Assembly (NCBI GenBank): GCA_022483465.1
Contig: JAKVNF010000001.1
Location: 1,116,001-1,180,000 of the forward strand
Length of the DNA: 64,000 nt
Direction: 5' to 3'
DNA from: Lachnospiraceae bacterium
Lineage (GTDB): Bacteria > Bacillota > Clostridia > Lachnospirales > Lachnospiraceae
Positions 1 through 64,000 of this stretch are shown piece after piece. Made by a program: the position numbers and the translations under genes. Positions within the stretch are counted from its first letter, which is position 1. Every line of letters starts with the position of its first letter. The notes under the pieces are model-generated. The model was given only the letters and a program-made list of their open reading frames with translations, was not told the origin of the DNA and searched no databases.

Positions 1-1329
1 ATACCGCCACATGAAGACGACCATGACCGCGAAGATCACGATCGGGATGTAGATGTTGAGAATGTTGACCGCGTTCGTCACGCTTTGCGTCAGCTCGCCG
101 GTCTCGGTGTAGGTGTCATATCCGCCCGCCGCCAGGATCCAGCCGATGGCGGAGGCGCCGATGCCGGAGCCGATCTTGCCGATGAAGGAGTTGGAGGCGT
201 TGGTCATGCCGGTGATCCGCACGCCGTACTGCTGCATGTTGACCTCGGAGGTGTTGAGCACCATGGCGGGCAGGACGGAGATCAGCGGGATCGTCGCAAA
301 GGTGATGATCGCATTGGTGACCAGAAACAGCACCGTGTTGGACGGCGCCAGAAGGCGCAGGAGCGCTCCCACAAGGCCGATGACCGCCGCATACTTTGCG
401 GTCTTGGCAAGGCCGAACTTCTTGATGATGGAGCCCACCAGGATAAAGGCGATGATGGAGGGAATCAGGTTGACGGTGTTGACCGTGGAGTAGAAGCCCG
501 GGTCACCGGCGACGGTCTGGGCGTAGTAGATCGGCGCCGCCATGACCACCGCGTAGACCACGTTCATGCATACGCCGAAGACCGTGATCGCCACCCAGTA
601 CTTGTTGTGCACAAGAATCGCAAGTCCCTTTGCGATTGAGATCTCCGACTCCTTGGCAGCCGCCTCCTCGGAGTCGTGGTAGATCTCCTTCGATCCGCGG
701 AAAGCAATGAACAGGCCGATGCCGGAGAGCACGGCGAGGACCGAGGCGAGGATGATCCAGGCCCTCTGGTCATCGCCAAGGGCGGTGGTGATCGGGATCA
801 GACCGATGCCAAGGCCCACGCCGATGGCGTAGCCCACCGCGGAGCGGTAGGTTCCCATCTTGCCCTTCTCCTCCGAGCTCCTGGTCTTGTAGGCCATCAT
901 CGTGTAGTAGGGAACCGCGGTGGCCGTGTAGACGATGGCGGAGGCAAAGACGTTCGTCAAAAAGGCGTAGACGTAGCGGAAGTTTCCGGCGCCAGCCGGG
1001 ACGGTGAACAGAAGGACCACCGCCAGCATAGCGGGGACCATCATCCACAACAGCCACGGTCTTGCCTTGCCGTACTTCGTGTTGGTCTTGTCGACGATCT
1101 TGCCCATGAAGAGATCGGTGACCGCATCGATGATCTTGGCTGCGAGCAGGACGGAGGCGACGGTGGCCGCCGCCATGCCGACCTTATTGGTGTAGAAATA
1201 GGTCATCTGCCCGGCCATGCAGCTGATCGAGTTCAGCGCGATCTGTCCCACCGCGTCCATCACGTAGTCCTTCGGGCGCAGGTGCTTCTGCATTCCCGCA
1301 GCGTCAAGTCCCAGTTCCTTTGTTCCCAT
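1..1329 (-). CDS. GPH-family (MFS) sugar/glycoside transporter, C-terminus beyond the window
   Basis: The frame opens at an ATG (1327-1329) preceded by AGGGAGG and stays open to base 1, giving 443 residues. GPH (glycoside-pentoside-hexuronide:cation symporter) proteins are usually 450-500 residues, so only the last part is missing. The N-terminal half has the family signature DAVTDLFMGKIVDKTN followed by KYGKARPW, and hydrophobic segments consistent with 12 membrane spans repeat along the length. It lies 42 bp downstream of the esterase gene on the same strand, so the two are probably co-transcribed, with the transporter importing a glycoside or aryl ester and the esterase acting on it. The substrate cannot be read from sequence. 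A second GPH transporter at 10404-11759 belongs to the same family. Confidence 0.85.
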   Translation of the reverse strand, partial: MGTKELGLDAAGMQKHLRPKDYVMDAVGQIALNSISCMAGQMTYFYTNKVGMAAATVASVLLAAKIIDAVTDLFMGKIVDKTNTKYGKARPWLLWMMVPAMLAVVLLFTVPAGAGNFRYVYAFLTNVFASAIVYTATAVPYYTMMAYKTRSSEEKGKMGTYRSAVGYAIGVGLGIGLIPITTALGDDQRAWIILASVLAVLSGIGLFIAFRGSKEIYHDSEEAAAKESEISIAKGLAILVHNKYWVAITVFGVCMNVVYAVVMAAPIYYAQTVAGDPGFYSTVNTVNLIPSIIAFILVGSIIKKFGLAKTAKYAAVIGLVGALLRLLAPSNTVLFLVTNAIITFATIPLISVLPAMVLNTSEVNMQQYGVRITGMTNASNSFIGKIGSGIGASAIGWILAAGGYDTYTETGELTQSVTNAVNILNIYIPIVIFAVMVVFMWRY

Positions 1330-1371
1330 GTTTCCTCCCTATCCGTATCCGGTGTTTGGTTTCTTCTCCAA

Positions 1372-2271
1372 TCAGTTCTTCAAAAAGTCTGCGATCTCCT
1401 GCACCGCCTCGTCCGTTTCCGGGCAGGGGAACAGGATAAAGCTGTGAAACATTCCCTCATAGGCTTTGCGCCTGCAGTCAACGCCCGCCTTTTTGGCGAG
1501 ATCAAAGAGGTGCTCCGCATCGTCAAAGAGGACCTCGTTCGTGCCGCCCAGGATCTGAAGCTTCGGAAATCCGGCAAAATCCGCGTACTGCGCTGCGGCG
1601 TAGGGATCGGTCTCGTCCTCTTTGGTAAAGTAGTTGGCCTTGGAGTCCTTCCCGATCATCGGATCGATCGCATCCCGCTCCTCTCTCGAGGGGTAGTCTC
1701 CCCGCAGGTTGATGACCGGGGAGAAGACGCTGACCTTTGCGGGGACCGCCATGCCGTGGTCCTTGCGATAGCAGGTGGTGGTCAGGCACAGGGAAGCACC
1801 TGCGGACTCGCCGAACAGGAGGATGTCCTCCGGCGCATATCCCTTTGCCATCAGCCAGTCAAAGGCGGCCGAGCAGTCCTGCAGGGCTGCCGGGTGCATC
1901 GCCTCCGGCCACTGCCGGTAGGACACGGCAAAGGCGTCCGTTCCGAGGGCCGCGGCGATCTTGGCGCAGGTCCAGCGCCTGGACTCGACAGAGCCCGTCT
2001 CAAAGCCCCCGCCGTAGATAAAGTAGAGGATCCGCTTCTCCCCCTCCTTTTTGTTCCGGTTGTGGTGCCACTCGCCGCGCACCGTTCCATCCTGCACCGG
2101 CTCCACCGTGATCTCTTCCGGCATGATCTCCTGCATCCGGTCCGCGTTTTTCCGCAGGGCCTCCCGCTCCGCCAATGTCTTCTCGGGGTCCGGACGCTCC
2201 TGTCCCTGATTCGGATTCTTGCCCGCCCTGAGCATGTCGATGAACTGCTGCGCCTGACTGCTGACTGCCAT
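1372..2271 (-). CDS. Alpha/beta-hydrolase of the hormone-sensitive-lipase (acetyl esterase) family
   Basis: A 299-residue protein. The ATG at 2271 is chosen because AAAGGAG lies 7 nt upstream; a longer frame to 2442 has no such site. It has the HSL-type oxyanion motif in the form YGGG (residues 86-89; family consensus HGGG), the nucleophile elbow GESAG (Ser156) and a C-terminal His276 in GMFHSF. The acid position appears to be Glu246 rather than Asp. There is no signal peptide, so it acts in the cytoplasm. The family hydrolyses short-chain carboxyl esters; the natural substrate is unknown. It is the first gene of a probable two-gene operon with the GPH transporter downstream. The His-to-Tyr change in the oxyanion motif is unusual and could alter specificity. 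Confidence 0.8.
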   Translation of the reverse strand: MAVSSQAQQFIDMLRAGKNPNQGQERPDPEKTLAEREALRKNADRMQEIMPEEITVEPVQDGTVRGEWHHNRNKKEGEKRILYFIYGGGFETGSVESRRWTCAKIAAALGTDAFAVSYRQWPEAMHPAALQDCSAAFDWLMAKGYAPEDILLFGESAGASLCLTTTCYRKDHGMAVPAKVSVFSPVINLRGDYPSREERDAIDPMIGKDSKANYFTKEDETDPYAAAQYADFAGFPKLQILGGTNEVLFDDAEHLFDLAKKAGVDCRRKAYEGMFHSFILFPCPETDEAVQEIADFLKN

Positions 2272-2461
2272 GTCCCGCTCCTTTCTGTATCCTTTCGATG
2301 CCTGCATCATAGCAGGGTTCGGGCGCCGACTTTGTCGTTTTGCTGACTTAACTGTCGCTTTTCTGACAGTTGTGTGAAAAGGCTGTATCCTGTTCAGATG
2401 TACCTGCAAAAGGTCTGTGAGCTGACAGAAAAGAGCCGGCATCTGCAGCAGACGCAGACAA

Positions 2462-2501
2462 AAAAGGCCCTGGAGAGCAATCGCTTTCCAGGGCCTTTCT
2501 C
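2462..2501. terminator. Intrinsic terminator, bidirectional
   Basis: The inverted repeat AGGCCCTGGA / TCCAGGGCCT (2465-2474, 2487-2496) is flanked by A-run and T-run on opposite sides. It lies between the hsp20 gene (2583-3146) and the upstream region of the esterase gene and can end the hsp20 transcript. Confidence 0.8.
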
Positions 2502-2582
2502 TGCATATGTTTTACTGCTGCAGCCCTGCGGGCTGCTGACGGGTCTCAGATCCGTCGGGCGTAACATCAAACCAACTCCCGA

Positions 2583-3146
2583 TCAATGGATTTCGATCTT
2601 CTTGGTCTCATCCTTCTTGGCAATCGCGGTCTTGTTCGGCACGTTCAGCGTGAGAACACCGTTCTCATACTTCGCACTGATCTCCTCGGGCTTTACATCC
2701 TTGCCAACTTCGAAGGACCGCTCATAGGCAGATGCCGTGCGCTCTCTGCGCAGGTACTTGCCGGTCTTCTCATCTTTCTTGTCGGCATTCTCCTCGTGGC
2801 GGGCACTGACGGTCAGAACACCGTCAGAAAGCGCAACGTTGATGTCCTTCTTGTCGAATCCCGGCAAATCTGCGGTCAGCGTGAAGTGATCGCCGTTATC
2901 CACAACATCGGTCTTCATCGCGAGCTTCGTGAGCTTGTTGTTCATCTCATTGTAGGCGCTGCGAAGCGCTCTTGCATACTTTCTGCCTTCCTTGCGGGCG
3001 TGGCGCTCGATGCTCTTTTCGCTCTCGACCTCATCCTTCGTGGGAACCACCGGGACGATGTCGAACGGATCATAGGGATCATAGGCATCAAAGAAATCAT
3101 CCATCATATCATCCATATCATTTGTCCAAACCATCGGCATTAACAT
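2583..3146 (-). CDS. hsp20: Hsp20-family small heat-shock protein (copy 1)
   Basis: A 187-residue cytoplasmic ATP-independent chaperone. The ATG at 3146 follows AAGGAGG at about 8 nt. The N-terminus is unusually rich in Asp and Met (about residues 9-30). The alpha-crystallin domain covers roughly residues 65-175 and ends with GVLTLNVPNK and the IEI tail motif (residues 184-186) used for oligomer contacts. A second member lies at 54326-54757 with related ACD sequence but a shorter N-terminus. The leader of this gene is interrupted: an ISAzo13-family element (3223-5051) lies 77 bp upstream of the start codon, and the likely native promoter is now at 5159-5186. Expression is therefore probably lost or changed unless transcription crosses the element. 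Confidence 0.92.
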   Translation of the reverse strand: MLMPMVWTNDMDDMMDDFFDAYDPYDPFDIVPVVPTKDEVESEKSIERHARKEGRKYARALRSAYNEMNNKLTKLAMKTDVVDNGDHFTLTADLPGFDKKDINVALSDGVLTVSARHEENADKKDEKTGKYLRRERTASAYERSFEVGKDVKPEEISAKYENGVLTLNVPNKTAIAKKDETKKIEIH

Positions 3147-3385
3147 AAGTCATTCCTCCTTTTGTAAGCGGGAATGGGTCCGTTGCTGCGCGGCCGGTTC
3201 CTTGAAAATCTTTTTAACTGTTGGCGTTAGTTAAGAAACGGGTTGATAAGCGATCGCCTAGCATGAGACCACTAATCCCTCACTTTGAGCTCGAGCTGGG
3301 TACACTCCTATCCGTGCTGTGTTGCATCATGTAACAAAGCATCACCTAGATTGCCTAAGGAATTGACACATAATAAATTAATCAG

Positions 3386-3414
3386 TTGGCACGTAATAAA
3401 TCGACTGCTATAAT
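3386..3414 (+). promoter_or_regulatory. Sigma-A promoter of the ISAzo13 transposase
   Basis: TTGGCA (3386-3391), 17-nt spacer, TATAAT (3409-3414). The predicted start is about 27 nt before the transposase ATG, and GGAGG lies within that leader. Confidence 0.75.
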
Positions 3415-3447
3415 AGCCTTATATCTCGGATCGGAGGCAGTCGATTC

Positions 3448-4848
3448 ATGGCTTCACCAATATATGATAGCGACCACGTTGATCATATTTTATCCAATAT
3501 TTCCGTCATTTTGCCCTATGTCAATGAGCGCCAGAGACGGCTGATTATAGGAGCTCTTTCTGATGCACTGGGTTATGGCGGCAAGTCTGCGATCAGTGAA
3601 AAATGCGGTGTGACACGTAATACCGTGCGCAAGTCCGACGAAGAGTTCAAGCTCATTATCGCTGATGCTGCCGGCGAGACTTCTACTTCCACAGAGACAG
3701 AAACCAAAAGTGACGAAGCAGAAGACTCTGGCACTGCGGATACCGATAAGGATTCTGAAATGTTGCTGGAAGCAACTCCAGAGCAGATTGTCGGGCTTTA
3801 TGATGGCTCCGTCAGCCTTTCTTCACTTGAAAGCAGACAGCGCCGCGCGGGTGGTGGCAGAAAAAGTGAAGCTGCGAAAAATCCGGAACTGATTCCTGCA
3901 TTGATGGAGATCCTTGACGACTACACCTATGGTAATCCGGAATCCGTGCTGCTTTATACAAACCTGAGTGATCGCAAGCTCTCAGCTATGCTCGCTGAGA
4001 AGGGCTATTCAGTTGGGAGAAATGTCGTCAACCGAATGCTGAAGGCACTCGGTTGGAGCAAACAACAGAACAAGAAGCTGAAGCAGGTCGGTAAGGAACA
4101 TCCAGACAGAAATGTGCAGTTTGAATTCATCAATGCAACGGGTAAAGAGGTTTTAGCTGCAGGGAATCCCATGATTTCCATCGATTGCAAAAAGAAGGAA
4201 AACATAGGAGACTATGCCAACAAAGGCAAGGAGTACAGACATAGCAAAGATCCTCGAGCGGTGCTTGACCACGATTTTCTGGATAAGGAACTTGGTCAGG
4301 TTGCACCATATGGTGTTTACGTCGTCAACAATAATACTGGGTTTGTAAATCTTGGAACCACACATGACACCTCCCAGTTCGCAGTCGCCAGTATACGTGC
4401 CTGGTGGTACACCGTTGGCAAGAACACGTTTCCTGACGCGACCATGATTTATATCACGTGTGATGGAGGCGGAAGCAATTCCAGCCGTGTGCGAATGTTC
4501 AAGACGGAACTGGCAAAGCTGGTTGAGGAAATCGGGATTCCGATTCAGATCTCTCATTTCCCGCCGGGAACATCAAAGTGGAACAAGGTGGAGCATCGCC
4601 TTTTCTCTGAGATATCAAAAAGTTGGGCAGGTAAACCGCTAATCAGTGTTGAAACTGTAGTTCAGTTGATCGGATCAACAACTACAACAACTGGTCTGAA
4701 GGTAACCTGTCAGCCTGATTACAATGACTATAAAACAGGTCTGAAGGCTTCTGAGGAAGAGTACGATAAAGTTGATATTGAATGGATCAATATCGGGACA
4801 TCTAACAAATGGAACTACATCATTCATGGGCTGAAAAAGGACTCGTGA
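3448..4848 (+). CDS. ISAzo13-family DDE transposase
   Basis: A 466-residue transposase; family members are about 400-470 residues, so it looks full length. The ATG at 3448 follows GGAGG at 10 nt. The N-terminal part has a helix-turn-helix-like stretch (KSAISEKCGVTRNTVRK), then an acidic linker, then the catalytic domain. Family landmarks are ISIDCKKKENIGDY (start of the catalytic core), DGGGSNSSRVRMFK (second acidic position) and HFPPGTSKWNKVEHRLFS near the end. It acts on the inverted repeats at 3223 and 5051. The gene looks intact, so this element could mobilise the miniature copies that share its ends. Confidence 0.9.
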   Translation: MASPIYDSDHVDHILSNISVILPYVNERQRRLIIGALSDALGYGGKSAISEKCGVTRNTVRKSDEEFKLIIADAAGETSTSTETETKSDEAEDSGTADTDKDSEMLLEATPEQIVGLYDGSVSLSSLESRQRRAGGGRKSEAAKNPELIPALMEILDDYTYGNPESVLLYTNLSDRKLSAMLAEKGYSVGRNVVNRMLKALGWSKQQNKKLKQVGKEHPDRNVQFEFINATGKEVLAAGNPMISIDCKKKENIGDYANKGKEYRHSKDPRAVLDHDFLDKELGQVAPYGVYVVNNNTGFVNLGTTHDTSQFAVASIRAWWYTVGKNTFPDATMIYITCDGGGSNSSRVRMFKTELAKLVEEIGIPIQISHFPPGTSKWNKVEHRLFSEISKSWAGKPLISVETVVQLIGSTTTTTGLKVTCQPDYNDYKTGLKASEEEYDKVDIEWINIGTSNKWNYIIHGLKKDS

Positions 4849-5068
4849 ATTGATCAATTTAAAGGATGACACACCCTAAAAGCATACACCCACTTGCCGA
4901 GCATGTGACTATAAATAACAAGATAGGCATTATGCAGAGAAGAAAAGAGCTCCAAATGGGGATTCTATATCTTCATCAGACATTATCGCGTCGAGAGTTC
5001 ACCATGGAGGTTGTGGTATGGAACCCGTCAACCCGGTTCTTTACTAACGCCTAACTGTTTCGACCTGA

Positions 5069-5133
5069 GGGGTCCTGCCGGAGCACCAAGCTCCGGTGGG
5101 AAAGGATCTCTGGGGCTTTCGCCCTTGGGACCT
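5069..5133 (-). promoter_or_regulatory. Structured 5' leader, putative three-way junction, original hsp20-1 leader
   Basis: Read on the minus strand, a closing stem (GGTCC/GGACC, using 5128-5132 with 5071-5075) encloses two hairpins: GGGC-GAAA-GCCC (5113-5124) and CCGGAG/CTCCGG (5078-5096). It lies between the promoter at 5159-5186 and the ISAzo13 insertion, so before that insertion it was part of the hsp20 copy 1 leader. It matches no riboswitch class that I can recognise. An RNA thermometer is possible but not shown. Confidence 0.4.
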
Positions 5134-5157
5134 TTCCTCTTCCCTCCTGTCGATTAT

Positions 5158-5186
5158 TGTTATAGCACATCTATAACATATGTCAA
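5158..5186 (-). promoter_or_regulatory. Promoter with palindromic operator, native promoter of hsp20 copy 1
   Basis: On the minus strand there is TTGACA (5181-5186), a 16-nt spacer and TATAAC (5159-5164). This is the same -35, spacing and -10 as hsp20 copy 2. A perfect 21-bp palindrome, TGTTATAG-N5-CTATAACA (5158-5178), covers the -10 element and most of the spacer and is a good repressor site. It is not a CIRCE sequence. The promoter points at hsp20 copy 1, now 1.9 kb away because of the ISAzo13 insertion. Confidence 0.65.
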
Positions 5187-5208
5187 TAGGATTTTTTATA
5201 TTTTTTTC

Positions 5209-6961
5209 GGCCCTTTCACTTTTTTTGTGGGATGAGCCCTTCCTGACCGTCTCCGAGGTCCTCTGCCCCGGTCCTCCACAGGTGCCTTCTGCTCTCCGTG
5301 CATCTGTACTCCCGGGCGGACCGTGGGAGCATCGCCGAGGGGCCCACGGTCTCGGAACAGCTTTATCCATCAGATCCTCTTGTACGGATTTCTGGATGCA
5401 TCCATGATCTTTAGGAAAAAGTACTCATCATCTGGAAGGCCATAGGCTTTCCTGCGAATGACCTTGATGTGTGCGTTGATCCCCTCTATCTTCCCGGAGC
5501 TGATCGGATAGAGCCCGTATCCCACAATGCCGTCAAAGTGGTTCTCAATGAGCCTGGCAAACCAGAGAAAGTGCTCATTTTTCGTGCCCCTGCACCAGTC
5601 GATGATATCTGTAAACTTCTCGATCATCGTCGCCTGATTGGCTGAGGCATATGCTTCCTGCATGGCCTGCTTGATCAGATCACAGGTGAACAGCAGCTTG
5701 TTCGAGTTGATGATGTCGTCGTATCGCCGCTCGAAATCGTCATGGGTATGCCTGTAATCGGTCGTACCGAAGATCGCAGATCCCTTGCGGCACACCTTGC
5801 CCTCACGGGCTTCCTGATCGTGTTTCTGCAGGGACTCCCTGCTGGCACAGAGTATCTTCCTTGACCCCTTCAGGATAGCAGCTTCCTCGACCAGGCCTTC
5901 CTTCTTCAGGCGGATCTGTTCCTCCTTCCGAACCTCGGCAATGACCTTCTCGTTGAAGTTCTTGACGATGTGGAAATGATCATAAACGATCTGGATCCAA
6001 CCGCATTTTGCCTTGAAAGCCTCCTGGAAGTCGCTGTTCATATCCATGGCAACGGCCTCTACATGATGCATCCAGTCGTCACCCACCAGCTCCATGAATT
6101 CTTCTACAACGGCCTTTGTTTTGCCTGCTCGGATGAACAGCACCGCACCGGTTATCAGGTCTATGATGTGCGTCGCATATTTGTGTCCGTTATGCAGCTT
6201 GAACTCGTCAATGGCAAGATACCTTGCATAGGCGGCAGGCTTTTTGAGCTTGCCATTCTCATCCGCGTAAAGACCCTTCAGACGCTTAAGGTCGATCTTC
6301 TTGATCGTATTGATGTTGACGCCAGTAATGATTGCCGTGTCCGTAAGGGTAAATTCATCCATAGAAAGATAGCGGATGATCAGCTGCTCAAGCTCCTTTG
6401 TAATCATCGAATCATCTGCCTTGAACGCGACATCCGGTGTGATGGTCTTGCCACAGAGATTGCATCTCCACTGGTACTTGTCGCACTCAATGATGGTTTG
6501 GCATGCCTGAAAGGGAATGTGTTTGATCTTCGTGTGGTAGGTCTGATTCTTGTACATCCTGCGCCCGCAGCAAGAGCATACAGGATGGTCCAGCTGGTCC
6601 AATTTACCGCGCAGAATATAAGCCCTTTTGAAGGTATTCTCACTCAGTTTGCTCTTCCGCATGGAGTGGAAGGGCCTGACGTCTCGAATAGGAACCTCTT
6701 CAACGCTCTCCTGATGGAACCCCGTCAGGTGGCTTGGGAACATCAGATAGTCATTTTGAGTCCGGGCAGCAAAAGACATTTGCCCATTCGCCTCGGTGTA
6801 TGTATAATTCTGATTCATAAGAGGTTTCCTTTTTATCCCGTATTGCATATCTTGGGCGACGTGCAATCGAGATGATATCAGGAAATCTCTTTTTGTAAAT
6901 AGATGATATTCTCTATAGGCTGCCTTCTTTTAGTGCATCACACAAGAAAAATGAAAGACCC
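5209..6961 (-). mobile_element. ISL3-family insertion sequence, copy 1 (1753 bp)
   Basis: The left end starts GGCCCTTTCAC and the right end, read inward, starts GGGTCTTTCAT; 21 of the first 26 bases match. The target duplication is TTTTTTTC (5201-5208 and 6962-6969), 8 bp as usual for ISL3. It carries one transposase gene on the minus strand. Two near-identical copies lie at 54899-56968 and 62114-63867. This copy sits 15 bp upstream of the hsp20-1 promoter on one side and next to the terminator of the first array RNA on the other. Confidence 0.93.
5370..6818 (-). CDS. ISL3-family transposase (copy 1)
   Basis: A 482-residue transposase. The ATG at 6818 (MNQNYTYTEANG) follows AAGGAAA; the frame extends to 6866 without a better site. 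The N-terminal zinc-ribbon cysteines are visible (CSCCGRRM and CNLCGK, roughly residues 80-125). The DDE catalytic core includes LAIDEFKLHNGHKYATHI and AVAMDMNSDFQEAF, with the C-terminal SSGKIEGINAHIKVIRRKAYG typical of ISL3 proteins. It differs from copies 2 and 3 by only a few residues (for example LKGLYAD here, LKSLYAD there), so the copies are recent. It looks complete and could act on all ISL3 ends in the window. Confidence 0.93.
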   Translation of the reverse strand: MNQNYTYTEANGQMSFAARTQNDYLMFPSHLTGFHQESVEEVPIRDVRPFHSMRKSKLSENTFKRAYILRGKLDQLDHPVCSCCGRRMYKNQTYHTKIKHIPFQACQTIIECDKYQWRCNLCGKTITPDVAFKADDSMITKELEQLIIRYLSMDEFTLTDTAIITGVNINTIKKIDLKRLKGLYADENGKLKKPAAYARYLAIDEFKLHNGHKYATHIIDLITGAVLFIRAGKTKAVVEEFMELVGDDWMHHVEAVAMDMNSDFQEAFKAKCGWIQIVYDHFHIVKNFNEKVIAEVRKEEQIRLKKEGLVEEAAILKGSRKILCASRESLQKHDQEAREGKVCRKGSAIFGTTDYRHTHDDFERRYDDIINSNKLLFTCDLIKQAMQEAYASANQATMIEKFTDIIDWCRGTKNEHFLWFARLIENHFDGIVGYGLYPISSGKIEGINAHIKVIRRKAYGLPDDEYFFLKIMDASRNPYKRI

Positions 6962-6969
6962 TTTTTTTC

Positions 6970-7072
6970 GAACAAAAGCACCGCCCGGAAGCCGGGCGGT
7001 GCTGTGAGGGGGGAGTGTTATGAAAAAGCTGTTTTATTTGTTCCGGAGGGCTCTGTCATTTCCCTTCGAACA
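6970..7072 (-). ncRNA. Array sRNA A, C-rich anti-RBS small RNA
   Basis: The predicted start is near 7072, 7 nt after the -10 element. The RNA has a 5' hairpin (GAAGGG pairing with CCCTCC, with wobble, around the loop AAATGACAGAG), a linker, the segment CTTTTTCAT-AACA-CTCCCCCCTCA complementary to an SD-AUG-AAA-AA start region, then the terminator stem AGCACCGCCCGG/CCGGGCGGTGCT and T-rich tail. The ISL3 copy 1 target duplication begins at the very end of the tail. Confidence 0.7.
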
Positions 7073-7078
7073 AGGATC

Positions 7079-7132
7079 AGAATACCAGCCTCTTGTGTCT
7101 TGTTCTTGTCCTGCCCGTGAAGAAAGTGTGAA
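7079..7132 (-). promoter_or_regulatory. Four-box promoter of sRNA A
   Basis: Read on the minus strand: TTCACA-N5-TTCACG-N5-GACAAG-N5-GACACA-N9-TATTCT. The boxes begin every 11 bp (plus-strand 7127, 7116, 7105, 7094) and the -10 is at 7079-7084. There is no consensus -35, which suggests activation by a response regulator bound to the direct repeats. Confidence 0.7.
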
Positions 7133-7188
7133 ATCGATCTCCGTTTTTCGCTCGCTCTTGGGGAGATCTCTCCTGTTCTTCCCGGGGC

Positions 7189-7298
7189 AAAAAACAATCC
7201 CCCGGCGGCAGGGCCGCCCGGAGGATTGCTGTGAGGGGGAGTGTTATGAAAAAGTTTTTTCTGTTCTTGCGAAGGGCTCTGTCATTTCCCTTCGGACA
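7189..7298 (-). ncRNA. Array sRNA B
   Basis: The predicted start is near 7298. The 5' hairpin is CGAAGGG/CCCTTCG with loop AAATGACAGAG, followed by CTTTTTCATAACACTCCCCCTCA split across the SD/start-codon complement, then a long GC terminator stem with six Ts. The stem pairs differ from unit C (GAAGGG/CCCTTC here, GAAAGG/CCTTTC there), a compensatory change that supports the RNA fold. Confidence 0.72.
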
Positions 7299-7304
7299 GG
7301 TATG

Positions 7305-7358
7305 AGGATATCAGTCCCCTGTGTCCGGTTTATGTCTGTGCCGTGAAGAATCTGTGAA
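7305..7358 (-). promoter_or_regulatory. Four-box promoter of sRNA B
   Basis: Minus strand: TTCACA-N5-TTCACG-N5-GACATA-N5-GACACA-N9-TATCCT, boxes every 11 bp, -10 at 7305-7310. Confidence 0.7.
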
Positions 7359-7412
7359 ATCCAATCCCGCAGCTGCTTTCGCCCTTTCTGCCGGACCGGC
7401 CTCCGTAAAAGC

Positions 7413-7531
7413 AAAAACAATCCTCCGGGTAGTCATTAGCTGCCCGGAGGATTGTTTGTGAGGGGGAGTAAGTTAATGAAAAAGCTGTTCGCTTTGTCGA
7501 TCCGAAAGGCTCTGTCATTTCCTTTCGGACA
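7413..7531 (-). ncRNA. Array sRNA C
   Basis: The predicted start is near 7531. The 5' hairpin TCCGAAAGG/CCTTTCGGA has the conserved loop AAATGACAGAG. It is followed by CTTTTTCATTAACTTACTCC and CCCTCA, which match the complement of AGGGGGAGTAAGTTAATGAA. The terminator stem CCTCCGGG/CCCGGAGG ends in five Ts. Confidence 0.73.
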
Positions 7532-7537
7532 AGGATC

Positions 7538-7591
7538 AGAATACCAATCGCCTGTGTCCGTTTTTTGTTCTTCCTGTGAAGAAACTGTGAA
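7538..7591 (-). promoter_or_regulatory. Four-box promoter of sRNA C
   Basis: Minus strand: TTCACA-N5-TTCACA-N5-AACAAA-N5-GACACA-N9-TATTCT, boxes every 11 bp, -10 at 7538-7543. Confidence 0.7.
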
Positions 7592-7643
7592 ATCGTTCTC
7601 CTGTTCCGCGAGGACTGCTCCCGGGCAAAGCCCTGCACCGCAC

Positions 7644-7752
7644 AAAAACGCCGCCCGGCGTGCTGATTCCGGACGGCGATTGTGAGGGGGAGTGTTATGA
7701 AAAAGTTGTTTTCTGCTTGCCGCCGAAGGGCTCTGTCGGTTTCCTTCGGACA
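7644..7752 (-). ncRNA. Array sRNA D
   Basis: The predicted start is near 7752. The 5' hairpin CCGAAGG/CCTTCGG has loop AAACCGACAGAG, diverged at two positions from the other units. The anti-start segment CTTTTTCATAACACTCCCCC is kept, and a GC-rich terminator ends in five Ts. It is the promoter-distal unit next to the IS4-type element. Confidence 0.7.
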
Positions 7753-7758
7753 ATGATC

Positions 7759-7812
7759 AGATTACCAGCCGTCTGTGTCCTCTTCTTGTCCCTGTCGTGA
7801 AGAAACTGTGAA
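7759..7812 (-). promoter_or_regulatory. Four-box promoter of sRNA D
   Basis: Minus strand: TTCACA-N5-TTCACG-N5-GACAAG-N5-GACACA-N9-TAATCT, boxes every 11 bp, -10 at 7759-7764. Confidence 0.68.
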
Positions 7813-7938
7813 TTCCGACCCCGTCTTTTCTTTTGCAAGCCCCGGGTTTTGGCGCCGCCGTTCATGGTATGATACCGAATAGGGTCCGGGGATAGAAAGC
7901 GGATCGAAACCGCCGGGAAGACAGGGAGTAAAACTTTA

Positions 7939-9587
7939 CTCAAACTTCCCACTTGGTCCGACCCTCGAAAAACGTTGAAAATACGCCCAAAACCGAGCTT
8001 TTTACTATGAGTTTTTCGGCTTCTTGACAATTGAAAAAGCACTCTGTGCCTTCTATAATAAGATCATCCACAATCAAAAGAAAGTACAGGTGCTCACAAT
8101 GAGTATACATCAAAACAAGCCAATTGCAACTGCTAATTTCGAGGACGAATGTGCGTTTGGAAACGCCATGAAAGAGCTTGGCGTAAGCGCTCTCCTGAAG
8201 GCCTCCAATATCACCAAGGCGAAGGGTGCCTCTGCATATGAGCTCTTTCAGTTTCTTGTAATCCTCGTGTTCCAGAAGTGCAACCTGTATCACTTCCTCA
8301 ACTCCAAGAAGAAGGATACTGCCTATGACGATAACACCTACTACCGCTTCCTGAATGAAGGACGCTACAACTGGAGAAAGTTCATCCTGCTCCTCTCCGC
8401 CAGGATTGCCGCCTATTTCACTACTCTTACCCGCGAGAACAGAGCACGATGCTTCGTGCTCGATGACTCTGTCATCGCCCGTAACCGTTCCAAAAAGGTG
8501 GAGCTGCTCTCCAATGTCTACAATCACGTGATCCACAGAACCGAGAGGGGATTTAATCTCCTTCTTCTTGGGTGGACCGATGGATACAGCTTCCTTCCGG
8601 TCCAGTACATCATGCTTGCTTCGGCCAAGGCTAAGAGCCGCATCTGCGACGTATACGACAAGCACCTGCGTCATAACACCAACGCGTACAAGAGACGGGT
8701 GGATGCAATTACGCAAAAGCCCGTGATTGCACTTCAGTTGCTTCGCTTCGCCATTGACGCTGATATCAAAGCCGAATACGTGCTCATGGATACCTGGTTC
8801 ACGACAGAACCGTTCATCTGCAACATCAAGAACCTCGGCCTTGAGGTGATCGGCATGCTCAAAGATACCAAGCAGCAGTATTGGTACAAAGGCAGGCTGT
8901 ATAACCTGAAAGGCCTTGCGAAGACTGCCATCCGTCATTGCCCGCAGGGGAACCTGTTCGGGTCCATTGTTGTCAAAACGAAGTATCAGCAGCTTCCTGT
9001 CAAGCTGGTCTTTGTCCGCAATCGCAACAAGAAGGATGAGTACATCATCCTTCTGACCACTGCGGTGACTCTGCCCGACAGTGAGGCAGTCAGAATCTAT
9101 GGCTACAGGTGGGGCATCGAGGTATGCTTCAGGGCATGTAAGTCCCTTCTCAAGCTTGGCAAGGAGTTTCAAGGACTCAGCTACGACGTAACCGACAGCA
9201 CAACTGCACTCGTGCTCACACGATTTCTCATTCTCGAGTATATCCGTCGCAAGAAGAATGATCCCAAGACCATCTGTGAGCTGTTCTTCGTCTGCTGTGA
9301 TGACATTCAGGATATTTCCCTGAAGCAGTCGATTGACCGTCTTGCTGCAATGCTGATCGAGGGGGTCAGAACAGGTGATGTCTCCATTCAGATCTCCGAA
9401 AAGATGCGTAGCGACCTGACGAACTGGTTTTCGACACAGCCTGAGTTTATACAGAACCTGTTCCGCGACTTCCTAAATTTGTTTCTAACAAGCGATAAAG
9501 TTGCATAATGCTGTCAAGTTTCAAAAAATCACCTGTTGAGCAAGAAACCATCGGCTGTTACAACATTTTTCAAGTGGGAAGTTTGAG
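7939..9587 (+). mobile_element. IS4-family-like insertion sequence, 1649 bp
   Basis: The inverted repeats CTCAAACTTCCCACTTG (7939-7955 and the complement at 9571-9587) bound the element. The target duplication is AACTTTA (7932-7938 and 9588-9594). The exact borders could shift by one or two bases. It holds a single transposase gene. It is inserted between the GGGAG ribosome binding site and the ATG of the acetyltransferase gene; the A of that ATG is the last base of the duplication. Confidence 0.85.
8099..9508 (+). CDS. IS4-family transposase
   Basis: A 469-residue DDE transposase from the ATG at 8099 (MSIHQNKPIATANFED), which follows AGGTG; the frame is open from 8024 but lacks an upstream site. 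Catalytic landmarks are CFVLDDSVIAR (first Asp), VLMDTWFTTEPFI (second Asp) and YGYRWGIEVCFRACKSLLK (Y-R-E signature of IS4-type enzymes). It appears intact, acts on the CTCAAACTTCC repeats of its own element and has no other copy in the window. Confidence 0.9.
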   Translation: MSIHQNKPIATANFEDECAFGNAMKELGVSALLKASNITKAKGASAYELFQFLVILVFQKCNLYHFLNSKKKDTAYDDNTYYRFLNEGRYNWRKFILLLSARIAAYFTTLTRENRARCFVLDDSVIARNRSKKVELLSNVYNHVIHRTERGFNLLLLGWTDGYSFLPVQYIMLASAKAKSRICDVYDKHLRHNTNAYKRRVDAITQKPVIALQLLRFAIDADIKAEYVLMDTWFTTEPFICNIKNLGLEVIGMLKDTKQQYWYKGRLYNLKGLAKTAIRHCPQGNLFGSIVVKTKYQQLPVKLVFVRNRNKKDEYIILLTTAVTLPDSEAVRIYGYRWGIEVCFRACKSLLKLGKEFQGLSYDVTDSTTALVLTRFLILEYIRRKKNDPKTICELFFVCCDDIQDISLKQSIDRLAAMLIEGVRTGDVSIQISEKMRSDLTNWFSTQPEFIQNLFRDFLNLFLTSDKVA

Positions 9588-9593
9588 AACTTT

Positions 9594-10292
9594 ATGGAAG
9601 ACAAAGACAAATGCATTAGTGACTGGGACCGGATGGTCGCAGGGAAGCTCTACAACTCCGCCAGCAAGGACATCGAGGAGCGGCACATGCAGTGACTGAT
9701 CCGCTGCGACAACTTCAACCGCACCCCGGTCTCGGACTTTGCCGCAAAGCAGGCGGCTCTTGAGGAGCTGATTCCCTCCGCCGTGGGGAAGAACCTGGGC
9801 GTGTTTGCCCCGTTCTACTGCGAGTACGGCGTCAACATCCACGTGGGAAAGGAGTGCTTTTTCAACTACGGCTGCACCTTCCTCGATGTCTCGCCGATCA
9901 CGCTGGGGGACGGAGTCTGGGTCGGCGCCAACGTCACCCTGGCCACCCCGAACCACCCGTATCTTCCCGAGGAGCGGCTCAACGCCCAGTACCCCGACGG
10001 ATACCATGACCTCGAGTACTCCGCCCCGATCACCATCGGGGACGGCTGCTGGATCTGCTCCGGCGCCATCATTGCAGGCGGCGTGACCATTGGAAAGGGC
10101 AGCATCATCGCCGCCGGTGCGGTGGTGCTCCAGGATGTGCCGGAGGGCTGCATCGCAGGCGGTGTCCCCGCCCGGGTGATCCGAAAGATCGATGAAAAGG
10201 ACTGGATGAACGTCTGGGAGACCTACCGGCAGAACGCCGTTCCCCAGTCCCTGCGGGACCGGGAGAAAGCGGCCAAAAAACAGGGAGAATGA
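9594..10292 (+). pseudogene. maa: Maltose/galactoside O-acetyltransferase (LbH hexapeptide family), broken
   Basis: The ATG at 9594 opens a frame that reads MEDKDKCISDWDRMVAGKLY, the usual Maa N-terminus, but hits an in-frame TGA at 9693-9695 (codon 34). The same frame then continues to 10292 with the acetyltransferase core: PVSDFAAKQAALEEL, FNYGCTFLDVSPITLGDGVWVGANV in part, and the hexapeptide repeats of the left-handed beta helix, including GVTIGKGSIIAAGAVV. The family O-acetylates maltose or other sugars with acetyl-CoA. The IS4-type element removed the native SD (GGGAG, now at 7924-7928) from the start codon, so the nonsense change may have followed loss of expression. A restart inside the gene (for example 9783) would lack the N-terminal domain. 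Confidence 0.85.
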
Positions 10293-10331
10293 GCGCTGTC
10301 TCCCTCCGAACACAGGACTTCAGATGATCCC

Positions 10332-10371
10332 AAAAGGCCCTGCCCCGGCATCTTACCGGAGCAGGGCCTTT
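10332..10371. terminator. Bidirectional intrinsic terminator
   Basis: AAAGGCCCTGC / GCAGGGCCTTT arms end the acetyltransferase remnant and the tannase operon, which converge here. Confidence 0.85.
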
Positions 10372-10403
10372 GTACGGCCATAAGAATGATTTTTCAGAAG
10401 CGC

Positions 10404-11759
10404 TTATGCCTTTGCGCGGGCAAGGCTCTTGCGGATCTCGGGGAGGTACTTCTCCACATCCATGAACAGAACCAGGACCACCAGGATCGCACTGCCGATT
10501 GCACCGAGCCATCCGAAGTCAAAGCGGATCGCGGCGACCACTGTCTCGCTTGCCTGTCCCGGCACGTAATGCACAGCGGCAAGGATCCAGGCGGTGCAGG
10601 CGGAGCCCAGGCCGATGCCGATCTTGGAGCCGATGGACTGGGAGGCAGCCATCAGGCCCTCGGAACGGATGCCGTACTTCCACTCGCCGAAGTCTGCCGC
10701 GTCAGCGCAGAAGGCGTAGATGCCGGCAAACATGGGTCCGATGCCGATAGAGCGGATGACCACACCGAGAAGGAGAAGGCTCCTGCTGTCACCGGCCAGG
10801 CCGCAGAGGGCAAAGCCGATCATCATCAGGATACCGCCGAAGGTCATAAAGGTGCGCTTGGAGTAGCGGTTCACGAACCAGGGCATCACGAACAGGATCA
10901 GGAGGCCGGGTGCCTGGCCTGCTGCCATCAGCACCGACATGTAGGCGGGATCCTGCAGGACCACGTTGCAGTAGTAGATCTGGGCGGCGATCGCATTGGC
11001 ATTGATGAACAGGATGAGGGCACCGATCACCAGGCAGATCCAGAAGTAGCGGTTCCGGAAGACGGCGGGGAGCTGCTTGTTCAGCGGGAGCTCTTCCTTC
11101 TTCTCCCCGGACATGCCGACGACCTCACGGCAGAAGATCCCAGGGATCAGGATCAGGCCGCAGGAGATGGCGCCCAGGATGACGGACGTAACAGTCCAGC
11201 CAAAGCGAAGCTGCAGGACCGTGATCAGGGAACCCACCACGAGGCCGGAGAGGTTGTTCAGGATGGAGCTCACCGTGGAGGTCGTGTTTCTCTCCTTCGG
11301 ATCCCGCGTCATCCTCGCAAGGAGCGAGGTGTGGGCAATGCCCAGGATCGTGTACACGATGCAGTTCAGGAAGATGTAGGTCAGGTAGGCGTACAGGAGC
11401 TTGCCGCCCTCTGTCGTATCCGGCACGCGCAGAATCAGGACAATGCCGAGGAACATCAACGGCGCAGAGACCAGGATCCAGGGCCTGCACTTGCCGAGCT
11501 TTGTGTTCGTGCGGTCCACAATGCCGCCCATCACAAGGTCCGTCACACCATCCAGGATGCGGCAGACGATGAACATGGTGCCGATGGCTGCTGCCGCCAT
11601 TCCCGCGGTGTCCGTGTAGTAGGACAGCAGGAAGGAGGCAAGAAGCGTGGACATGACATTTCCGCCCGCTGCACCGCAGCCGTATGCTATGGAGGTCCGG
11701 AGCGGAATCTTCACGAGCTCCTTTTGTTCTTCTGTAACCTGCGCTTGATTCTCTTTCAT
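10404..11759 (-). CDS. GPH-family transporter of the galloyl-ester operon
   Basis: A 451-residue membrane protein with about 12 hydrophobic spans. The GPH signature RILDGVTDLVMGGIVD, then RTNTKLGKCRPW, is near residues 65-95. It is the last gene of a four-gene minus-strand run (tannase, UbiD, UbiX, transporter), 146 bp after ubiX and before a strong terminator. Context suggests uptake of a galloyl ester or glycoside, or exchange of gallate and its decarboxylation product; the family alone does not tell. It is related to the transporter at 1-1329. Confidence 0.85.
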   Translation of the reverse strand: MKENQAQVTEEQKELVKIPLRTSIAYGCGAAGGNVMSTLLASFLLSYYTDTAGMAAAAIGTMFIVCRILDGVTDLVMGGIVDRTNTKLGKCRPWILVSAPLMFLGIVLILRVPDTTEGGKLLYAYLTYIFLNCIVYTILGIAHTSLLARMTRDPKERNTTSTVSSILNNLSGLVVGSLITVLQLRFGWTVTSVILGAISCGLILIPGIFCREVVGMSGEKKEELPLNKQLPAVFRNRYFWICLVIGALILFINANAIAAQIYYCNVVLQDPAYMSVLMAAGQAPGLLILFVMPWFVNRYSKRTFMTFGGILMMIGFALCGLAGDSRSLLLLGVVIRSIGIGPMFAGIYAFCADAADFGEWKYGIRSEGLMAASQSIGSKIGIGLGSACTAWILAAVHYVPGQASETVVAAIRFDFGWLGAIGSAILVVLVLFMDVEKYLPEIRKSLARAKA

Positions 11760-11905
11760 GGCAATACCTCATTTCCGATTTTCTGGTCGTTCTGGAAGAG
11801 GAACCGTGCTTCAGCAGGCCTGTTCTGAATGTCCCGTTCCGTTCCCTTTGTGTCTTGATGTTACGTCTTCCTGTCCCTCCTGTCGCGGCAGCAATTGACC
11901 AAAAA

Positions 11906-12493
11906 TTACGTCTGATTGCACTGCATTCCATCCCATCGCCGGAACTTACCCGGGGAAATTCCAAAAGGTGTGAGGAGCCGGCAGGCGACCTGCGTCACCA
12001 TCTCGTCCAGGGTCTTCGGGCGCGTGTAGAAGTTCATCATGAGCGGAGTGATGTGCACCCCGGGGATCATGGAGAGCTCCTGCATGTTCCGAAGGTGGAT
12101 CGGGGAGAGCGGGCACTCCCGCACTCCCAAAACCAGCGGGCGCTGCTCCTTGATCGTCACATCCGCCGCGCGCAGCAGAAGGTTCTCCGCATAGCCCGCA
12201 TGGATGCCCGCCAGGGTCTTCATCGAGCAGGGGACAATCACCATCCCCGCGTTCTCGAAGGAGCCGCTCGCAGGTCCGGCGCCCAGATCCCCACTGTCAT
12301 AGACCCGATCTGCCAGTCCGCAGAGGCCCTCGACGGTAAGATCCGTCTCCTGGGCCAGGGTAAGCTTTGCCTCCTCGGTCAGAATGAGCCCGGCGGACCA
12401 GGCGGGATCTCTCTGGATCAGCTCCAGCACCCGGATCAGCACCGGAAAGCCGCTCGCCCCGGTGGCACCCACCAAAATCGATTTTGCTGTCAT
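11906..12493 (-). CDS. ubiX: UbiX-type flavin prenyltransferase
   Basis: A 195-residue protein, normal family length. UbiX joins dimethylallyl phosphate to FMN to make prenylated FMN, the cofactor of UbiD decarboxylases. The N-terminal GATGASGFPV (near residues 8-17) is the FMN-phosphate loop; VPCSMKTLAGIHAG and VRECPLSPIHLRNM are conserved catalytic stretches. It begins 12 bp after the end of the ubiD gene, so the cofactor enzyme and the decarboxylase are co-expressed. There is no ubiquinone context, which fits a dedicated decarboxylase partner such as LpdB of Lactobacillus plantarum gallate decarboxylase. Confidence 0.92.
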   Translation of the reverse strand: MTAKSILVGATGASGFPVLIRVLELIQRDPAWSAGLILTEEAKLTLAQETDLTVEGLCGLADRVYDSGDLGAGPASGSFENAGMVIVPCSMKTLAGIHAGYAENLLLRAADVTIKEQRPLVLGVRECPLSPIHLRNMQELSMIPGVHITPLMMNFYTRPKTLDEMVTQVACRLLTPFGISPGKFRRWDGMQCNQT

Positions 12494-12505
12494 CTCCTGT
12501 CTCCG

Positions 12506-13984
12506 TCAAAGAAATACTTTCCACTTGTCCCGATCCGGCTCCTGGAAGGCTGCCCGGTGGAACCGTTCCTTCATGGCAAAGGGCACGGTGCAGTCAAAGA
12601 TCGTCTTGCAGGAGATGCCCACATCCGCGATGGAGGGGTCATAGACCGGATTCGAGGAGGGATCCAGCGGATGGCACCGGACCCCGGGGATCGTGATGAT
12701 GTCCCGGTCTCCCTGGAAGCGGGTGTTCATCGCCCAGAGGACATCGTCCGTGTCAAAGATGTCCACGTCCTCGTCGACGAGAATCACGTGCTTGAGCTCC
12801 GTGAAGGCCGCAAAGGCGATCAGGGCTGCCTGCCGCTGCTTGCCCTCGTCCGTGGGGACGGTCTTGCGGAACTGGATGATCGCCATGTACTTGCCGCCGC
12901 CGGAACGATGGCAGTAGACATTGACCACCTTGCCCGGCATCGCCCGGTCAAGCATGTTCAGGATCGAGGCCTCCGTCGGAAGGCCGGCCATGTTGACGTG
13001 CTCCTCCGAGGGTCCGATGCAGGTCTGCAGAATGGGGTGCTTCCTGTGGGTCAGCGCCTTGACCTTGAGCAGCCAGCAGACATGGGATGCCTTCCCGTTG
13101 TAGCCCGGGAACTCCGGCATCGCGTATCCGGTGTGGCTGTTCTGATCCTCCACCACGTGATTGCTGCCGGGGAGAATCTCTCCCTCAATCACGTACTCGG
13201 CATTGGCGATCGCGTTCTCCTTCACCGTGAGGCAGGGGATCAGCTCCACCGGCTTTCCCCGCAGGGCGCCGGCGATCGAGAGCTCGTTGAAGCCAAGGGG
13301 CGTGGTCGGCGGCTCAAAGCAGCTGGTCACGCTGACTGCGGGGTCCACGCCGATGGACACCGAGATCGGAAGGGGCTTTCCCAGCTCCGTCGCCCGCTCC
13401 GCCATGGCACCGATATGCCGGGAGCCGGGCTGCAGAAAGATGGACAGGGTGTCCTTCGACTGGATGCACATCCTGTGGATTGTCACATCCGAGAGACCGG
13501 TGTCGGGGTGGGTGGCGTAGCACATGCCCAGGGTGACATAGGGGCCCGCATCCACCGGCGTGTTCTTCGGCGCCGGCAGGAGCTTGAACAGGTCAAAATC
13601 CGGATCCTCTGCCCGGTGCACCACTTCCTGCACCGGCGCGGGGCCGGAGATGACAACGGGCTGCACCGGATTGTTGGCGCAGTCCCGGATCCGGCGCCCC
13701 AGTTCTTCCTTTTTGCAGCCGAACATCGCCGCCACGCGGGCGCGGCTTGCCATCAGGCCGATCGCGATGTCCGTGTCCGGAAAGCCGATCACGTTGTGAA
13801 AGACCATGGCGGGGCCGTTCGTGTGGGTGGGCCTTGCCACGGTGCCACCCGCCCCGACGATCTTGTAGACGCCGGAGAGCTCCGCCTCCGGGTCCACCGG
13901 GATGTCGGTCTCGATCAGCTGTCCGGGCTGTTCCTTCAAAAATGCCAGCGCACTGCGCAGGCTGTCGATTTCCTCTGCTCTCAT
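12506..13984 (-). CDS. ubiD: UbiD-family decarboxylase, probable gallate/protocatechuate decarboxylase
   Basis: A 492-residue prenyl-FMN-dependent non-oxidative decarboxylase; the known gallate decarboxylase LpdC is of very similar length. Features are TIHRMCIQSKDT with the prFMN-contacting Arg at about 171, the PGSRHIG loop, and the acidic cluster AEYVIEGEI (residues 262-270) that holds the proton-shuttle Glu. It follows the tannase gene by 13 bp and precedes ubiX by 12 bp. The neighbourhood points to gallate as substrate, giving pyrogallol and CO2; protocatechuate or 4-hydroxybenzoate remain possible. The small LpdD-like subunit seen in some operons is not present. Confidence 0.88.
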   Translation of the reverse strand: MRAEEIDSLRSALAFLKEQPGQLIETDIPVDPEAELSGVYKIVGAGGTVARPTHTNGPAMVFHNVIGFPDTDIAIGLMASRARVAAMFGCKKEELGRRIRDCANNPVQPVVISGPAPVQEVVHRAEDPDFDLFKLLPAPKNTPVDAGPYVTLGMCYATHPDTGLSDVTIHRMCIQSKDTLSIFLQPGSRHIGAMAERATELGKPLPISVSIGVDPAVSVTSCFEPPTTPLGFNELSIAGALRGKPVELIPCLTVKENAIANAEYVIEGEILPGSNHVVEDQNSHTGYAMPEFPGYNGKASHVCWLLKVKALTHRKHPILQTCIGPSEEHVNMAGLPTEASILNMLDRAMPGKVVNVYCHRSGGGKYMAIIQFRKTVPTDEGKQRQAALIAFAAFTELKHVILVDEDVDIFDTDDVLWAMNTRFQGDRDIITIPGVRCHPLDPSSNPVYDPSIADVGISCKTIFDCTVPFAMKERFHRAAFQEPDRDKWKVFL

Positions 13985-13997
13985 CGCTGCCTCCCTT

Positions 13998-15452
13998 TCA
14001 CTCCTTTACAATCTGGTCAATCCAAGCAAACAGTTCCGGCAGGTCGTAGTCCCCCGCGTGGGGAATGCCCCAGGGATGTGCGATGTCGGCGTCAACGCCC
14101 GCCGCCCGAAGGGACAGGTAGAGGATCTCCGAGATCGCCAGGGAGGTGTCCCGGTCCACCGCGCCGTGGCGGATGCGCACATGGGGCGCCTTGTCCGCCC
14201 GGGCATCTTTGATGTAGTACATCGGGTTCATGAGCCGGATCTGCTCGGCATCCGCCAGGGCGGGATGCCCGGAGGTGTCATGCTCCATGGAGAATTCCGT
14301 GAAGTGCCGCTCCCTCTGGTCTGCGCTTCCGAAGAGCTCCGTCTCCGCGGTGCCCATCCGGATATCATCAAAGGCAGGTGCGGGCTTCATTCTGGTCCGG
14401 AAGGCGACGTACTTCTTCCAGTCTGCCGCCTTTGCCTTTCCGTTCTCCACGGTGAGCCAGTCGGACACGCCAGGCTCCTCCATGATATTCTTTCCCTCTG
14501 CCATCGCCTTGTCCGCAGCTGTCAGCACGTGGGTGAGGATGTAGTCGGTAAAGTTTCCGCTCCCGTCGGGGTTCATGGAGAGGGCAGTGCCGTCCTCCGT
14601 GTGGAGCCCCAGGCTGTTGAAGTAGGTCGGGAACATCGGTGCCAGAAGATCCGAGCAGCGCTCCATCTCGTCTGTCATCACCGCGTCCACCCGTCTCATC
14701 TTGGGCGGCTTTCCGAAAAGCAGGTTCGGATGGTCCTTCGGGCCGTTCTCCTGGACAAACTCCATGCGGTGGTAGTCCGGGATGCCGTGGAACTCCCACT
14801 CATAGGCCATGTCAGCGTGGTCGAGATTGGTGATCGGGCAGTAGCAGGAGGCGCCGAACACGTCGTCCCGCCCCTTTGCCGCGCCGAGCGCAGTGAGATA
14901 CGGCTCATAGTCCGGGTGATTGCCGGTGCAGGCAAGGAGCGAGGACATGGCGCCGCCTGCCGAGGTGCCGTTGGAGATGATTCTCTCCGCATTCCCGGGA
15001 AGGAGGTCCTTGTTGTGCCGGATCCAGCGGACTGCCGCCTTCAGGTCCACGATGTCCGCCGGTGCCATGCCGCAGTTGTGGCTGTTGGCGTCCCGGCAGC
15101 CCCTGCCGCGCACGCCTGCACTGACCACCACATAGCCGTGGAGCAGGGCATAGAAGGAGGCATTCGTCCGTCCCATGAAGTCAGGTCCCGGTGCCTCCTC
15201 GGGGCCCGGCATGTATCCGCCCACGGTGTTGGGGAAGAAGATCGGCGCCGTGTGCAGGGTGTAGCCGTTCACCGAGCCGCCGTCCTCATAGAAGGTCTCC
15301 GGGACATAGACCGAGAGCTTCTGGATCGGGTGCACCGGGTACTGCACGTAGGGGATGTGCTCGAAGGCCCGGTAGACCAGGGTCTTTCCGTCCCGCTCGA
15401 GGGTGCGGACTTCATAGGTTTCAGGATCAAATCGTAAAGCTGTTTGCTGCAT
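13998..15452 (-). CDS. Tannase (tannin acyl hydrolase, TanB-like)
   Basis: A 484-residue protein. The ATG at 15452 is preferred because GGAGG lies 8 nt upstream; the longer frame starts at 15467. It has the nucleophile elbow NGTSAGGA with Ser164, and a C-terminal Asp433 (GAVDRDTS) and His465 (IPHAGDYD). The L. plantarum tannase triad is Ser163, Asp419 and His451: the same Ser position and the same Asp-His spacing of 32. Tannase cleaves galloyl esters to gallate. No signal peptide is seen, so esters must be imported, which fits the transporter in the operon. It is the first gene of the operon and is divergent from an AraC regulator. A feruloyl esterase of the same fold is the main alternative. 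Confidence 0.85.
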   Translation of the reverse strand: MQQTALRFDPETYEVRTLERDGKTLVYRAFEHIPYVQYPVHPIQKLSVYVPETFYEDGGSVNGYTLHTAPIFFPNTVGGYMPGPEEAPGPDFMGRTNASFYALLHGYVVVSAGVRGRGCRDANSHNCGMAPADIVDLKAAVRWIRHNKDLLPGNAERIISNGTSAGGAMSSLLACTGNHPDYEPYLTALGAAKGRDDVFGASCYCPITNLDHADMAYEWEFHGIPDYHRMEFVQENGPKDHPNLLFGKPPKMRRVDAVMTDEMERCSDLLAPMFPTYFNSLGLHTEDGTALSMNPDGSGNFTDYILTHVLTAADKAMAEGKNIMEEPGVSDWLTVENGKAKAADWKKYVAFRTRMKPAPAFDDIRMGTAETELFGSADQRERHFTEFSMEHDTSGHPALADAEQIRLMNPMYYIKDARADKAPHVRIRHGAVDRDTSLAISEILYLSLRAAGVDADIAHPWGIPHAGDYDLPELFAWIDQIVKE

Positions 15453-15565
15453 GGTGTCTGCCTCCATGGCGCTGTGGGTGCGCCCAGTCTGTTTTTTCTA
15501 CTCTGTTATCTTACGGGCAAGGGCGGGATTTCGCATTGCAGCATTTGACCGCAGGGGCATAAAAA

Positions 15566-15593
15566 TTGCGTCAGATTGACCTGATTTGCGTCA
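15566..15593. promoter_or_regulatory. Direct-repeat operator between tannase and AraC genes
   Basis: Two copies of TTGCGTCA start at 15566 and 15586, 20 bp apart (two helical turns). This is the spacing at which AraC-family dimers bind. They lie in the 231-bp divergent intergenic region, next to a -10-like TATAGT (15631-15636) for the regulator gene. Confidence 0.5.
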
Positions 15594-15683
15594 CGACGTG
15601 AAAAGAATGGGAGGAAATTGCAAAAAATGATATAGTGCAGGGAGACGGACGGCGGTCTGCCGGGCCGGAAAGGAGACAGCAGG

Positions 15684-16625
15684 ATGCGAAACAGCGAGCG
15701 CTACAACGAGGAGAAGGGCCACTACCAGATGACGCCTTTTCAAAAACATGTGCCGGTTCTTGTGCACCGGATTCTGGGACAGAGCCATGGCGGCATCGGT
15801 GAGGACCCCCACAACATCCTCGAGCACTGGCACTCCGACTATGAATTCGTCCTCACCCTCCACGGCTACGCCACCCACTTCATCGACGGCCGGGAGTACA
15901 CGGCGGCGCCGGGAAAGGTCTTTGCGGTCAACTCCGAGAGCATCCACAAGATCCTGCCGGACATCGCCTCCAACCGGAGTCTGACCCCGGGGGAGGCGGC
16001 CGCCATCGTGATCCACATCGAGCAGCACTTTCTTCAGGAGGTACTCCGGGACTATCCCAATGACTACTTCCTGCCGGAATCCGGAAATGACCAGACCGCC
16101 CTCGCCGCCTCCATCCAGAGAATCGCGGAGGTCTTCCCCGAGGGGTACCGGGTGGCGGGGTATGAGTGGCTCCACATCATGAGCGCGGTGGATGAGTTTT
16201 TGTACCTGCTCTGCCGGGACCGGCTGGTCTCCCGGGAGGTGTACTTTCCCATCAACCGGGCCAAGAACCAAGAGCGGCTCCGGGGCGTTCTCATGTATGT
16301 CGCGGACCACTACACCGAGGAGCTCTCCCAGCAGGAGGTCGCCGGAAAGTTCTACTTCTCCAAGGAGTACTTTGCGCGGTTTTTCAAGGAGTGCACCGGC
16401 GTGACCTTCATGTCCTACGTGACGAGATTCCGCCTCGACAAGGCCCGGGACGCCCTGCTTTCCACCAACGACGGCGTCCTGGAGATCGCCCTGCAGAACG
16501 GCTTTTCTGATTCCAGAGGTCTCATCAACGCGTTCAAGAAGTACTACGACGACACGCCGCTCCAGTACCGGAAGAAGGCAAAGCAGGGACAGGCACCGCA
16601 GATGGTCTCAGTGCAGCAGCCGTAA
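15684..16625 (+). CDS. AraC-family transcriptional regulator of the tannase operon
   Basis: A 313-residue protein from an ATG 8 nt after AAAGGAG. The N-terminal half is a cupin-like sensing domain with metal- or ligand-binding histidines (HWHSDYEFVLTLHG, near residues 50-63). The C-terminal third has two helix-turn-helix motifs (SQQEVAGKFYFSKEYFARFFK and the following VLEIALQNGFSDSRGLINAFKK segment) typical of HTH_18. It is divergent from the tannase-ubiD-ubiX-transporter operon and most likely activates it in response to gallate or a galloyl ester. The paired TTGCGTCA sites between the genes are the probable binding sites. Confidence 0.88.
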   Translation: MRNSERYNEEKGHYQMTPFQKHVPVLVHRILGQSHGGIGEDPHNILEHWHSDYEFVLTLHGYATHFIDGREYTAAPGKVFAVNSESIHKILPDIASNRSLTPGEAAAIVIHIEQHFLQEVLRDYPNDYFLPESGNDQTALAASIQRIAEVFPEGYRVAGYEWLHIMSAVDEFLYLLCRDRLVSREVYFPINRAKNQERLRGVLMYVADHYTEELSQQEVAGKFYFSKEYFARFFKECTGVTFMSYVTRFRLDKARDALLSTNDGVLEIALQNGFSDSRGLINAFKKYYDDTPLQYRKKAKQGQAPQMVSVQQP

Positions 16626-16814
16626 CAGTCCCGCCACAAGGGCGATGCCCCCCGCCGGCACCAGCAGAAGGTACAGGCAGCAGACCCCGCAGCAGACCCT
16701 GCCGTTCCCGCCGCCCCCGCCATGATGCCGGGCTGCGTCCTTCATGAGCTCATAGTCCATCAGGTCATCAAAGAAATCGTCGCTCCTGCCGTTTCCATCC
16801 CAGTCGATAAACAT
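16608..16814 (-). CDS. Small membrane protein of unknown function
   Basis: A 68-residue frame with a strong ribosome binding site (AGGGGGAG, 9 nt before ATG). The N-terminal half is acidic (FIDWDGNGRSDDFFDDLMDY), followed by a His-Gly linker, a Cys-rich patch (VCCGVCCLY) and one hydrophobic segment. The last 18 bp overlap the convergent AraC gene. I do not recognise a family. The acidic EF-hand-like DGNGRSDD stretch could bind a divalent metal, but this is inference. The SD contains the GAGGGGGAG sequence that would pair with the C-rich sRNAs. Confidence 0.55.
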   Translation of the reverse strand: MFIDWDGNGRSDDFFDDLMDYELMKDAARHHGGGGGNGRVCCGVCCLYLLLVPAGGIALVAGLLRLLH

Positions 16815-16845
16815 GATAAGCTTCTCCCCCTCTTCTGCTCCTCTC

Positions 16846-17544
16846 TCACCACACCTGCAGGACCTTCGCCTGCTCCCTCTCTGCGATCTTCTCCGTCAGG
16901 TTGACCCAGCCCTTGCAGTGATCCAGGATCACCGAGTCTGAGGTGATGACAAAGTCCTTATCCCAGAGCGCCCTGTCCACGCCACGAAAGATCAGGATGT
17001 CGAGATCCATCGGGATCTTTTCGCCAAGCTCTGCAATCCTTGTCTTGAGCCTTCCGGAGTTGGAGACCGGCTCATCGAGGAGGATCACTGCCTTCTCTGC
17101 GCCCGCCTGCTGCAGGGCTGTCAGGAGAAGCAGGATCGCCCCATCCGTCTCCGGGATCAGCCGGTAGGTTCCCCGGAGCGAGGCAAGGTCCCGGATGCAG
17201 CCGTCCATCCCGCGAAACAGGGGCGAGCGGCTGAGCAAAACCTCCAGGGTGATGATCTCGTTGAATCCATCGACCCAGACCTTCTGACCAGAGAGCTCCG
17301 ACAGCGCTCTCTGGCTGTCCCTCCGCATCAGGAGCTCTGCTTTGATCCCGATGCTGCGCACAATGGCAAGGCGCTGCCTCTCGGAGAGCAGGAAGTGGTT
17401 TCCCACAAACACCGAGGCGGACTTTGCGTCGTACCCCTCCTCCAGAAGCCAGGAGATCTGGCTGGAGGCCCGGCGCAGCACCGGCAGCGCCTCCTCCCCG
17501 AAGTTCTCGGTATCCTCCGGCACAAAGCCGCGCCGTGCGTTCAT
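16846..17544 (-). CDS. DUF434-family protein
   Basis: A 232-residue protein. The ATG at 17544 has GAGG 7 nt upstream; the open frame extends to 17613 without a site. It begins NARRGFVPEDTENFGEEALP, then SQISWLLEEGYDAKSASVFVGNHFLLSERQR, which is typical of DUF434. A GFNEIITLEVLLSR and DGCIRDLASLRGTYR region follows, and the C-terminal half resembles a nucleotide-binding fold (AVILLDEPVSNSGRL). Function is unknown; the family has been linked to RNA or nucleotide metabolism only loosely. It is followed by kptA upstream on the same strand, 132 bp away. Confidence 0.7.
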   Translation of the reverse strand: MNARRGFVPEDTENFGEEALPVLRRASSQISWLLEEGYDAKSASVFVGNHFLLSERQRLAIVRSIGIKAELLMRRDSQRALSELSGQKVWVDGFNEIITLEVLLSRSPLFRGMDGCIRDLASLRGTYRLIPETDGAILLLLTALQQAGAEKAVILLDEPVSNSGRLKTRIAELGEKIPMDLDILIFRGVDRALWDKDFVITSDSVILDHCKGWVNLTEKIAEREQAKVLQVW

Positions 17545-17676
17545 CTCCATACCTCGCTGAGGCAAAATCCGCGAATGCGGTCTTGCCGAATGCGGCAGCC
17601 GGTGCACCAGCACCGCTGCTGCTTGTAAGTCCTGCTGCGCAAGACTTTTCCTGCATCAGCAGGGCGTTCGAACCCT

Positions 17677-18228
17677 CTACTCCCTTGTCAGGAACTGCCT
17701 CGGCACCTGCTTGGTCAGCCACACGCCGTTGGCGGAGCGATAAAACCGATGCCCCGCCTCTCTCATGCCGCGGCAGTCCACGCGGAAAAGGACAGGCCTG
17801 CCGTGCCTTGTGCCGACCTTTTCTGCCGTCTCCCGGTCCCCGGAGAGGTGCACGTAGAGCCTTCCCATGGGAAGGAGCCCCTCCGCGAGGATGCCGGGCA
17901 CCGACTTCTCTCCGGTGCCGTGCCAGAGAAGATCCGGGGGCGCGGTCTCCGAAAGCTCCACATCCACCGGCACCGAGTGGCCCTGGTTTGCCCGGATCTT
18001 CGTGTGATCTTCGTTGAAGGCATAGCGGGTCTTTTCATCGGTCCGCACGATCTCTTCGAGAAGGTCCCGGTCGATCCGGTGCTTTCCGGTCTTATTGATG
18101 CCCTGGATCAGCTCCTCCACATCCGCCCAGCCGTGGGCATCCAGAGTGATGCCCGCATCCTCGGGGTGGTGCCGCAGGATCCGGGCGAGAAATTTGCTGG
18201 TTCTGGTGCGCTCCTTATTTTCTGCCAC
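17677..18228 (-). CDS. kptA: RNA 2'-phosphotransferase KptA/Tpt1
   Basis: A 183-residue protein, the usual bacterial KptA length. The enzyme moves a 2'-phosphate from RNA to NAD, giving ADP-ribose 1'',2''-cyclic phosphate. The N-terminal winged-helix part has SKFLARILRHHPEDAGI (residues 11-27); the NAD-binding half has LLWHGTGEKSVPGILAEGL and MGRLYVHLSGDRETAEKVG, with the conserved His-Gly-Thr and Arg residues. Bacteria lack the fungal type of tRNA splicing that makes its classical substrate, so its role here is unclear; ADP-ribosylation of RNA ends or repair are proposals for the family. Confidence 0.92.
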   Translation of the reverse strand: MAENKERTRTSKFLARILRHHPEDAGITLDAHGWADVEELIQGINKTGKHRIDRDLLEEIVRTDEKTRYAFNEDHTKIRANQGHSVPVDVELSETAPPDLLWHGTGEKSVPGILAEGLLPMGRLYVHLSGDRETAEKVGTRHGRPVLFRVDCRGMREAGHRFYRSANGVWLTKQVPRQFLTRE

Positions 18229-18252
18229 CGCTGCCTCCCCCTGCCGGCTGAA

Positions 18253-18615
18253 CTATATCGCGGTCAGTTTTCCCGAAAGATACGCCTGCAGCCCCGCCTG
18301 GGTGCTCCCGTCAAAGAAGCAGCAGCGAATGCCCGCCTCCTTCAAGAGGTGTGCTGCCCGCAGCCCCGCCTCCCGGCAGATCACCACATCCACCTTCAGG
18401 TCTTTGAGCTACCGGATGATGGCATCCGTCTTCGTATCCTGAATCGACAGCATGTTTTTGCGCACCATGCGCTTTTTCTCAACGGTGTAGAACATAAAGT
18501 ACGCTGTCTGCTCCAGGATCGGGATGTCTCCGCCTCCTGCATATCCCACTGCAACAAATTCCGAGAGGGATGTCTTCTGCAGGATCACCCGGTCGTCCCG
18601 TCTTCCAAACAACAT
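18253..18615 (-). pseudogene. NifX/NifB-like iron-molybdenum cofactor-binding domain protein, interrupted by TAG
   Basis: The frame from the ATG at 18615 (AGGA 6 nt upstream) runs 68 residues to a TAG at 18409-18411 and then continues in the same frame for 51 codons to 18253. The two halves join into one domain: VAVGYAGGGDIPILEQTAYF at the front and LKVDVVICREAGLRAAHLLK plus AGLQAYLSGKL at the back, the pattern of the dinitrogenase iron-molybdenum cofactor (NifX/NifB C-terminal) family. The position of the stop is normally Glu in such proteins (ELKDL), so GAG to TAG is likely. Proteins of this type are small metal-cluster carriers or regulators. Confidence 0.7.
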
Positions 18616-18755
18616 GATCTGTCCTACTGATACACACCTCTAATTGTAGTACGCCTCTCCGTACACGGCAATCATACCGCCTGCAGGAATTTTGCCTCTC
18701 CCTGCAACCTTCCGCCGTCTCCTGTTGTCTTCCAAGGTGCAGGACGATAAAACAT

Positions 18756-19364
18756 GTGATATCGATGCAGACAGAAAACCAAAGAAAGCAGACGCAAATG
18801 AGAGACGCAGAGATCATAGAACTATATTGGAAGCGGGATCAACGGGCAATCCGGGAGACCCAGAACAGCTATCAGCGCTACTGCGGCAGGATCGCAGCGA
18901 ACCTCCTCGCCAGCTATGAGGACAGGGAGGAATGCCTGAACGATACCTGGCTCAACACCTGGAACTCGATCCCTCCGCAGAGGCCGGACAGCCTGAAGGC
19001 CTACGTGGCGAAGATCACGCGGAACCTGGCCCTCAACCGGATCAAGCACGACCGGGCAGGAAAGCGCTCCACCGGGGAGGCGGACGCCTCCTTCGAGGAG
19101 CTCGAGCAGCTCGAGAGCTTTTCCTCCGACAGCGTGGAGGATCAGATCGGGGCCAAGGCCCTCGCCGGGGAGATCAACGCGTTTCTCGCAGCCCAGCCCC
19201 TGGAAAAGCGCAAGCTCTTTGTGCGGCGGTATTTCTACTTCGACAGCGTGCAGGACATCGCAGACCGCTATGACATGAAGGAGAGCACCGTCAAATCCAC
19301 GCTCCTTCGGATGCGCCGGGAACTGGCAAAGCGTCTTGACACAGACATGGGAGGCATCAGATGA
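18756..19364 (+). CDS. ECF-type RNA polymerase sigma factor
   Basis: A 202-residue sigma-70-family protein. The start is uncertain: GTG at 18756 has AGGA 11 nt upstream; ATG at 18765 or 18798 are alternatives. Region 2 is seen in DREECLNDTWLNTWNSIP and PDSLKAYVAKITRNLALNRIK; region 4 in KLFVRRYFYFDSVQDIADRYDMKESTVKSTLLRMRREL (split here for length). The stop overlaps the start of the anti-sigma gene by 4 bp (ATGA), so the two are translationally coupled. The pair resembles SigV-RsiV of Bacillus, which answers lysozyme and cell-wall stress. Confidence 0.88.
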   Translation: MISMQTENQRKQTQMRDAEIIELYWKRDQRAIRETQNSYQRYCGRIAANLLASYEDREECLNDTWLNTWNSIPPQRPDSLKAYVAKITRNLALNRIKHDRAGKRSTGEADASFEELEQLESFSSDSVEDQIGAKALAGEINAFLAAQPLEKRKLFVRRYFYFDSVQDIADRYDMKESTVKSTLLRMRRELAKRLDTDMGGIR

Positions 19365-20203
19365 ACAAGACAAAAATGGCAGAAGCAATGGGTGAGATCG
19401 ATGACCGGTATGTTCTCGAGGCAGACATGGCCCCGGCAAGGGCAAGCCATCTCACATTTCCGCGGGCAGCCAGATGGGCAGTGGGGATCGCCGCGCTGCT
19501 TTCGATCTCGGTCCTGGTCCCAAATGTGAGCAGTCAGGCAGCCGAGACCCTGGGGAACCTGCCGGTGGTGGGCGCCTACTTCCGGCTCGTGACCTTCCGG
19601 GACTGGGACTATGAGGATGCAAGCCACTCCGCCAGCGTCCACGTGGAAAATGTGGAGGCAGACGGCGCAGAGACCGGCAGCGCTGCTGCAGAGGCTGCAT
19701 CCAACATCAACCTCGACATGAACCTCATCACGGACCAGCTCATGACCGAGTTCAAGGCACAGGTTCAGGCAGACGGGTACTCTGCCCTGGACATCTCCAC
19801 GGATGTGGTCACGGACAGTGACCGGTACTATGTCGTAAAGCTCTCCACCTTCGTCTCGGAGGCGGACGGCTATCAGGAGTCCCACTACTACACCATCGAC
19901 AAGACGACCGGTGAGGAAGTGACATTGAAATCCCTGTTTGCCGGCACCGGCACTGACTACATCACTGCGGTCAGTGACGAGATCAAGCGGCAAATGAGGG
20001 AGAATCACGAGAAGGATTCCAATAAGACCTACTGGCTGGACGATCCGCTCCTTGGGGATCAGAACTTCACCTCCATCACCGACAGCACCCAGTTCTACAT
20101 CAATGCAGACGGGCACCTTGTTATCGCCTTTGCCGAGGGCGACGTGGCGCCGATGTCCATGGGAGAGCAGGAATTTATCATGCCGAATAGCATCTGGAAG
20201 TAA
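19361..20203 (+). CDS. RsiV-like membrane anti-sigma factor (DUF3298 domain)
   Basis: A 280-residue protein with a short cytoplasmic N-terminus, one membrane span (about residues 35-55, WAVGIAALLSISVLVPNV) and a long extracytoplasmic part. The outer part has the DUF3298/RsiV layout: a mixed fold with SHYYTIDKTTGEEVTLKSLF and TQFYINADGHLVIAF near the end. B. subtilis RsiV (285 residues) binds lysozyme directly and is then cut to free SigV. The start overlaps the sigma gene stop by 4 bp. The ligand here is not known. A strong terminator follows. Confidence 0.85.
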   Translation: MNKTKMAEAMGEIDDRYVLEADMAPARASHLTFPRAARWAVGIAALLSISVLVPNVSSQAAETLGNLPVVGAYFRLVTFRDWDYEDASHSASVHVENVEADGAETGSAAAEAASNINLDMNLITDQLMTEFKAQVQADGYSALDISTDVVTDSDRYYVVKLSTFVSEADGYQESHYYTIDKTTGEEVTLKSLFAGTGTDYITAVSDEIKRQMRENHEKDSNKTYWLDDPLLGDQNFTSITDSTQFYINADGHLVIAFAEGDVAPMSMGEQEFIMPNSIWK

Positions 20204-20227
20204 GCGGCAGTGCCGCCTGAGCAGGCA

Positions 20228-20278
20228 TAAAAGGGGAGCGGGAGAAAGACCGTTGACGTCTTTCTTCCGCTCCTTTTT
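20228..20278 (+). terminator. Intrinsic terminator of the sigma/anti-sigma operon
   Basis: Long inverted repeat AAAAGGGGAGCGG...AAAGAC / GTCTTT...CCGCTCCTTTTT with a T-run. Confidence 0.8.
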
Positions 20279-20294
20279 GTATTGCGCTAAGGTT

Positions 20295-20816
20295 TTATGG
20301 CAGCTCCGGGAACCGCTTCTCCAGCTCCTCGGTGAAGGCGGGCCTTCCGACATACGGCCCTCTTATCTCCTTCAGAATAATCGGAAGTGCGATGTCGGCC
20401 TCTGGTATGTCCTGAAGGGAGGCGAGCTTTTCTGCGACGGCAGCATGCTGAGAACGGGTATGGGCATTGCCCGCCTCCCTCTTGAACGCATCGCAGTACA
20501 GTACGAAGAGAAACAGCGGATCTGTCTTCCGCAGGGCCTTCGCAGCCCGGTCTGCCTCCTGCATGTCCCCACCGCCAAAGTAGGCTGCTCTCTCAGAAGC
20601 TCGGCATAGAAATGCCCGTTTCCGGTCTTTTCCGCCAGGCTCTTCTGAATCGACCCTGCAGCGGCACACAAGAATCGGCCAGAGGTCCTCCGGAAATGCC
20701 GCCCTCCAGGTATCGTATTTTGCGATGTCCTCCGGTGTGCTGCTGCAGAAGGCCTCAAAGTCCCGATAGCGCTGCAGCACCGTCTCCTCCAGTCTCTGCA
20801 GCTGTTCCCGGTGCAC
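20295..20816 (-). CDS. Hypothetical protein, possibly the C-terminal half of an interrupted gene
   Basis: A 173-residue frame that can start at GTG (20816). It is mainly helical and charged (for example QLQRLEETVLQRYRDFEAF and ALRKTDPLFLFVLYCDAF). No family was recognised. The frame is the same as that of the gene at 20844-21314, from which it is separated only by a TGA and nine codons. The two may therefore be one ~330-residue gene with a nonsense mutation, or two coupled genes; AAAGGAT just before the GTG is too close for a good ribosome binding site, which favours interruption. Confidence 0.45.
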   Translation of the reverse strand: MHREQLQRLEETVLQRYRDFEAFCSSTPEDIAKYDTWRAAFPEDLWPILVCRCRVDSEEPGGKDRKRAFLCRASERAAYFGGGDMQEADRAAKALRKTDPLFLFVLYCDAFKREAGNAHTRSQHAAVAEKLASLQDIPEADIALPIILKEIRGPYVGRPAFTEELEKRFPELP

Positions 20817-20843
20817 GGTATCCTTTGTCTCGGGGCTCTGTAT

Positions 20844-21314
20844 TCACTTCGCGAACCGGGTCAGCGCACACCAGGAAAGAAGCGGATCGTCCGCCTGATC
20901 GATGATCTTCATCGTCTCCTCATAGGAGGAATCGTGACTCCCGCAGGCAAGCTCACCCACGATCTTCCTCGGCGAATCCCCCCGGAGGAGCCGAAGCGGC
21001 GCAATCCACCGGTTCCAGTTCTCCTCCGTCTGGCTCCCCTCCGCGATTGCCTCCGCCCTTCTCTTTTTGGCAAAGGCAGGGAGCGGATCCGCAAAGGGTG
21101 CCTTCGTGAACCCGGAAAAGAGGAAACCGAGCAGGAGGTCCTCCTGGAAGTCAATGATGGCGCCATCAGCACTGTCGATGAGTTCCGACAGCATCCTCTC
21201 CTGAAGCTTCTCGTCCGCCCGTTCCAGGTGCCGGTTGATCCAGTTCGAATAGGCAGAGCTTGCGCTCTCCGACACCATTTCGGTGCTGTTGAGATCCAGG
21301 TTCCGATCCGCCAT
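20844..21314 (-). CDS. Hypothetical protein, possibly the N-terminal half of an interrupted gene
   Basis: A 156-residue frame beginning MADRNLDLNSTEMV. It is mostly alpha-helical by composition, with no signal peptide, membrane span or motif that I know. The TGA at 20844-20846 is followed in frame by the coding sequence at 20295-20816. No strong ribosome binding site is visible at the ATG. It may be a decaying gene. About 275 bp upstream, the next gene (21592) is on the other strand. Confidence 0.45.
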   Translation of the reverse strand: MADRNLDLNSTEMVSESASSAYSNWINRHLERADEKLQERMLSELIDSADGAIIDFQEDLLLGFLFSGFTKAPFADPLPAFAKKRRAEAIAEGSQTEENWNRWIAPLRLLRGDSPRKIVGELACGSHDSSYEETMKIIDQADDPLLSWCALTRFAK

Positions 21315-21539
21315 CGCCAGGAGTTCTTACCGTGTGTATTTTTTATCTGCCTTTTCCCTTCCCTTGCTGTATGACCTGCTCCAACGATAGAGTTGATTTT
21401 GCACTTCTGCCAAGATTTGTCTTCTGCTTGGCAGCCTGTACATTGCCCGTACATTGAAAAAACAGCACTTGAAGCATCCCGGGAATCATGATAGAGTAAC
21501 GCCGTTGCAAAATTTCATATGGTCAAATTGGAAACGCAC

Positions 21540-21588
21540 AATCCTCCAGGGATGATAACGAACAACACATATCAGTACCCGGAGGATT
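21540..21588 (+). promoter_or_regulatory. SD-sequestering hairpin in the leader of the DUF2798 gene
   Basis: AATCCTCC (21540-21547) is the exact complement of GGAGGATT (21581-21588), which contains the ribosome binding site of the gene starting at 21592. Neighbouring AGGG and CCC extend the pairing. The 33-nt interior could hold a regulatory fold. In the folded state the SD is fully paired, so translation would be off. Confidence 0.55.
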
Positions 21589-21591
21589 TTT

Positions 21592-22089
21592 ATGCCCAAA
21601 ACCAAGTTTCAAAACGTCGTCTTCACCGCCATCATGGCCTTCTGCATGGTCTACGGGATGATCGTCTACAACATCTCCCTGGCCCGCGGCGGGGTCTCTC
21701 CCACCAGCTTTCTTGCCGCCTTCCACGAGATCCCGATCATGATGCCGATTGCCTTTGTGCTGGAGATCACCATCGTGGGAAAGCTCGCCGCAAGGATCGT
21801 CTTCTCCGTGCTTCGCCCCACCGACCGGCCACAGTTTGTCACCTATGCGATGTCCCTTGTCATCTGTGCGATCATGTGTCCCATCATGAGCCTTATCGCG
21901 ACCATTCTCTTCAAGGACAGCAAGACCTTCTCCACCTTTATCCAGACCTGGGCCATGAATTTCCCGATGGCGCTCCTGTATCAGATGTTCTACTGCGGCC
22001 CCTTTGTGCGGCTTCTCTACCGCACCCTCTTCCGTGTGAGAAAGACCGCAGAGGAACAGACCAAGACCCTTTCCCGGATCTCTGCCTGA
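21592..22089 (+). CDS. DUF2798 membrane protein
   Basis: A 165-residue protein with four predicted membrane spans (FTAIMAFCMVYGMIVYNI; IPIMMPIAFVLEITIVGKLA; MSLVICAIMCPIMSLIATIL; WAMNFPMALLYQMFYCGP), the pattern of DUF2798, where each repeat has a MxxxMxxYN-type start. Function is unknown; it lies in the cytoplasmic membrane. GGAGG is 9 nt before the ATG and can pair with an upstream complement (21540-21547), suggesting translational control. It is a single-gene unit closed by a terminator. Confidence 0.8.
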   Translation: MPKTKFQNVVFTAIMAFCMVYGMIVYNISLARGGVSPTSFLAAFHEIPIMMPIAFVLEITIVGKLAARIVFSVLRPTDRPQFVTYAMSLVICAIMCPIMSLIATILFKDSKTFSTFIQTWAMNFPMALLYQMFYCGPFVRLLYRTLFRVRKTAEEQTKTLSRISA

Positions 22090-22112
22090 TCTTCCCCATC
22101 TGAAAAGAAAAG

Positions 22113-22163
22113 TGCCCTGCACAGGCTCTCCGTTTTCCCAGGAAGCCCGTGCAGGGCATTTTT
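22113..22163 (+). terminator. Intrinsic terminator
   Basis: TGCCCTGCACAGGC / GCCCGTGCAGGGCA followed by five Ts, after the DUF2798 gene. Confidence 0.8.
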
Positions 22164-22281
22164 GCATGTCTGCCCTCCCGCTTCCCATCGGGGCATCGCC
22201 CATCGTCTTTTCGCAGCTGCCCCGGGATAGTATACTGGAGAAGACAGCCTGCCGGATGCCGTGCAGGAAAGAGGATGCGAC

Positions 22282-23448
22282 ATGAACGAGAGGCTCAATG
22301 CAGTACTGGAACAGATGGGACGGATGGTCATCGACGGGTCCATGGGAACCGCGCTGAAGGCGCTCGGAGCAGACCTTGACACCCGTCTCTGGACGGCGCA
22401 GTGTCTCATTGACCGGCCGGAGCTGGTGGAGACCGTGCACCGGGACTACTTCCGCGCCGGTGCCGACTGCGGCATCACAGACAGCTACCAGGCATCGATC
22501 CCGGGGCTTGTCGAGAGCGGATACCGGGAGGCGGAAGCCGAGGAGATCATCGCCCGCTCTGTCCGTGTCCTGAAGAGAGGAAGGGCCAGATGGTGGGAGG
22601 AAGAGGGCCGGTTTCAGAATCGCGCCTTTCCCCTCTGCCTGGCCTCTGTGGGCCCCTATGGTGCCTACCTCGCTGACGGATCAGAGTACCAGGGCAGGTA
22701 CGGGGTCAGCAGGGAGGTCCTCCAGCGCTTTCACAGGAGGCGGATGGAGATCCTGCTCTCCGAGTCCCCGGATCTGCTCCTCTTTGAGACCCAGCCCTCC
22801 CTGAGAGAGGTTCTTGTGGAGACCGCCCTCGCGGAGGAACTCGGTGCGGACTACTGGGTGAGCTTCTCCTGCCTGGACGGGTCGCACCTGTGTGACGGCA
22901 CGGGGATTCAGACCGCGGCAGAGGCCCTCGCGCAGGATCACCCGCACCTTGTGATGCTGGGCGTCAACTGCACCGCACCGAAATTCATCGTGCCGCTGAT
23001 CCAGGCCCTCCGCGGGGTGACGGATCTTCCCATTGCCGTCTACCCAAACAGCGGTGCCGTGTACGATCCCGGGACCAGGGCCTGGACCGGGGATGGCTCC
23101 GCTGCCGCTTTCTACGGCTATGCACGGTCCTTCTTTGCGGCAGGGGCCATGGCCGTCGGCGGCTGCTGCACCACCGATGCGGCGCACATAAGGCAGGTCG
23201 TGAGGGCGAGAGCGGATTTTCTCGGGGGACCGAGAACAATTCTGAGGAAGTACGGATTCCCGCCGGGAAGCGGCGGAACAGAAAGGAGACAGAATGGACA
23301 TACTGGAGAGTCTGAAGACAAGGCGGAGCGTGCGGAAATTTACCGCAGAGAGGGTACCGGAGGAGCTTCTAGCGCGAGTTGTGGAGGCAGGCCTCTATGC
23401 CCCCACCGGCATGGGGAGGCAGGCGCCGGTCATCCTGAAGATCACTGA
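22282..23448 (+). CDS. mmuM: Homocysteine S-methyltransferase
   Basis: From the ATG at 22282 (GAGG 7 nt upstream) the frame gives 388 residues. The enzyme methylates homocysteine to methionine using S-methylmethionine or a related donor. The N-terminus has VIDGSMGTALKALGADL; zinc ligands are seen at GVNCTAP and GGCCTT, as in the Pfam S-methyl_trans family. MmuM is normally about 300-315 residues; here the last 50-60 residues after the RADFLGGPRT region are basic, low-complexity and overlap the next gene by 155 bp in another frame. This suggests a lost stop or a frameshift near 23230-23290. The catalytic part is complete. Confidence 0.85.
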   Translation: MNERLNAVLEQMGRMVIDGSMGTALKALGADLDTRLWTAQCLIDRPELVETVHRDYFRAGADCGITDSYQASIPGLVESGYREAEAEEIIARSVRVLKRGRARWWEEEGRFQNRAFPLCLASVGPYGAYLADGSEYQGRYGVSREVLQRFHRRRMEILLSESPDLLLFETQPSLREVLVETALAEELGADYWVSFSCLDGSHLCDGTGIQTAAEALAQDHPHLVMLGVNCTAPKFIVPLIQALRGVTDLPIAVYPNSGAVYDPGTRAWTGDGSAAAFYGYARSFFAAGAMAVGGCCTTDAAHIRQVVRARADFLGGPRTILRKYGFPPGSGGTERRQNGHTGESEDKAERAEIYRREGTGGASSASCGGRPLCPHRHGEAGAGHPEDH

Positions 23449-23821
23449 TCCCGCCACCGTCCGGGCACTTGGTCTGTGCAACGGGAAGATCATGACCGGG
23501 AAGGAAGGCGTGGACGCCTTCTACGGTGCCCCCGCAGTCCTCTGCGTGCTCGCCCCGAAGGATGATCCCACGGCGGTCTGGGACGGCAGCAGCGTGATCA
23601 CAAACATGCTCAATGAGGCGGCCTCCCTCGGCCTCGGCAGCTGCTGGATTCACCGCGGCAGGGAGCAGTTTGAGACGCCGGAGGGCAGGGACATCCTGAA
23701 GAAGGCGGGAATCGATCCGGATGCGTTCCTCGGCATCGACAGCGTCATCCTGGGCATCCCGGATGGTCCTCTGCCGAAAGCAGCACCCCGCAGGGAGGGC
23801 CGCGTCTTTACCATCGGCTGA
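23294..23821 (+). CDS. Nitroreductase-family protein
   Basis: A 175-residue flavoprotein of the nitroreductase/FMN-reductase fold. The N-terminal SLKTRRSVRKFTAERVP motif binds the FMN phosphate, and LGLGSCWIHRGREQFETPEG plus DSVILGIPDG are typical of the family. AAAGGAG lies just before the ATG. It overlaps the 3' extension of mmuM in a different frame; its own length is normal, so mmuM is the one that overruns. It may act as an NAD(P)H-dependent reductase; the substrate is unknown. Confidence 0.85.
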   Translation: MDILESLKTRRSVRKFTAERVPEELLARVVEAGLYAPTGMGRQAPVILKITDPATVRALGLCNGKIMTGKEGVDAFYGAPAVLCVLAPKDDPTAVWDGSSVITNMLNEAASLGLGSCWIHRGREQFETPEGRDILKKAGIDPDAFLGIDSVILGIPDGPLPKAAPRREGRVFTIG

Positions 23822-23854
23822 ACCTTCCGGTTTTCCCCGGCATAGAACGTTTCG

Positions 23855-23887
23855 CCCGAAGCGCCCAGCGGCGTTTCGGGCTTTTTC
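23855..23887 (+). terminator. Intrinsic terminator
   Basis: CCCGAAGCGCC / GGCGTTTCGGG with a CTTTTT tail after the nitroreductase gene. Confidence 0.8.
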
Positions 23888-23950
23888 TGTGCGGGAACCC
23901 CAATACCTCAGGATCGCCTGCCAGCTTTCCTTTCATCCCCAGCGTCATGA

Positions 23951-23997
23951 CAAAGAAAGAGGAGCCGGAAGACGGAATGCTCCGTCCTCCGACTCCC
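23951..23997 (-). terminator. Intrinsic terminator of the esterase gene
   Basis: Inverted repeat GGAGTCGGAGGACGGA / TCCGTCTTCCGGCTCC (minus strand) followed by a T-rich tail. Confidence 0.7.
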
Positions 23998-24008
23998 TTT
24001 TCTTTTTC

Positions 24009-25010
24009 TCAGAGCACCGCCTCCAAGAAGGCAAGTGCAAGATCCGGCCACTTCGCGGCTGCGGGAACCGGCTGGTTCTCCGGGAGGTTTCCGCCTGCGA
24101 TGGCAAGGCCGAACTCCCGATTGAAGTCCTTTGCGCTATCTGCGGCAGCAGCCTTTGCAAAGATTGCGGGGATCGCCCCCGGGTTCTCCTTTAAGAGGAC
24201 CTTCATCGTCTGCCAGGTCTGCTCCACCGTGTAATCCGCGTCCTCGCCAAAGTCTCCCCTCGCCCAGCGCGCATTGGCAAGGCTCAGTCCGTGCTTTCCG
24301 GAGCGGAACAGGTGCAGCTCACAGGGAACGCCTGCCTCCCGGCAGGCCCTTGCATAGAGAATGCTGTTCTCCACGGGGACCAGCTCATCATCCAGCGTCT
24401 GCCACAAGAAGGCGGGCGGGCAGTCTTTTGTCACATGCTTTTCAAGGCTTGCCCAGTCCAGCGCCTCCTCTGTGGGATGCTCTCCGAGGAGCAGCCGGAA
24501 GCTGTCCCTGTGGGCATACACGCCGGAGGTGATGACCGGGTAGGACAGGATCACCGCGTCCGGCCGGTTGGAGACTTCCCGTGTTTCCTCCGTCTCCGGC
24601 GCCTGCTCCTTTCCATGGACCGCCAGGGATGCCACAACGTGGGCACCTGCGGAGAAGCCGCAGCAGGCGATCTTCCCGGGATCGACGTGATACGCTTTTG
24701 CCCTGCTGCGGACCAGGCGGACCGCGCGGGAGATATCCTCCAGGGCCTGCCGCTGCACCGGCTGCACCTGCAGCAGGTTTGTGGTGTAGGTCAGCACAAA
24801 GCACTGGAAACCCGCCTCAAAAAAGCGCTCTGCCACGATCTCCCCCTCGGTGGGGCTGACCATCGCATAGCCGCCGCCCGGCACCACGATCATCGCCGGC
24901 CGCAGCGTGCCGTCCTTCATGTGCAGGTACGGCACCAGGTTTGGCACAAAGCGCCCGGACATCGGATAGGAATAGGTCCCCGGCGCATACAGTCTGATGG
25001 ATTCTCTCAT
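24009..25010 (-). CDS. Alpha/beta-hydrolase, acetyl-xylan/acetyl esterase type (BD-FAE like)
   Basis: A 333-residue cytoplasmic hydrolase starting at an ATG with GGAGG upstream. It shows MIVVPGGGYAMVSPTEGE (oxyanion loop), ACCGFSAGAHVVASLA (nucleophile Ser in GFSAG), a probable acid Asp in LDDELVPV and His in GKHGLSLAN. The arrangement fits small acetyl esterases that deacetylate oligosaccharides after uptake. An extra ~60 residues follow the catalytic His. There is no operon partner: the gene stands between a terminator and the DUF2200 gene upstream. Confidence 0.82.
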   Translation of the reverse strand: MRESIRLYAPGTYSYPMSGRFVPNLVPYLHMKDGTLRPAMIVVPGGGYAMVSPTEGEIVAERFFEAGFQCFVLTYTTNLLQVQPVQRQALEDISRAVRLVRSRAKAYHVDPGKIACCGFSAGAHVVASLAVHGKEQAPETEETREVSNRPDAVILSYPVITSGVYAHRDSFRLLLGEHPTEEALDWASLEKHVTKDCPPAFLWQTLDDELVPVENSILYARACREAGVPCELHLFRSGKHGLSLANARWARGDFGEDADYTVEQTWQTMKVLLKENPGAIPAIFAKAAAADSAKDFNREFGLAIAGGNLPENQPVPAAAKWPDLALAFLEAVL

Positions 25011-25100
25011 GAGCGTTCCTCCCTCTTCGAACTTTCTTCGTCTCTAAAGGTCATTGTACTGCAGGGAAATCCGCCGCGGTTGTCTTTCTGTGCTCTTTTT

Positions 25101-25469
25101 TCACCCTTTGGCTGACATTTTGCGGTTTAAGATTTTCTCCAGGGGCTTCCCCTTGGCGAGCTCATCCACCAGCTTGTCCAAGCAGCGGATTCTCCGCATC
25201 AGGGGGTCCTCGATCTCCTCGATGCGCACGCCGCAGATCGAGCCGTGGATGTCATCCGCCTTCGGGTTCCAGCGGGGCGCCTCCCCGTAAAAAGTCCCGA
25301 CGTCCGCGCCCCGGGCAATCGCCGCCGCGGTATCCGCGGGCGCATATCCCAGAAGCCACTGGATCAGCGCATCCACCTCCTCCTTTGTTCTGCCCTTTCT
25401 CTGGGCCTTCTGCACCAGGCAGGCATAGACCCTGCCAAAATCCATCGCGTAGACTTTCTCCGGTTTCAT
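25101..25469 (-). CDS. DUF2200-family protein
   Basis: A 122-residue protein that spans the whole DUF2200 domain: YAMDFGRVYACLVQKAQRKG, LIQWLLGYAP, then ICGVRIEEIEDPLMRRIR and LDKLVDELAKGKPLEKIL. Function is unknown; proteins of this family occur widely in Firmicutes and Bacteroidetes. It lies between the esterase and Lrp genes on the same strand, 19 bp after the Lrp gene, so it may be co-transcribed with the regulator. Confidence 0.85.
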   Translation of the reverse strand: MKPEKVYAMDFGRVYACLVQKAQRKGRTKEEVDALIQWLLGYAPADTAAAIARGADVGTFYGEAPRWNPKADDIHGSICGVRIEEIEDPLMRRIRCLDKLVDELAKGKPLEKILNRKMSAKG

Positions 25470-25488
25470 CTCTTCTCCCCGCTTTTCC

Positions 25489-25947
25489 TCAGAGCCGCAG
25501 CCCCTTGACGTCCTTGATCCTCGAGAGGATGACGCTGGTCTCGACGGAAACTGTCCCCGGCAGCTTGTTGATCACCTCCGACAAAAATCGGTCCAGCTCC
25601 TCCTGTCCGGACAGCACGGCGTGCACATGGAGTCTGCAGTTTCCGGTGGTCTGGTAGATCTGGGTGATCTCCGGGGCATCCGATAGAATCTGCACCACCT
25701 CCCGGAAGGTCTCCGGCTTGGTCTCAATCTCAAAGAAGCACGAGACCGCACCCGAGAGCTTCTGGGGATCGAGGATCGTCGTGTACGCCTCGATGATGCC
25801 GCGCTTTTCCAGCTCCCGGACGTGATTTTTGACCGCCACCCGGGAGAGCCCGAGCCGGCTCCCGATCTCGGAGTAGGTGTACCTGGCATTCTCAATGAGG
25901 AGCTTCAGGATCTTCTGATCGGTTTCCTCCAGCCTGTCGAGAAACAT
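25489..25947 (-). CDS. Lrp/AsnC-family transcriptional regulator
   Basis: A 152-residue protein from the ATG at 25947 (GGGAGG 5 nt upstream). The winged HTH is LLIENARYTYSEIGSRLGLS then RVAVKNHVRELEKRGII; the RAM ligand domain follows from about residue 65. It is divergent from the MATE-azlC-azlD operon with 147 bp between the start codons. In Bacillus the Lrp-like AzlB represses azlBCD and controls branched-chain amino-acid export, so this protein probably controls the neighbouring exporter genes in response to an amino acid. Confidence 0.88.
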   Translation of the reverse strand: MFLDRLEETDQKILKLLIENARYTYSEIGSRLGLSRVAVKNHVRELEKRGIIEAYTTILDPQKLSGAVSCFFEIETKPETFREVVQILSDAPEITQIYQTTGNCRLHVHAVLSGQEELDRFLSEVINKLPGTVSVETSVILSRIKDVKGLRL

Positions 25948-26094
25948 CAAAGCCTCCCTCTGCCGCAGCCACCCGCTGCGGTTTGCATTTCCGTTATGTA
26001 TGAAGTATATTCCGTATTGCAATATGATAGCATAGTATTCTATCGTTTTGAAAGCTTATCAGATCGTATCGCAAGATGAGGGGGAGACAGAAAG

Positions 26095-27492
26095 TTGAAA
26101 AGCCGCAGGAAGACGCCGTATCTGGATCTGACCACCTGCCCGATCGTGCCGGGGCTTCTGCGCTTTGCCCTCCCCATGATCGCGGGGGATCTTCTGCAGC
26201 AGCTCTACAACCTCACCGACACGCTGATCGTCGGACAAGTTCTCGGAAAGAGCGCCCTTGCCGCGGTCGGCTCCGCCTACGCCCTCATGACCTTTCTGAC
26301 CTCGGTCTTTCTCGGGCTCTCCATGGGGGCCGGCGTCCTCTTCTCCATGGAGCTGGGGCAGAAAAACTTCCCCCGCCTGAAATCCGCCATCGCCCACGCC
26401 TTCCTCCTGATCCTTGCCATCACCGCCGTGATCAACGTGCTCCTCTTTCCGCTGACACAGCCGCTCCTTGCATTCTTAAGTGTTCCCGCGCAGGTTCGGG
26501 ATCCGATGGCGTTGTATCTTCGCATCATCTTTTTGGGTCTTCTGGCATCCTCCCTCTACAACTTCTTTGCCTGCCTTCTGCGGTCCCTTGGAAATGCCGC
26601 GGTGCCCCTTGTGTTCCTCGGCCTCTCCGCCGTCCTGAACATCGCCCTCGACCTTCTCTTTGTCATCGCCTTCCGCTGGGGGATCGGCGGCGCCGCTGCC
26701 GCCACGGTCATCGCCCAGTACGCGGCGGGCATCGGGATCCTTGTCTACTTCTTTCGGACCTGCCGGCGCTTCTGGCCGGGGCGGGCGGATTTCTCCTTTG
26801 ACCGGGGCGTCCTCACTGACATCCTGCGGCTCTCCCTTCTGACCTGCCTGCAGCAGTCCTGCATGAACTTCGGAATTCTCCTGGTGCAACGGCTGGTGGA
26901 CAGTTTCGGGGCGGTCACCATGGCCGCCTTTGCCGCCGGGGTCAAGATCGACACCTTCGCCTACCTGCCGGTGCAGGACTTCGGAAACGCCTTCTCGATC
27001 TTCATCTCGCAAAACAGCGGGGCCGGCAGGCCCAACCGGCAGAAAAAGGGGTTTCTCGCCGCCACCCTCCTCAGCACCGGCTTTTCCGCCCTGCTCTCGC
27101 TTCTCGTATGCCGCTTTGCAGGGCCGCTGATGCAGCTCTTCGTGCAGCAGGGAGAGACCGAGGTCCTCACCTGCGGGATCCGCTACCTTCAGACCGAGGG
27201 CGCCTTCTACGTGGGGATCGGCTGCCTCTTTCTCCTATACGGCTTCTACCGGGGGATTGGGCGTCCGGGCTTTTCCCTTCTTCTTACCGTGATCTCGCTC
27301 GGCACCCGGGTGATGCTGGCCTATTGGCTGGCGCCGGGAATCGGGGAGATCGGCATCTGGATGGCCATCCCGATCGGCTGGGCCCTGGCAGATCTTGCGG
27401 GATACGGCTGGTATTTTCTCCGAAAACAGCGCCTCCTGCCGGATGCTGCAGGGATGACACACTCCATGGACAAAGCCGGGATTTCAGATTAG
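26095..27492 (+). CDS. MATE-family efflux transporter
   Basis: A 465-residue membrane protein with a TTG start, chosen because AGGGGGAG lies 8 nt upstream and the family N-terminus (LDLTTCPIVPGLLRFALPMI) begins at once. Twelve spans in two MatE halves are visible: LLQQLYNLTDTLIVGQVLG in the first and GVKIDTFAYLPVQDFGNAFS in the second. MATE pumps export drugs or metabolites with Na+ or H+. It is the first gene of an operon with azlC and azlD and is divergent from lrp. Its start region (TGAGGGGGAG) is a perfect 10-nt complement of the C-rich sRNA segment described in this window. Confidence 0.88.
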   Translation: MKSRRKTPYLDLTTCPIVPGLLRFALPMIAGDLLQQLYNLTDTLIVGQVLGKSALAAVGSAYALMTFLTSVFLGLSMGAGVLFSMELGQKNFPRLKSAIAHAFLLILAITAVINVLLFPLTQPLLAFLSVPAQVRDPMALYLRIIFLGLLASSLYNFFACLLRSLGNAAVPLVFLGLSAVLNIALDLLFVIAFRWGIGGAAAATVIAQYAAGIGILVYFFRTCRRFWPGRADFSFDRGVLTDILRLSLLTCLQQSCMNFGILLVQRLVDSFGAVTMAAFAAGVKIDTFAYLPVQDFGNAFSIFISQNSGAGRPNRQKKGFLAATLLSTGFSALLSLLVCRFAGPLMQLFVQQGETEVLTCGIRYLQTEGAFYVGIGCLFLLYGFYRGIGRPGFSLLLTVISLGTRVMLAYWLAPGIGEIGIWMAIPIGWALADLAGYGWYFLRKQRLLPDAAGMTHSMDKAGISD

Positions 27493-27541
27493 AATCCTGA
27501 CATTGCGGCAATCAATTCGGAACCATGTTGAGGCACTTTCC

Positions 27542-28321
27542 ATGCGTGAACTGCGTGCAGCTTTTCCCAAAACCATCCCAGTCCTGATGGGATATCTCTT
27601 TCTCGGCATCACCTACGGCATACTGATGGTGACCAGCGGCTTTCCCTTCTGGCTCCCGATCCTGACGGCTCTGGTCGTCTACACGGGCTCCATGGAGTTT
27701 TTGCTGGTCGGGATCCTGCTCTCCCCCTTCAATCCGTTCTCCGTCCTCGCGACCACCCTGATGGTCGGCGCACGGCACATCTTCTACGGCCTGTCCATGC
27801 TGCAGAAGTACCGGGGCACCGGAAAGGCAAAGTTCTACCTGATCTACACGACCAGCGACGAGACCTTTGCGCTCAACTGCGACGCGCGGATCCCGGAGGG
27901 GCTCAGCCGGACCCGGTACTACTTCTGGGTCTCCTTTCTGGACCAGATGTACTGGGTTGCCGGCTCCGCCCTGGGCGCGATCTTCGGCGGCTTTCTCACC
28001 TTCAACACCGAGGGGCTCGACTTCGTCATGTCCGCCATGTTCATCTGCATTTTCCTGAACCAGTGGCTGCGGGATTCGGACAATCTCCACCTCCGCTACG
28101 GAAAGCACATCCCCTGGAGAGCACTTTTCCTCTCCCACGCGCCGGAGATGACGGGCGTCGGCGCCTCGCTCCTGTGCCTTCTGGTCTTCGGACCAGAGCG
28201 GTTCATCATCCCGTCCATGATCGCCATCCTCGCGATCCTGGCCCTGACAAGAAAACAGGTGGAGCCCGCAGCGGATGAGCTACGGTTTGAGGATAAGACA
28301 AAGGAGGGAGAGATCAAATGA
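27542..28321 (+). CDS. azlC: AzlC branched-chain amino-acid exporter, large subunit
   Basis: A 259-residue membrane protein. The ATG at 27542 has GAGG 8 nt upstream; the frame is open from a TTG at 27503. Family marks are YLFLGITYGILM, VGARHIFYGLSML, IYTTSDETFAL and the DQMYWVAGSALGA segment. AzlC and AzlD together export leucine, isoleucine, valine and analogues. The gene overlaps azlD by 4 bp (ATGA) and follows the MATE gene by 49 bp, under probable Lrp control. Confidence 0.92.
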   Translation: MRELRAAFPKTIPVLMGYLFLGITYGILMVTSGFPFWLPILTALVVYTGSMEFLLVGILLSPFNPFSVLATTLMVGARHIFYGLSMLQKYRGTGKAKFYLIYTTSDETFALNCDARIPEGLSRTRYYFWVSFLDQMYWVAGSALGAIFGGFLTFNTEGLDFVMSAMFICIFLNQWLRDSDNLHLRYGKHIPWRALFLSHAPEMTGVGASLLCLLVFGPERFIIPSMIAILAILALTRKQVEPAADELRFEDKTKEGEIK

Positions 28322-28665
28322 CCATGACTCTGACGCAGGCGGTGATCACCGTCGCAATCGTCATCGCGGGAACCGTGTTCACCCGCTTTCTCTCCTACCT
28401 CGCCTTCCCGGAGGGGCGGAAGATCCCGCCCTTTGTCCTGTATCTGGGGAAGGTCCTGGGGCCGGCGGTCTTCGGCCTTCTGATCGTCTACTGCTTCCGG
28501 AACACGGACCTTCTCACCTCCTTTGCCGCGGGCGGCACCCACGGCATCCCGGAGCTGATGGGACTTCTGGTGACCTCCGCCCTGTTTGTCTGGAAGCGCA
28601 ACATGATGGTCTCCATGCTGGCCGGCACCGTGGCCTACATGCTCCTCGTGCAGCTGGTCTTCTGA
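28318..28665 (+). CDS. azlD: AzlD branched-chain amino-acid exporter, small subunit
   Basis: A 115-residue protein with four membrane spans, normal for AzlD. It begins in the ATGA overlap with azlC. The TRFLSYLAFPEGRKIPPFV and LGKVLGPAVFGLLIVYCFR stretches are typical of AzlD. It is the last gene of the MATE-azlC-azlD operon; no clear terminator lies before the sRNA promoter that begins 51 bp further on. Confidence 0.92.
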   Translation: MTMTLTQAVITVAIVIAGTVFTRFLSYLAFPEGRKIPPFVLYLGKVLGPAVFGLLIVYCFRNTDLLTSFAAGGTHGIPELMGLLVTSALFVWKRNMMVSMLAGTVAYMLLVQLVF

Positions 28666-28715
28666 GCGGATGGGCGCCCTGCAAAAAATTGAAATGAAAA
28701 TAACATGTATTCGTT

Positions 28716-28769
28716 TTCATAAACTTTTCACAATTTGTTCATACATTGTCCACAACCCCCTGATATGAT
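28716..28769 (+). promoter_or_regulatory. Four-box promoter of sRNA E
   Basis: TTCATA-N5-TTCACA-N5-TTCATA-N5-TCCACA-N9-TATGAT; the boxes begin at 28716, 28727, 28738 and 28749 and the -10 is at 28764-28769. It has the same plan as the four array promoters, on the opposite strand. Confidence 0.75.
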
Positions 28770-28775
28770 GTCATT

Positions 28776-28879
28776 GTCGAAAGGGAGATGACAGAGCTCC
28801 CCGAAGACGAAAAAGACTTTTTCATTTTCTTACTCCCCCTCATGCCGGTTCCGTTTCCCCCGGAACCGGCGCTTTTTTT
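28776..28879 (+). ncRNA. sRNA E, C-rich anti-RBS small RNA
   Basis: About 104 nt. The 5' hairpin GGGAG/CTCCC has the conserved loop ATGACAGAG. Then comes CTTTTTCATTTTCTTACTCC followed by CCCTCA, complementary to an SD plus AUG-AAA-AA region. The terminator GCCGGTTCCG/CGGAACCGGC ends in seven Ts. Only the pairing and the loop are kept in common with the array hairpins, so the stem has changed by compensation. Confidence 0.75.
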
Positions 28880-28927
28880 GTCTCAGACAGCTTCTTCTGT
28901 TTTCCTTCAAAAAGATTTTTCTTTCTC

Positions 28928-28981
28928 GTCATAACCCGTTCACACTTTGTCCAAACCAGAGCCACAAACCTCTGCTATTCT
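28928..28981 (+). promoter_or_regulatory. Four-box promoter of sRNA F
   Basis: GTCATA-N5-TTCACA-N5-TCCAAA-N5-GCCACA-N9-TATTCT; the boxes begin at 28928, 28939, 28950 and 28961, -10 at 28976-28981. Confidence 0.72.
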
Positions 28982-28987
28982 GAAACC

Positions 28988-29084
28988 ATCAGAAGGACGA
29001 ATGGATCTCCTCCTGAGAGACAGGCTATTCTTTTTCATAAATGATTCCCCCTTGGAAACCGGTCCCGGACGGGGCCGGTTTTTT
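28988..29084 (+). ncRNA. sRNA F, divergent member of the family
   Basis: About 97 nt. The usual 5' hairpin is replaced by a small CCTG-AGAGA-CAGG hairpin. The anti-start segment is kept in the form CTTTTTCATAAATGATTCCC then CCTT. The terminator ACCGGTCCC/GGGGCCGGT ends in six Ts. It converges on the chimeric pseudogene at 29153-30005. Confidence 0.65.
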
Positions 29085-29152
29085 CATGCCCAGCCGCAGG
29101 TTTTTCCGGGCAGCAAAAGAGCCTCCGGCACAGCCCGAGGCTCTGTTTCGAT

Positions 29153-30005
29153 TTACAGATTTGCCGCCCCGATGAGGCCCGCGTGGCTCCCCAGCTGGTC
29201 CGCATAGGCGGACAGCTCCCCGCCGAGCAGGACCAGCTGGGGGCGGAACAGGTTCACGATGTTGACGATGCCCTGGCCGGGCATGAGCGTGTAGTTCTCG
29301 ACGACTTCGCTCATCGCGGTGTCCCCGCCTTCTGCCCGCCGGAAGATCTCGGCGAGCGTCAGGGGCTCTCCCGCCTCTGCGGCAGCGGAGCGAAGCAGCG
29401 CCGGCGTTCTGCATAATCGTGTCATCCCAGTCGCGAAACAGGGAAATGGCGTAGACCTTCTCTCCGGAATCGCTGGTGCCCGCCGCCTCCTGCATCTTCT
29501 CCAGCACCGGGAGCAGATCCTCCAGGGTGGCGATCTTCGGCGCGCCGATCTCCTCATAGAGATCAAACCGAAGGTCCGCCCCGTTGGTGGGCTCCGTGGA
29601 CTCCGAGGGCTCATCCGCGGGAAGAAGGGAGATCTCACTGGGCACCGCCCAGAGGCCCTCCTGCCCCGCCAAATCCGAGCAGCTCTCGATGGCGCTCTGG
29701 TAGCGGGTCAGGTTCTCCTCGCCGGAGAGGTACGGGACAAGGTCCAGGACAAGACCCGCCTGGACCATGTCGGAGAGATCGTTCCCGCCGCCCGCGGTGT
29801 TCGGCGAGATCAGGTTGAACTCCATGTTGAAGCGCTCCCGCACCGCACTGGCAAACCAGCCGGACTGGATGCCCTGGTAGTTGGCCTGGGAGGCAAAGAC
29901 GTCCACCGTGAGAAATTCCGAATCGCTCCTATCCCCCGCTTGTGTCGTATCGCCCCGTCCGCAGGCGGCAAGTCCTCCGATCCATCCTGCCCGTCTTCGT
30001 CCCAT
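29153..30005 (-). pseudogene. Chimera: sugar-binding lipoprotein N-terminus joined to a ROK-protein C-terminus
   Basis: The frame from the ATG at 30005 has a lipobox-like GGLAAC and then an ABC sugar-binding-protein body (FLTVDVFASQANYQGIQSGW; LVLDLVPYLSGEENLTRY; LYEEIGAPKIATLEDLLPVL) to about 29410. There the solute-binding sequence stops and, one frame over, the tail of a ROK-family regulator/kinase begins (AEAGEPLTLAEIFRRAEGGD, GQGIVNIVNLFRPQLVLLGG) and runs to a stop at 29153. A deletion therefore fused remnants of two genes that are normally neighbours in sugar-use loci. Neither protein can be functional. Confidence 0.75.
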
Positions 30006-30226
30006 GTTCCCTGTCTTCCCCTCTCTTTTTTGGTGTCCGGACCCGCGCCAGTTGCCCCGCACAAATCCGCCCAGTGCTTTCATGGTACCTTCTTACCGGA
30101 GTCTTTGCCTTCCCACACGTCCCAGATTTCACACAAATCCGCCCGCATTTTTGCAGTTCCCGAGGGATCTGCAAAAAGCAGGGGGAAATCTCAAATTTTT
30201 AAGGGTGTGCTGCCGCTCGTCCGACC

Positions 30227-30373
30227 GATTGCCAGAACTCGTTCCAAATCTGTCATAACTTCCGCTTGGGGCACTGGTACCCCCGATTGCCACAACTCGT
30301 TCCAGATTTGTCATGCCCCAGGGCACGGAAAAATGCTACCCTCAAATGCCAGAACTCGTTCCAGATTTGTCAT
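30227..30373. repeat. Three copies of a 30-bp repeat at 58-59-bp spacing
   Basis: Copies at 30227-30256, 30285-30314 and 30344-30373 share GCCAGAACTCGTTCC and TTGTCAT. The two intervening 28-29-bp segments also resemble each other (GGGCAC...GGTACCC / GGGCAC...GCTACCC), so the real unit is about 59 bp. The whole 30006-30462 gap holds no convincing gene; the rest is unexplained apart from the terminator at 30392-30429. Confidence 0.7.
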
Positions 30374-30391
30374 ACCGCAGGAAGGGCATGG

Positions 30392-30429
30392 AAAAACCCC
30401 GCCCGCCGCGCTTCGCGCGGTGGGCGGGG
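30392..30429 (-). terminator. Intrinsic terminator of the phosphoesterase gene
   Basis: Strong GC stem CCCCGCCCACCGCG / CGCGGCGGGCGGGG (minus strand) with loop CGAAG, then five Ts. Confidence 0.85.
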
Positions 30430-30462
30430 CAGCGATTCGGACCCGCTCGGTCAGGGAAGATG

Positions 30463-31623
30463 TCAGGTATCCGGGTGATTTTTCGGTGCGCCCGCAAGGT
30501 CAATGCAGACGACCTCGGACCTTGTGCCGACCCGGATCGGGATCTGGAAGTAGCCGGTGCCGGAGGAGACGATGCAGTCCGTGCCGCCCTTTTTCGAGTG
30601 GCCGTAGAGCATGCCGCCCCGGTAGGTGCCCCGGATCAGAAGGCCGCAGGGAAAGTACTGTCCCCGGTGGGTGTGGCCCGCAAGGAAGAGATCCGCGGCC
30701 TCCTCTGCCGCCTCCCCGCTCCCGTCCGGGTAGTGGTCCAGGACGATGCTGTACGCGTCCTGGGCCCCCGCCCGGTCAAAGAACGCATCGAGGGGCGTTC
30801 TGCCGCGCAGGCGGTTTCCGACCCTGCCGCAGAGAAAGAAGGGGCCCGCCGACACACAGGTGTTGTGCAGAAGCTGGATGCCGCTTTCCTCCAGAAAGGC
30901 CGCAAAGTGTTCCTCCCCCACCAGGGGATCGTGGTTTCCCGTCACCGCATAGACGCCCCAGGTGGACCGGATCCCGGCAAGAAGCTCGGCTGCTCTCTTC
31001 GGATCCCGGCACTCTCCCACCTTCCCGTGGTTGAAGATGTCCCCGGTGATGACCACCAGGTCCGGTCTGCAGGCGTTGACGCTGCGCACGATCCGCTCCA
31101 CCTGTCCGGTGCCGACGACGGCCCCAAGGTGCAGATCCGAGAGCTGCACCACCCGGCAGCTGCCGATGGGCTTTTGGGTGGTGAGCGCGTAGCGGGTGAT
31201 CGTGACCTGTTTTGCCCGGATCACCCCATACAGTGTGACAATCCCTCCCACGAGCAGGGAGATCCCGGCAGCGGTCTCATAGGAGGGGCGAAGCGAACCA
31301 AGGTGCCGGAGCAGGAAAAAGACGACGTCCAAAAGGATCATCGTCATCCCGCCGTAGACAAGAAGCGCCACGGCAAGCCCCGAGAGCCACACCAGCACCC
31401 GGTACAGGCCGGAGAAGTGCTCCCGCCCGGTGTTGTCCGAGACAAGCTGTACCAAAAGAAGAAACAAAGTGCCACCTGAAAGCAGCGGCGTGCAGGAAAT
31501 GCCAAGGATCGCCTCCAGCGCCCGGCCCACCCGGATGCTGTACCAGAGTCCCGCTGCACCGGAGAGGACGCACAGAAGGACCAGCCATACGGCCCGGCGG
31601 TAGGGACTGAAATTCTCCTCCAT
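30463..31623 (-). CDS. Membrane-anchored metallophosphoesterase (YkuE/YaeI-like)
   Basis: A 386-residue protein with a GGAGG-led ATG. The first ~140 residues hold about four membrane spans; the rest is a calcineurin-type domain: QLSDLHLGAVVG (metal site), VVITGDIFNHGK, VYAVTGNHDPLVG, and LFLAGHTHRGQYFP, all typical of the Metallophos family with the Asp-Asp-Asn-His-His ligands present. Relatives act on UDP-diacylglucosamine or other phosphodiesters at the membrane. It is a single-gene unit closed by a terminator. Confidence 0.88.
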   Translation of the reverse strand: MEENFSPYRRAVWLVLLCVLSGAAGLWYSIRVGRALEAILGISCTPLLSGGTLFLLLVQLVSDNTGREHFSGLYRVLVWLSGLAVALLVYGGMTMILLDVVFFLLRHLGSLRPSYETAAGISLLVGGIVTLYGVIRAKQVTITRYALTTQKPIGSCRVVQLSDLHLGAVVGTGQVERIVRSVNACRPDLVVITGDIFNHGKVGECRDPKRAAELLAGIRSTWGVYAVTGNHDPLVGEEHFAAFLEESGIQLLHNTCVSAGPFFLCGRVGNRLRGRTPLDAFFDRAGAQDAYSIVLDHYPDGSGEAAEEAADLFLAGHTHRGQYFPCGLLIRGTYRGGMLYGHSKKGGTDCIVSSGTGYFQIPIRVGTRSEVVCIDLAGAPKNHPDT

Positions 31624-32068
31624 ATGTCTTCCTCCTCTCTAGATAAATTTGTACATAATCCACAATGAGCCTTAATCTATAGGGGTTTGAGAGTAAGACC
31701 TCTGTGAAAAATGTATGCTTTAACATTACAACAGTGCATGACTACGGGTGAAATCGGTGTCTCTGGAGGTCCGGACACCTATGATTTCTGTGTTCAGGGT
31801 ACAAAAAGAAAAGCATCCTCTTAATTGTCTGACAATAGTGACATTAGCTGTCAGTATAAGAAACGCGTTTCAATCTCCCTGCTTCACCATGGCTGCCAAC
31901 CTCTCATGTCTAGCGGAGTCTGCCTTCGGTCCCACCCGGAGGCATCCCAAATTCCTTCGTACAGCCGATCCCATAGTTCGGAGCGCCGCTTATGCTTTCG
32001 TTCGGGGTCATATGCCCCATGGAGTAAATCCTGCGGCTACGCTCATGCTCTGTTTGTTTGAGAGCACC
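31624..32068. other. 445-bp non-coding gap, unexplained
   Basis: No reading frame with a ribosome binding site was found. Some inverted repeats are present (GGTGTC...GACACC at 31754-31777; GGGTCATATGCCCC near 32006). It lies just outside the end of the IS110-type element and may include remnants of an older insertion. Confidence 0.4.
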
Positions 32069-32086
32069 CCTGTAATTCAGTAAATC

Positions 32087-32236
32087 TCGGAAATCCCGGG
32101 GGACGCATCCCTGGATCCACACTGAAGTACATGGTGCGGTTAATACGTTACAGTTGAGGGGGAGTCATCCTAACGGTGTTGCCTGGTAGATAACCGCCCT
32201 GTTGGTCCTTGAAACTGTCTGCTGTCCGGCTGCGCG
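32087..32236 (-). ncRNA. Candidate bridge RNA region of the IS110/IS1111 element
   Basis: A 150-bp conserved-position non-coding stretch lies between the transposase stop and the 3' inverted repeat. IS1111-group elements encode their target/donor-recognising bridge RNA in this place. The region can form hairpins (CCCGGGGGACGCATCC-type pairing near 32098), but I could not assign target and donor loops. Confidence 0.35.
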
Positions 32237-33520
32237 TTATGCAGGCATCATACCTGCCGCAGGATCGTGAATGACCTTAGACGGGTCAAAATCAACGCCT
32301 TTACGGAGGATTGCGTGGAAGATCCTCAAAGCCTTGCATGCCACTACTACGCGCGCCTGACGCCGTTTTAGAGGGTTCGTTGTCCGTGTGGTGTATTTGA
32401 CCTGTAAGGCCTTAAATGCACTGTTCCAGGCTATCAGAGACCCCGCAGCTTCATACATGACTCGTCTTAAGGCAGAACGCCCTCGCTTGCTGATGCGATG
32501 TTCACCGACCTTCTTGCAGGATTCGTTGTTAATCGCATTCAGTCCGGCAAGCTTCACCAGCTGCTTGGGATCGCTGAAGCGGTTGACATCGCCCACCTCT
32601 GCAATGAATCCCACAACTGTCTGCATTCCGACTCCGCGTATACTCAACAGCTTGTCGACGTTAGGAAGCCGGCGAACCTGCTCTTCAAGTTTCCTGTCAA
32701 GCTCCTCCAGCCGTTCACTGTTCCTGCGGAAATCCTCAAGAATGTACAGGAAGGCAACTTTTTCAGCGGCGCAATAGTCCAGCCACATGTTTGCTGCAGC
32801 GGCCTCCACAAGCTTTTCAGCCTTTTTCCTGCCGCCGGTGCCCCGCATCTTTTTCGATTTCCACAAGAGCAGAATTCCGTCAACGCCAAGTTCATATACG
32901 TCTCGAGGCAGCGATGCTATTTCCAGGACAGCCAGGCCGCCCTTGGAATCATACTTTGAATAGCAATTCAGGTATTCCGGGAAGTTTCTGCGCAGCCATG
33001 CCTGCATACGGTTCCGGGCCCTCGCCATGTTCTTCACAACGCTTTCCCTGACATTGAACAGGCTGCGGATCTCAGCGTAATCTCCCTGCGGATCATACGG
33101 TTCAAAGAAACGTCCTTCCCGCACCAGATCCGCAATGACTCGGGGATCCTTCTTGTCGTCCTTGCTTGGGGAGTTATCATCCAGCTCCTTCGATCTATGG
33201 ACATGGAGTGTGTTCACCGTAACAATCTTGAAGCCCTTTTTGGTCAGATACTGTTTGAAGCATAGCCAGTACACACCCGTGGGCTCACAGCCGATAATAA
33301 CCTCCGTAAGGCCGCTCCTGGCCTGTATCTCCTCAATCCACTTGATGAGGAGCAAAAAGCCTTTTTCGTTGTTGGGGAAGAAGAAAGCCTTTTTGGTGTA
33401 CTCCTCGCCCCGCCAGTTCATGGCCCGTGCATAGTTTTTCTCGGAGCCAATGTCAACTCCGATGATCAGATGGTGTTCTGATACTTGATGCAGCTTCTTT
33501 GCTCGTGTAGAATTCTTCAT
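32237..33520 (-). CDS. IS110-family DEDD transposase
   Basis: A 427-residue protein from the ATG at 33520 (AAGGAG 7 nt upstream). The N-terminal RuvC-like DEDD domain has IIGVDIGSEKNYARAM, IIGCEPTGVYWLCF and SKDDKKDPRVIADLVREG. The C-terminal Tnp20 domain has LLSIRGVGMQTVVGFIAEVG, LVKLAGLNAINN and the SKRGRSALRRVMYEAA segment with the catalytic Ser region. Such enzymes recombine DNA with the help of an element-encoded bridge RNA. The gene looks intact and there is no second copy in the window. Confidence 0.92.
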   Translation of the reverse strand: MKNSTRAKKLHQVSEHHLIIGVDIGSEKNYARAMNWRGEEYTKKAFFFPNNEKGFLLLIKWIEEIQARSGLTEVIIGCEPTGVYWLCFKQYLTKKGFKIVTVNTLHVHRSKELDDNSPSKDDKKDPRVIADLVREGRFFEPYDPQGDYAEIRSLFNVRESVVKNMARARNRMQAWLRRNFPEYLNCYSKYDSKGGLAVLEIASLPRDVYELGVDGILLLWKSKKMRGTGGRKKAEKLVEAAAANMWLDYCAAEKVAFLYILEDFRRNSERLEELDRKLEEQVRRLPNVDKLLSIRGVGMQTVVGFIAEVGDVNRFSDPKQLVKLAGLNAINNESCKKVGEHRISKRGRSALRRVMYEAAGSLIAWNSAFKALQVKYTTRTTNPLKRRQARVVVACKALRIFHAILRKGVDFDPSKVIHDPAAGMMPA

Positions 33521-33712
33521 AGATGGTCTCCTTACCGTGTGTTGGATTGCGTCTCGATGGACGTCCTCCATGGTAACAGAGGCCATTTTAATTTCCTATT
33601 GGCGATTTACTGAATTACAGGAATGCTTTCGTGTTCTGCCCCCATCATAGCCGCTCCCGCCATTCTTGACCAGTGGTCATTTATTAACTTTCCTTGAAAT
33701 TTTGGCGGGCGC

Positions 33713-33745
33713 AAAAAAGGAAATCCCTCAGCGGGATTTCCTCTT
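33713..33745 (-). terminator. Intrinsic terminator of the aminotransferase gene
   Basis: GGAAATCCC-GCTGA-GGGATTTCC (minus strand) followed by six Ts. Confidence 0.85.
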
Positions 33746-33765
33746 TGCAGGCATATGGATGTGGC

Positions 33766-35064
33766 TTATTCAAAGCAGGCGCGGATCACCTCGATGATGC
33801 GGTCCTGCTGGGCAGGGGTCATCTTGTTGTCCGAGGGCAGGCACAGTCCTCTGCGGAAGATGTCGGCTCCCACGTCCAGGGGCTTTCCATCCCGCCCGAG
33901 GAGTCCTCCTGCGATGTAGGCGTTGGTCTTGGCCCGGCCGTTTCCCTCCCGCGTCACGAAGGCGTTCATCCGGTAGATCGGCTGCAGATGCATGGGCTTC
34001 CAGATGGGACGCCCCTCCGCGCGGATCGACGCGATGGCGTTTAAGATCTCCGTGGGGCAGCTCTTTCCGTGCTCCGGGGCAAACAGCACATCGGTCTCAC
34101 CCCGCACCTGGCGGCACATGGCCTGCTCGTCCAGGATCATGCAGGAGAGCCAGAAGTTGGGCTCGGAATCCTTGGCGTCATAGGGGTTCATCTGCACCGG
34201 AAGGCCTTCCAATCCCTTCTGATAGCGCTCGTAGATCGCGCGCTTCTGCGCGATGTGCTCCTCCAGATGCGGGAGCTGACCCCGGATCACGCCGGCGATG
34301 AGGTTGCTCATCCGATAGTTGTAGCCGATCTCCTCGTGCTGGTACCAGGGCGCCGCCTCCCGGGACTGGGTGGACCACTTGCGGACCTTTTCCGCATCCT
34401 CCCTCGAGTCCGTCAGGAACATGCCGCCGCAGGAGCCGGTGATGATCTTGTTGCCGTTGAAGGAGAGGCAGTTATAGTCACCGAAGCACCCGGTCTGCTT
34501 CCCCTTGTAGGTGGCTCCCAGGGACTCGGCGGCATCCTCCACGATCAGGCAGTTGTGCGCCCGGCAGATCTTGCGGATCTCATCGATCTTTCCGGGGGTG
34601 CCGTAGAGATGGGCGATGATCAGAAGCCGCACGTCCGGGTAGAGGGCAAAGGCCTGCTCCAGGGCCGCAGGGTCCATATTCCAGGTGTCGTACTCGGTGT
34701 CGACAAAGACCGCCTCGCCGTTCTCATAGGCGACGGGGTTGATCGTCGCATCAAAGGTCATGTCGGTGCAGAACACCCGATGCCCCTGCAGGGCACCCTC
34801 TCCGGCCTTCGGGGATCCGTAGAGGGCCTCCCCCGCAAGGCGGGTGGCCAGGTGCAGGGAAGCGGTGCCCGCGGAGAGCGCCACGGCGTACTTCACGCCG
34901 CAGTAGTCCGCCACAGCCTTCTCCACCGCGTCGATGTTGGCGCCCACCGTGGAGACCCAGTTGGTGCGGAAGGCCTCCTCGATGTACTCCAGCTCCTCCC
35001 CGTGCATGGTGGGGCTGGAAAGCCAGATCTTCTCCGGAAACGGCGCAAATGACTTGGTCAGCAT
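33766..35064 (-). CDS. DegT/DnrJ/EryC1/StrS aminotransferase
   Basis: A 432-residue PLP enzyme of the sugar-aminotransferase family. ALSAGTASLHLATRLAG (residues 62-78) holds the phosphate-binding GT; LIVEDAAESLGATY has the PLP-ring Asp/Glu; SFNGNKIITGSCGG has the Schiff-base Lys206. The family makes amino sugars on nucleotides for surface glycans or bacillosamine-like units. It starts 12 bp after the pepC stop and is probably co-transcribed with it. No other glycan genes are nearby, so the sugar cannot be named. Confidence 0.9.
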   Translation of the reverse strand: MLTKSFAPFPEKIWLSSPTMHGEELEYIEEAFRTNWVSTVGANIDAVEKAVADYCGVKYAVALSAGTASLHLATRLAGEALYGSPKAGEGALQGHRVFCTDMTFDATINPVAYENGEAVFVDTEYDTWNMDPAALEQAFALYPDVRLLIIAHLYGTPGKIDEIRKICRAHNCLIVEDAAESLGATYKGKQTGCFGDYNCLSFNGNKIITGSCGGMFLTDSREDAEKVRKWSTQSREAAPWYQHEEIGYNYRMSNLIAGVIRGQLPHLEEHIAQKRAIYERYQKGLEGLPVQMNPYDAKDSEPNFWLSCMILDEQAMCRQVRGETDVLFAPEHGKSCPTEILNAIASIRAEGRPIWKPMHLQPIYRMNAFVTREGNGRAKTNAYIAGGLLGRDGKPLDVGADIFRRGLCLPSDNKMTPAQQDRIIEVIRACFE

Positions 35065-35076
35065 GCTGTGCCTCCT

Positions 35077-36384
35077 TTACTCCTCCTCCCAGCTCTCGAT
35101 GCGGATCGGCTTCTTGCCAAGGTCCTCCTGCTGCTCTTTCGTCAGGTACTCCCGGCGGATGACCGCCTCATAGACGTACTCCTGAAAGTACTTCTCCGAG
35201 CAGACAAAGTAGCCCTTCTCGCCGGCCTCTTCGCCCCAGCTGTTCTCAATCTTCCAGCGGGCAGGTCTGCCATTTTCGTCAAAGCCAACGCCCACCAGGA
35301 TCATCGCGTGCACCGCCATGCTCTGGCGGTAATCCAGGCGTCCCGCCTTGGTCATCGTGTAGTCAAAACCGCCCAGCAGTCCCGGATAGTCCACGCTGTC
35401 CGGATCCCAGACACCGGCCTTGCGGTCCTCGAAGGCCCGGGAATCGCAGGCAAACCAGATCGCCTGCCCGGCCCGGAGCTGCTTCACACACAGCTCCTCC
35501 ATCTCCTCCTGGGGGAGATTCAGGGCAAACATGTCGCGGCCCACCATGTTCTCCATGCCGTGCCAGATGATTGGCGTGTGCAGGGCCTTGTTCGGCTCCT
35601 GCAGGATCGGGACATAGGCGTCCAGATCCAGGCCGATGTACTTCTCATAAAAGGACTTCGGCGTCAGATCCCGCTCCTCGCCGTAGTTTCCGTCCTTGTC
35701 GCGCCAGGTGAAGGAGAAGGTCTTGGGCGGGACACCGAAGGCGATGCACTCGGCCCGGTAGATCTCCCCGACCATCTCGTCCTTCCGTGCGTTGGCCTCC
35801 TCCCACTTTCCCTCCAGGACGAGGTCCCGAAGGATCTGCTCATCCTTTGCGAGGAGCCGGTTGATCTCCCGCAAAAAGAGGTCCGTGTGCTCGGACTGGT
35901 AGGTCTCGGGGAAGGCATTTTTCGGCATCATGCCGTATTTTTTGACCAAGTCCACCGCCTGGCTCCAGAAGCCGCCGTCGTCGACCCCCTTGAGGATCTG
36001 CATCCAGCGCTGTCCGTGCAGGGGCTCTTTGGCGTAGGTGATGGCCATGTCCAGGAGATTGTTTGCCTTCTCCAGCTTGTCATAAAAGGTCAGGTAATTC
36101 TGAGAGAGCTCAAAGGACTCCAGGTTCAGCTTCTCGGCGACCAGCTCCCGGCAGATGTTGCAGACGGCAAACATCCAGCAGCGGCCGGACTTCTTCTGGG
36201 CGGTGATGCCCCGGGTCTTCACCTCGACCTCGAAGGCCCCGCGAAGGGGCGCTGCGCTCTCCGGCACATAGGCCAGCTCCCCCATATCGGTCTTGGCAAG
36301 CGCTGCGGAGAGAACCTTGTCCTCTCTTGCGCTCTTTGTATTCTGTTCCCAGGATGCAAGTATCTCGTCGGTGATTCCATTCAT
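35077..36384 (-). CDS. pepC: Aminopeptidase C (bleomycin-hydrolase family, C1B)
   Basis: A 435-residue cytoplasmic cysteine peptidase from the ATG at 36384 (AAGGAAA upstream); the frame is open to 36420. TAQKKSGRCWMFAVCNICRE contains the active-site Gln and Cys (near residue 69), AVHAMILVGVGFDENG the His and WKIENSWGEEAGEKGYF the Asn. It removes N-terminal residues from peptides, as a hexameric ring in known members. It is upstream of the DegT gene in a two-gene run. Confidence 0.93.
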   Translation of the reverse strand: MNGITDEILASWEQNTKSAREDKVLSAALAKTDMGELAYVPESAAPLRGAFEVEVKTRGITAQKKSGRCWMFAVCNICRELVAEKLNLESFELSQNYLTFYDKLEKANNLLDMAITYAKEPLHGQRWMQILKGVDDGGFWSQAVDLVKKYGMMPKNAFPETYQSEHTDLFLREINRLLAKDEQILRDLVLEGKWEEANARKDEMVGEIYRAECIAFGVPPKTFSFTWRDKDGNYGEERDLTPKSFYEKYIGLDLDAYVPILQEPNKALHTPIIWHGMENMVGRDMFALNLPQEEMEELCVKQLRAGQAIWFACDSRAFEDRKAGVWDPDSVDYPGLLGGFDYTMTKAGRLDYRQSMAVHAMILVGVGFDENGRPARWKIENSWGEEAGEKGYFVCSEKYFQEYVYEAVIRREYLTKEQQEDLGKKPIRIESWEEE

Positions 36385-36614
36385 GTAACTGATTTCCTTT
36401 CTGAAACAAATTTCGCGCACAGGGCGTGCAGTGACATTCTAACACGCTTTGCCGGGGAATGGCATCCTGACAGGCTGCACACCCCAAAGCCGCGCAGATT
36501 TCGGCAATTTTTCCGCTTTCTCCCCCTGCAAAGTTGTGTATAATCAAAGGCGTGTGCCGATTGTATACATGAATGCAGTTACGCCGGCGCAGCCGCATGG
36601 AAAAGGAGAGAACG

Positions 36615-37916
36615 ATGAAAGCGTATACGGAGATGACAAAGAAGGAGCTGCAGACGGAATATGAGCAGCTCCAGGCCGAGTACCGCAAGTTTCAGGCGAT
36701 GCAGCTTGCTCTGAATATGGCCCGCGGCAAGCCCTGTAAGGAACAGCTGGACCTGTCCATGGGCATGATGGACATCCTGAATTCCTCCTCCGACCTGTGC
36801 TGTGAGGATGGCACCGACTGCCGCAACTACGGCGTGCTCGATGGCATCTGGGAGTGCAAGGTCCTGATGGGTGCCATGATGGAGAACGACCCGGAGAACA
36901 TCATCGTCTACGGCAACTCCTCTCTGAACGTCATGTATGATACAGTCGCCCGCGCCTGGAGCCACGGCGTCATGGGCAGCACGCCCTGGTGCAAGCTCCC
37001 CGAGGTCAAGTGGCTCTGCCCCGTTCCGGGCTATGACCGCCACTTCGGCATCACCGAGTACTTCGGCATCAAGATGATCCCGGTGCCGATGCACCCCACC
37101 GGCCCCGACATGGACATGGTGGAAAAGCTCGTCTCCGAGGATGAGTCCATCAAGGGCATCTGGTGCGTTCCGAAGTACTCCAACCCCCAGGGCTACTCCT
37201 ACAGCGACGAGACCGTCCGCCGCTTCGCACGGCTCAAGCCCGCAGCCAGGGACTTCCGGATCTTCTGGGACAACGCCTACGGCGTCCATCACCTGTATGA
37301 CGACCACCAGGATCATCTGATCGAGATCCTCGGAGAGTGCCAGAGAGCCGGCAACCCCGACATGGTGTACAAATTTGCGTCCACTTCGAAGATCACCTTC
37401 CCGGGCAGCGGCATCGCCGCCCTGGCCACCTCGGCGAACAACTTAAAGGACATCAAGGAGCAGCTCAAGCACCAGACCATCGGCCACGACAAGGTCAACC
37501 AGCTGCGCCATGTGCGCTACTTCAAGAACCTGGACGGCATCAAGGCCCACATGAGAAAGCAGGCGGACATCATCCGCCCGAAGTTCGAGTGCGTGGAGGA
37601 GATCTTTGAGACAGAACTGGGCGACCTCGGCATCGGCACTTGGACCAAGCCCAACGGCGGCTACTTCATCAGCTTCGACGCCCTTCCGGGCTGCGCGAAG
37701 GAGATCGTCGACAAGGCAAAGAAGGCCGGCGTCACCCTGACCGGTGCCGGCGCCACCTGGCCCTATCACAACGATCCCCAGGACTCCAACATCCGCATTG
37801 CGCCCACCTATCCGCCGCTGGATGACTTAAAGACCGCCGCCAAGCTCTTCACGGTCTGCGTCCGGATGGTCTCCGCAGAGCACCTGCTGCACCTGGATTC
37901 CATCAAGGCGGAGTAA
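36615..37916 (+). CDS. Fold-type I aminotransferase, MocR-aminotransferase-like (probable aspartate aminotransferase)
   Basis: A 433-residue PLP enzyme. The ATG at 36615 follows AAAGGAG. It starts with a coiled segment (KKELQTEYEQLQAEYRKFQ) typical of the Aminotran_MocR family. Landmarks are IIVYGNSSLNVMYDTVARA (phosphate loop), WDNAYGVHHLYDD and YKFASTSKITFPGSGIA with the catalytic Lys259. The family includes the B. subtilis-type 2-oxoglutarate/aspartate enzymes. It is divergent from pepC and closed by a good terminator. Confidence 0.85.
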   Translation: MKAYTEMTKKELQTEYEQLQAEYRKFQAMQLALNMARGKPCKEQLDLSMGMMDILNSSSDLCCEDGTDCRNYGVLDGIWECKVLMGAMMENDPENIIVYGNSSLNVMYDTVARAWSHGVMGSTPWCKLPEVKWLCPVPGYDRHFGITEYFGIKMIPVPMHPTGPDMDMVEKLVSEDESIKGIWCVPKYSNPQGYSYSDETVRRFARLKPAARDFRIFWDNAYGVHHLYDDHQDHLIEILGECQRAGNPDMVYKFASTSKITFPGSGIAALATSANNLKDIKEQLKHQTIGHDKVNQLRHVRYFKNLDGIKAHMRKQADIIRPKFECVEEIFETELGDLGIGTWTKPNGGYFISFDALPGCAKEIVDKAKKAGVTLTGAGATWPYHNDPQDSNIRIAPTYPPLDDLKTAAKLFTVCVRMVSAEHLLHLDSIKAE

Positions 37917-37940
37917 ACCCCAAAACGTCAATAGAAGCTG

Positions 37941-37971
37941 CACCTCCCGATCCGCCGGGAGGTGTTTTTTT
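37941..37971 (+). terminator. Intrinsic terminator
   Basis: CACCTCCCG / CGGGAGGTG and seven Ts after the aminotransferase gene. Confidence 0.88.
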
Positions 37972-38010
37972 GCGCCCCTGTCCCATTGCGGGCTCCTGTG
38001 GTATACTTAA

Positions 38011-38024
38011 TGTAAGCGCTTACA
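38011..38024 (+). promoter_or_regulatory. cre-like / LacI-family operator
   Basis: The perfect palindrome TGTAAGCGCTTACA fits the CcpA cre consensus TGWAANCGNTNWCA. It lies 21 bp before the sugar-kinase ATG and just downstream of a TATACT -10-like box (38002-38007), so binding would block transcription. CcpA or a local LacI-type repressor are both possible. Confidence 0.7.
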
Positions 38025-38044
38025 ATACGCAGAAAGGAGTTCCC

Positions 38045-39067
38045 ATGTCCCCCACTTTTGACCTTCTCTCCCTCGGAGAGATCCTGCTGCGCCTCTCCCC
38101 CGTCGGGAACGAGCGCATCGCCCGCGGGAGCCTGTTTGAGAAGACAATCGGCGGCGCCGAGCTCAACGTCGCCTCCGGCGTCTCGCTCCTTGGCCTTCGC
38201 ACCGGCATTCTCTCCCGCCTTCCCGCCAACGCCCTGGGCACCTACGCCAAGAACCAGGTCCGGTTCCTCGGGGTCTCCGACGACTGGCTGGTCTATGACG
38301 ACAGCAAAGACGCGCGGCTCGGCGTCTACTACTATGAGTCCGGTGCCTATCCGAGAAAGCCGGGCGTTGTCTATGACCGGCGCCACTCGAGCTTTACCGG
38401 CATCGCGACTGACCAGTTTTCCCCGTCGATGTATGAGAGCACCCGGTGCTTCCACACCAGCGGCATCACCCTCGCCCTGTGTGAGAAGACCCGGGAGACG
38501 GCCATCGCCATGATCCGCGCCTTCAAGGAGCAGGGCGCCCTGATCTCCTTCGACGTCAACTTCCGCGGCAACCTCTGGACGGGTCCCGAGGCGCGCGCCT
38601 GCATCGAGGGGATCCTCCCGATGGTGGACATCTTCTTCTGCTCCGAGGAGACCGCCCGCCTCACCTTCGGCATGGAGGGCAGCGCGGAGGAGATCTTGCG
38701 GGCGTTCACCCGCCGCTATCCCATCCGGATCGTCGCCTCCACCCAGCGCACCGTCCACAGCCCGAAGGTCCACGACTTCACCTCGGTCATCTACGACGCC
38801 CGGACGAACCAATACTTCCGGGAGGCCCCCTATGAGCACATCGACGTCATTGACCGGATCGGCTCCGGCGATGCCTACGTGGCCGGCGTCCTCTACGGCC
38901 TGCTCTCGGACCCGGAGAACCTCTCCCGGGCCCTCTCCTACGGCAACGCCTGCAGCGCGGTCAAGAACACGATTCCCGGGGACCTTCCCTCCTGCGGGAA
39001 GGAGGAGATTGACCGGATCATCGCAGCCCACCACGCCACCGGGAGACAGTCCGAGATGGACCGGTAA
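38045..39067 (+). CDS. PfkB-family sugar kinase, probably 2-keto-3-deoxygluconate kinase
   Basis: A 340-residue ribokinase-fold protein from the ATG at 38045 (AAAGGAG upstream). LLSLGEILLRLSP at the start and the GGAELNVASGVSLLG loop match KdgK-type kinases; the ATP/anion-hole motif is RIGSGDAYVAGVLYG (Asp as catalytic base). SFDVNFRGNLW in the middle is also typical of KDG kinases. It would phosphorylate KDG in uronate or galactonate breakdown. A cre-like operator precedes it. No other uronate genes are seen here. Confidence 0.82.
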   Translation: MSPTFDLLSLGEILLRLSPVGNERIARGSLFEKTIGGAELNVASGVSLLGLRTGILSRLPANALGTYAKNQVRFLGVSDDWLVYDDSKDARLGVYYYESGAYPRKPGVVYDRRHSSFTGIATDQFSPSMYESTRCFHTSGITLALCEKTRETAIAMIRAFKEQGALISFDVNFRGNLWTGPEARACIEGILPMVDIFFCSEETARLTFGMEGSAEEILRAFTRRYPIRIVASTQRTVHSPKVHDFTSVIYDARTNQYFREAPYEHIDVIDRIGSGDAYVAGVLYGLLSDPENLSRALSYGNACSAVKNTIPGDLPSCGKEEIDRIIAAHHATGRQSEMDR

Positions 39068-39096
39068 GCTTCCCTTCTCCTTTTTCTGATTCCACG

Positions 39097-39128
39097 CAAA
39101 AACAGCAGGCTCGCGCCTGCTGTTTTTG
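39097..39128. terminator. Bidirectional intrinsic terminator
   Basis: AAAAACAGCAGGC / GCCTGCTGTTTTT between convergent genes (sugar kinase and YibE/F). Confidence 0.9.
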
Positions 39129-39153
39129 TATGCCGAATTCCGCAGGATTTTCG

Positions 39154-40377
39154 TCAGACTATCTTCTGTTCCAGGACGGGCGTGGCGGTCTCCTCCACGG
39201 CAGCCGTCTTTTCCTCTTTGTGCACCGCTTCCTCTGCCTTGGCCTCCTGCGGTGCCCGCAGGAGAAGACTTCCCACCAGCACTGTCACCGGGACCGCCAG
39301 GACCACACCGAAGCTTCCGGAGAGGCCCTGCATGATGTCCAGGCCGATGATGTTGGAGTTGATGATCTGCCGGTAGGGCAGGTCATAGGCGCAGTCGAGA
39401 AGGAGCGTGGAGATGCTCGTGCCCGCAAAGGCCAAAATCAGCGTGTTGGAGTCCGTGCCCATCATGTCCCGGCCGACCCGCATGCCGGAGCGGAACAGCT
39501 CCCTGCGCGTAAGCTTCGGATTCTGCACCAGCACCTCCTGCATCGAGGAGGTGACACTCATCGCGACGTCCATGACCGCGCCCAGGGCGGAGATCAAAAG
39601 CCCGGAGAATAAGAGCTCTCCCACCTGGATGCCCCCGGTGTACCAAAGGTCCAGAAGGCTCTCAATCGTGGAGACGTTCCAGCCGGAGAGACCGGTCGCC
39701 ATGCCAAAGAGCTTTGCCGCGATGCTGGCAATGACAACGCCCGCGGTGGTGCCCAGGGTGGCACAGACGGTCTTTCTCGTTGCCCCGCCGATGAAGTACA
39801 TGGTCACCAGCGTCGTCACGACGCAGATGACGATCGTGACAAGATACGGCGAGTAGCCGCGGTAGAGGAGCGGGATCTCAATCAGGATCACGCACACGAA
39901 GGTGAACACCAGCCCCAGGGCGCCGCGAAGGCCCTTCTTCCCGCCGATCACGATGAGAGCCAGCAGGTACAGGGCTGCAAAGATGTAGACCGCCATCTCC
40001 CGGTCCTGGGCGTACACGGTGGTGATCACCGTGTCCCCGGAGACGGACTGCATGACCACGACGTGCATGCCCACGGTGCAGGCTGCACCGAAGAGGTACC
40101 CGGCGGAGCTCGTCGTCTCCAGCTCCTGGCCCTTCTTCTCGCCGGTGGTCATGCGGACCATAATCTTCTGCTCGCCGACGCGGGTGCCGTTCTCGTCGAT
40201 GTTGTCCTCGAGGATCTGGGTGACCACACCCTTTTCAAAGGTGTAGCCGGCCGTCTCCACCAGGGGGATCTTCTCGGTTTGGTTTATTTTCACTGTAAAC
40301 AGAATCAGAATGACAAGAAACAGCGCAGGGACGATTCCCCTGCGCCATTTTCCTGCCATGAATCGCTTGGATTTCAA
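39154..40377 (-). CDS. YibE/F-family membrane protein
   Basis: A 407-residue protein with a TTG start (AAAGGAG 8 nt upstream); an ATG six codons in is the alternative. There is an N-terminal span, a ~90-residue extracytoplasmic part, then about seven spans with the YibE/F signatures LVTIVICVVTTLVTMYFIGG, LLFSGLLISALGAVMDVAMS and MGTDSNTLILAFAGTSIS. The role is unknown; the family is predicted to be a transporter or permease. It lies 32 bp after the secreted phosphatase gene on the same strand, and the two are probably co-transcribed. Confidence 0.87.
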   Translation of the reverse strand: MKSKRFMAGKWRRGIVPALFLVILILFTVKINQTEKIPLVETAGYTFEKGVVTQILEDNIDENGTRVGEQKIMVRMTTGEKKGQELETTSSAGYLFGAACTVGMHVVVMQSVSGDTVITTVYAQDREMAVYIFAALYLLALIVIGGKKGLRGALGLVFTFVCVILIEIPLLYRGYSPYLVTIVICVVTTLVTMYFIGGATRKTVCATLGTTAGVVIASIAAKLFGMATGLSGWNVSTIESLLDLWYTGGIQVGELLFSGLLISALGAVMDVAMSVTSSMQEVLVQNPKLTRRELFRSGMRVGRDMMGTDSNTLILAFAGTSISTLLLDCAYDLPYRQIINSNIIGLDIMQGLSGSFGVVLAVPVTVLVGSLLLRAPQEAKAEEAVHKEEKTAAVEETATPVLEQKIV

Positions 40378-40409
40378 GGCATTTGCTCCTTTGCGTTACA
40401 GAGTACGTG

Positions 40410-41975
40410 TTATCTTGTGGCAGTCTTGGTGATCGTGAAGGGATCGTCGATCTCGCTGACGGTACCGCCGTCATCGATCTCGTAGGTCTCGATCTTGAAG
40501 GTGCTGGACGTCATCTCGATGACCGAGTAGGAAGGAAGCCAGTTCTGGGACCGCTTTGCAATGTAGTCCTGCTGGGTGGTGTTCAGCTCATAGTACTTGG
40601 AGCCGGATGCCGAGTTGGAGGTGATGTACAGGATGCCCTTGGGATCGATCACGTTGTTGGAGGCAGCGTCCTCGATCGTGTAGCAGCTGTTGTCATCGCG
40701 GAACTGCTGGAGTCTGTCCTCGCTGGCGGTGTCGCCATCCTCCGGATACAGGCTGATGTTCTCGCCGGTGGTGGTGTCATAGGCGTGATCCCAGTCGTAG
40801 TCGTCTCCGGTGGCATCCAGGTTGAATTGATAGGAATCATGGGTCTTGCCATCGCTGTAGAGGAGCTTGGAACGGCAGTAGCTGTGATCATGGCCCTGCA
40901 GAACCACATCCACGTCATACTTATCAAAGATCGGGGTCAGCTGCGTGCGCAGGATCATGCCGTCGGTCTCGGAGTGATCGAGGCCCGCGCCGTAGATATC
41001 CTGGTGGATGCAGACCACTCTCCAGGTTGCGGTGAGATCCGAGGCAATGGCCTCCTTGATGGTGTCCTCATGCTCTGCGGCGTTGTAGTTGTTGGTATTC
41101 AGGACGATGAACAGGCCGTCGCCGTAGCTGTAGTAGTCGTCACCGCCCGCCTTGGTCTCGCCGTTGTCGGTCGCATTGGGGACGTTGAAGTGTGCGCTGT
41201 AGTCGGAAGTCAGGGAATCATGGTTCCCGATCGTGGTGGCAACAGCGGTTCCGGAGAGGACATCTGCGGACAGGTATCCTGCGAACTCCTCCTCCTTGGC
41301 CTTGCCGGTCTTGTTGACCTGGTCGCCTGCGGAGATGATGTAGTTGATGGTCGGGTTCAGGGCCTTGGCGATGGAAAGGGTGCGGTTCCAGCCATAGGAG
41401 TCATTACATGCTGCGGTATTGGAAGCACCGTCGGTGTTGGTCAGCGTCTCAGAGCCCTGGATCTGGCCTTTGGAAGCGCCGATCTGGGGATCGCCGACGA
41501 AGAGCATCTTCACATCGGTGAAGGAGCCGGTGGTGTACTTGCGGACCTCAGACTCCACGCCGTTCTTGACCACGCTGTAGTAGTAGGTGGTGTTGGGCTT
41601 GAGTCCGGTGACTGTGACCTTGTTGGAGACGTACTCGGTGCCGCCGGTCAGGGAGCTGTCGGCCGCCTCAACCGTGCCCTTGTAGCGGATCAGGCTGCTC
41701 TTGCTTCTTCCGAAGAGCACCACAGCCGCATTGTCGGGATCCTTCTCGGTCATCCAGCAGAAGTTGAGCTTGGTCTCATCTGCGCCGGGCTCGATGGAGA
41801 CCTTGGTGTAATCCGAAGCGGTCTCTGCCCAATTTGCCTTCCAGTCGTCATAGCTGAGGGCAAAGGCTGCCTGGGTCGCATCGTTGTAATGCGAGGTGGC
41901 TGCGAAGGCGGTTCCTCCAAACATGGAAGAGAGCGCGGCAGCAAGGGTGATCGCGGTAATGACTCTTTTCTTCAT
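40410..41975 (-). CDS. Secreted purple-acid-phosphatase-like metallophosphoesterase
   Basis: A 521-residue exported protein: signal peptide (residues 1-25, AxA cleavage in GTAFAATS), an Fn3-like purple-acid-phosphatase N-terminal domain (about 60-155, with TVTGLKPNTTYYYSVVKNG), then the Metallophos domain with MLFVGDPQIGAS, ISAGDQVNKTG, TIGNHDSLT, VVCIHQDIYG and LQGHDHSYCRSKLL, which together supply the metal ligands. It would release phosphate from external esters. GGAGG precedes the ATG. The leader shows loosely 11-bp-spaced TTAC-type boxes (42055-42092). The next gene is YibE/F. Confidence 0.9.
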   Translation of the reverse strand: MKKRVITAITLAAALSSMFGGTAFAATSHYNDATQAAFALSYDDWKANWAETASDYTKVSIEPGADETKLNFCWMTEKDPDNAAVVLFGRSKSSLIRYKGTVEAADSSLTGGTEYVSNKVTVTGLKPNTTYYYSVVKNGVESEVRKYTTGSFTDVKMLFVGDPQIGASKGQIQGSETLTNTDGASNTAACNDSYGWNRTLSIAKALNPTINYIISAGDQVNKTGKAKEEEFAGYLSADVLSGTAVATTIGNHDSLTSDYSAHFNVPNATDNGETKAGGDDYYSYGDGLFIVLNTNNYNAAEHEDTIKEAIASDLTATWRVVCIHQDIYGAGLDHSETDGMILRTQLTPIFDKYDVDVVLQGHDHSYCRSKLLYSDGKTHDSYQFNLDATGDDYDWDHAYDTTTGENISLYPEDGDTASEDRLQQFRDDNSCYTIEDAASNNVIDPKGILYITSNSASGSKYYELNTTQQDYIAKRSQNWLPSYSVIEMTSSTFKIETYEIDDGGTVSEIDDPFTITKTATR

Positions 41976-42054
41976 GACACTTCCTCCTTAGGGTAAATGC
42001 TCCTCTCGAGCCTCTCTATCCTATCTGCCCTCTGTAAAATACCCTCCCCGGTCA

Positions 42055-42092
42055 GGTTACGATTTTGTAAGCCAAGGTAAAATTTCCGTGAG
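42055..42092 (-). promoter_or_regulatory. Weak Pho-box-like repeats upstream of the phosphatase gene
   Basis: Plus-strand boxes CGTGAG (42087), GGTAAA (42076), TGTAAG (42066) and GGTTAC (42055) are spaced 11, 10 and 11 bp. A TATTTT -10-like box lies 13 nt further on (not 9 as in the sRNA promoters). This is suggestive only. Confidence 0.3.
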
Positions 42093-42151
42093 CTTGCCCC
42101 CGCCCGGCCGGGTGCCGTATGATATCGGAGTAACCACAGGAGGGTACCGCA

Positions 42152-43078
42152 ATGAGCAAACAGCACGCCGTCTACTACCTGGTCGACACCGAAAATCCGG
42201 GAGGCTTCAACACCGTGGAGGATCTCCTCAAAAAGACCGACGAGGAGAAGTGCCATATCCTCCTCTTCTACTCCGACAACACCTCCAAGCTGGCGCCCTC
42301 CATGGTGGAGCGGATGCTGGAAGCCGACTGCGTGCGGCTGATCCGGGTGGGAACCGGCAAGAACTCTCTGGACTTCTGCCTGATCTCCATAGCGGGATAT
42401 CTTTGCGCCAAGCACCCCAAGGCCTCCTACGTGATCCTCTCGGATGACCACGGCTATGACAACGCGATCCGGATGTGGCAGGATGCGGGGATCCGGATGA
42501 TGCGGACCGGCTCGCCCCAAAAGCCCCCGGCAAAGAAACCGGAGGCGCCCCAGAAGGCGGTCCCGGCACCAAAGAAAGCTCTGAATACGCAAAAAAGGCC
42601 AGCTCCCTCGGAAAAGCCCGCGCTCCTTCTTGAGCCCCTCCCCACAGGGGAGACCACTGCGCCGGGGGATCTTGCTCTGGAGGAAGCCTGCGCCCTGGAT
42701 CTTCCGGATCCCGCGCCGGAGGTTCCCGCCCTCCCGGAGCGCACCGGATCCGCCGCGCCCCTGGTTCTGGACGGCTCGGCCCCCTCGCTTCCCCGGGGTG
42801 CCAAGATGATATCTCTTTTGGACGCCTCCCTGCGCCCCGCGCCCGAGGAGCTGCTGCAGGCAGCCCAGGCGCTCTTGTCCGATGCGGGCATGACGCAGAT
42901 CATCCCGGCAGAGGCACTGCTCCAGGCCCTTGCCACGGAGAACCCGCAGGATACCCTGCAAAAGACCAGCGGCTGCACCCCTGCCCAGGTCTCGGCCCTC
43001 TTTCAAAAGACCGACCGCGCCCAGCGAAAGGCCCTCGCCCGCCTTGCGCAGCGCACCCTTTCCGGGGAGGAGAAGTAG
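42152..43078 (+). CDS. PIN-like (NYN) domain protein with long Pro/Ala-rich linker
   Basis: A 308-residue protein. The N-terminal ~115 residues look like a PIN-fold nuclease domain: YYLVDTENPGGFN (first Asp), then KNSLDFCLISIAGYLCAKHP and YVILSDDHGYDNAIRMW (acidic residues of the metal site). A low-complexity linker (about 125-215) follows, and a C-terminal helical domain of about 80 residues. PIN-like enzymes cut RNA; targets here are unknown. GGAGG lies 8 nt before the ATG. The following gene starts within 4 bp of its stop, so the two form an operon. Confidence 0.72.
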   Translation: MSKQHAVYYLVDTENPGGFNTVEDLLKKTDEEKCHILLFYSDNTSKLAPSMVERMLEADCVRLIRVGTGKNSLDFCLISIAGYLCAKHPKASYVILSDDHGYDNAIRMWQDAGIRMMRTGSPQKPPAKKPEAPQKAVPAPKKALNTQKRPAPSEKPALLLEPLPTGETTAPGDLALEEACALDLPDPAPEVPALPERTGSAAPLVLDGSAPSLPRGAKMISLLDASLRPAPEELLQAAQALLSDAGMTQIIPAEALLQALATENPQDTLQKTSGCTPAQVSALFQKTDRAQRKALARLAQRTLSGEEK

Positions 43079-43081
43079 GTG

Positions 43082-43687
43082 ATGGCGCTCCTCAAAGAGG
43101 CGCTTGTTCTTGCCGCCGCGGCTCTCCTGCTTCTTGTCATCGCGGGGCTTGTCTTCCGCCTCCTGCAACGGCTTCTCCTCTTTCTCCTCTCCCTCTTTTT
43201 GGGCTCCGGGGCAGCCGCCTTTGTGCTGACCGTCCTGACCTTTCCCGGAACGCTCCACCACGAGCTCTCCCACGCGCTGGCGGCCGTCCTCTCCGGCGCC
43301 CGAGTGACCGCCATCCGGCTCCTTCCCTCCGGGACGGAACTGGGAAGCGTCTCGGTCATTCCGCCCCGGGGCTTTCTTGCCGGGAGTCTCTCCCGCACCC
43401 TCACCGCCTTTGCGCCGGTGTTTTTTGGCTGTCTCTCCCTGTACGGTCTTCTTCGCGCCGCCCTGCCAAGGGCCTCCACCACCGCAGCCAGGATCCTGGT
43501 CTGGTATCTTGCCTTTGCCATCCTGCTGCACATGGATCTCTCGGGAGCGGATTTTCGCGCAGCAGCAAAAGGAGCGCCAGGGTTTCTGGCGCTCCTCGTA
43601 CTTCTGTTTTGGATTCTGCTTGCTCTGTTCCCGCCGCTTGCGCAGGCGGTTTCGGTCTTTTTCCTCTCTTTATTCCCTAAGTGCTGA
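43082..43687 (+). CDS. Membrane zinc metalloprotease-like protein (HExxH, M50-like)
   Basis: A 201-residue membrane protein; ATG at 43082 (a GTG at 43079 is the alternative). It has about five hydrophobic segments. TFPGTLHHELSHALAAVLSG carries the HExxH zinc motif at the edge of a membrane span, as in site-2-type (M50) proteases, and a LLPSGTELGSVSV segment follows as in M50B-like proteins. It is translationally close to the PIN-like gene. The last 11 bp overlap the convergent HD-domain gene. Function is inferred only from the motif. Confidence 0.6.
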   Translation: MALLKEALVLAAAALLLLVIAGLVFRLLQRLLLFLLSLFLGSGAAAFVLTVLTFPGTLHHELSHALAAVLSGARVTAIRLLPSGTELGSVSVIPPRGFLAGSLSRTLTAFAPVFFGCLSLYGLLRAALPRASTTAARILVWYLAFAILLHMDLSGADFRAAAKGAPGFLALLVLLFWILLALFPPLAQAVSVFFLSLFPKC

Positions 43688-44309
43688 CCGTCCGATCCAA
43701 AAACTTCGATGCCTCCAGGTCCGCCTCGTGCAGGGCGAGGACCAGGGGGTATTTTTCGATGGCCGCATCCAGGCTCCCCCAGACCTCCTTCGGCTCTGTG
43801 TAGCCCATGTGCCAGCGGATCGCGAACTTCTCCTCCTCGGTGAGCTCGATGAAGTTCCGGATGATGTCCACCGACTTCTCCCCGTGGCCGTATGGGTAGT
43901 CATCCGCCACTGCAAAGAAGGGCACCTGCTGCCAGACGCCGTTGACCTTGCGGTTTCGAAACTCCACGGTGTAGTAGTTGGCCTTGCACACGTCGTGCAA
44001 AAGCGCCGTGATGATCGCGGTGTTCATGGACACGTTTGCGATCCGCTCCCGAAATAGCGGATCCGCCATGTGTTTGGTGAGCCGCTCCAAAACGTGCAGG
44101 CTGTGCTCGCACAGGCCCCCCGGATAGTTGCCGTGAAACCTGGTGGAGGCCGGGCAGACAAAGAAGTCGGTCTTGTCCGTAAGATATGTGATCAGCTCCT
44201 CCATCCCCTGTCTGTCGGCACGGCGCAGGTAGTCGACAAAGAGCTGCCGGTTCTTGTCGATGCCGCTCTCCTCTTCCGGGGAAAGGGCCAGGTCATTTCC
44301 ATCAATCAT
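43677..44309 (-). CDS. HD-domain phosphohydrolase-like protein
   Basis: A 210-residue protein. The HD metal motif is seen as GGLCEHSLHVLERL (first His) and IITALLHDVCKANYY (His-Asp), with a later conserved HGEKSVDIIRNFI. Such proteins hydrolyse nucleotides or cyclic nucleotides, or cut phosphoesters. It starts inside the 3' end of the pyroglutamyl-peptidase-like gene (8-bp overlap), so both are translated from one message. Confidence 0.8.
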   Translation of the reverse strand: MIDGNDLALSPEEESGIDKNRQLFVDYLRRADRQGMEELITYLTDKTDFFVCPASTRFHGNYPGGLCEHSLHVLERLTKHMADPLFRERIANVSMNTAIITALLHDVCKANYYTVEFRNRKVNGVWQQVPFFAVADDYPYGHGEKSVDIIRNFIELTEEEKFAIRWHMGYTEPKEVWGSLDAAIEKYPLVLALHEADLEASKFLDRTVST

Positions 44310-44937
44310 CGGTGTCCCCCTTTCGGATGGCCCGCGCCATCGCCCGGACGGCGCGCTCTGCGGCGGCGCCGGACACAGTCTTTCCCATGGAGGGGATGGT
44401 CCCGCACTCCGTCACCGCCTCCTCCGGAAGGCAGGGGAACTGCAGCATCCCCACCCGCATGCCGGTCCCGGCGCGCTTGGCCCGGTCCAGCATGCCAAAC
44501 AGGAGCTCATTCTCCACACCGGTACCGGCGCTGAGGGAGACCTCCGCGGGGATGCCCGCCTCGACGATCTCCGCCGCAACCTGCTGCACCGGGATGGTGG
44601 CAAAGTAGGCGTCCGGGGCATCCCGGCGGATCCGCTTCTCCCGGCAGTCCGGCCGGCTTCCCCGGACCAGGTTGACGGCGACGCGCTCCACCGAAACCAC
44701 GGCGCGGCCCGGGGCCGCGGCAAGGAGCAGCACCCCATCGGGATGGACCCCCTCCGCCTCCTCCCAGGCTCTGGCCAGGGCGCTCCCATGGGCATGGGGA
44801 AGCTCCGCCCGATAGAGCTCCACGCCGCGCTCCTTTTTGCGAAGGCAGGAGAGGGCCTCCTTCGAGGCGCTCTCTTTCTTTCCCCTAAGCGGTGCAAAAC
44901 AGGTGACCAGTATCCGAATGTCCCTCGTTCTTTCCAT
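44302..44937 (-). CDS. Pyroglutamyl-peptidase-I-like protein lacking the catalytic Cys and His
   Basis: A 211-residue protein of the C15 fold (Pcp is about 215). The Glu of the triad is kept (Glu84 in VVSVERVAVNL), but the nucleophile position in the AGTxVCN motif reads SAGTGVENELL with Glu142 in place of Cys, and the His position reads MLQFP with Gln166. The N-terminal substrate loop (GFEPFGG in Pcp) is CFAPLRGKKES. It cannot be a normal cysteine peptidase and may be a binding protein or carry another activity. It is in an operon with the HD gene. An 11-base G-run lies in its leader. Confidence 0.75.
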   Translation of the reverse strand: MERTRDIRILVTCFAPLRGKKESASKEALSCLRKKERGVELYRAELPHAHGSALARAWEEAEGVHPDGVLLLAAAPGRAVVSVERVAVNLVRGSRPDCREKRIRRDAPDAYFATIPVQQVAAEIVEAGIPAEVSLSAGTGVENELLFGMLDRAKRAGTGMRVGMLQFPCLPEEAVTECGTIPSMGKTVSGAAAERAVRAMARAIRKGDTDD

Positions 44938-44959
44938 ATAGCTTGCCTTCTTCCCTGTT

Positions 44960-44970
44960 CCCCCCCCCCC
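44960..44970. repeat. Homopolymer of 11 C (G on the minus strand)
   Basis: The tract is 22 bp upstream of the pyroglutamyl-peptidase-like start codon and directly follows TACAAT on the minus strand. Length changes by slippage could alter transcription or leader length. Confidence 0.8.
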
Positions 44971-44977
44971 ATTGTAC

Positions 44978-45018
44978 CAAAAAGGGGCGGAACCTTCCCG
45001 GTGGAAAGCTCCGTCCCC
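44978..45018 (-). terminator. Intrinsic terminator of the C69 dipeptidase gene
   Basis: Imperfect stem GGGGACGGAGCTTTCC / GGAAGGTTCCGCCCC with five Ts (minus strand). Confidence 0.65.
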
Positions 45019-45055
45019 TCCGGATCCGACTTTCCGGATCCGGCTCTTCCCCTGC

Positions 45056-46540
45056 TCAGGCGTCCGAGCGGGAGAACGCGTTTTTCATCTGCATGCTGCG
45101 CTCATAGAGCACCTTGTTCAGGGTGTCCTGGGAGAGGGCTCTCGCCGCCTCCGCCACCTTCTCATTGGCCTCCTCTTTGAGTGCGGCCTGCTTTGCGGGA
45201 TCCTGCTCCTTTGCCAGCAGCTCGTCATAGGTGTTAATGATCTCGTATCCCTTTGCGTGGAGCGCATTCTGGTAGCGCTCGATGTGGGAGGCGCAGGCCT
45301 TGTAGGAGCCGTCCGCCAGGGCGCCGATCAGGCGGCTGGTCCAGTAGAAGTTGTCGGTGGAGCAGTCCCCGGTGGTGTTGGCAAGGTAGTCGGGCGTCTT
45401 GTCCACGTCGGCGTAGAGCGGGATCATCGCATTGAAGGCATTGGAGCCGAAGGCCAGGTACTCCACCGCCTGGTATGCCTTCGGCAGATAGCCTCTGAGC
45501 TGAATGAAGCCCATGAAGCTGTTGCGGTTGATGCCGATGGTGCGGTACAGGTTCCGCCTCGACAGGTCGCCCTTCTCCGTGTAGGGATCGAAGGGGGTTC
45601 CCTGGTAGTGGGAGGAGAGGACGTACTTCACGTCCTCCGGGGTGATCTTCTTCTCCGGCACCATGCACCAGGGCAGATCGTCATCCGTGGGCTTTGCCTC
45701 GGCATCCGGTCCGTCCCACTTCTTGGCGTGGGGGTTGAGATAGCGCAGCATGAACCAGGCGCGGGGCGTGTTGTAGATGTGATCGGAGTCGTCGTGGCTT
45801 CCGAAGGCATCCCGGGGATTGAGGCTCCCGTCGAAGGAGAGGTTTAAGTGATACTTCTCCATAAATGCCGGGAGATCCTTCGAGCAGAGGTACTCCTTTC
45901 CCTCGCCCATGGCATCCTTCAGGTCAAAGTGGTCGATGCCGAGCTGGTTGGGCATCACCACGTAGACATCGTCCGGAACTCTTCTTGCGATCCAGTGGTG
46001 GCCGCCGATGGACTCAAACCACCAGATCTCGTTGACATCCTGGAAGGCGATGCCGTTCATCTCATAGGTGCCGAACTGCTCGGTCAGCGCGCCCAGCCGC
46101 AGCACGCCCCCCCGCGCGGAGTGGATGTAGGGGAGCACCAGAACCACCAGGTCCTCCTCGCCGATGCCGCCCTTTTTCTCGGGGGCACCGTCCTTTGCGG
46201 GCTGATAGGTCACCAGAGGATCTGCCCCCTGGACCCGGACGTTGGACGTGATGGTCTCGGTAGCGGACATGGCGACGTTCTCGCTGTTGACGCCGCAGGC
46301 TGCCCAGATGCCCTCACCCTTCACGGCATTCGGCACGGCGGTGTAGCGCAGCGGGTTGTCCGGCAGGTCGATCTCCACATGGGAGAGGACCGAGACATAG
46401 TGTCTGGGCTGGTCCTTCGGCTCCACAACCACGAACTTCTTCTCGGTGAAGCTCCCGGATCCGGAATCATCGTTTCTTGCAATCATGGTAGAACCGTCAT
46501 AGGTGGCGTTTCTGCCTGCCAGTATGGTGGTACAGGGCAT
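45056..46540 (-). CDS. C69-family dipeptidase (PepD-like)
   Basis: A 494-residue N-terminal-nucleophile dipeptidase. Cys3 in MPCTTILAGRNATYDG is the predicted nucleophile after removal of the first residues; MIARNDDSG and AACGVNSENVAMSATET are further family blocks. AAGGAG is 9 nt before the ATG. There is no signal peptide, so it acts in the cytoplasm on dipeptides of broad specificity. It is a stand-alone gene with a terminator. Confidence 0.92.
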   Translation of the reverse strand: MPCTTILAGRNATYDGSTMIARNDDSGSGSFTEKKFVVVEPKDQPRHYVSVLSHVEIDLPDNPLRYTAVPNAVKGEGIWAACGVNSENVAMSATETITSNVRVQGADPLVTYQPAKDGAPEKKGGIGEEDLVVLVLPYIHSARGGVLRLGALTEQFGTYEMNGIAFQDVNEIWWFESIGGHHWIARRVPDDVYVVMPNQLGIDHFDLKDAMGEGKEYLCSKDLPAFMEKYHLNLSFDGSLNPRDAFGSHDDSDHIYNTPRAWFMLRYLNPHAKKWDGPDAEAKPTDDDLPWCMVPEKKITPEDVKYVLSSHYQGTPFDPYTEKGDLSRRNLYRTIGINRNSFMGFIQLRGYLPKAYQAVEYLAFGSNAFNAMIPLYADVDKTPDYLANTTGDCSTDNFYWTSRLIGALADGSYKACASHIERYQNALHAKGYEIINTYDELLAKEQDPAKQAALKEEANEKVAEAARALSQDTLNKVLYERSMQMKNAFSRSDA

Positions 46541-46590
46541 AACATCACTCTCCTTTTTTCAATCTGTGTGAACCCCAGTATAGCACGGAG

Positions 46591-47127
46591 CTAGTCCAGG
46601 GAAAACCGCAGGATCTCGCAGTTGCGGATGCCGAAGGCCGCATATTCCTCGTTGGTCATGTCGGTAAAATAGGACTTCAGCACCCGGGCGATGCCGTTGT
46701 GGGCGACCAAAAGGTAGGTCCTGTCCTCCTTTTTCAGGTCGTCGACCAGGCCGTAGATGCGCTGGGCCATCTGCAGCATCGACTCTCCGCCGCCGTAGTG
46801 ATCCGCAAAGCGGGTCTTGGCGAGGGCAAACTCCGCCCCGTCCCGGGGCGTTCCCTCAAAGCGGCCAAAGTTCTGCTCTTTGAGGCGCACCTCCTCCCGC
46901 CGCGGAAGTCCGGTCACCTCCGAGACGATCCGCGCCGTCTCACTGGCCCGGATCAGGGGCGAATACAGGATCTCGTCGATGGGAAGGTGCTCCGCAAGGA
47001 TCTTCTCCCCCAGCTGCCTCGCCTGCTGATAGCCAAGCTCCGTCAGCGCGATGTCCGTCGAGCCGCAGATTTTGTTGGCCACGTTCCAGATGGTCTGCCC
47101 GTGCCGGGCAAAGTAAAGCTCTCTCAT
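46591..47127 (-). CDS. Histidine phosphatase (phosphoglycerate-mutase-like) family protein
   Basis: A 178-residue enzyme of the branch-1 histidine phosphatases. YFARHGQTIWNVANK holds the RHG active site (His9), LYSPLIRASETARIV the second Arg, and LLVAHNGIARVLKSYF the second His. Function could be phosphatase or mutase; small size and context do not decide. It stands alone, upstream of the dipeptidase gene by 51 bp on the same strand. Confidence 0.87.
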   Translation of the reverse strand: MRELYFARHGQTIWNVANKICGSTDIALTELGYQQARQLGEKILAEHLPIDEILYSPLIRASETARIVSEVTGLPRREEVRLKEQNFGRFEGTPRDGAEFALAKTRFADHYGGGESMLQMAQRIYGLVDDLKKEDRTYLLVAHNGIARVLKSYFTDMTNEEYAAFGIRNCEILRFSLD

Positions 47128-47326
47128 ATGTCCTCCGTAAAATCCTGTACTGCCTGCTTATCTTAGGCGACTGGCCGGGAGGGGTCAATGAAAAATCCCG
47201 CATGTCTGACACACAGAGGGGTATTTGTTGACCGGTCTGCCGGATCATGCGATAATGCAATTTCGGACCCCATAGGGGCGGGAACTTTTGTCTGGCTCTG
47301 CCAGGAAACTTGAGGGAAGATATTTT

Positions 47327-48118
47327 ATGAAGAAATCACTGATCACCCGGCTGGGTGTACTGCTTGTCATCCCGGCACTTGCGGGCTGCGGGAGCACGGC
47401 GGCCTCCACTGCGGCATCTTCTGTTGCCGCCACCGCCGCACAGACTTCTGCCGCCGAGGCAACGACTTCTCCTGCCGCTGCGGACACAGAGGCCGCCGAC
47501 ACGGAGGAGGAGCTCGCCGCAGAGCTCTCGACACAGCTCTCCACCCAGGACGCCGAGGAGGCTGCGGCAAACACCCAGGATGCCATCGACGAGCGCAATA
47601 AGACCATCTACTTTTCTCTGGACGGCACCGATCTCTACCTGGACGAGACCCTGCGCGACGTGGTCGCTACAGGTTTATCCTTCACCTACCACGACAGCTC
47701 CACCAACACGGACGTGCCGGTGGACGAGGCGTTCTGCGATACCGCCTACAAGCGGGGAAACTTAAACATCACCGCCACCGACTCCTCCGGGAATCCGGTG
47801 ACTGTCAGTCTCTGGAACAAGTGGCTCGATGAGACGCCGGACACCTACGGCGATCTCAACGTCATGAACATCGGCATCGCCGAGCCGGCACCGGTCACCT
47901 GGTCCCAGGCAAGCCTTGGGCCCTACGGCATCTACATCGGCATGTCCAGCACCGACCTGACCGCCGCCGCGGGAGAGCCCGAGTCCAACACCGAGTTCGT
48001 CAACTCCAACACCTGGCTCTACAGCGGAGACAACTACTCCATGACGGTGAACGTCTCCAACCACGTGGTCACCGGGTTCTGGATCGACGACACCAACAAG
48101 ATCCGTAAGAACGGATAA
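47327..48118 (+). CDS. Predicted lipoprotein of unknown function
   Basis: A 263-residue protein from the ATG at 47327 (GAGGGAAG upstream). The signal peptide ends in the lipobox LAGC (Cys21). Residues 25-90 are Ala/Thr/Glu-rich, a likely flexible tether; the rest is a compact domain with paired beta-like segments (VTWSQASLGPYGIYIGMSST; NTWLYSGDNYSMTVNVSNHV). No family was recognised. It would sit on the outer face of the cytoplasmic membrane. A strong terminator follows. Confidence 0.75.
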   Translation: MKKSLITRLGVLLVIPALAGCGSTAASTAASSVAATAAQTSAAEATTSPAAADTEAADTEEELAAELSTQLSTQDAEEAAANTQDAIDERNKTIYFSLDGTDLYLDETLRDVVATGLSFTYHDSSTNTDVPVDEAFCDTAYKRGNLNITATDSSGNPVTVSLWNKWLDETPDTYGDLNVMNIGIAEPAPVTWSQASLGPYGIYIGMSSTDLTAAAGEPESNTEFVNSNTWLYSGDNYSMTVNVSNHVVTGFWIDDTNKIRKNG

Positions 48119-48134
48119 CCAACCTTTGACCAGC

Positions 48135-48168
48135 AAAAAACAGCACGGGCGCGCCCGTGCTGTTTTTT
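48135..48168. terminator. Bidirectional intrinsic terminator
   Basis: AAAAAACAGCACGGGC / GCCCGTGCTGTTTTTT between convergent genes. Confidence 0.9.
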
Positions 48169-48190
48169 CATGGAAATCCGCTTTTTGCGC

Positions 48191-48751
48191 TCACCCGTTC
48201 TCCGCCGGGATCAGAAGGACCGCGTGCAGAAGGGCGAGGGACCTCGCCCGCTGGAGGAGCACGCTCAGAAGGTGCACGGAGTACACCATGCCCACCGCAG
48301 TCAGGTACCCGATCGCGTCGAGGCGAAGATCCAGCACATCAAAGTGCCGGTACTGGACAAAGATCTTGTGGGTCTGATCGAGGACGCTGCAGAGGCTGCA
48401 GAGCAGTGCCGAGAGGGCATACCCGGTAATCGGCACCACGCGGCGGCTGCCGCGCTCCGAGCGCTTCTGCCTTGTCCGGACCAGCACCGTCACCGCAAGG
48501 CCCAGGGCAAAGAACTCGTAAATGTGGGCAAGGCGCCTGGCACTATTCAGGTGCAGGGCAAGCCAGGTCCTGCAGTGGGCATGCTTGGGGAAGAGAGTGG
48601 GGAAGTACTGTTCTGCCAGGGCCTGGGTCTTCAGGGTATCCGTGCCGCTCTGGGCGGTCAGATAGAACACCGCGGCAAGCACCGCCAGGGTTCCCACCAG
48701 GGAGAGCACGTACAGCACCCGGATTTCTCTTTTTGCAGCAGCATCTCTCAT
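48191..48751 (-). CDS. VanZ-family membrane protein
   Basis: A 186-residue protein with four hydrophobic spans. RRLAHIYEFFALGLAVTVLV and SVLDQTHKIFVQYRHFDVLD with DLRLDAIGYLTAVG follow the VanZ pattern (AHxxEY..., DExHQxFVPGR, DxxxDxxG), though the DE and PGR residues are altered. Role unknown; VanZ gives low teicoplanin resistance in enterococci, but most relatives are uncharacterised. GAGGAG precedes the ATG. Confidence 0.72.
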   Translation of the reverse strand: MRDAAAKREIRVLYVLSLVGTLAVLAAVFYLTAQSGTDTLKTQALAEQYFPTLFPKHAHCRTWLALHLNSARRLAHIYEFFALGLAVTVLVRTRQKRSERGSRRVVPITGYALSALLCSLCSVLDQTHKIFVQYRHFDVLDLRLDAIGYLTAVGMVYSVHLLSVLLQRARSLALLHAVLLIPAENG

Positions 48752-48909
48752 TGTCCATTCTCCTCTCGATTGATAAACGAACTATAGCCCCGGAATGTGG
48801 CAGGAAACGGACGAAAATATGAACGGATTATGAACGGGCCGGACCCCTCTGCCCTGCGCTATAATGAGACTGTTGCAGGTCCCGGGGGCCTGCCGGAAAG
48901 GGAAAAGCG

Positions 48910-49422
48910 ATGTTTCTTCTCAATGATGCGAACAGTCAGATCGCGCTGAAAAGTGCCAGCGCCTATGTCATTCTGCGGCAAAACGGTGAGGTTTCCTTCC
49001 CCAGTACCGCCGAGTCCGGCCCCACCGATGTGCTGGTGCTCAACCTCTCCTCCGCAAAGGAGTACGACGCCCAGAAGAAGGTCCGGACCTTCTCCGGCGC
49101 CTTCACCTTCCACGAGTACAACGCCTACCACCAGTGCCTCTACGAGGGCAGCATCGGCGCCAATGACCAGGCGGTTCTTCTCTCCACCGGAACCCTGATC
49201 GACATGTCCGACTCCTGCCTGGTGCTGGTCAACCTCACGGAGGAGGCCGCCTGGTCCTTCCTGCGGGAGACTGCCCGGCAGCACGAACCAGAGGTTAAGG
49301 GAAAAGCCGATAAGGAAGCGCTGCGGGAGTTTCTGCAGTACAGCGCGCAAAAGCTGGGCCTTCCGGCGGAACCGGAGAAAAAGGGCGGACTCTTCTCCCT
49401 CTTTCACCACAAAAAGGGCTGA
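48910..49422 (+). CDS. Hypothetical cytoplasmic protein
   Basis: A 170-residue protein with no signal peptide or membrane span. The front half is beta-rich (SAYVILRQNGEVSFPST, TFSGAFTFHEYNAYHQC), the back half helical, with a Lys-Gly-rich tail (LFSLFHHKKG). GGAAAGGGAAAAG lies before the ATG. I do not recognise a family. It stands alone, followed by a terminator at 49443-49468. Confidence 0.65.
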   Translation: MFLLNDANSQIALKSASAYVILRQNGEVSFPSTAESGPTDVLVLNLSSAKEYDAQKKVRTFSGAFTFHEYNAYHQCLYEGSIGANDQAVLLSTGTLIDMSDSCLVLVNLTEEAAWSFLRETARQHEPEVKGKADKEALREFLQYSAQKLGLPAEPEKKGGLFSLFHHKKG

Positions 49423-49442
49423 AGCGGGTTCAAGGGCAAAGG

Positions 49443-49468
49443 AAAAGAGCAGGTCACCCTGCTCTTTT
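49443..49468. terminator. Bidirectional intrinsic terminator
   Basis: AAAAGAGCAGG-TCA-CCCTGCTCTTTT between convergent genes. Confidence 0.88.
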
Positions 49469-49490
49469 CTTTACTGCATAACTTTTCGGG

Positions 49491-50132
49491 TCAGAATCCC
49501 AGGTTCTCCCCGATGAGAAAGACCTTGATCCGCCCCTTCACCCCGCTGCGCCGGGTGATGACGAACTGGTTGCAAATGGACTCCTCGCTCAGGCAGTTGG
49601 CGCAGCGCCCGGTGGTCAGACAGGGTGTCTTGGTCCTGCCGACCCGCAGGCAGTTGGCCGGGGCCGCGAAGTTTCTCGCGCGCAGCACCGCGCTCTGAAG
49701 ATCCGGGGCGACCTTGTTCATGCCGCAGACCACAAAGACGTGGGTGGGGCCGGTGATGAGACAGGCTACCCGGTTGCCATTGCCGTCGATGTTGACCAGC
49801 TCGCCGTCCATCGTGATCGCATTGGTACTCATCAGAAAATAGTCGCAGAGCGTCTGCTTTGCATAGAGCTCGCGCTTCTCCTGCGGTGTTTTGGCCGTGG
49901 TGCGGTCCAGGGCCTTTAAATGGCTGCTGGCAAGACAGGCGTCAAACAGGCCCATGTCCTTGCAGGTCTCGCTCCCGCCCCAGGTGACGGAGCTTCCCTC
50001 CGGCATCTCGGCGAGGATCGCCTCCTTTGCCTCGGCGGCGCTCGCATAGTAGGCGCCGTCCATGTTTCTGGCTTCCAGCTTGCGGATAATCGTGGCCGCA
50101 AGTTTCGGATAGGTCTCCTTCAGGTAGTCCAT
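49491..50132 (-). CDS. LUD-domain protein (LutC/YkgG-like)
   Basis: A 213-residue protein from the ATG at 50132 (AAGGAG 4 nt upstream). SSVTWGGSETCKDMGLFDAC and the LMSTNAITMDGELVNIDGNG plus CGMNKVAPDLQSA stretches are typical of the LUD domain, which occurs in the LutB/LutC lactate-oxidation proteins and in stand-alone proteins. A Cys cluster near the end (CLTTGRCANCLSEESIC) could hold an iron-sulfur centre or zinc. No lutA or lutB is nearby, so the role is unclear. Confidence 0.87.
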   Translation of the reverse strand: MDYLKETYPKLAATIIRKLEARNMDGAYYASAAEAKEAILAEMPEGSSVTWGGSETCKDMGLFDACLASSHLKALDRTTAKTPQEKRELYAKQTLCDYFLMSTNAITMDGELVNIDGNGNRVACLITGPTHVFVVCGMNKVAPDLQSAVLRARNFAAPANCLRVGRTKTPCLTTGRCANCLSEESICNQFVITRRSGVKGRIKVFLIGENLGF

Positions 50133-50301
50133 TGTGCTCCTTCCTCTCCGCATCCTTGCGGAGTCCGTGTCTGTCTCCATGATAGCAGACGAACCGGCGC
50201 ATCGCGCGGCTTTTGTTTATCAGAATTTTTCAATCGATTTCTGTCTTTATTGTCGGAATTGGGGTAAAGATTATGACTATACAGACGATTCAAGATTTAG
50301 A

Positions 50302-50330
50302 TTGACAGTTTTCGGGCTCGCAGGTATAAT
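50302..50330 (+). promoter_or_regulatory. Consensus sigma-A promoter of large ncRNA 1
   Basis: TTGACA (50302-50307), 17-nt spacer, TATAAT (50325-50330): a perfect housekeeping promoter. Confidence 0.9.
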
Positions 50331-50336
50331 GATGTC

Positions 50337-50789
50337 AGAAACAAGAGATACAAAACAAAGACGCGTCGAAACAAAAAGTATCCGGTTTCTTCTCCAAAGT
50401 CCCTGACGAGAAAGGGGGCAGCGGAAATATACGAAAGAGGTACACTCCGGCAAAGACGTAAGGGTACCACAGCTCCATAATTCACCAAAGGGCAGTGTGC
50501 AATAAGGAAATGGATCTGCCACAGACAGATCGCAACTCTGTCATTAGGAGCCGGGATCAAAGGCATTCGGGGCAGCTGGCGGGACAGACACCGCATGACT
50601 GATTCGGATCAGGATCCCAGTTCGAACATCCGCAGCACGATACCATACCAATGCAGCAACAGTGCCTGGAGCCGAAGAATACGAACGAAAGGAAGGAAAT
50701 GCAGAGATGATTCCGCACAGAATCCGGCAGATCAATCGTTTTATCAGGTGAGAGGACATCAATCGCAAATCAGGTTGATGTCCTTTTTT
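50337..50789 (+). ncRNA. Large structured ncRNA, paralog 1 (about 453 nt)
   Basis: A perfect promoter and an intrinsic terminator (AGGACATCAA/TTGATGTCCT, then Ts) bound a stretch without convincing reading frames. It shares with 61657-62093 the start GTCAGAA (just before and at the predicted start), the block CCTGACGAGAAAGGG followed by GCGGAAAT, the blocks GGTAC, ACGTAAGG, CCACAG and CCATAATT in the same order and spacing, and near the end CAGATCAATCG-TTTATCAG and GGACATC. The middle differs. Conserved ends with a variable middle suggest a large structured RNA. I cannot assign it to ROOL, raiA, OLE or another known class from memory. Confidence 0.75.
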
Positions 50790-50828
50790 ATGCCCTGCTG
50801 CATTTCCCATTTTGATTTTCCACGACAA

Positions 50829-50856
50829 GGGGAGCCGGCATAACTGCCGGCTCCCC
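50829..50856. terminator. Hairpin, probable terminator of the beta-galactosidase gene
   Basis: Perfect GGGGAGCCGGCA / TGCCGGCTCCCC between ncRNA 1 and the beta-galactosidase gene; the T-run is weak on both sides. Confidence 0.6.
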
Positions 50857-50879
50857 TGTTTTGCTGCATCTTCAACTGT

Positions 50880-52985
50880 TTACTTATCCTGTTGCGAGAG
50901 GATCACCACCTGGGCAGGGGCAAGGTGCAGGGTTTCTCCCTTCCGATAGGAGGTCCCGGTGAGAAGATCGGTCCCGCCAACGGGCAGGGCGAGCTCCTGC
51001 GGCGCATCGCTGTGGTTTAACAGGAACAGGAAGACCCCGTTTTCGTTCTCCCGCCGGGTCACCTCCACCTCCAAAGGTGCCTCTGCCAGGGGCGCAATCC
51101 CGCTCTCCCGGCAGACATCGGACACAAAGGCCCGGTAGAAGGCCTCGTCCGATCTGGTCCCCACGTACCAGCAGGCGCCCTTTCCAAAGGGATGCCTTGT
51201 CACAACCGGCATATTTCTGTAGAAGTCCTCCTCATAGGCTCCAAGAATCTCAACGGTGTCATCCAGTGGATGCATAAGATCGCAGAGGATGTGGCAGGCA
51301 TGGCGCACCCCGTTATAGCTGAAGTGGTTTTCGACATCCGGCGGCAGCGCATCGCTCTCCTCCACCCAGACCCCAAGGAGGTCTTTCCAGGAGGCCGGGT
51401 AACCGCCGAGTCGCACCAGGTCCGTGTCATCCGCATAGCCGGAGAAATAGCTTGTCACAAAGTGCCCGCCCTGCGCCACGTAGCGGTGGAGGGCATCGGA
51501 GAAGCCGTTCTTGTCCAGGTACAGCATCGGGGCAAAGACGAGGTCGTACGCGGCAAGCGCGGCCGCCCCCTCCGGGTTCTCGGCCTGCGGGTCCCGGATC
51601 GCACTGACCTCCCGGTCCGGATTTCCCAGCACCGCATCCACCGGGAGAAGATCCACCGGGATGTGGAGCTGCCAGAGGGCCCGGTACCAGGTCTGGATCT
51701 CCTCCAGGTAGGAGATCAGAACGCTCGGCCCCGCCGAGAGCGCGGTGCCCCACCAGCTGTCCCAGTCAAAAAGGATGGCAGCCCGTGCTCTGCTCTTTGC
51801 CGCAAGGAGGGTTCCGCCGAGCTTTTCCAGCTCCGCGCCGAGCTCTGTCATCTCTTGGAACACCCGAGTGTGCTCGTTCCCCACGTGGTCGATCAGGGCA
51901 CCGTGGTACTTCTCGCAGGCCCCCCGGCTGCGGCGCAGCTGGAAGAACAGGACGGTGTCCGCCCCGTGGGCCACCGCCTGGTAGCTCCCGAGCCGCATGA
52001 TCCCGGGGCGCTTGAGCCGGCAGTAGGGATGCCAGTTCGTGACGCTCGGCGTCTGCTCCATCAGAGAGAACGACTGCCCGCCCCCGATGCCCCGCATCAG
52101 GTCATGCCACAGGGCCGTGTTGGAGGCCGCGTCCCCGTAGGCGGGATAGCTGTCCCAGGACACAAAGTCCAGGTGCCGCGCGATCTTGGCCAGATCATAG
52201 CCGTCGAAGTTGTACATCAGGTTCGTGGTAATGGGCAGGTCGGAGTACTTCCGGATCGCGGTCTTTTCCATCTCGACAAGATCGATGGTGCAGTCCGTCA
52301 TGAACCGCCGGTAGTCGATGGAGTTGGCCTGCACATTGGTGCGCAGCGCCCCCGCCGTTCCGTAGTCGAATTCCTCCGTCAGATAGTCCGGAATTCGGAT
52401 CTCCGAGAAGTCGTAAAAGCGGTGTCCCCAGAAGGTGGTGTTCCAGGCGCGGTTTAAGTTCTCGATGGTGCCGTAGCGCCTGCGCAGCCAGTCCCGGTAG
52501 GCCGCCTGGCAATGCTCACAGTAGCAGTACCCGCCGTACTCGTTGGACAGGTGGTAGGCCACCAGGTTGTCAAATCCGGCGTAGCGCGCCGCGAGCTTCT
52601 CCACCAGGCGCCCCGCGAAATGGCGGAAGATCGGACTGGTCGGGCAGATGTTCTGCCGGCCGCCGAAGTGATGCTGCTGCTCATGGGCATCGGTGCGGTT
52701 CGTCTGGGGATGGCGCGCCGACATCCAGGCGGGCTGGGCCGCCGTGGAAGTCGCAAGGATCACCTTCAGGTGTTCGCGCCTTGCCAGCTCCATGATCCTG
52801 TCCAGCTCATGAAAGTCATAGGTGTCCTCCGAGGGCTGGAGCAGGGCCCAGGAGAAGACGTTCAGCGTCACCTCCGAGATGTGCGCCAGGTGGAACAGGC
52901 GCATGTCCTCCTCCCAGACCTCCTCCGGCCACTGTTCCGGATTGTAGTCCCCTCCAAACAGAATGCGGTCCGTGTGCAGCTGCAT
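50880..52985 (-). CDS. Beta-galactosidase, glycoside hydrolase family 42
   Basis: A 701-residue enzyme from the ATG at 52985 (GGAGGAGG and AAAGGAAA upstream); GH42 enzymes are about 650-700 residues. The catalytic acid/base is Glu149 (HLSNEYGG) and the nucleophile Glu310 (FSLMEQTPS). Cys residues around 154-159 (CYCEHC) form the zinc cluster typical of the family. ILFGGDYNPEQWPEEVW is the signature start. There is no signal peptide, so it cleaves imported galactosides. No transporter is adjacent. Confidence 0.93.
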   Translation of the reverse strand: MQLHTDRILFGGDYNPEQWPEEVWEEDMRLFHLAHISEVTLNVFSWALLQPSEDTYDFHELDRIMELARREHLKVILATSTAAQPAWMSARHPQTNRTDAHEQQHHFGGRQNICPTSPIFRHFAGRLVEKLAARYAGFDNLVAYHLSNEYGGYCYCEHCQAAYRDWLRRRYGTIENLNRAWNTTFWGHRFYDFSEIRIPDYLTEEFDYGTAGALRTNVQANSIDYRRFMTDCTIDLVEMEKTAIRKYSDLPITTNLMYNFDGYDLAKIARHLDFVSWDSYPAYGDAASNTALWHDLMRGIGGGQSFSLMEQTPSVTNWHPYCRLKRPGIMRLGSYQAVAHGADTVLFFQLRRSRGACEKYHGALIDHVGNEHTRVFQEMTELGAELEKLGGTLLAAKSRARAAILFDWDSWWGTALSAGPSVLISYLEEIQTWYRALWQLHIPVDLLPVDAVLGNPDREVSAIRDPQAENPEGAAALAAYDLVFAPMLYLDKNGFSDALHRYVAQGGHFVTSYFSGYADDTDLVRLGGYPASWKDLLGVWVEESDALPPDVENHFSYNGVRHACHILCDLMHPLDDTVEILGAYEEDFYRNMPVVTRHPFGKGACWYVGTRSDEAFYRAFVSDVCRESGIAPLAEAPLEVEVTRRENENGVFLFLLNHSDAPQELALPVGGTDLLTGTSYRKGETLHLAPAQVVILSQQDK

Positions 52986-53125
52986 GATTTCCTTTCCTCC
53001 TCCTGCCTGCCCGTCCCGGGCAGTGCGCAATCGTTGCAATTGGATTGTACGGGAAATCCGGGGAAAACAAAACCCGGGAAACCCTCCCTTTTCGGAGGAC
53101 TTTTCCCGGGTAAACTGCACATCTT

Positions 53126-54145
53126 TTACTCCATGTCCGCGTCCAGCATCTTCTCGGCCTTGAGGATCAGGTCCTTGGTCTTCTGAATCAGCTCCGGCAC
53201 CGCGGCGTCGCTCTTTCTCCTGGCGTAGAAGCCGCTCAGGGCCTCGGTCAGAAGCGAGAGGCCGTTCTCGGCGTTTTGGGTCACGATGTCGCCGTCGACC
53301 AGCTCCCGCCCCAGGCGGAACTGGATGTCCGGCGCACAGCTGTGGTCTGCGTTCGGGGCGGAGATCTCCTGCAGGGCCCGCAGGTAGAGCTGAAAGGCGT
53401 ACTTCCCGTTGGCGGTCACAAACAGGCCGTCCCGGTACATGTCGCCCAGCTTGTACAGGCAGTTGGGATCGTCGTAGAGGACCGCCCCCAGGTTAAAGCA
53501 CTGGAAGGCCTTGGCGTAATCCACTTCCCCGCAGCGGCCGTAGTAGTAGACATAGCCCAGGTTGCAGATCGCGCGCACCTCGCCCGCGGCTGCGGCGATC
53601 TCATAGAGCTCCTTGGCCCGCTTGAAGTTCTGGGGCACACCGTCTCCGGTGTAATAGAGGGTTCCCAGGTTCAGCGCCGCCACCGGGTTGTTCTGCTCCA
53701 CGCACAGCTGGTAGCAGCTGCACACCACCTTCATGATGCCCGGGCAGTCCACCCGGTCGTGGTGGTTCACGGCCCACTTGAACATCTCATCGTAATTGCC
53801 GCTCAGGATGTACCCCATGGCCTCGGCAATTTCCTTCTTGTCGTCCTCGGAGAGGGCGCTCTCGTCCCCGGCCGCCTCCCCGTTCTGATTCTCATCCCAG
53901 TCGCTCTCGTACTCCTCGGGGCTGAGCACGCGGATGATCTTCTTGGTCTTCTCCACGGGCCAGGGGGCATTGTCCTCGGTGTAGTAGCCGAAGTCCACCA
54001 CCAGGCCCTTGGTCAGCACGTTGTCGTGGCCAAACGGGACCTCCACCGGGGTTCCGATCCGGATGTCCATTCCCTCGTCTGCGAGGTAGGAATAGACGCT
54101 GGACATTCCCTTGGGCTGCACACTGCAGTAGCAATATTCTTTCAC
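53126..54145 (-). CDS. Sel1-repeat protein with a PriA-3'BD-like N-terminal domain
   Basis: A 339-residue protein with a GTG start at 54145 (AAAGGAG 6 nt upstream). The N-terminal ~60 residues (YCYCSVQPKGMSSVYSYLAD, then GTPVEVPFGHDN and KGLVVDFGYY) resemble the OB-like 3'-end-binding domain of PriA. Residues 130-270 contain Sel1/TPR-type repeats (AALNLGTLYYTGDGVPQNFK; AICNLGYVYYYGRCGEVDYA). The mixture suggests a scaffold that binds nucleic acid or protein partners; I do not know a characterised relative. It is downstream of the hsp20-2 gene region on the same strand, with a terminator between. Confidence 0.65.
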   Translation of the reverse strand: MKEYCYCSVQPKGMSSVYSYLADEGMDIRIGTPVEVPFGHDNVLTKGLVVDFGYYTEDNAPWPVEKTKKIIRVLSPEEYESDWDENQNGEAAGDESALSEDDKKEIAEAMGYILSGNYDEMFKWAVNHHDRVDCPGIMKVVCSCYQLCVEQNNPVAALNLGTLYYTGDGVPQNFKRAKELYEIAAAAGEVRAICNLGYVYYYGRCGEVDYAKAFQCFNLGAVLYDDPNCLYKLGDMYRDGLFVTANGKYAFQLYLRALQEISAPNADHSCAPDIQFRLGRELVDGDIVTQNAENGLSLLTEALSGFYARRKSDAAVPELIQKTKDLILKAEKMLDADME

Positions 54146-54273
54146 AGGCTTCTCCTTTCGGTGAGCGTTCCCGGTCTGCCGCGCCCGGATCCCCTCCGGC
54201 TCCTGCGGCATGTATTAGAACATTGTGATCTGCCGGGGCCGGTTTGTCAAAAGATCCCGGCGGCCAAACAGCA

Positions 54274-54309
54274 CAACAGGGCCCCTGCCGGTTTCGCAGG
54301 AGCCCTGTC
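54274..54309 (-). terminator. Intrinsic terminator of hsp20 copy 2
   Basis: ACAGGGCTCCTGC / GCAGGGGCCCTGT (minus strand) followed by a T/G-rich tail. Confidence 0.6.
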
Positions 54310-54325
54310 CGTCATTGGCCTGTGC

Positions 54326-54757
54326 TCACTGAATCTCAATAGTCTTCTTTTCGGGATCCTTCCTTGCCGTCCGCTTCGGAACGGAGAGCTGCAGCACGCC
54401 GTTCTCATAGGAGGCCGAGATCTCCTCCGGGCGCACCGACTCTCCGACATAGAAGGACCGCTCGAGACTTCCCTCATAGCGCTCCTTGCGCAGGACCTTT
54501 CCGGCGGTCTTGCCCGCGTCTGCCTCCACGGCCTTCTCTGCCGAGATCGTCAGATAGCCGTTCTCGAGGCGGACATTGATCTCATCCTTGCGGAATCCCG
54601 GAAGCTCCAGATCCAGAAGGTACGCGTCATCCGTCTCCCGAATATCCGTCTTCATCATGTTCTTGGCATGTCTGCCATAGAGCGGATTCTTCTGCGGCGC
54701 AAAGGCCCGATCAAAGTCATCAAAAAAGTCATCATCGAAAAATGCAGGATACAGCAT
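54326..54757 (-). CDS. hsp20: Hsp20-family small heat-shock protein (copy 2)
   Basis: A 143-residue small heat-shock protein; AAGGAGG precedes the ATG. The alpha-crystallin domain covers about residues 35-135 (YLLDLELPGFRKDEINVRLE, NGVLQLSVPKR), with IEI at the tail. It lacks the long acidic N-terminus of copy 1. Its promoter (TTGACA-16-TATAAC) overlaps a CIRCE operator (54853-54879), so HrcA should repress it in the absence of heat stress. An ISL3 copy sits 26 bp upstream of the -35. Confidence 0.92.
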   Translation of the reverse strand: MLYPAFFDDDFFDDFDRAFAPQKNPLYGRHAKNMMKTDIRETDDAYLLDLELPGFRKDEINVRLENGYLTISAEKAVEADAGKTAGKVLRKERYEGSLERSFYVGESVRPEEISASYENGVLQLSVPKRTARKDPEKKTIEIQ

Positions 54758-54837
54758 CGTGGTACCTCCTTCTGTCAGGGTTCTATGTGATCTGCCCCGG
54801 CCCCCGGCCGGAGCTTCTTGTTTCCTCGTACAGCATC

Positions 54838-54865
54838 GTTATACCACGATTGTTAGCACTGTCAA
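54838..54865 (-). promoter_or_regulatory. Sigma-A promoter of hsp20 copy 2
   Basis: Minus strand TTGACA (54860-54865), 16-nt spacer, TATAAC (54838-54843). The -35 lies inside the CIRCE operator. Confidence 0.82.
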
Positions 54866-54879
54866 GAGGTGAGTGCTAA
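54853..54879. promoter_or_regulatory. CIRCE operator (HrcA-binding site)
   Basis: TTAGCACTG-N9-GAGTGCTAA matches the CIRCE consensus TTAGCACTC-N9-GAGTGCTAA at 17 of 18 positions. It overlaps the -35 of the hsp20 copy 2 promoter. Confidence 0.93.
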
Positions 54880-55060
54880 TTGTTCTGCTATTTATTTTGG
54901 CCCTTTCACTTTTTTTGTGGGATGAGCCCTTCCTGACCGTCTCCGAGGTCCTCTGCCCCCGGTCCTCCACAGGTGCCCTCTGCTCTCCGTGTATCTGTAC
55001 TCCCGGGCGGACCGTGGGAGCATCGCCGAGGGGCCCACGGTCTCGGAACAGCGTTCTCCA

Positions 55061-56743
55061 TCAGATCCGCTTGTACGGATTTCTGGATGCATCCATGATC
55101 TTTAGGAAAAAGTACTCATCATCTGGAAGGCCATAGGCTTTCCTGCGGATGACCTTGATGTGTGCGTTGATCCCCTCTATCTTCCCGGAGCTGATCGGAC
55201 AGAGCCCGTATCCCACAATGCCGTCAAAGTGGTTCTCAATGAGCCTGGCAAACCAGAGAAAGTGCTCATTTTTCGTGCCCCTGCACCAGTCGATGATATC
55301 TGTAAACTTCTCGATCATCGTCGCCTGATTGGCTGAGGCATATGCTTCCTGCATGGCCTGCTTGATCAGATCACAGGTGAACAGCAGCTTGTTCGAGTTG
55401 ATGATGTCGTCGTATCGCCGCTCGAAATCGTCATGGGTATGCCTGTAATCGGTCGTACCGAAGATCGCAGATCCCTTGCGGCACACCTTGCCCTCACGGG
55501 CTTCCTGATCGTGTTTCTGCAGGGACTCCCTGCTGGCACAGAGTATCTTCCTTGACCCCTTCAGGATAGCAGCTTCCTCGACCAGGCCTTCCTTCTTCAG
55601 GCGGATCTGTTCCTCCTTCCGAACCTCGGCAATGACCTTCTCGTTGAAGTTCTTGACGATGTGGAAATGATCATAAACGATCTGGATCCAACCGCATTTT
55701 GCCTTGAAAGCCTCCTGGAAGTCGCTGTTCATATCCATGGCAACGGCCTCTACATGATGCATCCAGTCGTCACCCACCAGCTCCATGAATTCTTCTACAA
55801 CGGCCTTTGTTTTGCCTGCTCGGATGAACAGCACCGCACCGGTTATCAGGTCTATGATGTGCGTCGCATATTTGTGTCCGTTATGCAGCTTGAACTCGTC
55901 AATGGCAAGATACCTTGCATAGGCGGCAGGCTTTTTGAGCTTGCCATTCTCATCCGCGTAAAGACTCTTCAGACGCTTAAGATCGATCTTCTTGATCGTA
56001 TTGATGTTGACGCCAGTAATGATTGCCGTGTCCGTAAGGGTAAATTCATCCATAGAAAGATAGCGAATGATCAGCTGCTCAAGCTCCTTTGTAATCATCG
56101 AATCATCTGCCTTGAACGCGACATCCGGTGTGATGGTCTTGCCACAGAGATTGCATCTCCACTGGTACTTGTCGCACTCAATGATGGTTTGGCATGCCTG
56201 AAAGGGAATGTGTTTGATCTTCGTGTGGTAGGTCTGATTCTTGTACATTCTGCGCCCGCAGCAAGAGCATACAGGATGGTCCAGCTGGTCCAATTTACCG
56301 CGCAGAATATAAGCCCTTTTGAAGGTATTCTCACTCAGTTTGCTCTTCCGCATGGAGTGGAAGGGCCTGACGTCTCGAATAGGAACCTCTTCAACGCTCT
56401 CCTGATGGAACCCCGTCAGGTGGCTTGGGAACATCAGATAGTCATTTTGAGTCCGGGCAGCAAAAGACATTTGCCCATTCGCCTCGGTGTATGTATAGGC
56501 GTTAGTAAAGAACCGGGTTGATGGGTTCCATACCACAACCTCCATGGTGAACTCTCGACGCGATAATGTCCGATGAAGATATAGAATCCCCATTTGGAGC
56601 TCTTTTCTTCTCCGCATAATGCCTATCTTGTTATTTATAGTCACATACTCGGCAAGTGAGTGTATGTGTTTAGGCAATCTAGGTGATGCTTTGTTACATG
56701 ATGCAACACAGCACGGATAGGAGTGTACCCAGCTCGAGCTCAA
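55061..56743 (-). pseudogene. ISL3-family transposase (copy 2), interrupted by a miniature element
   Basis: The body from YTEANG to the stop at 55061 is intact and almost identical to copies 1 and 3. The first residues (MNQNYT) and the ribosome binding site are cut off by the 308-bp insertion at 56498-56805. By chance the frame stays open through most of the insertion, so a 560-residue frame starts at 56743 inside it, with a foreign 75-80-residue N-terminal extension. No good ribosome binding site serves that frame, so the gene is probably inactive. Confidence 0.85.
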
Positions 56744-56805
56744 AGTGAGGTATTAGTGGTCTCATGCTAGGCGATCGCTTATCAACCCGTTTCTTAACTA
56801 ACGCC
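56498..56805 (-). mobile_element. 308-bp non-autonomous (MITE-like) derivative of the ISAzo13 family
   Basis: It has the same 25-bp inverted repeats as the full element at 3223-5051. It equals element bases 3223-3358 joined to 4880-5051, in reverse orientation, so 1521 bp with the promoter and transposase are missing. The joint lies at the 5-bp repeat CCTAA present at both break points (3354-3358 and 4875-4879). The target duplication is TATGTATA (56490-56497 and 56806-56813). Several base differences show that it did not arise from the copy in this window. Confidence 0.92.
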
Positions 56806-56984
56806 TATGTATAATTCTGATTCATAAGAGGTTTCCTTTTTATCCCGTATTGCATATCTTGGTCGACGTGCAATCGAGATGATATCAGGAAATCTCTTTT
56901 TGTAAATAGAAGATATTCTCTATAGGCTGCCTTCTTTTAGTGCATCACACAAGAAAAATGAAAGACCCTTTATTTTTCCGTGCA

Positions 56985-57025
56985 CCAAAAACAGCACCTC
57001 TGCCTGCGCAGAAGTGCTGCCTTTC
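56985..57025 (-). terminator. Intrinsic terminator of the DUF6465 gene
   Basis: AGCACTTCTGC-GCAG-GCAGAGGTGCT then five Ts (minus strand). Confidence 0.82.
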
Positions 57026-57310
57026 TCAGCCGTACAAAAAGAAGGTTCCGGTGTCCGTCTGGTTCACCACGTAGTAGACCCGGCTGTCCTCGGTCTTGAT
57101 GTAGATGTCGAGGCGCTTGATGGCGGAGAGCTCATGCCCGGTATCCACCCAGGCCTGCTTTGCCATCTCGACCAGCTCCTCTCCGGAGATGCTCTTGCCA
57201 TAGGCCTGCAGGTTGATCGTGGTCGGGATCTCCGGCTTTGCCTTCGTCTTCCGCTTGGACGCGGTCTCCTGTTTCGCGCTCTCCGGCGCTGCCTTTGTGA
57301 TTCTAGCCAT
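57026..57310 (-). CDS. DUF6465-family small protein
   Basis: A 94-residue protein. A Lys/Ala-rich N-terminal tail (residues 1-30) is followed by the domain: INLQAYGKSISGEELVEMAK, a conserved Trp, KRLDIYIKTEDSRVYYVVN and a C-terminal GTFFLYG. The pattern is common in Lachnospiraceae; function is unknown. GGAGG lies before the ATG. Single-gene unit between ISL3 copy 2 and the hydrolase gene. Confidence 0.8.
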   Translation of the reverse strand: MARITKAAPESAKQETASKRKTKAKPEIPTTINLQAYGKSISGEELVEMAKQAWVDTGHELSAIKRLDIYIKTEDSRVYYVVNQTDTGTFFLYG

Positions 57311-57435
57311 TCTGGTACCTCCTCCCTGGATTGCTCTCGTCTGGGCTGTCCCCTAATATTTTACCGCAAGGGCCCGACGTTGTCGCACCAAATTCGGAAG
57401 AAGGATCAAATTTTCCCGGAAAAAATGCGCTTTCG

Positions 57436-58338
57436 TCAGTTCCCGTCGTGGTCCGCCATCCACCGGGTCAGAAGCGCCTCGTACTTCGGGGTGTCCTCCA
57501 CAAAGCACATGTGCCGTGCGCCGTCAAAGAGCTCCCACTTCGCATCCGGAATTCCGTCGTACATCGTCTTGGCGATAAGCGGCGAGCACAGGTCATTGGT
57601 CCCGCTGATGACCAGGGCCGGGGCCGTGATCTCGCCGAGCCGGTTCGTCACGTCGAAGTCCTTCAGAGTCCCCATGGGCGTGAACTCATTGGGACCCCAG
57701 GCCGTGATATAGGACTCGGTCCCCGACTTCTTGGGCCGGCGCAGGCACTCGGGATCCTCCGGTCCCGGCGCACTGGCGCAGTAGCGCTCCATGAAGATCT
57801 GCGTCGCCTCCTGCACCTTCGGATCGGAGAAGTCCCCGGTCTGTTCAGCATGGCGGATTGCCTCCTGGGACTCTTCCGGCAGGAACCGAATCCGTCGGTG
57901 CTGCTCATGTCCCCAGAGCTGGGAGGAGGAGAGGGTGCTCGAGAGAATCACCGAGCACACCCCCGCGGGCTTCCGGTCCAGGAGATAGGACAGCGCCAGC
58001 ATGCCGCCGAAGGACTGTCCCAGGAGATGAAAGTGTTCCAAATGCAGGCCCGCCACCAGATTTTCCAGCTCCCGGCCCCAGGTGTCCATGACCCACAGAT
58101 CCGGGCGGTTCTCCACGTAGGAGTTGCCGCAGCCCAGGCAGTCATAGCTGATGACCGGCCGCCCCGTGTCCGCGAGGCCGTCCAGTACCTCAAAGTAGTT
58201 GTGGGTGGAACCCGGCCCACCATGAAGAAGGAGGAGTGCCGGCTTATCCGCGGCCTCCCCCTTTGGCTTCACGATGCGATAGTAAGTCCGGTATCCGAGG
58301 AAGGGAAGATATCCCTCCTGAATCTGATGCGTTTCCAT
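57436..58338 (-). CDS. Proline-iminopeptidase-family alpha/beta-hydrolase
   Basis: A 300-residue cytoplasmic hydrolase. LLLHGGPGSTHNYFE is the oxyanion HGGPG motif of prolyl iminopeptidases, LLGQSFGGMLALSYLL has the nucleophile Ser, and GTNDLCSP and GARHMCFVED supply the acid and His. It would release N-terminal Pro or other residues from peptides. GAGGAG is 8 nt before the ATG. It is downstream of the hypothetical gene at 58372-59010 (33 bp), possibly one transcript. Confidence 0.9.
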   Translation of the reverse strand: METHQIQEGYLPFLGYRTYYRIVKPKGEAADKPALLLLHGGPGSTHNYFEVLDGLADTGRPVISYDCLGCGNSYVENRPDLWVMDTWGRELENLVAGLHLEHFHLLGQSFGGMLALSYLLDRKPAGVCSVILSSTLSSSQLWGHEQHRRIRFLPEESQEAIRHAEQTGDFSDPKVQEATQIFMERYCASAPGPEDPECLRRPKKSGTESYITAWGPNEFTPMGTLKDFDVTNRLGEITAPALVISGTNDLCSPLIAKTMYDGIPDAKWELFDGARHMCFVEDTPKYEALLTRWMADHDGN

Positions 58339-58371
58339 TCGTCTGTCTCCTCAAAGTGTTGTCGGTTTTTG

Positions 58372-59010
58372 TTACGGACTGCCGACGCCGGCAATCGCGA
58401 TGACCAGGTTCGGAACTTCCGGCTCTGCCGTGATGGGCGGGCTCTCCTGGGGATTCACGCAGGTGTACAGCATGCTCCGGATGCGCCCCCGGTCCGCCAT
58501 GTAGAGCTGGCGGTTGGCGGAGAGGAAGCCGTTGACATAGGCGGTCTTGTCAGTCCGGTAGGTGAACAGGAACTCCCCACCGAAGTCTACCATCCGGCAG
58601 ACCATCGAGTCCACCAGATCCACGCAGTGCCGCACCGTGTCACGGGCGATCACCGGCCGCAGGGCAAATACCTGGCAGACCCCGTCGCCGTAGTTGAAGA
58701 CGAAGCTCCGCTCTGCCGGCTTCTCGATGCAGTACTCCACCAGGGTCCGGATCCGGTACCGGGTTTCCACCGGGTACTCCTCATAGAGCTTCTTGTAGTG
58801 AAGAATCTCCTTCTTTTCCCGGATCTCCTGTCCCGTCAGGATCACGCCCGGCGGAATCCCCCAGCGATCCTCGTATGCCTGCAGGATTTCCTCCACGTTG
58901 GGGAAGTCCTCCTCAAAACTGCCCAGAAAATCCAGGTAGTCATCCTCCGTGGGTGCGTGCAGGCACGCAAAGACATCTGTCTCCAGGAGGGCGTGCAGCA
59001 CGTCTGACAT
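58372..59010 (-). CDS. Hypothetical protein
   Basis: A 212-residue protein from the ATG at 59010 (AGGAG just upstream); the open frame continues to 59157 without a site. It is mixed alpha/beta with no signal peptide or span. Segments such as DDYLDFLGSFEEDFPNVEEI and LVEYCIEKPAERSFVFNYGD are visible, and the C-terminus is hydrophobic (VPNLVIAIAGVGSP). No family was recognised. It precedes the iminopeptidase gene. Confidence 0.6.
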   Translation of the reverse strand: MSDVLHALLETDVFACLHAPTEDDYLDFLGSFEEDFPNVEEILQAYEDRWGIPPGVILTGQEIREKKEILHYKKLYEEYPVETRYRIRTLVEYCIEKPAERSFVFNYGDGVCQVFALRPVIARDTVRHCVDLVDSMVCRMVDFGGEFLFTYRTDKTAYVNGFLSANRQLYMADRGRIRSMLYTCVNPQESPPITAEPEVPNLVIAIAGVGSP

Positions 59011-59219
59011 GCTGCTCCTGCCCCGAAGTTCCTCTGTGAACTTATCCTTCAGTATGTTTGTGCCTGCCACTGTCTTATCCCGTGCGGTCAGATTTCCGCG
59101 TTTTACCTTTCTATCTTTATTTTCGCACAGTTTCAGGATAAAATAAAGACAAGGCAAAAATAGCCGCTATTAAAGGGCTAGTTGTCTGAAAGATTCGTTA
59201 AATATTTCATGAATTTCGA

Positions 59220-60677
59220 TCAATGGAGATTCTCCAGCGTCTCGTTCTGCTCCGCCAGCTGCCGGTCCAGTTCCTCGATCCTAGCGTCAATCTCCTGGGT
59301 CTTGCCCTTCTCCAGGGTCACGACCTCGTCCCACTTGCGGTCCCGCTCTGCCCGCTCCTTCTTGGCGGCAAAGAGATCATCCTTGAGCCGGCTGTAGACC
59401 TGCTGCTCATCGGCGAGCTGCTCCTCCATCTCCTTCTTCTTTCTGCGCTGCAGGAAGGTGAGCCGCTCCTTCTGGGCCGTGAGGGAAGAGATGACACCGT
59501 TTGCCTCCTCGAGCTTTTTGTTGATCCCCTCGAGATCCGCAAGGCCCGTGTAGAACTCCTCCTTCTTGCTGGCAAGCCCCTCGGCCTGCCGCTCCTTCTG
59601 CTCGTTCAGGGAGGCCTTCTCGCGGTTGAGCTCCTCGATCTTGGCCTCGATCTGTGTCCGCTCCTTCTCGACCTGCTTTTTGCGCACGGCTTCTGCCTTT
59701 TCCTCTTCCTCCCGGCGCTTTTCCTCCATCTTCCGGATCTCCGGGGTGGAGAAGAGCTCCGCCTTTTTGGCGGCCAGGCTGACCGGCGTCTTGTACTCCT
59801 CGCCGTTGATCGTCTGGGTCACCTGCTCCAGGGGATTCAGATCCCGGATCGTCTCCACCAGGGAGAACAAAAGCTCATTGTCGGGGTTGTTTTTGCTGAC
59901 GTCCCGGATGCAGTCCGCGGACTCCTCAATCACCACGTCCAGCGCGGCCGCATACTCCTCCCGAACCTTCGCAAGGTCCGCCAGGATGGTCTCCCCGTCG
60001 GGGCTTCCGGTGCACGACGCCCTGGTGATCTCCTCCTGCACGACCTGGAAGCCCAGCTGGAAGCACACCGCCTCCTCATGCATGCGCTGCTCCATGTTTG
60101 CCCGGAAGGCGGCGAGGGACGATGCCGTCAGCTCTCCCGCCGTAAAGCCCGGATCGGAGAGCGGCAGGCTCTCCGGCCAGGTCTGGGCCGGCACCAGGGT
60201 CTCCATCCACTGCTGCAGAAAGGTCAGGATCTGCTCCCCGGGGATGGTGGGATCGTTGACCCGGATGTGGAACTGCTGGGTTCCGCCGGGCAGGTACACG
60301 GTCGGATAGTAGTTGCGGCTGCCAGAGAACCGCACAATGTTGTAGGTGCCGCAGACGCTCCCAAAGGAGAAACTCTGCTGCCTGGCATCCGGATCTTTCT
60401 CCGCGTTCTCCGAGGCCGCGGCGACCAGCTGCACATACTTTCCCAGCGACCGGCCGGTGATGCCCTCCATGGCGCCCTTCGGATAGGGCTCATAGAGGCT
60501 GCTGGCGATGACCAGCGGTGCGGCCTCCGGATCCTTCGGCTGCTCCCTATCGGGGAGCCAGGCGGTAAAACTCTTCTTCAGATCTCCCCGGGTGGCAAAG
60601 CCCGCAGGAATCCCGATCGTGCAGGCGGCAAGTGCCGCCTTCTTTCCATTGGCAAATGTTACTGCATCGATTTCCAT
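59220..60677 (-). CDS. Hypothetical protein with long C-terminal coiled coil
   Basis: A 485-residue protein. The N-terminal ~270 residues form a globular region (GKYVQLVAAASENAEKDPDA; GGTQQFHIRVNDPTIPGEQI; SLPLSDPGFTAGELTASSLA), with no family that I know. From about residue 310 to the end it is almost pure charged coiled coil (RKMEEKRREEEEKAEAVRKK, QIEAKIEELNREKASLNEQK). No signal peptide or span. It starts 22 bp after the patatin gene stop, so the two are one operon; a membrane-lipid or envelope role is possible but not shown. Confidence 0.65.
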   Translation of the reverse strand: MEIDAVTFANGKKAALAACTIGIPAGFATRGDLKKSFTAWLPDREQPKDPEAAPLVIASSLYEPYPKGAMEGITGRSLGKYVQLVAAASENAEKDPDARQQSFSFGSVCGTYNIVRFSGSRNYYPTVYLPGGTQQFHIRVNDPTIPGEQILTFLQQWMETLVPAQTWPESLPLSDPGFTAGELTASSLAAFRANMEQRMHEEAVCFQLGFQVVQEEITRASCTGSPDGETILADLAKVREEYAAALDVVIEESADCIRDVSKNNPDNELLFSLVETIRDLNPLEQVTQTINGEEYKTPVSLAAKKAELFSTPEIRKMEEKRREEEEKAEAVRKKQVEKERTQIEAKIEELNREKASLNEQKERQAEGLASKKEEFYTGLADLEGINKKLEEANGVISSLTAQKERLTFLQRRKKKEMEEQLADEQQVYSRLKDDLFAAKKERAERDRKWDEVVTLEKGKTQEIDARIEELDRQLAEQNETLENLH

Positions 60678-60699
60678 AACCCATCCTCTGCAATGATGA

Positions 60700-61473
60700 T
60701 CAAGTCAGGGACGCAAGAAGTCCCGTTGTATCCGCATATCCCATGGCCTCATTCCGAAGGAGCTTGTCCTCGGAAAAGTCCAGCGTCCCCGCATGGGGCC
60801 GATCCTCCAGCGGGCGAGAGGGCCAGATCTCCAGCCGCCGCGCCCCGGGGACAAAGTCCTTCGCAGGCGTGTGATCCTGCTGCGTCAGGTAGGAGACGAT
60901 CTCGAGCTCCATCGGCTCGGGCCGCAGGATCTTCACCGGGACCTTGTCCGCAGGTTCCGGCGCTTCCAGCCCCTTCGGCACCACGCCGCCGTCGGTGTAG
61001 TGCAAGCCCCAGAGGGGCACCGCGGGCAGCACCCCCGGAAGGCTCCCGCTGGCGGTCACCAGGCGGCGCATCTCCCCCGGAGTCCTGCCGTTAAGCAGAA
61101 AGTACTCGGGCCGCGCCGTCTCCCGGCAGTAGCAGCAGACCGTGACCGGCACCGGGAGAGCTTCCATCTTCTCATCGGGGATCAAAGACGCCCAGAAGTC
61201 CTGCATGTACTGATCCCAGTCCGGGATCTTTGCCCCGCTCTGGAGCGCCGCAAAGGCCTTGCCCAGCTCCCGGAAAAAGCGGCGCAGAAAGTCCGGATCC
61301 CCCGCCGCGTAGGCGAGAGCGGTCATCGCGCCAATGGAGCAGCCGGAGAGGACAAGATTCTGTTTTTCCAGTCCCGCCTCCTCCAGCGCCTGAAACATGC
61401 CGATCTGGTACACACCCTTGGCGCCGCCCCCCGAGAGGGCGATGCCGGTGCGAACGCCGGTCAGTTTTCCCAT
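60700..61473 (-). CDS. Patatin-like phospholipase
   Basis: A 257-residue protein from the ATG at 61473 (AAGGAGG 6 nt upstream). GIALSGGGAKGVYQIGMFQA is the glycine-rich oxyanion loop, VLSGCSIGAMTALAYA has the nucleophile Ser in GCSIG, and HYTDGGVVP the Asp of the catalytic dyad. Patatins cleave acyl chains from lipids. There is no signal peptide. The next gene of the operon encodes the coiled-coil protein. No CD-NTase or other defence gene is adjacent, so a CBASS effector role is not supported. Confidence 0.88.
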   Translation of the reverse strand: MGKLTGVRTGIALSGGGAKGVYQIGMFQALEEAGLEKQNLVLSGCSIGAMTALAYAAGDPDFLRRFFRELGKAFAALQSGAKIPDWDQYMQDFWASLIPDEKMEALPVPVTVCCYCRETARPEYFLLNGRTPGEMRRLVTASGSLPGVLPAVPLWGLHYTDGGVVPKGLEAPEPADKVPVKILRPEPMELEIVSYLTQQDHTPAKDFVPGARRLEIWPSRPLEDRPHAGTLDFSEDKLLRNEAMGYADTTGLLASLT

Positions 61474-61621
61474 GCTCTGCCTCCTTCCCGCCGGGTGGCA
61501 AATTCCCATTGATTATATCACCTGTGGAGAGGGGATTGGGCTGAACCGGCGCAAAGTTTTCGCACTCTTTTTTCTGAATTGCGCGGTAAAGCAGATCTTC
61601 TCTGACAATTATAATTTATGT

Positions 61622-61650
61622 TTGACAGATTGGTCTCTCAATGGTAAGCT
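61622..61650 (+). promoter_or_regulatory. Sigma-A promoter of large ncRNA 2
   Basis: TTGACA (61622-61627), 17-nt spacer, TAAGCT (61645-61650), with the same GTCAGAA at the predicted start as paralog 1. Confidence 0.75.
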
Positions 61651-61656
61651 GTAGTC

Positions 61657-62093
61657 AGAACAAAGAAGGAAAGCACTTCACCATCCAAACCTCCTGACGA
61701 GAAAGGGAGGGGCGGAAATCCGACAAAGGAGGTACGGACCGAAGGGCACGTAAGGACCACAGAACCATAATTGAATCCCCAACAAGGAAGGTAAGACCAA
61801 TGTACTAAGCAGATCCAAGCGAAACCGTGAAGCGAAGTGAACGAGATTCCGATATCGGAAAGGGATATCAGGGAAACCGTAAATCAGCACACGAGGATTC
61901 GACCAATGCAGATCTGAGACGACACCACTGACAGGCACAAAGAGAAGGTACAGTCCAATGGGAAGGAAAGCATGATTGACAACTGAATAGAGCAGCTGCA
62001 AAGGAGGACAAACCAATGAAAATCATGCAGATCAATCGGTTTATCAGTTAGCAGGACATCGATCAGGGAAGCTGATGGATGTCCTCTTTTTTT
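61657..62093 (+). ncRNA. Large structured ncRNA, paralog 2 (about 437 nt)
   Basis: Its 5' and 3' blocks match paralog 1 (50337-50789) in sequence and order: CCTGACGAGAAAGGG, GCGGAAAT, GGTAC, ACGTAAGG, CCACAG, CCATAATT, CAGATCAATCG and TTTATCAG. It ends in a terminator (AGGACATC-ATCAG / CTGAT-GATGTCCT, then seven Ts). Purine-rich linkers (GGAAGG, GAAGG) recur through the body. The ISL3 copy 3 is inserted 20 bp beyond the T-run. No frame with a ribosome binding site spans it. Confidence 0.75.
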
Positions 62094-62113
62094 GCCCTTT
62101 TTTATTCTTTTTT

Positions 62114-63867
62114 GGCCCTTTCACTTTTTTTGTGGGATGAGCCCTTCCTGACCGTCTCCGAGGTCCTCTGCCCCCGGTCCTCCACAGGTGCCCTCTGCTC
62201 TCCGTGTATCTGTACTCCCGGGCGGACCGTGGGAGCATCGCCGAGGGGCCCACGGTCTCGGAACAGCGTTCTCCATCAGATCCGCTTGTACGGATTTCTG
62301 GATGCATCCATGATCTTTAGGAAAAAGTACTCATCATCTGGAAGGCCATAGGCTTTCCTGCGGATGACCTTGATGTGTGCGTTGATCCCCTCTATCTTCC
62401 CGGAGCTGATCGGACAGAGCCCGTATCCCACAATGCCGTCAAAGTGGTTCTCAATGAGCCTGGCAAACCAGAGAAAGTGCTCATTTTTCGTGCCCCTGCA
62501 CCAGTCGATGATATCTGTAAACTTCTCGATCATCGTCGCCTGATTGGCTGAGGCATATGCTTCCTGCATGGCCTGCTTGATCAGATCACAGGTGAACAGC
62601 AGCTTGTTCGAGTTGATGATGTCGTCGTATCGCCGCTCGAAATCGTCATGGGTATGCCTGTAATCGGTCGTACCGAAGATCGCAGATCCCTTGCGGCACA
62701 CCTTGCCCTCACGGGCTTCCTGATCGTGTTTCTGCAGGGACTCCCTGCTGGCACAGAGTATCTTCCTTGACCCCTTCAGGATAGCAGCTTCCTCGACCAG
62801 GCCTTCCTTCTTCAGGCGGATCTGTTCCTCCTTCCGAACCTCGGCAATGACCTTCTCGTTGAAGTTCTTGACGATGTGGAAATGATCATAAACGATCTGG
62901 ATCCAACCGCATTTTGCCTTGAAAGCCTCCTGGAAGTCGCTGTTCATATCCATGGCAACGGCCTCTACATGATGCATCCAGTCGTCACCCACCAGCTCCA
63001 TGAATTCTTCTACAACGGCCTTTGTTTTGCCTGCTCGGATGAACAGCACCGCACCGGTTATCAGGTCTATGATGTGCGTCGCATATTTGTGTCCGTTATG
63101 CAGCTTGAACTCGTCAATGGCAAGATACCTTGCATAGGCGGCAGGCTTTTTGAGCTTGCCATTCTCATCCGCGTAAAGACTCTTCAGACGCTTAAGATCG
63201 ATCTTCTTGATCGTATTGATGTTGACGCCAGTAATGATTGCCGTGTCCGTAAGGGTAAATTCATCCATAGAAAGATAGCGAATGATCAGCTGCTCAAGCT
63301 CCTTTGTAATCATCGAATCATCTGCCTTGAACGCGACATCCGGTGTGATGGTCTTGCCACAGAGATTGCATCTCCACTGGTACTTGTCGCACTCAATGAT
63401 GGTTTGGCATGCCTGAAAGGGAATGTGTTTGATCTTCGTGTGGTAGGTCTGATTCTTGTACATTCTGCGCCCGCAGCAAGAGCATACAGGATGGTCCAGC
63501 TGGTCCAATTTACCGCGCAGAATATAAGCCCTTTTGAAGGTATTCTCACTCAGTTTGCTCTTCCGCATGGAGTGGAAGGGCCTGACGTCTCGAATAGGAA
63601 CCTCTTCAACGCTCTCCTGATGGAACCCCGTCAGGTGGCTTGGGAACATCAGATAGTCATTTTGAGTCCGGGCAGCAAAAGACATTTGCCCATTCGCCTC
63701 GGTGTATGTATAATTCTGATTCATAAGAGGTTTCCTTTTTATCCCGTATTGCATATCTTGGGCGACGTGCAATCGAGATGATATCAGGAAATCTCTTTTT
63801 GTAAATAGAAGATATTCTCTATAGGCTGCCTTCTTTTAGTGCATCACACAAGAAAAATGAAAGACCC
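62114..63867 (-). mobile_element. ISL3-family insertion sequence, copy 3 (1754 bp)
   Basis: Ends identical to copy 2; target duplication TCTTTTTT (62106-62113 and 63868-63875). The insertion lies in the T-rich tail after large ncRNA 2. Confidence 0.93.
62276..63724 (-). CDS. ISL3-family transposase (copy 3)
   Basis: A 482-residue intact transposase, ATG at 63724 with AAGGAAA upstream. It is identical in the visible body to copy 2 and differs from copy 1 at a few positions (LKSLYAD; GYGLCPIS). All family features are as in copy 1: zinc-ribbon cysteines, DDE core and C-terminal KIEGINAHIKVIRRKAYG. Together with copy 1 it gives two possibly active transposases in the window. Confidence 0.93.
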   Translation of the reverse strand: MNQNYTYTEANGQMSFAARTQNDYLMFPSHLTGFHQESVEEVPIRDVRPFHSMRKSKLSENTFKRAYILRGKLDQLDHPVCSCCGRRMYKNQTYHTKIKHIPFQACQTIIECDKYQWRCNLCGKTITPDVAFKADDSMITKELEQLIIRYLSMDEFTLTDTAIITGVNINTIKKIDLKRLKSLYADENGKLKKPAAYARYLAIDEFKLHNGHKYATHIIDLITGAVLFIRAGKTKAVVEEFMELVGDDWMHHVEAVAMDMNSDFQEAFKAKCGWIQIVYDHFHIVKNFNEKVIAEVRKEEQIRLKKEGLVEEAAILKGSRKILCASRESLQKHDQEAREGKVCRKGSAIFGTTDYRHTHDDFERRYDDIINSNKLLFTCDLIKQAMQEAYASANQATMIEKFTDIIDWCRGTKNEHFLWFARLIENHFDGIVGYGLCPISSGKIEGINAHIKVIRRKAYGLPDDEYFFLKIMDASRNPYKRI

Positions 63868-63934
63868 TCTTTTTTTCGAAGTCCTTCCCGCCCCCAGGCC
63901 TTGCGCAGAGGGCTTGCTGCCGCCTAAAATAGTA

Positions 63935-64000
63935 GGCGTTAGTAAAGAACCGGGTTGATGGGTTCCATACCACAACCTCCATGGTGAACTCTCGACGCGA
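63935..64000 (-). mobile_element. End of a third ISAzo13-family element, cut by the window edge
   Basis: From 63935 the sequence is GGCGTTAGTAAAGAACCGGG onward, the same inverted repeat and following bases as 56498-56563. Whether it is a full element or another 308-bp miniature cannot be seen. Confidence 0.88.

Follow-up and report, generated by a model that had tools for sequence, protein, structure and literature searches.

The window (the whole 64,000-nucleotide stretch of Lachnospiraceae DNA analysed here) contains, on the minus strand at 6970-7812, an array of units that the sequence identifies as real small RNA (sRNA) genes: genes, promoters and conserved architecture are all recognizable in it. 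The evidence supports an sRNA family with redundant genes, putative response-regulator-type promoters and a layout like that of the streptococcal csRNAs, kept in relatives and without a match in Rfam. As a whole, the findings are probably best explained by a stress response regulator that drives the protease gene htrA together with a multicopy set of sRNAs that would block translation starts.

A four-unit sRNA array had been predicted on this strand, and the unit repeat and its alignment uphold it at 6970-7812: a 127-nt unit occurs four times, at spacings of 226, 233 and 221 bp, and the remaining three units share 70-79% identity with the reference copy. The earlier count of six copies is corrected to eight in the genome by two covariance searches, R1, an RNA-only model built from six copies, and R2, a promoter-plus-RNA model built from the genome's own copies and five homologues from relatives. 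The eight are U1-U4; U5 (28716-28885, plus strand) and U6 (28928-29090, plus strand), a further tandem pair in the window at 28716-29090; and two on contig C3, one (L006) behind an mgtE-like gene named by eye and the other at C3:601633. R1 found seven strong places in the genome, among them U1 (80.5 bits) and U5 (28772-28846), and one weak place, U6 at 28985 (19.7 bits, E 0.28), all taken as copies; a ninth match (E 3.35) was excluded. U6 is a divergent copy, which R2, with the promoter, finds at 28.9 bits (E 4e-6). The window contains the pattern CTTTTTCAT-N3-9-CTCCCCC 5 times, where the expectation is 0.01, and no Rfam family matched the window at the gathering score.

Table 1. Promoters and sRNA genes of the family in the window (positions are those of the window; scores are those of the promoter profile).
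Feature	Position	Strand	Details
U1 promoter	7759..7812	-	boxes 7812-7807, 7801-7796, 7790-7785, 7779-7774; -10 TAATCT 7764-7759; family profile score 39.4
U1 sRNA	7642..7752	-	predicted ends (start ~7 nt past -10, end = terminator T-run); CTTTTTCATAACACTCCCCC 7686-7705
U2 promoter	7538..7591	-	four boxes, 11-bp steps; -10 TATTCT 7543-7538; score 46.8
U2 sRNA	7409..7531	-	predicted ends; antisense segment at 7462-7484; 5' hairpin and terminator both strong (folding z = -6.8)
U3 promoter	7305..7358	-	four boxes; -10 TATCCT; score 40.2
U3 sRNA	7187..7298	-	predicted ends; antisense segment at 7235-7254
U4 promoter	7079..7132	-	four boxes; -10 TATTCT; score 42.1
U4 sRNA	6973..7072	-	predicted ends; antisense segment at 7009-7028; IS-end-like motif 6946-6961 directly past terminator
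U5 promoter	28716..28769	+	boxes TTCATA/TTCACA/TTCATA/TCCACA; -10 TATGAT; score 46.1
U5 sRNA	28776..28882	+	predicted ends; CTTTTTCATTTTCTTACTCCCCC 28817-28839; GC-rich terminator
U6 promoter	28928..28981	+	divergent copy, tandem to U5; score 29.8
U6 sRNA	28988..29086	+	predicted ends; divergent 5' part; CTTTTTCATAAATGATTCCCCC and terminator
Possible further same-type promoter	48779..48834	-	candidate, before small membrane-protein-like ORF; profile score 19.0

Alignment and reading of the boxes bear out the predicted four-box, 11-bp-phased promoter in every array unit: each of U1-U4 has four TTCACA-like boxes at exact 11-bp steps, then 9 nt, then a -10 box. The double box TTCACA-N3-TCTTCAC occurs four times in the window with no mismatch, the corresponding expectation of 1.2 being a figure that allows up to two mismatches. 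With up to three mismatches, the box array is found at 12 places in the genome, nine at the eight sRNA promoters (that of U5 is counted twice, once shifted by 11) and three elsewhere; the reversed pattern, as a control, is found at 1 + 1 places. An iterative profile of 98 distinct promoters, eight from this genome and 90 from 72 relatives (99 rows, since loci L194 and L220 are one place), yields the family consensus TTCACA/TTCACA/WWCAWA/TTCACA at 11-bp steps followed by 9 nt and TATANT, with the C of boxes 3 and 4 kept in 92 and 97%. Boxes of this kind are present in homologues of related genomes as well. The six window promoters score 30-55 with the family profile, and the next unrelated place scores 19. 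Pfam recognized no family in the first 126 aa of the ORF behind the candidate promoter at 48779..48834.

The RNA part of the units is about 100-125 nt long and begins with a 5' hairpin. In each array unit there follow a segment CTTTTTCAT-N4 or N7-CTCCCCC and a terminator-like, GC-rich hairpin, so that the claimed segment against the Shine-Dalgarno (SD) sequence and start codon, with its terminator, is indeed present in all four units, and CTTTTTCAT is kept in 8/8 copies in the genome. Two particulars of the original prediction did not hold up as well: the loop of U1 reads CCGACAGAG in the alignment, not ATGACAGAG, and the paired changes of stem bases adduced as proof of the hairpin are a weak argument because covariation within the array is not above that in shuffles (one of nine pairs changes on both sides in seven copies, which 191 of 500 shuffles reach). 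The 9-bp 5' hairpin is absent from the MFE fold of U4 and U5. Of 97 family rows, in which one place is counted twice, 76 have a 5' stem of at least 6 bp (78%, against 39% of shuffles), 86 a 3' hairpin with a T-run (89% against 21.5%) and 96 the C-rich motif (99% against 34%), the last partly by selection, as the search model contained the motif; TTT(T)CAT is present in 97 of 99 rows, likewise partly by selection. The CUUUUU part often lies within a short A-U stem in the folds of U1-U6, and the C-rich part is unpaired; U1-U4 carry one UCCC segment, and U5 has a second CUCCCC inside its 5' stem.

Two readings would make the units something other than regulatory RNAs. The motif AGGGGGAG-N4/7-ATGAAAAAG resembles a ribosome-binding site and start on the plus strand, where short peptides beginning MKKLF might be the conserved product; however, the ATG frames opposite CTTTTTCAT are 108, 19, 69 and 19 aa long in U4, U3, U2 and U1, those of U5 and U6, to the extent that they were read, stop within 28 and 20 aa, and the opposite-strand ORFs in relatives have a median of 15 aa, with 1 of 89 reaching 60 aa. 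As genes, these frames therefore find no support, their lengths being variable and not conserved; because they are short and unequal both in this genome and in relatives, the conserved product appears to be the RNA, and a conserved peptide is scarcely credible. It is almost as improbable that the units are a decaying repeat or a mobile element flanked by transposases. Transposase genes do flank the array on both sides, and the IS-end-like motif directly past the last array terminator recurs behind the copy at C3:601633, but no such motif lies near U5 and U6, the stems diverge where promoters and terminators are preserved, and many genera have homologues.

R1 had matches at E <= 0.01 in 26 of 200 family genomes, this one included ('family' and 'genus' are groups of the genome search, the former presumably equal to Lachnospiraceae; the relatives of one window protein, encoded at 12506-13984, belong mostly to Lachnospiraceae, Oscillospiraceae and other Clostridia-type records). 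By eye, most of its matches in relatives fall on the starts of real genes, of AGGGGG..ATGAAAAA type and read in reverse from the opposite strand; homologues were recognized by eye in family genomes G062, G031, G143, G139 and G051, where the homologue is interrupted by a contig end, and in G217 of the same genus. Because most weak matches looked like genuine gene starts on the opposite strand, R1 was dropped for distant search and replaced by R2, which at E <= 0.01 had matches in 272 of the 397 genomes of the family (own included), a set unvetted as a whole, from which 25 top places and 62 rows (one repeating the L194 place) were read individually. Several relatives, e.g. G287, G414, G352 and G360, have tandem or multiple copies. 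Within its own genus the family looks patchy, judged by R1 on 24 genomes and R2 on one: 11 of the 24 other genomes have R1 matches at E <= 0.1, with that in G217 (L099) the sole homologue by eye, and R2 found no match in G214, one of the 24. Rfam recognized nothing except one tRNA in twenty loci of the profile set and, at the gathering threshold in all stretches tested, only tRNA and TwoAYGGAY. No paper describing such an sRNA family was found among the titles and abstracts listed by searches of an open-access library; transcription start site data exist for Clostridium phytofermentans (PMC5171806).

A promoter-only model (R3), built from 55 promoters and run on 20 mostly well-assembled genomes, had matches in 19 of the 20, among the matches listed, to which all place counts in this paragraph refer. 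The set examined consists of 30 loci and 60 stretches, two of the stretches chosen for other reasons, and contains 98 distinct promoter places scoring at least 17. TTTTCAT follows within 170 nt at 52 of the 98 (two of these are gene leaders), a second RNA at 21 and a gene within 130 nt at 13, and 12 are without a recognized RNA or near gene; RNAs stand behind 73 of the 98, two of them gene leaders. As an independent check, TTTTCAT was found up to 170 nt downstream in 34 of the 80 places outside the training and R2 sets (two of the 34, L327 and L329, being gene leaders), compared with a mean of 2.5 and a maximum of 11 in 500 shuffle runs; the upstream control window contains it at 12 of the 80 places, itself above chance, presumably because of tandem copies. 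HtrA-type proteases with the GNSGG motif lie behind 7 of the 98 places, in six genomes, and among the other genes behind such places, some named by eye, are those of ABC ATPases, of an LCP protein and of Cthe_2159-type proteins, as well as one regulator-kinase operon.

The profile used to examine the association with htrA had been trained exclusively on promoters of the sRNAs. In 30 genomes chosen mostly for their sRNA matches, the best PF13365 gene has an upstream array scoring at least 15 in 24 cases (median 25.5 over the 30), whereas 4.8% of 393 control ORFs from the same loci reach this score (median -19.9); the six loci scoring below 15 include this genome's own (L372), where a wrong start was taken. 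Scanned whole, the own htrA scores 18.2-19.5 depending on the background, with the next place at -21, and boxes 3 and 4 of its promoter are intact (TTCACA-N5-ATCACA-N9-TATACT); the second own htrA scores -2.4. Pfam recognizes Trypsin (Trypsin_2) and PDZ domains in the two htrA genes checked. The consensus of the family profile fits TTTTCACA, the Bacillus CssR box as quoted in an excerpt of PMC6749698 and there credited to Darmon 2002, and part of PMC12826053 names CiaR, CssR and LisR among the regulators of htrA. Because the box array precedes htrA here and in most of the 30 genomes, and because the CssR box fits and these three regulators control htrA, the regulator is most likely of the CssR/CiaR/LisR type, responding to secretion or envelope stress. 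Two routes to the individual regulator were tried and abandoned: self-regulation, as no array with a high score lies at any of the genome's 7 OmpR-type loci (the best reaches 8.3 with the family profile), and similarity to the regulator of L358, a regulator-kinase operon that lies under a box array in one relative, as all 7 are 27-41% identical to it and none stands out.

Regarding the original suggestion of a PhoP-like driver, the response-regulator type of the promoter stands, but its assignment to PhoP and phosphate is not supported, as the four pstS loci scanned are not recognized by the sRNA box profile. PhoP boxes are likewise TT(A/T/C)ACA direct repeats in 11-bp phase and so resemble the sRNA boxes; the own pstS promoter contains TTTACA-N5-TTTACA, and an OmpR-type regulator lies near pst at C3:663221. 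Nevertheless, control of the sRNAs by PhoP or PhoB under phosphate starvation is improbable. Four pstS loci (own, G203, G214 and G031) score at best 3.4 over three backgrounds, compared with 30-55 for the window promoters, so that the boxes of the sRNA genes were not found at the pstS loci scanned; identified sRNA copies are present in only two of these four genomes (own and G031), and an IS-like stretch adjoins the own pstS promoter, which may be damaged by it. By eye, pstS boxes are of the TTTACA or TTAACA type, with T or A where boxes 3 and 4 of the sRNA promoters have C in 92-97%; no pst-like gene is seen by eye behind the 98 R3 promoter places among the matches listed, and TIGR02136 pstS was not found in G139, G062 and G217, three genomes with sRNA copies. 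Secretion or envelope stress is probably a better inducing condition than phosphate limitation.

As targets, mRNAs with AGGGGG...AUGAAAAA starts are plausible candidates. GGGG-N5-12-ATGAAAAA gives 25 rows in the genome, 13 inside the eight sRNA genes and 12 elsewhere; by eye, the latter include a TRAP-type permease, a lipoprotein, secreted proteins, glycogen synthase, cytoplasmic proteins and short spurious frames. GGGGAGTGTCATGAAAAAG precedes a TRAP-type permease (named by eye), and the full complement GGGGGAG-N3-9-ATGAAAAAG occurs nowhere in the genome outside sRNA genes. An earlier comparison of MKK starts with exported proteins was set aside: its gene set was biased towards such starts by the way the loci were chosen, and the test was therefore repeated on other loci, where the effect was smaller. 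In this set of 499 genes, from loci not picked by start and with one sRNA-antisense frame dropped, an N-terminal hydrophobic stretch is encoded behind 11 of 23 ATGAAAAA starts versus 111/476 at the first cut-off (p 0.012) and 9/23 versus 96/476 at the second (p 0.037); at the strictest the difference is not significant (7/23 versus 90/476, p 0.18). The duplex energy with the U3 segment is lower, i.e. pairing is stronger, for exported-like genes (p 2e-4, 499 genes), as it is for the anti-start part alone (p 6e-4); the anti-SD part alone gives p 0.15, and the reversed segment, as a control, shows no difference (p 0.24). Together these figures weakly suggest a class-level rule by which AUGAAAAA starts are somewhat enriched among exported-like proteins. 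The modesty of this enrichment would also suit sRNAs whose action is confined to a single dedicated mRNA or a few of them, or is directed at a protein as a UCCC sponge, and the csRNA and LhrC literature, in the parts consulted, names few targets and, for LhrC, C-rich motifs that bind SD sequences. We consider such dedicated action rather unlikely, given that CTTTTTCAT is present in all eight own copies, TTT(T)CAT in 97/99 rows (partly by selection) and TTTTCAT behind promoter-only matches far above shuffles.

Streptococci, the hosts of the csRNAs, belong to another bacterial class. Excerpts of PMC8186281 and PMC3091779 describe csRNAs as multi-copy, intergenic RNAs with strong response-regulator promoters of 11-bp-phased direct repeats, and with two stem-loops and an unpaired stretch that complements SD and AUG. 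Like the csRNAs (CiaRH regulon; RF02379), as far as these excerpts describe them, the present sRNAs are multi-copy, have 11-bp-phased repeats and appear to share a regulator with htrA, and between their two stem-loops the sequence has a stretch that complements both SD and AUG. Unlike them, they have TTCACA/TTCACA/WWCAWA/TTCACA in place of the CiaR boxes TTTAAG-N5-TTTAAG, and the best scores of the Rfam csRNA model here are 26.1 and 22.2 bits against a cut-off of 57. Four of the LhrC copies of Listeria lie in one place, and Rfam contains LhrC, which at its gathering threshold has no match in the stretches tested. In parts of PMC4132741 and PMC5880928, LhrC1-5 are five copies under the envelope-stress regulator LisRK, with UCCC segments that bind SD, and have envelope proteins among their targets, and part of PMC12826053 gives evidence for control of htrA by LisRK. 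The present sRNAs are likewise multicopy with a UCCC motif, but LhrC has redundant CU motifs at three sites, in loop A, the linker and the loop of the terminator, where U1-U4 have one UCCC segment, and the consulted parts of the LhrC literature contain no anti-AUG UUUUUCAU.

The CssRS secretion-stress regulon of Bacillus (htrA, htrB), as partly described in the source, shares with the present system TTTTCACA boxes upstream and htrA under the same boxes (24 of 30 genomes; one of the two own htrA genes), whereas that partial description includes no sRNA member and here most promoter places (73 of 98 among the matches listed) lead to RNAs. In enterobacteria, envelope stress acts through sigmaE to induce a protease and the sRNAs RybB, MicA and MicL, which lower the synthesis of exported proteins. 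The logic of a protease plus sRNAs under envelope stress is alike, but the regulator and the RNAs are others, and RybB, MicA and MicL are Hfq-dependent. Because boxes and sequence models differ despite the shared layout and the link to htrA, the array is filed, on its sequence, as a new family that would work like csRNA and LhrC and is a member of neither.

In the mechanism that we infer, which takes in transcription, the binding and identity of the regulator, pairing in the cell and the class of targets, each of the four units would be an independent sRNA gene, about 100-125 nt long, that has a promoter and a terminator of its own. Upstream of the -10 box, an OmpR-family response regulator would bind the four TTCACA-type half-sites, which keep 11-bp phase, and activate transcription; in the induced sRNAs, CUUUUUCAU...CUCCCCC would lie single-stranded behind the 5' hairpin and ahead of the terminator; this segment would pair with mRNAs carrying AGGGGGAG-N-AUGAAAAA, covering SD and start codon so that translation stops. 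As AUGAAAAA starts are somewhat commoner among exported and membrane proteins, the sRNAs would relieve the secretion machinery by lowering its load, while HtrA would remove misfolded exported proteins. A broader proposal, which we offer tentatively and hold to be more doubtful than probable, is a family-wide secretion-stress regulon whose output is mainly RNA, consisting of htrA and several unrelated multi-copy sRNA families under one response regulator, in which the anti-start family would read the common AUG-AAA-AAR opening of signal peptides, one short seed thereby braking the exported proteome as a class.

If true, a secretion-stress regulon with RNA output would be a Gram-positive counterpart of the protease-plus-sRNA response of sigmaE, and it would extend to a wider Firmicutes design a combination known from Streptococcus (CiaRH) and Listeria (LisRK), where a single two-component system governs htrA as well as multicopy anti-SD sRNAs. 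Because the promoter profile suffices to pick out both RNAs and htrA, the regulon should be mappable in sequenced relatives. For a large family of gut bacteria the result would be a set of stress sRNAs whose promoter code and copy numbers are given and whose targets follow a predicted rule; this rule, if it holds at the level of the class, would provide the cell with a simple means of slowing export under stress.

The four-box promoter of the anti-start sRNAs (RNAs with an anti-AUG segment and a C-rich anti-SD part) also stands upstream of other RNAs. A second conserved RNA follows it at 21 places in 8 genomes, often in at least two copies inside a few kb, and is laid out as a hairpin GATAGTTG..CAACTATC, then CTCCCCCCTCATAAAGTAA, a further hairpin, CACTTTACTCTCATTCCTTTAGATAACTATAAC and a terminator; at 12 of its loci, Rfam at the gathering threshold gave zero matches at the places of this RNA. 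Two genomes carry a third RNA type behind the same promoter, with the pattern GCAGTCAGAG..CTACATATGTTT..CTAAGTCGGCGG..GCCGGCTCAACCTAAT. The four-box array in L362 precedes a protein gene, and its profile score depends on the background (20.8, 14.4 or 9.6); farther past that gene lies, by eye, an ABC-permease-like ORF.

Among the anti-start RNAs themselves, subtypes were seen by eye whose C-rich part does not precede the 3' hairpin but either follows it or is contained in it.

Features and loci (L, loci from the window's own genome or related genomes; C3, a contig of the own genome)
Feature	Location	Remark
Second RNA type	L283, L286, L290, L291, L301, L304, L306, L316, L317, L322, L323, L331, L339, L348, L355	
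Third RNA type	L314:6092 (+); L342:1743 (-)	
Anti-start subtypes, C-rich part moved	L193, L199, L201, L206, L208, L223, L226; and L190, L194, L195, L207, L240	
Four-box array	L362 about 3493-3548 (C3:293992)	precedes secreted NPCBM/NEW3-like protein
IS-like stretch	L127 900-1230	inverted ends (by eye); directly upstream of own pstS promoter
Transposase genes around U1-U4	window 3448-4848, 5370-6866, 8024-9508	
Hsp20-type gene	window 2583-3146 (-)	Pfam
Similar Hsp20-type gene	L070 2122-2685 (+)	likeness to window gene

The own pstS promoter may be split by the IS-like stretch, and the tandem array of four anti-start sRNA genes (U1-U4) is crowded by three different transposase genes, of ISAZ013, ISL3 and DDE_5/DDE_Tnp_1 types. 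Both Hsp20-type genes lie downstream of sRNA genes, U1-U4 in the window and the copy at C3:601633 in L070, from which the same IS-end-like motif separates them; this shared arrangement looks like a duplicated segment.
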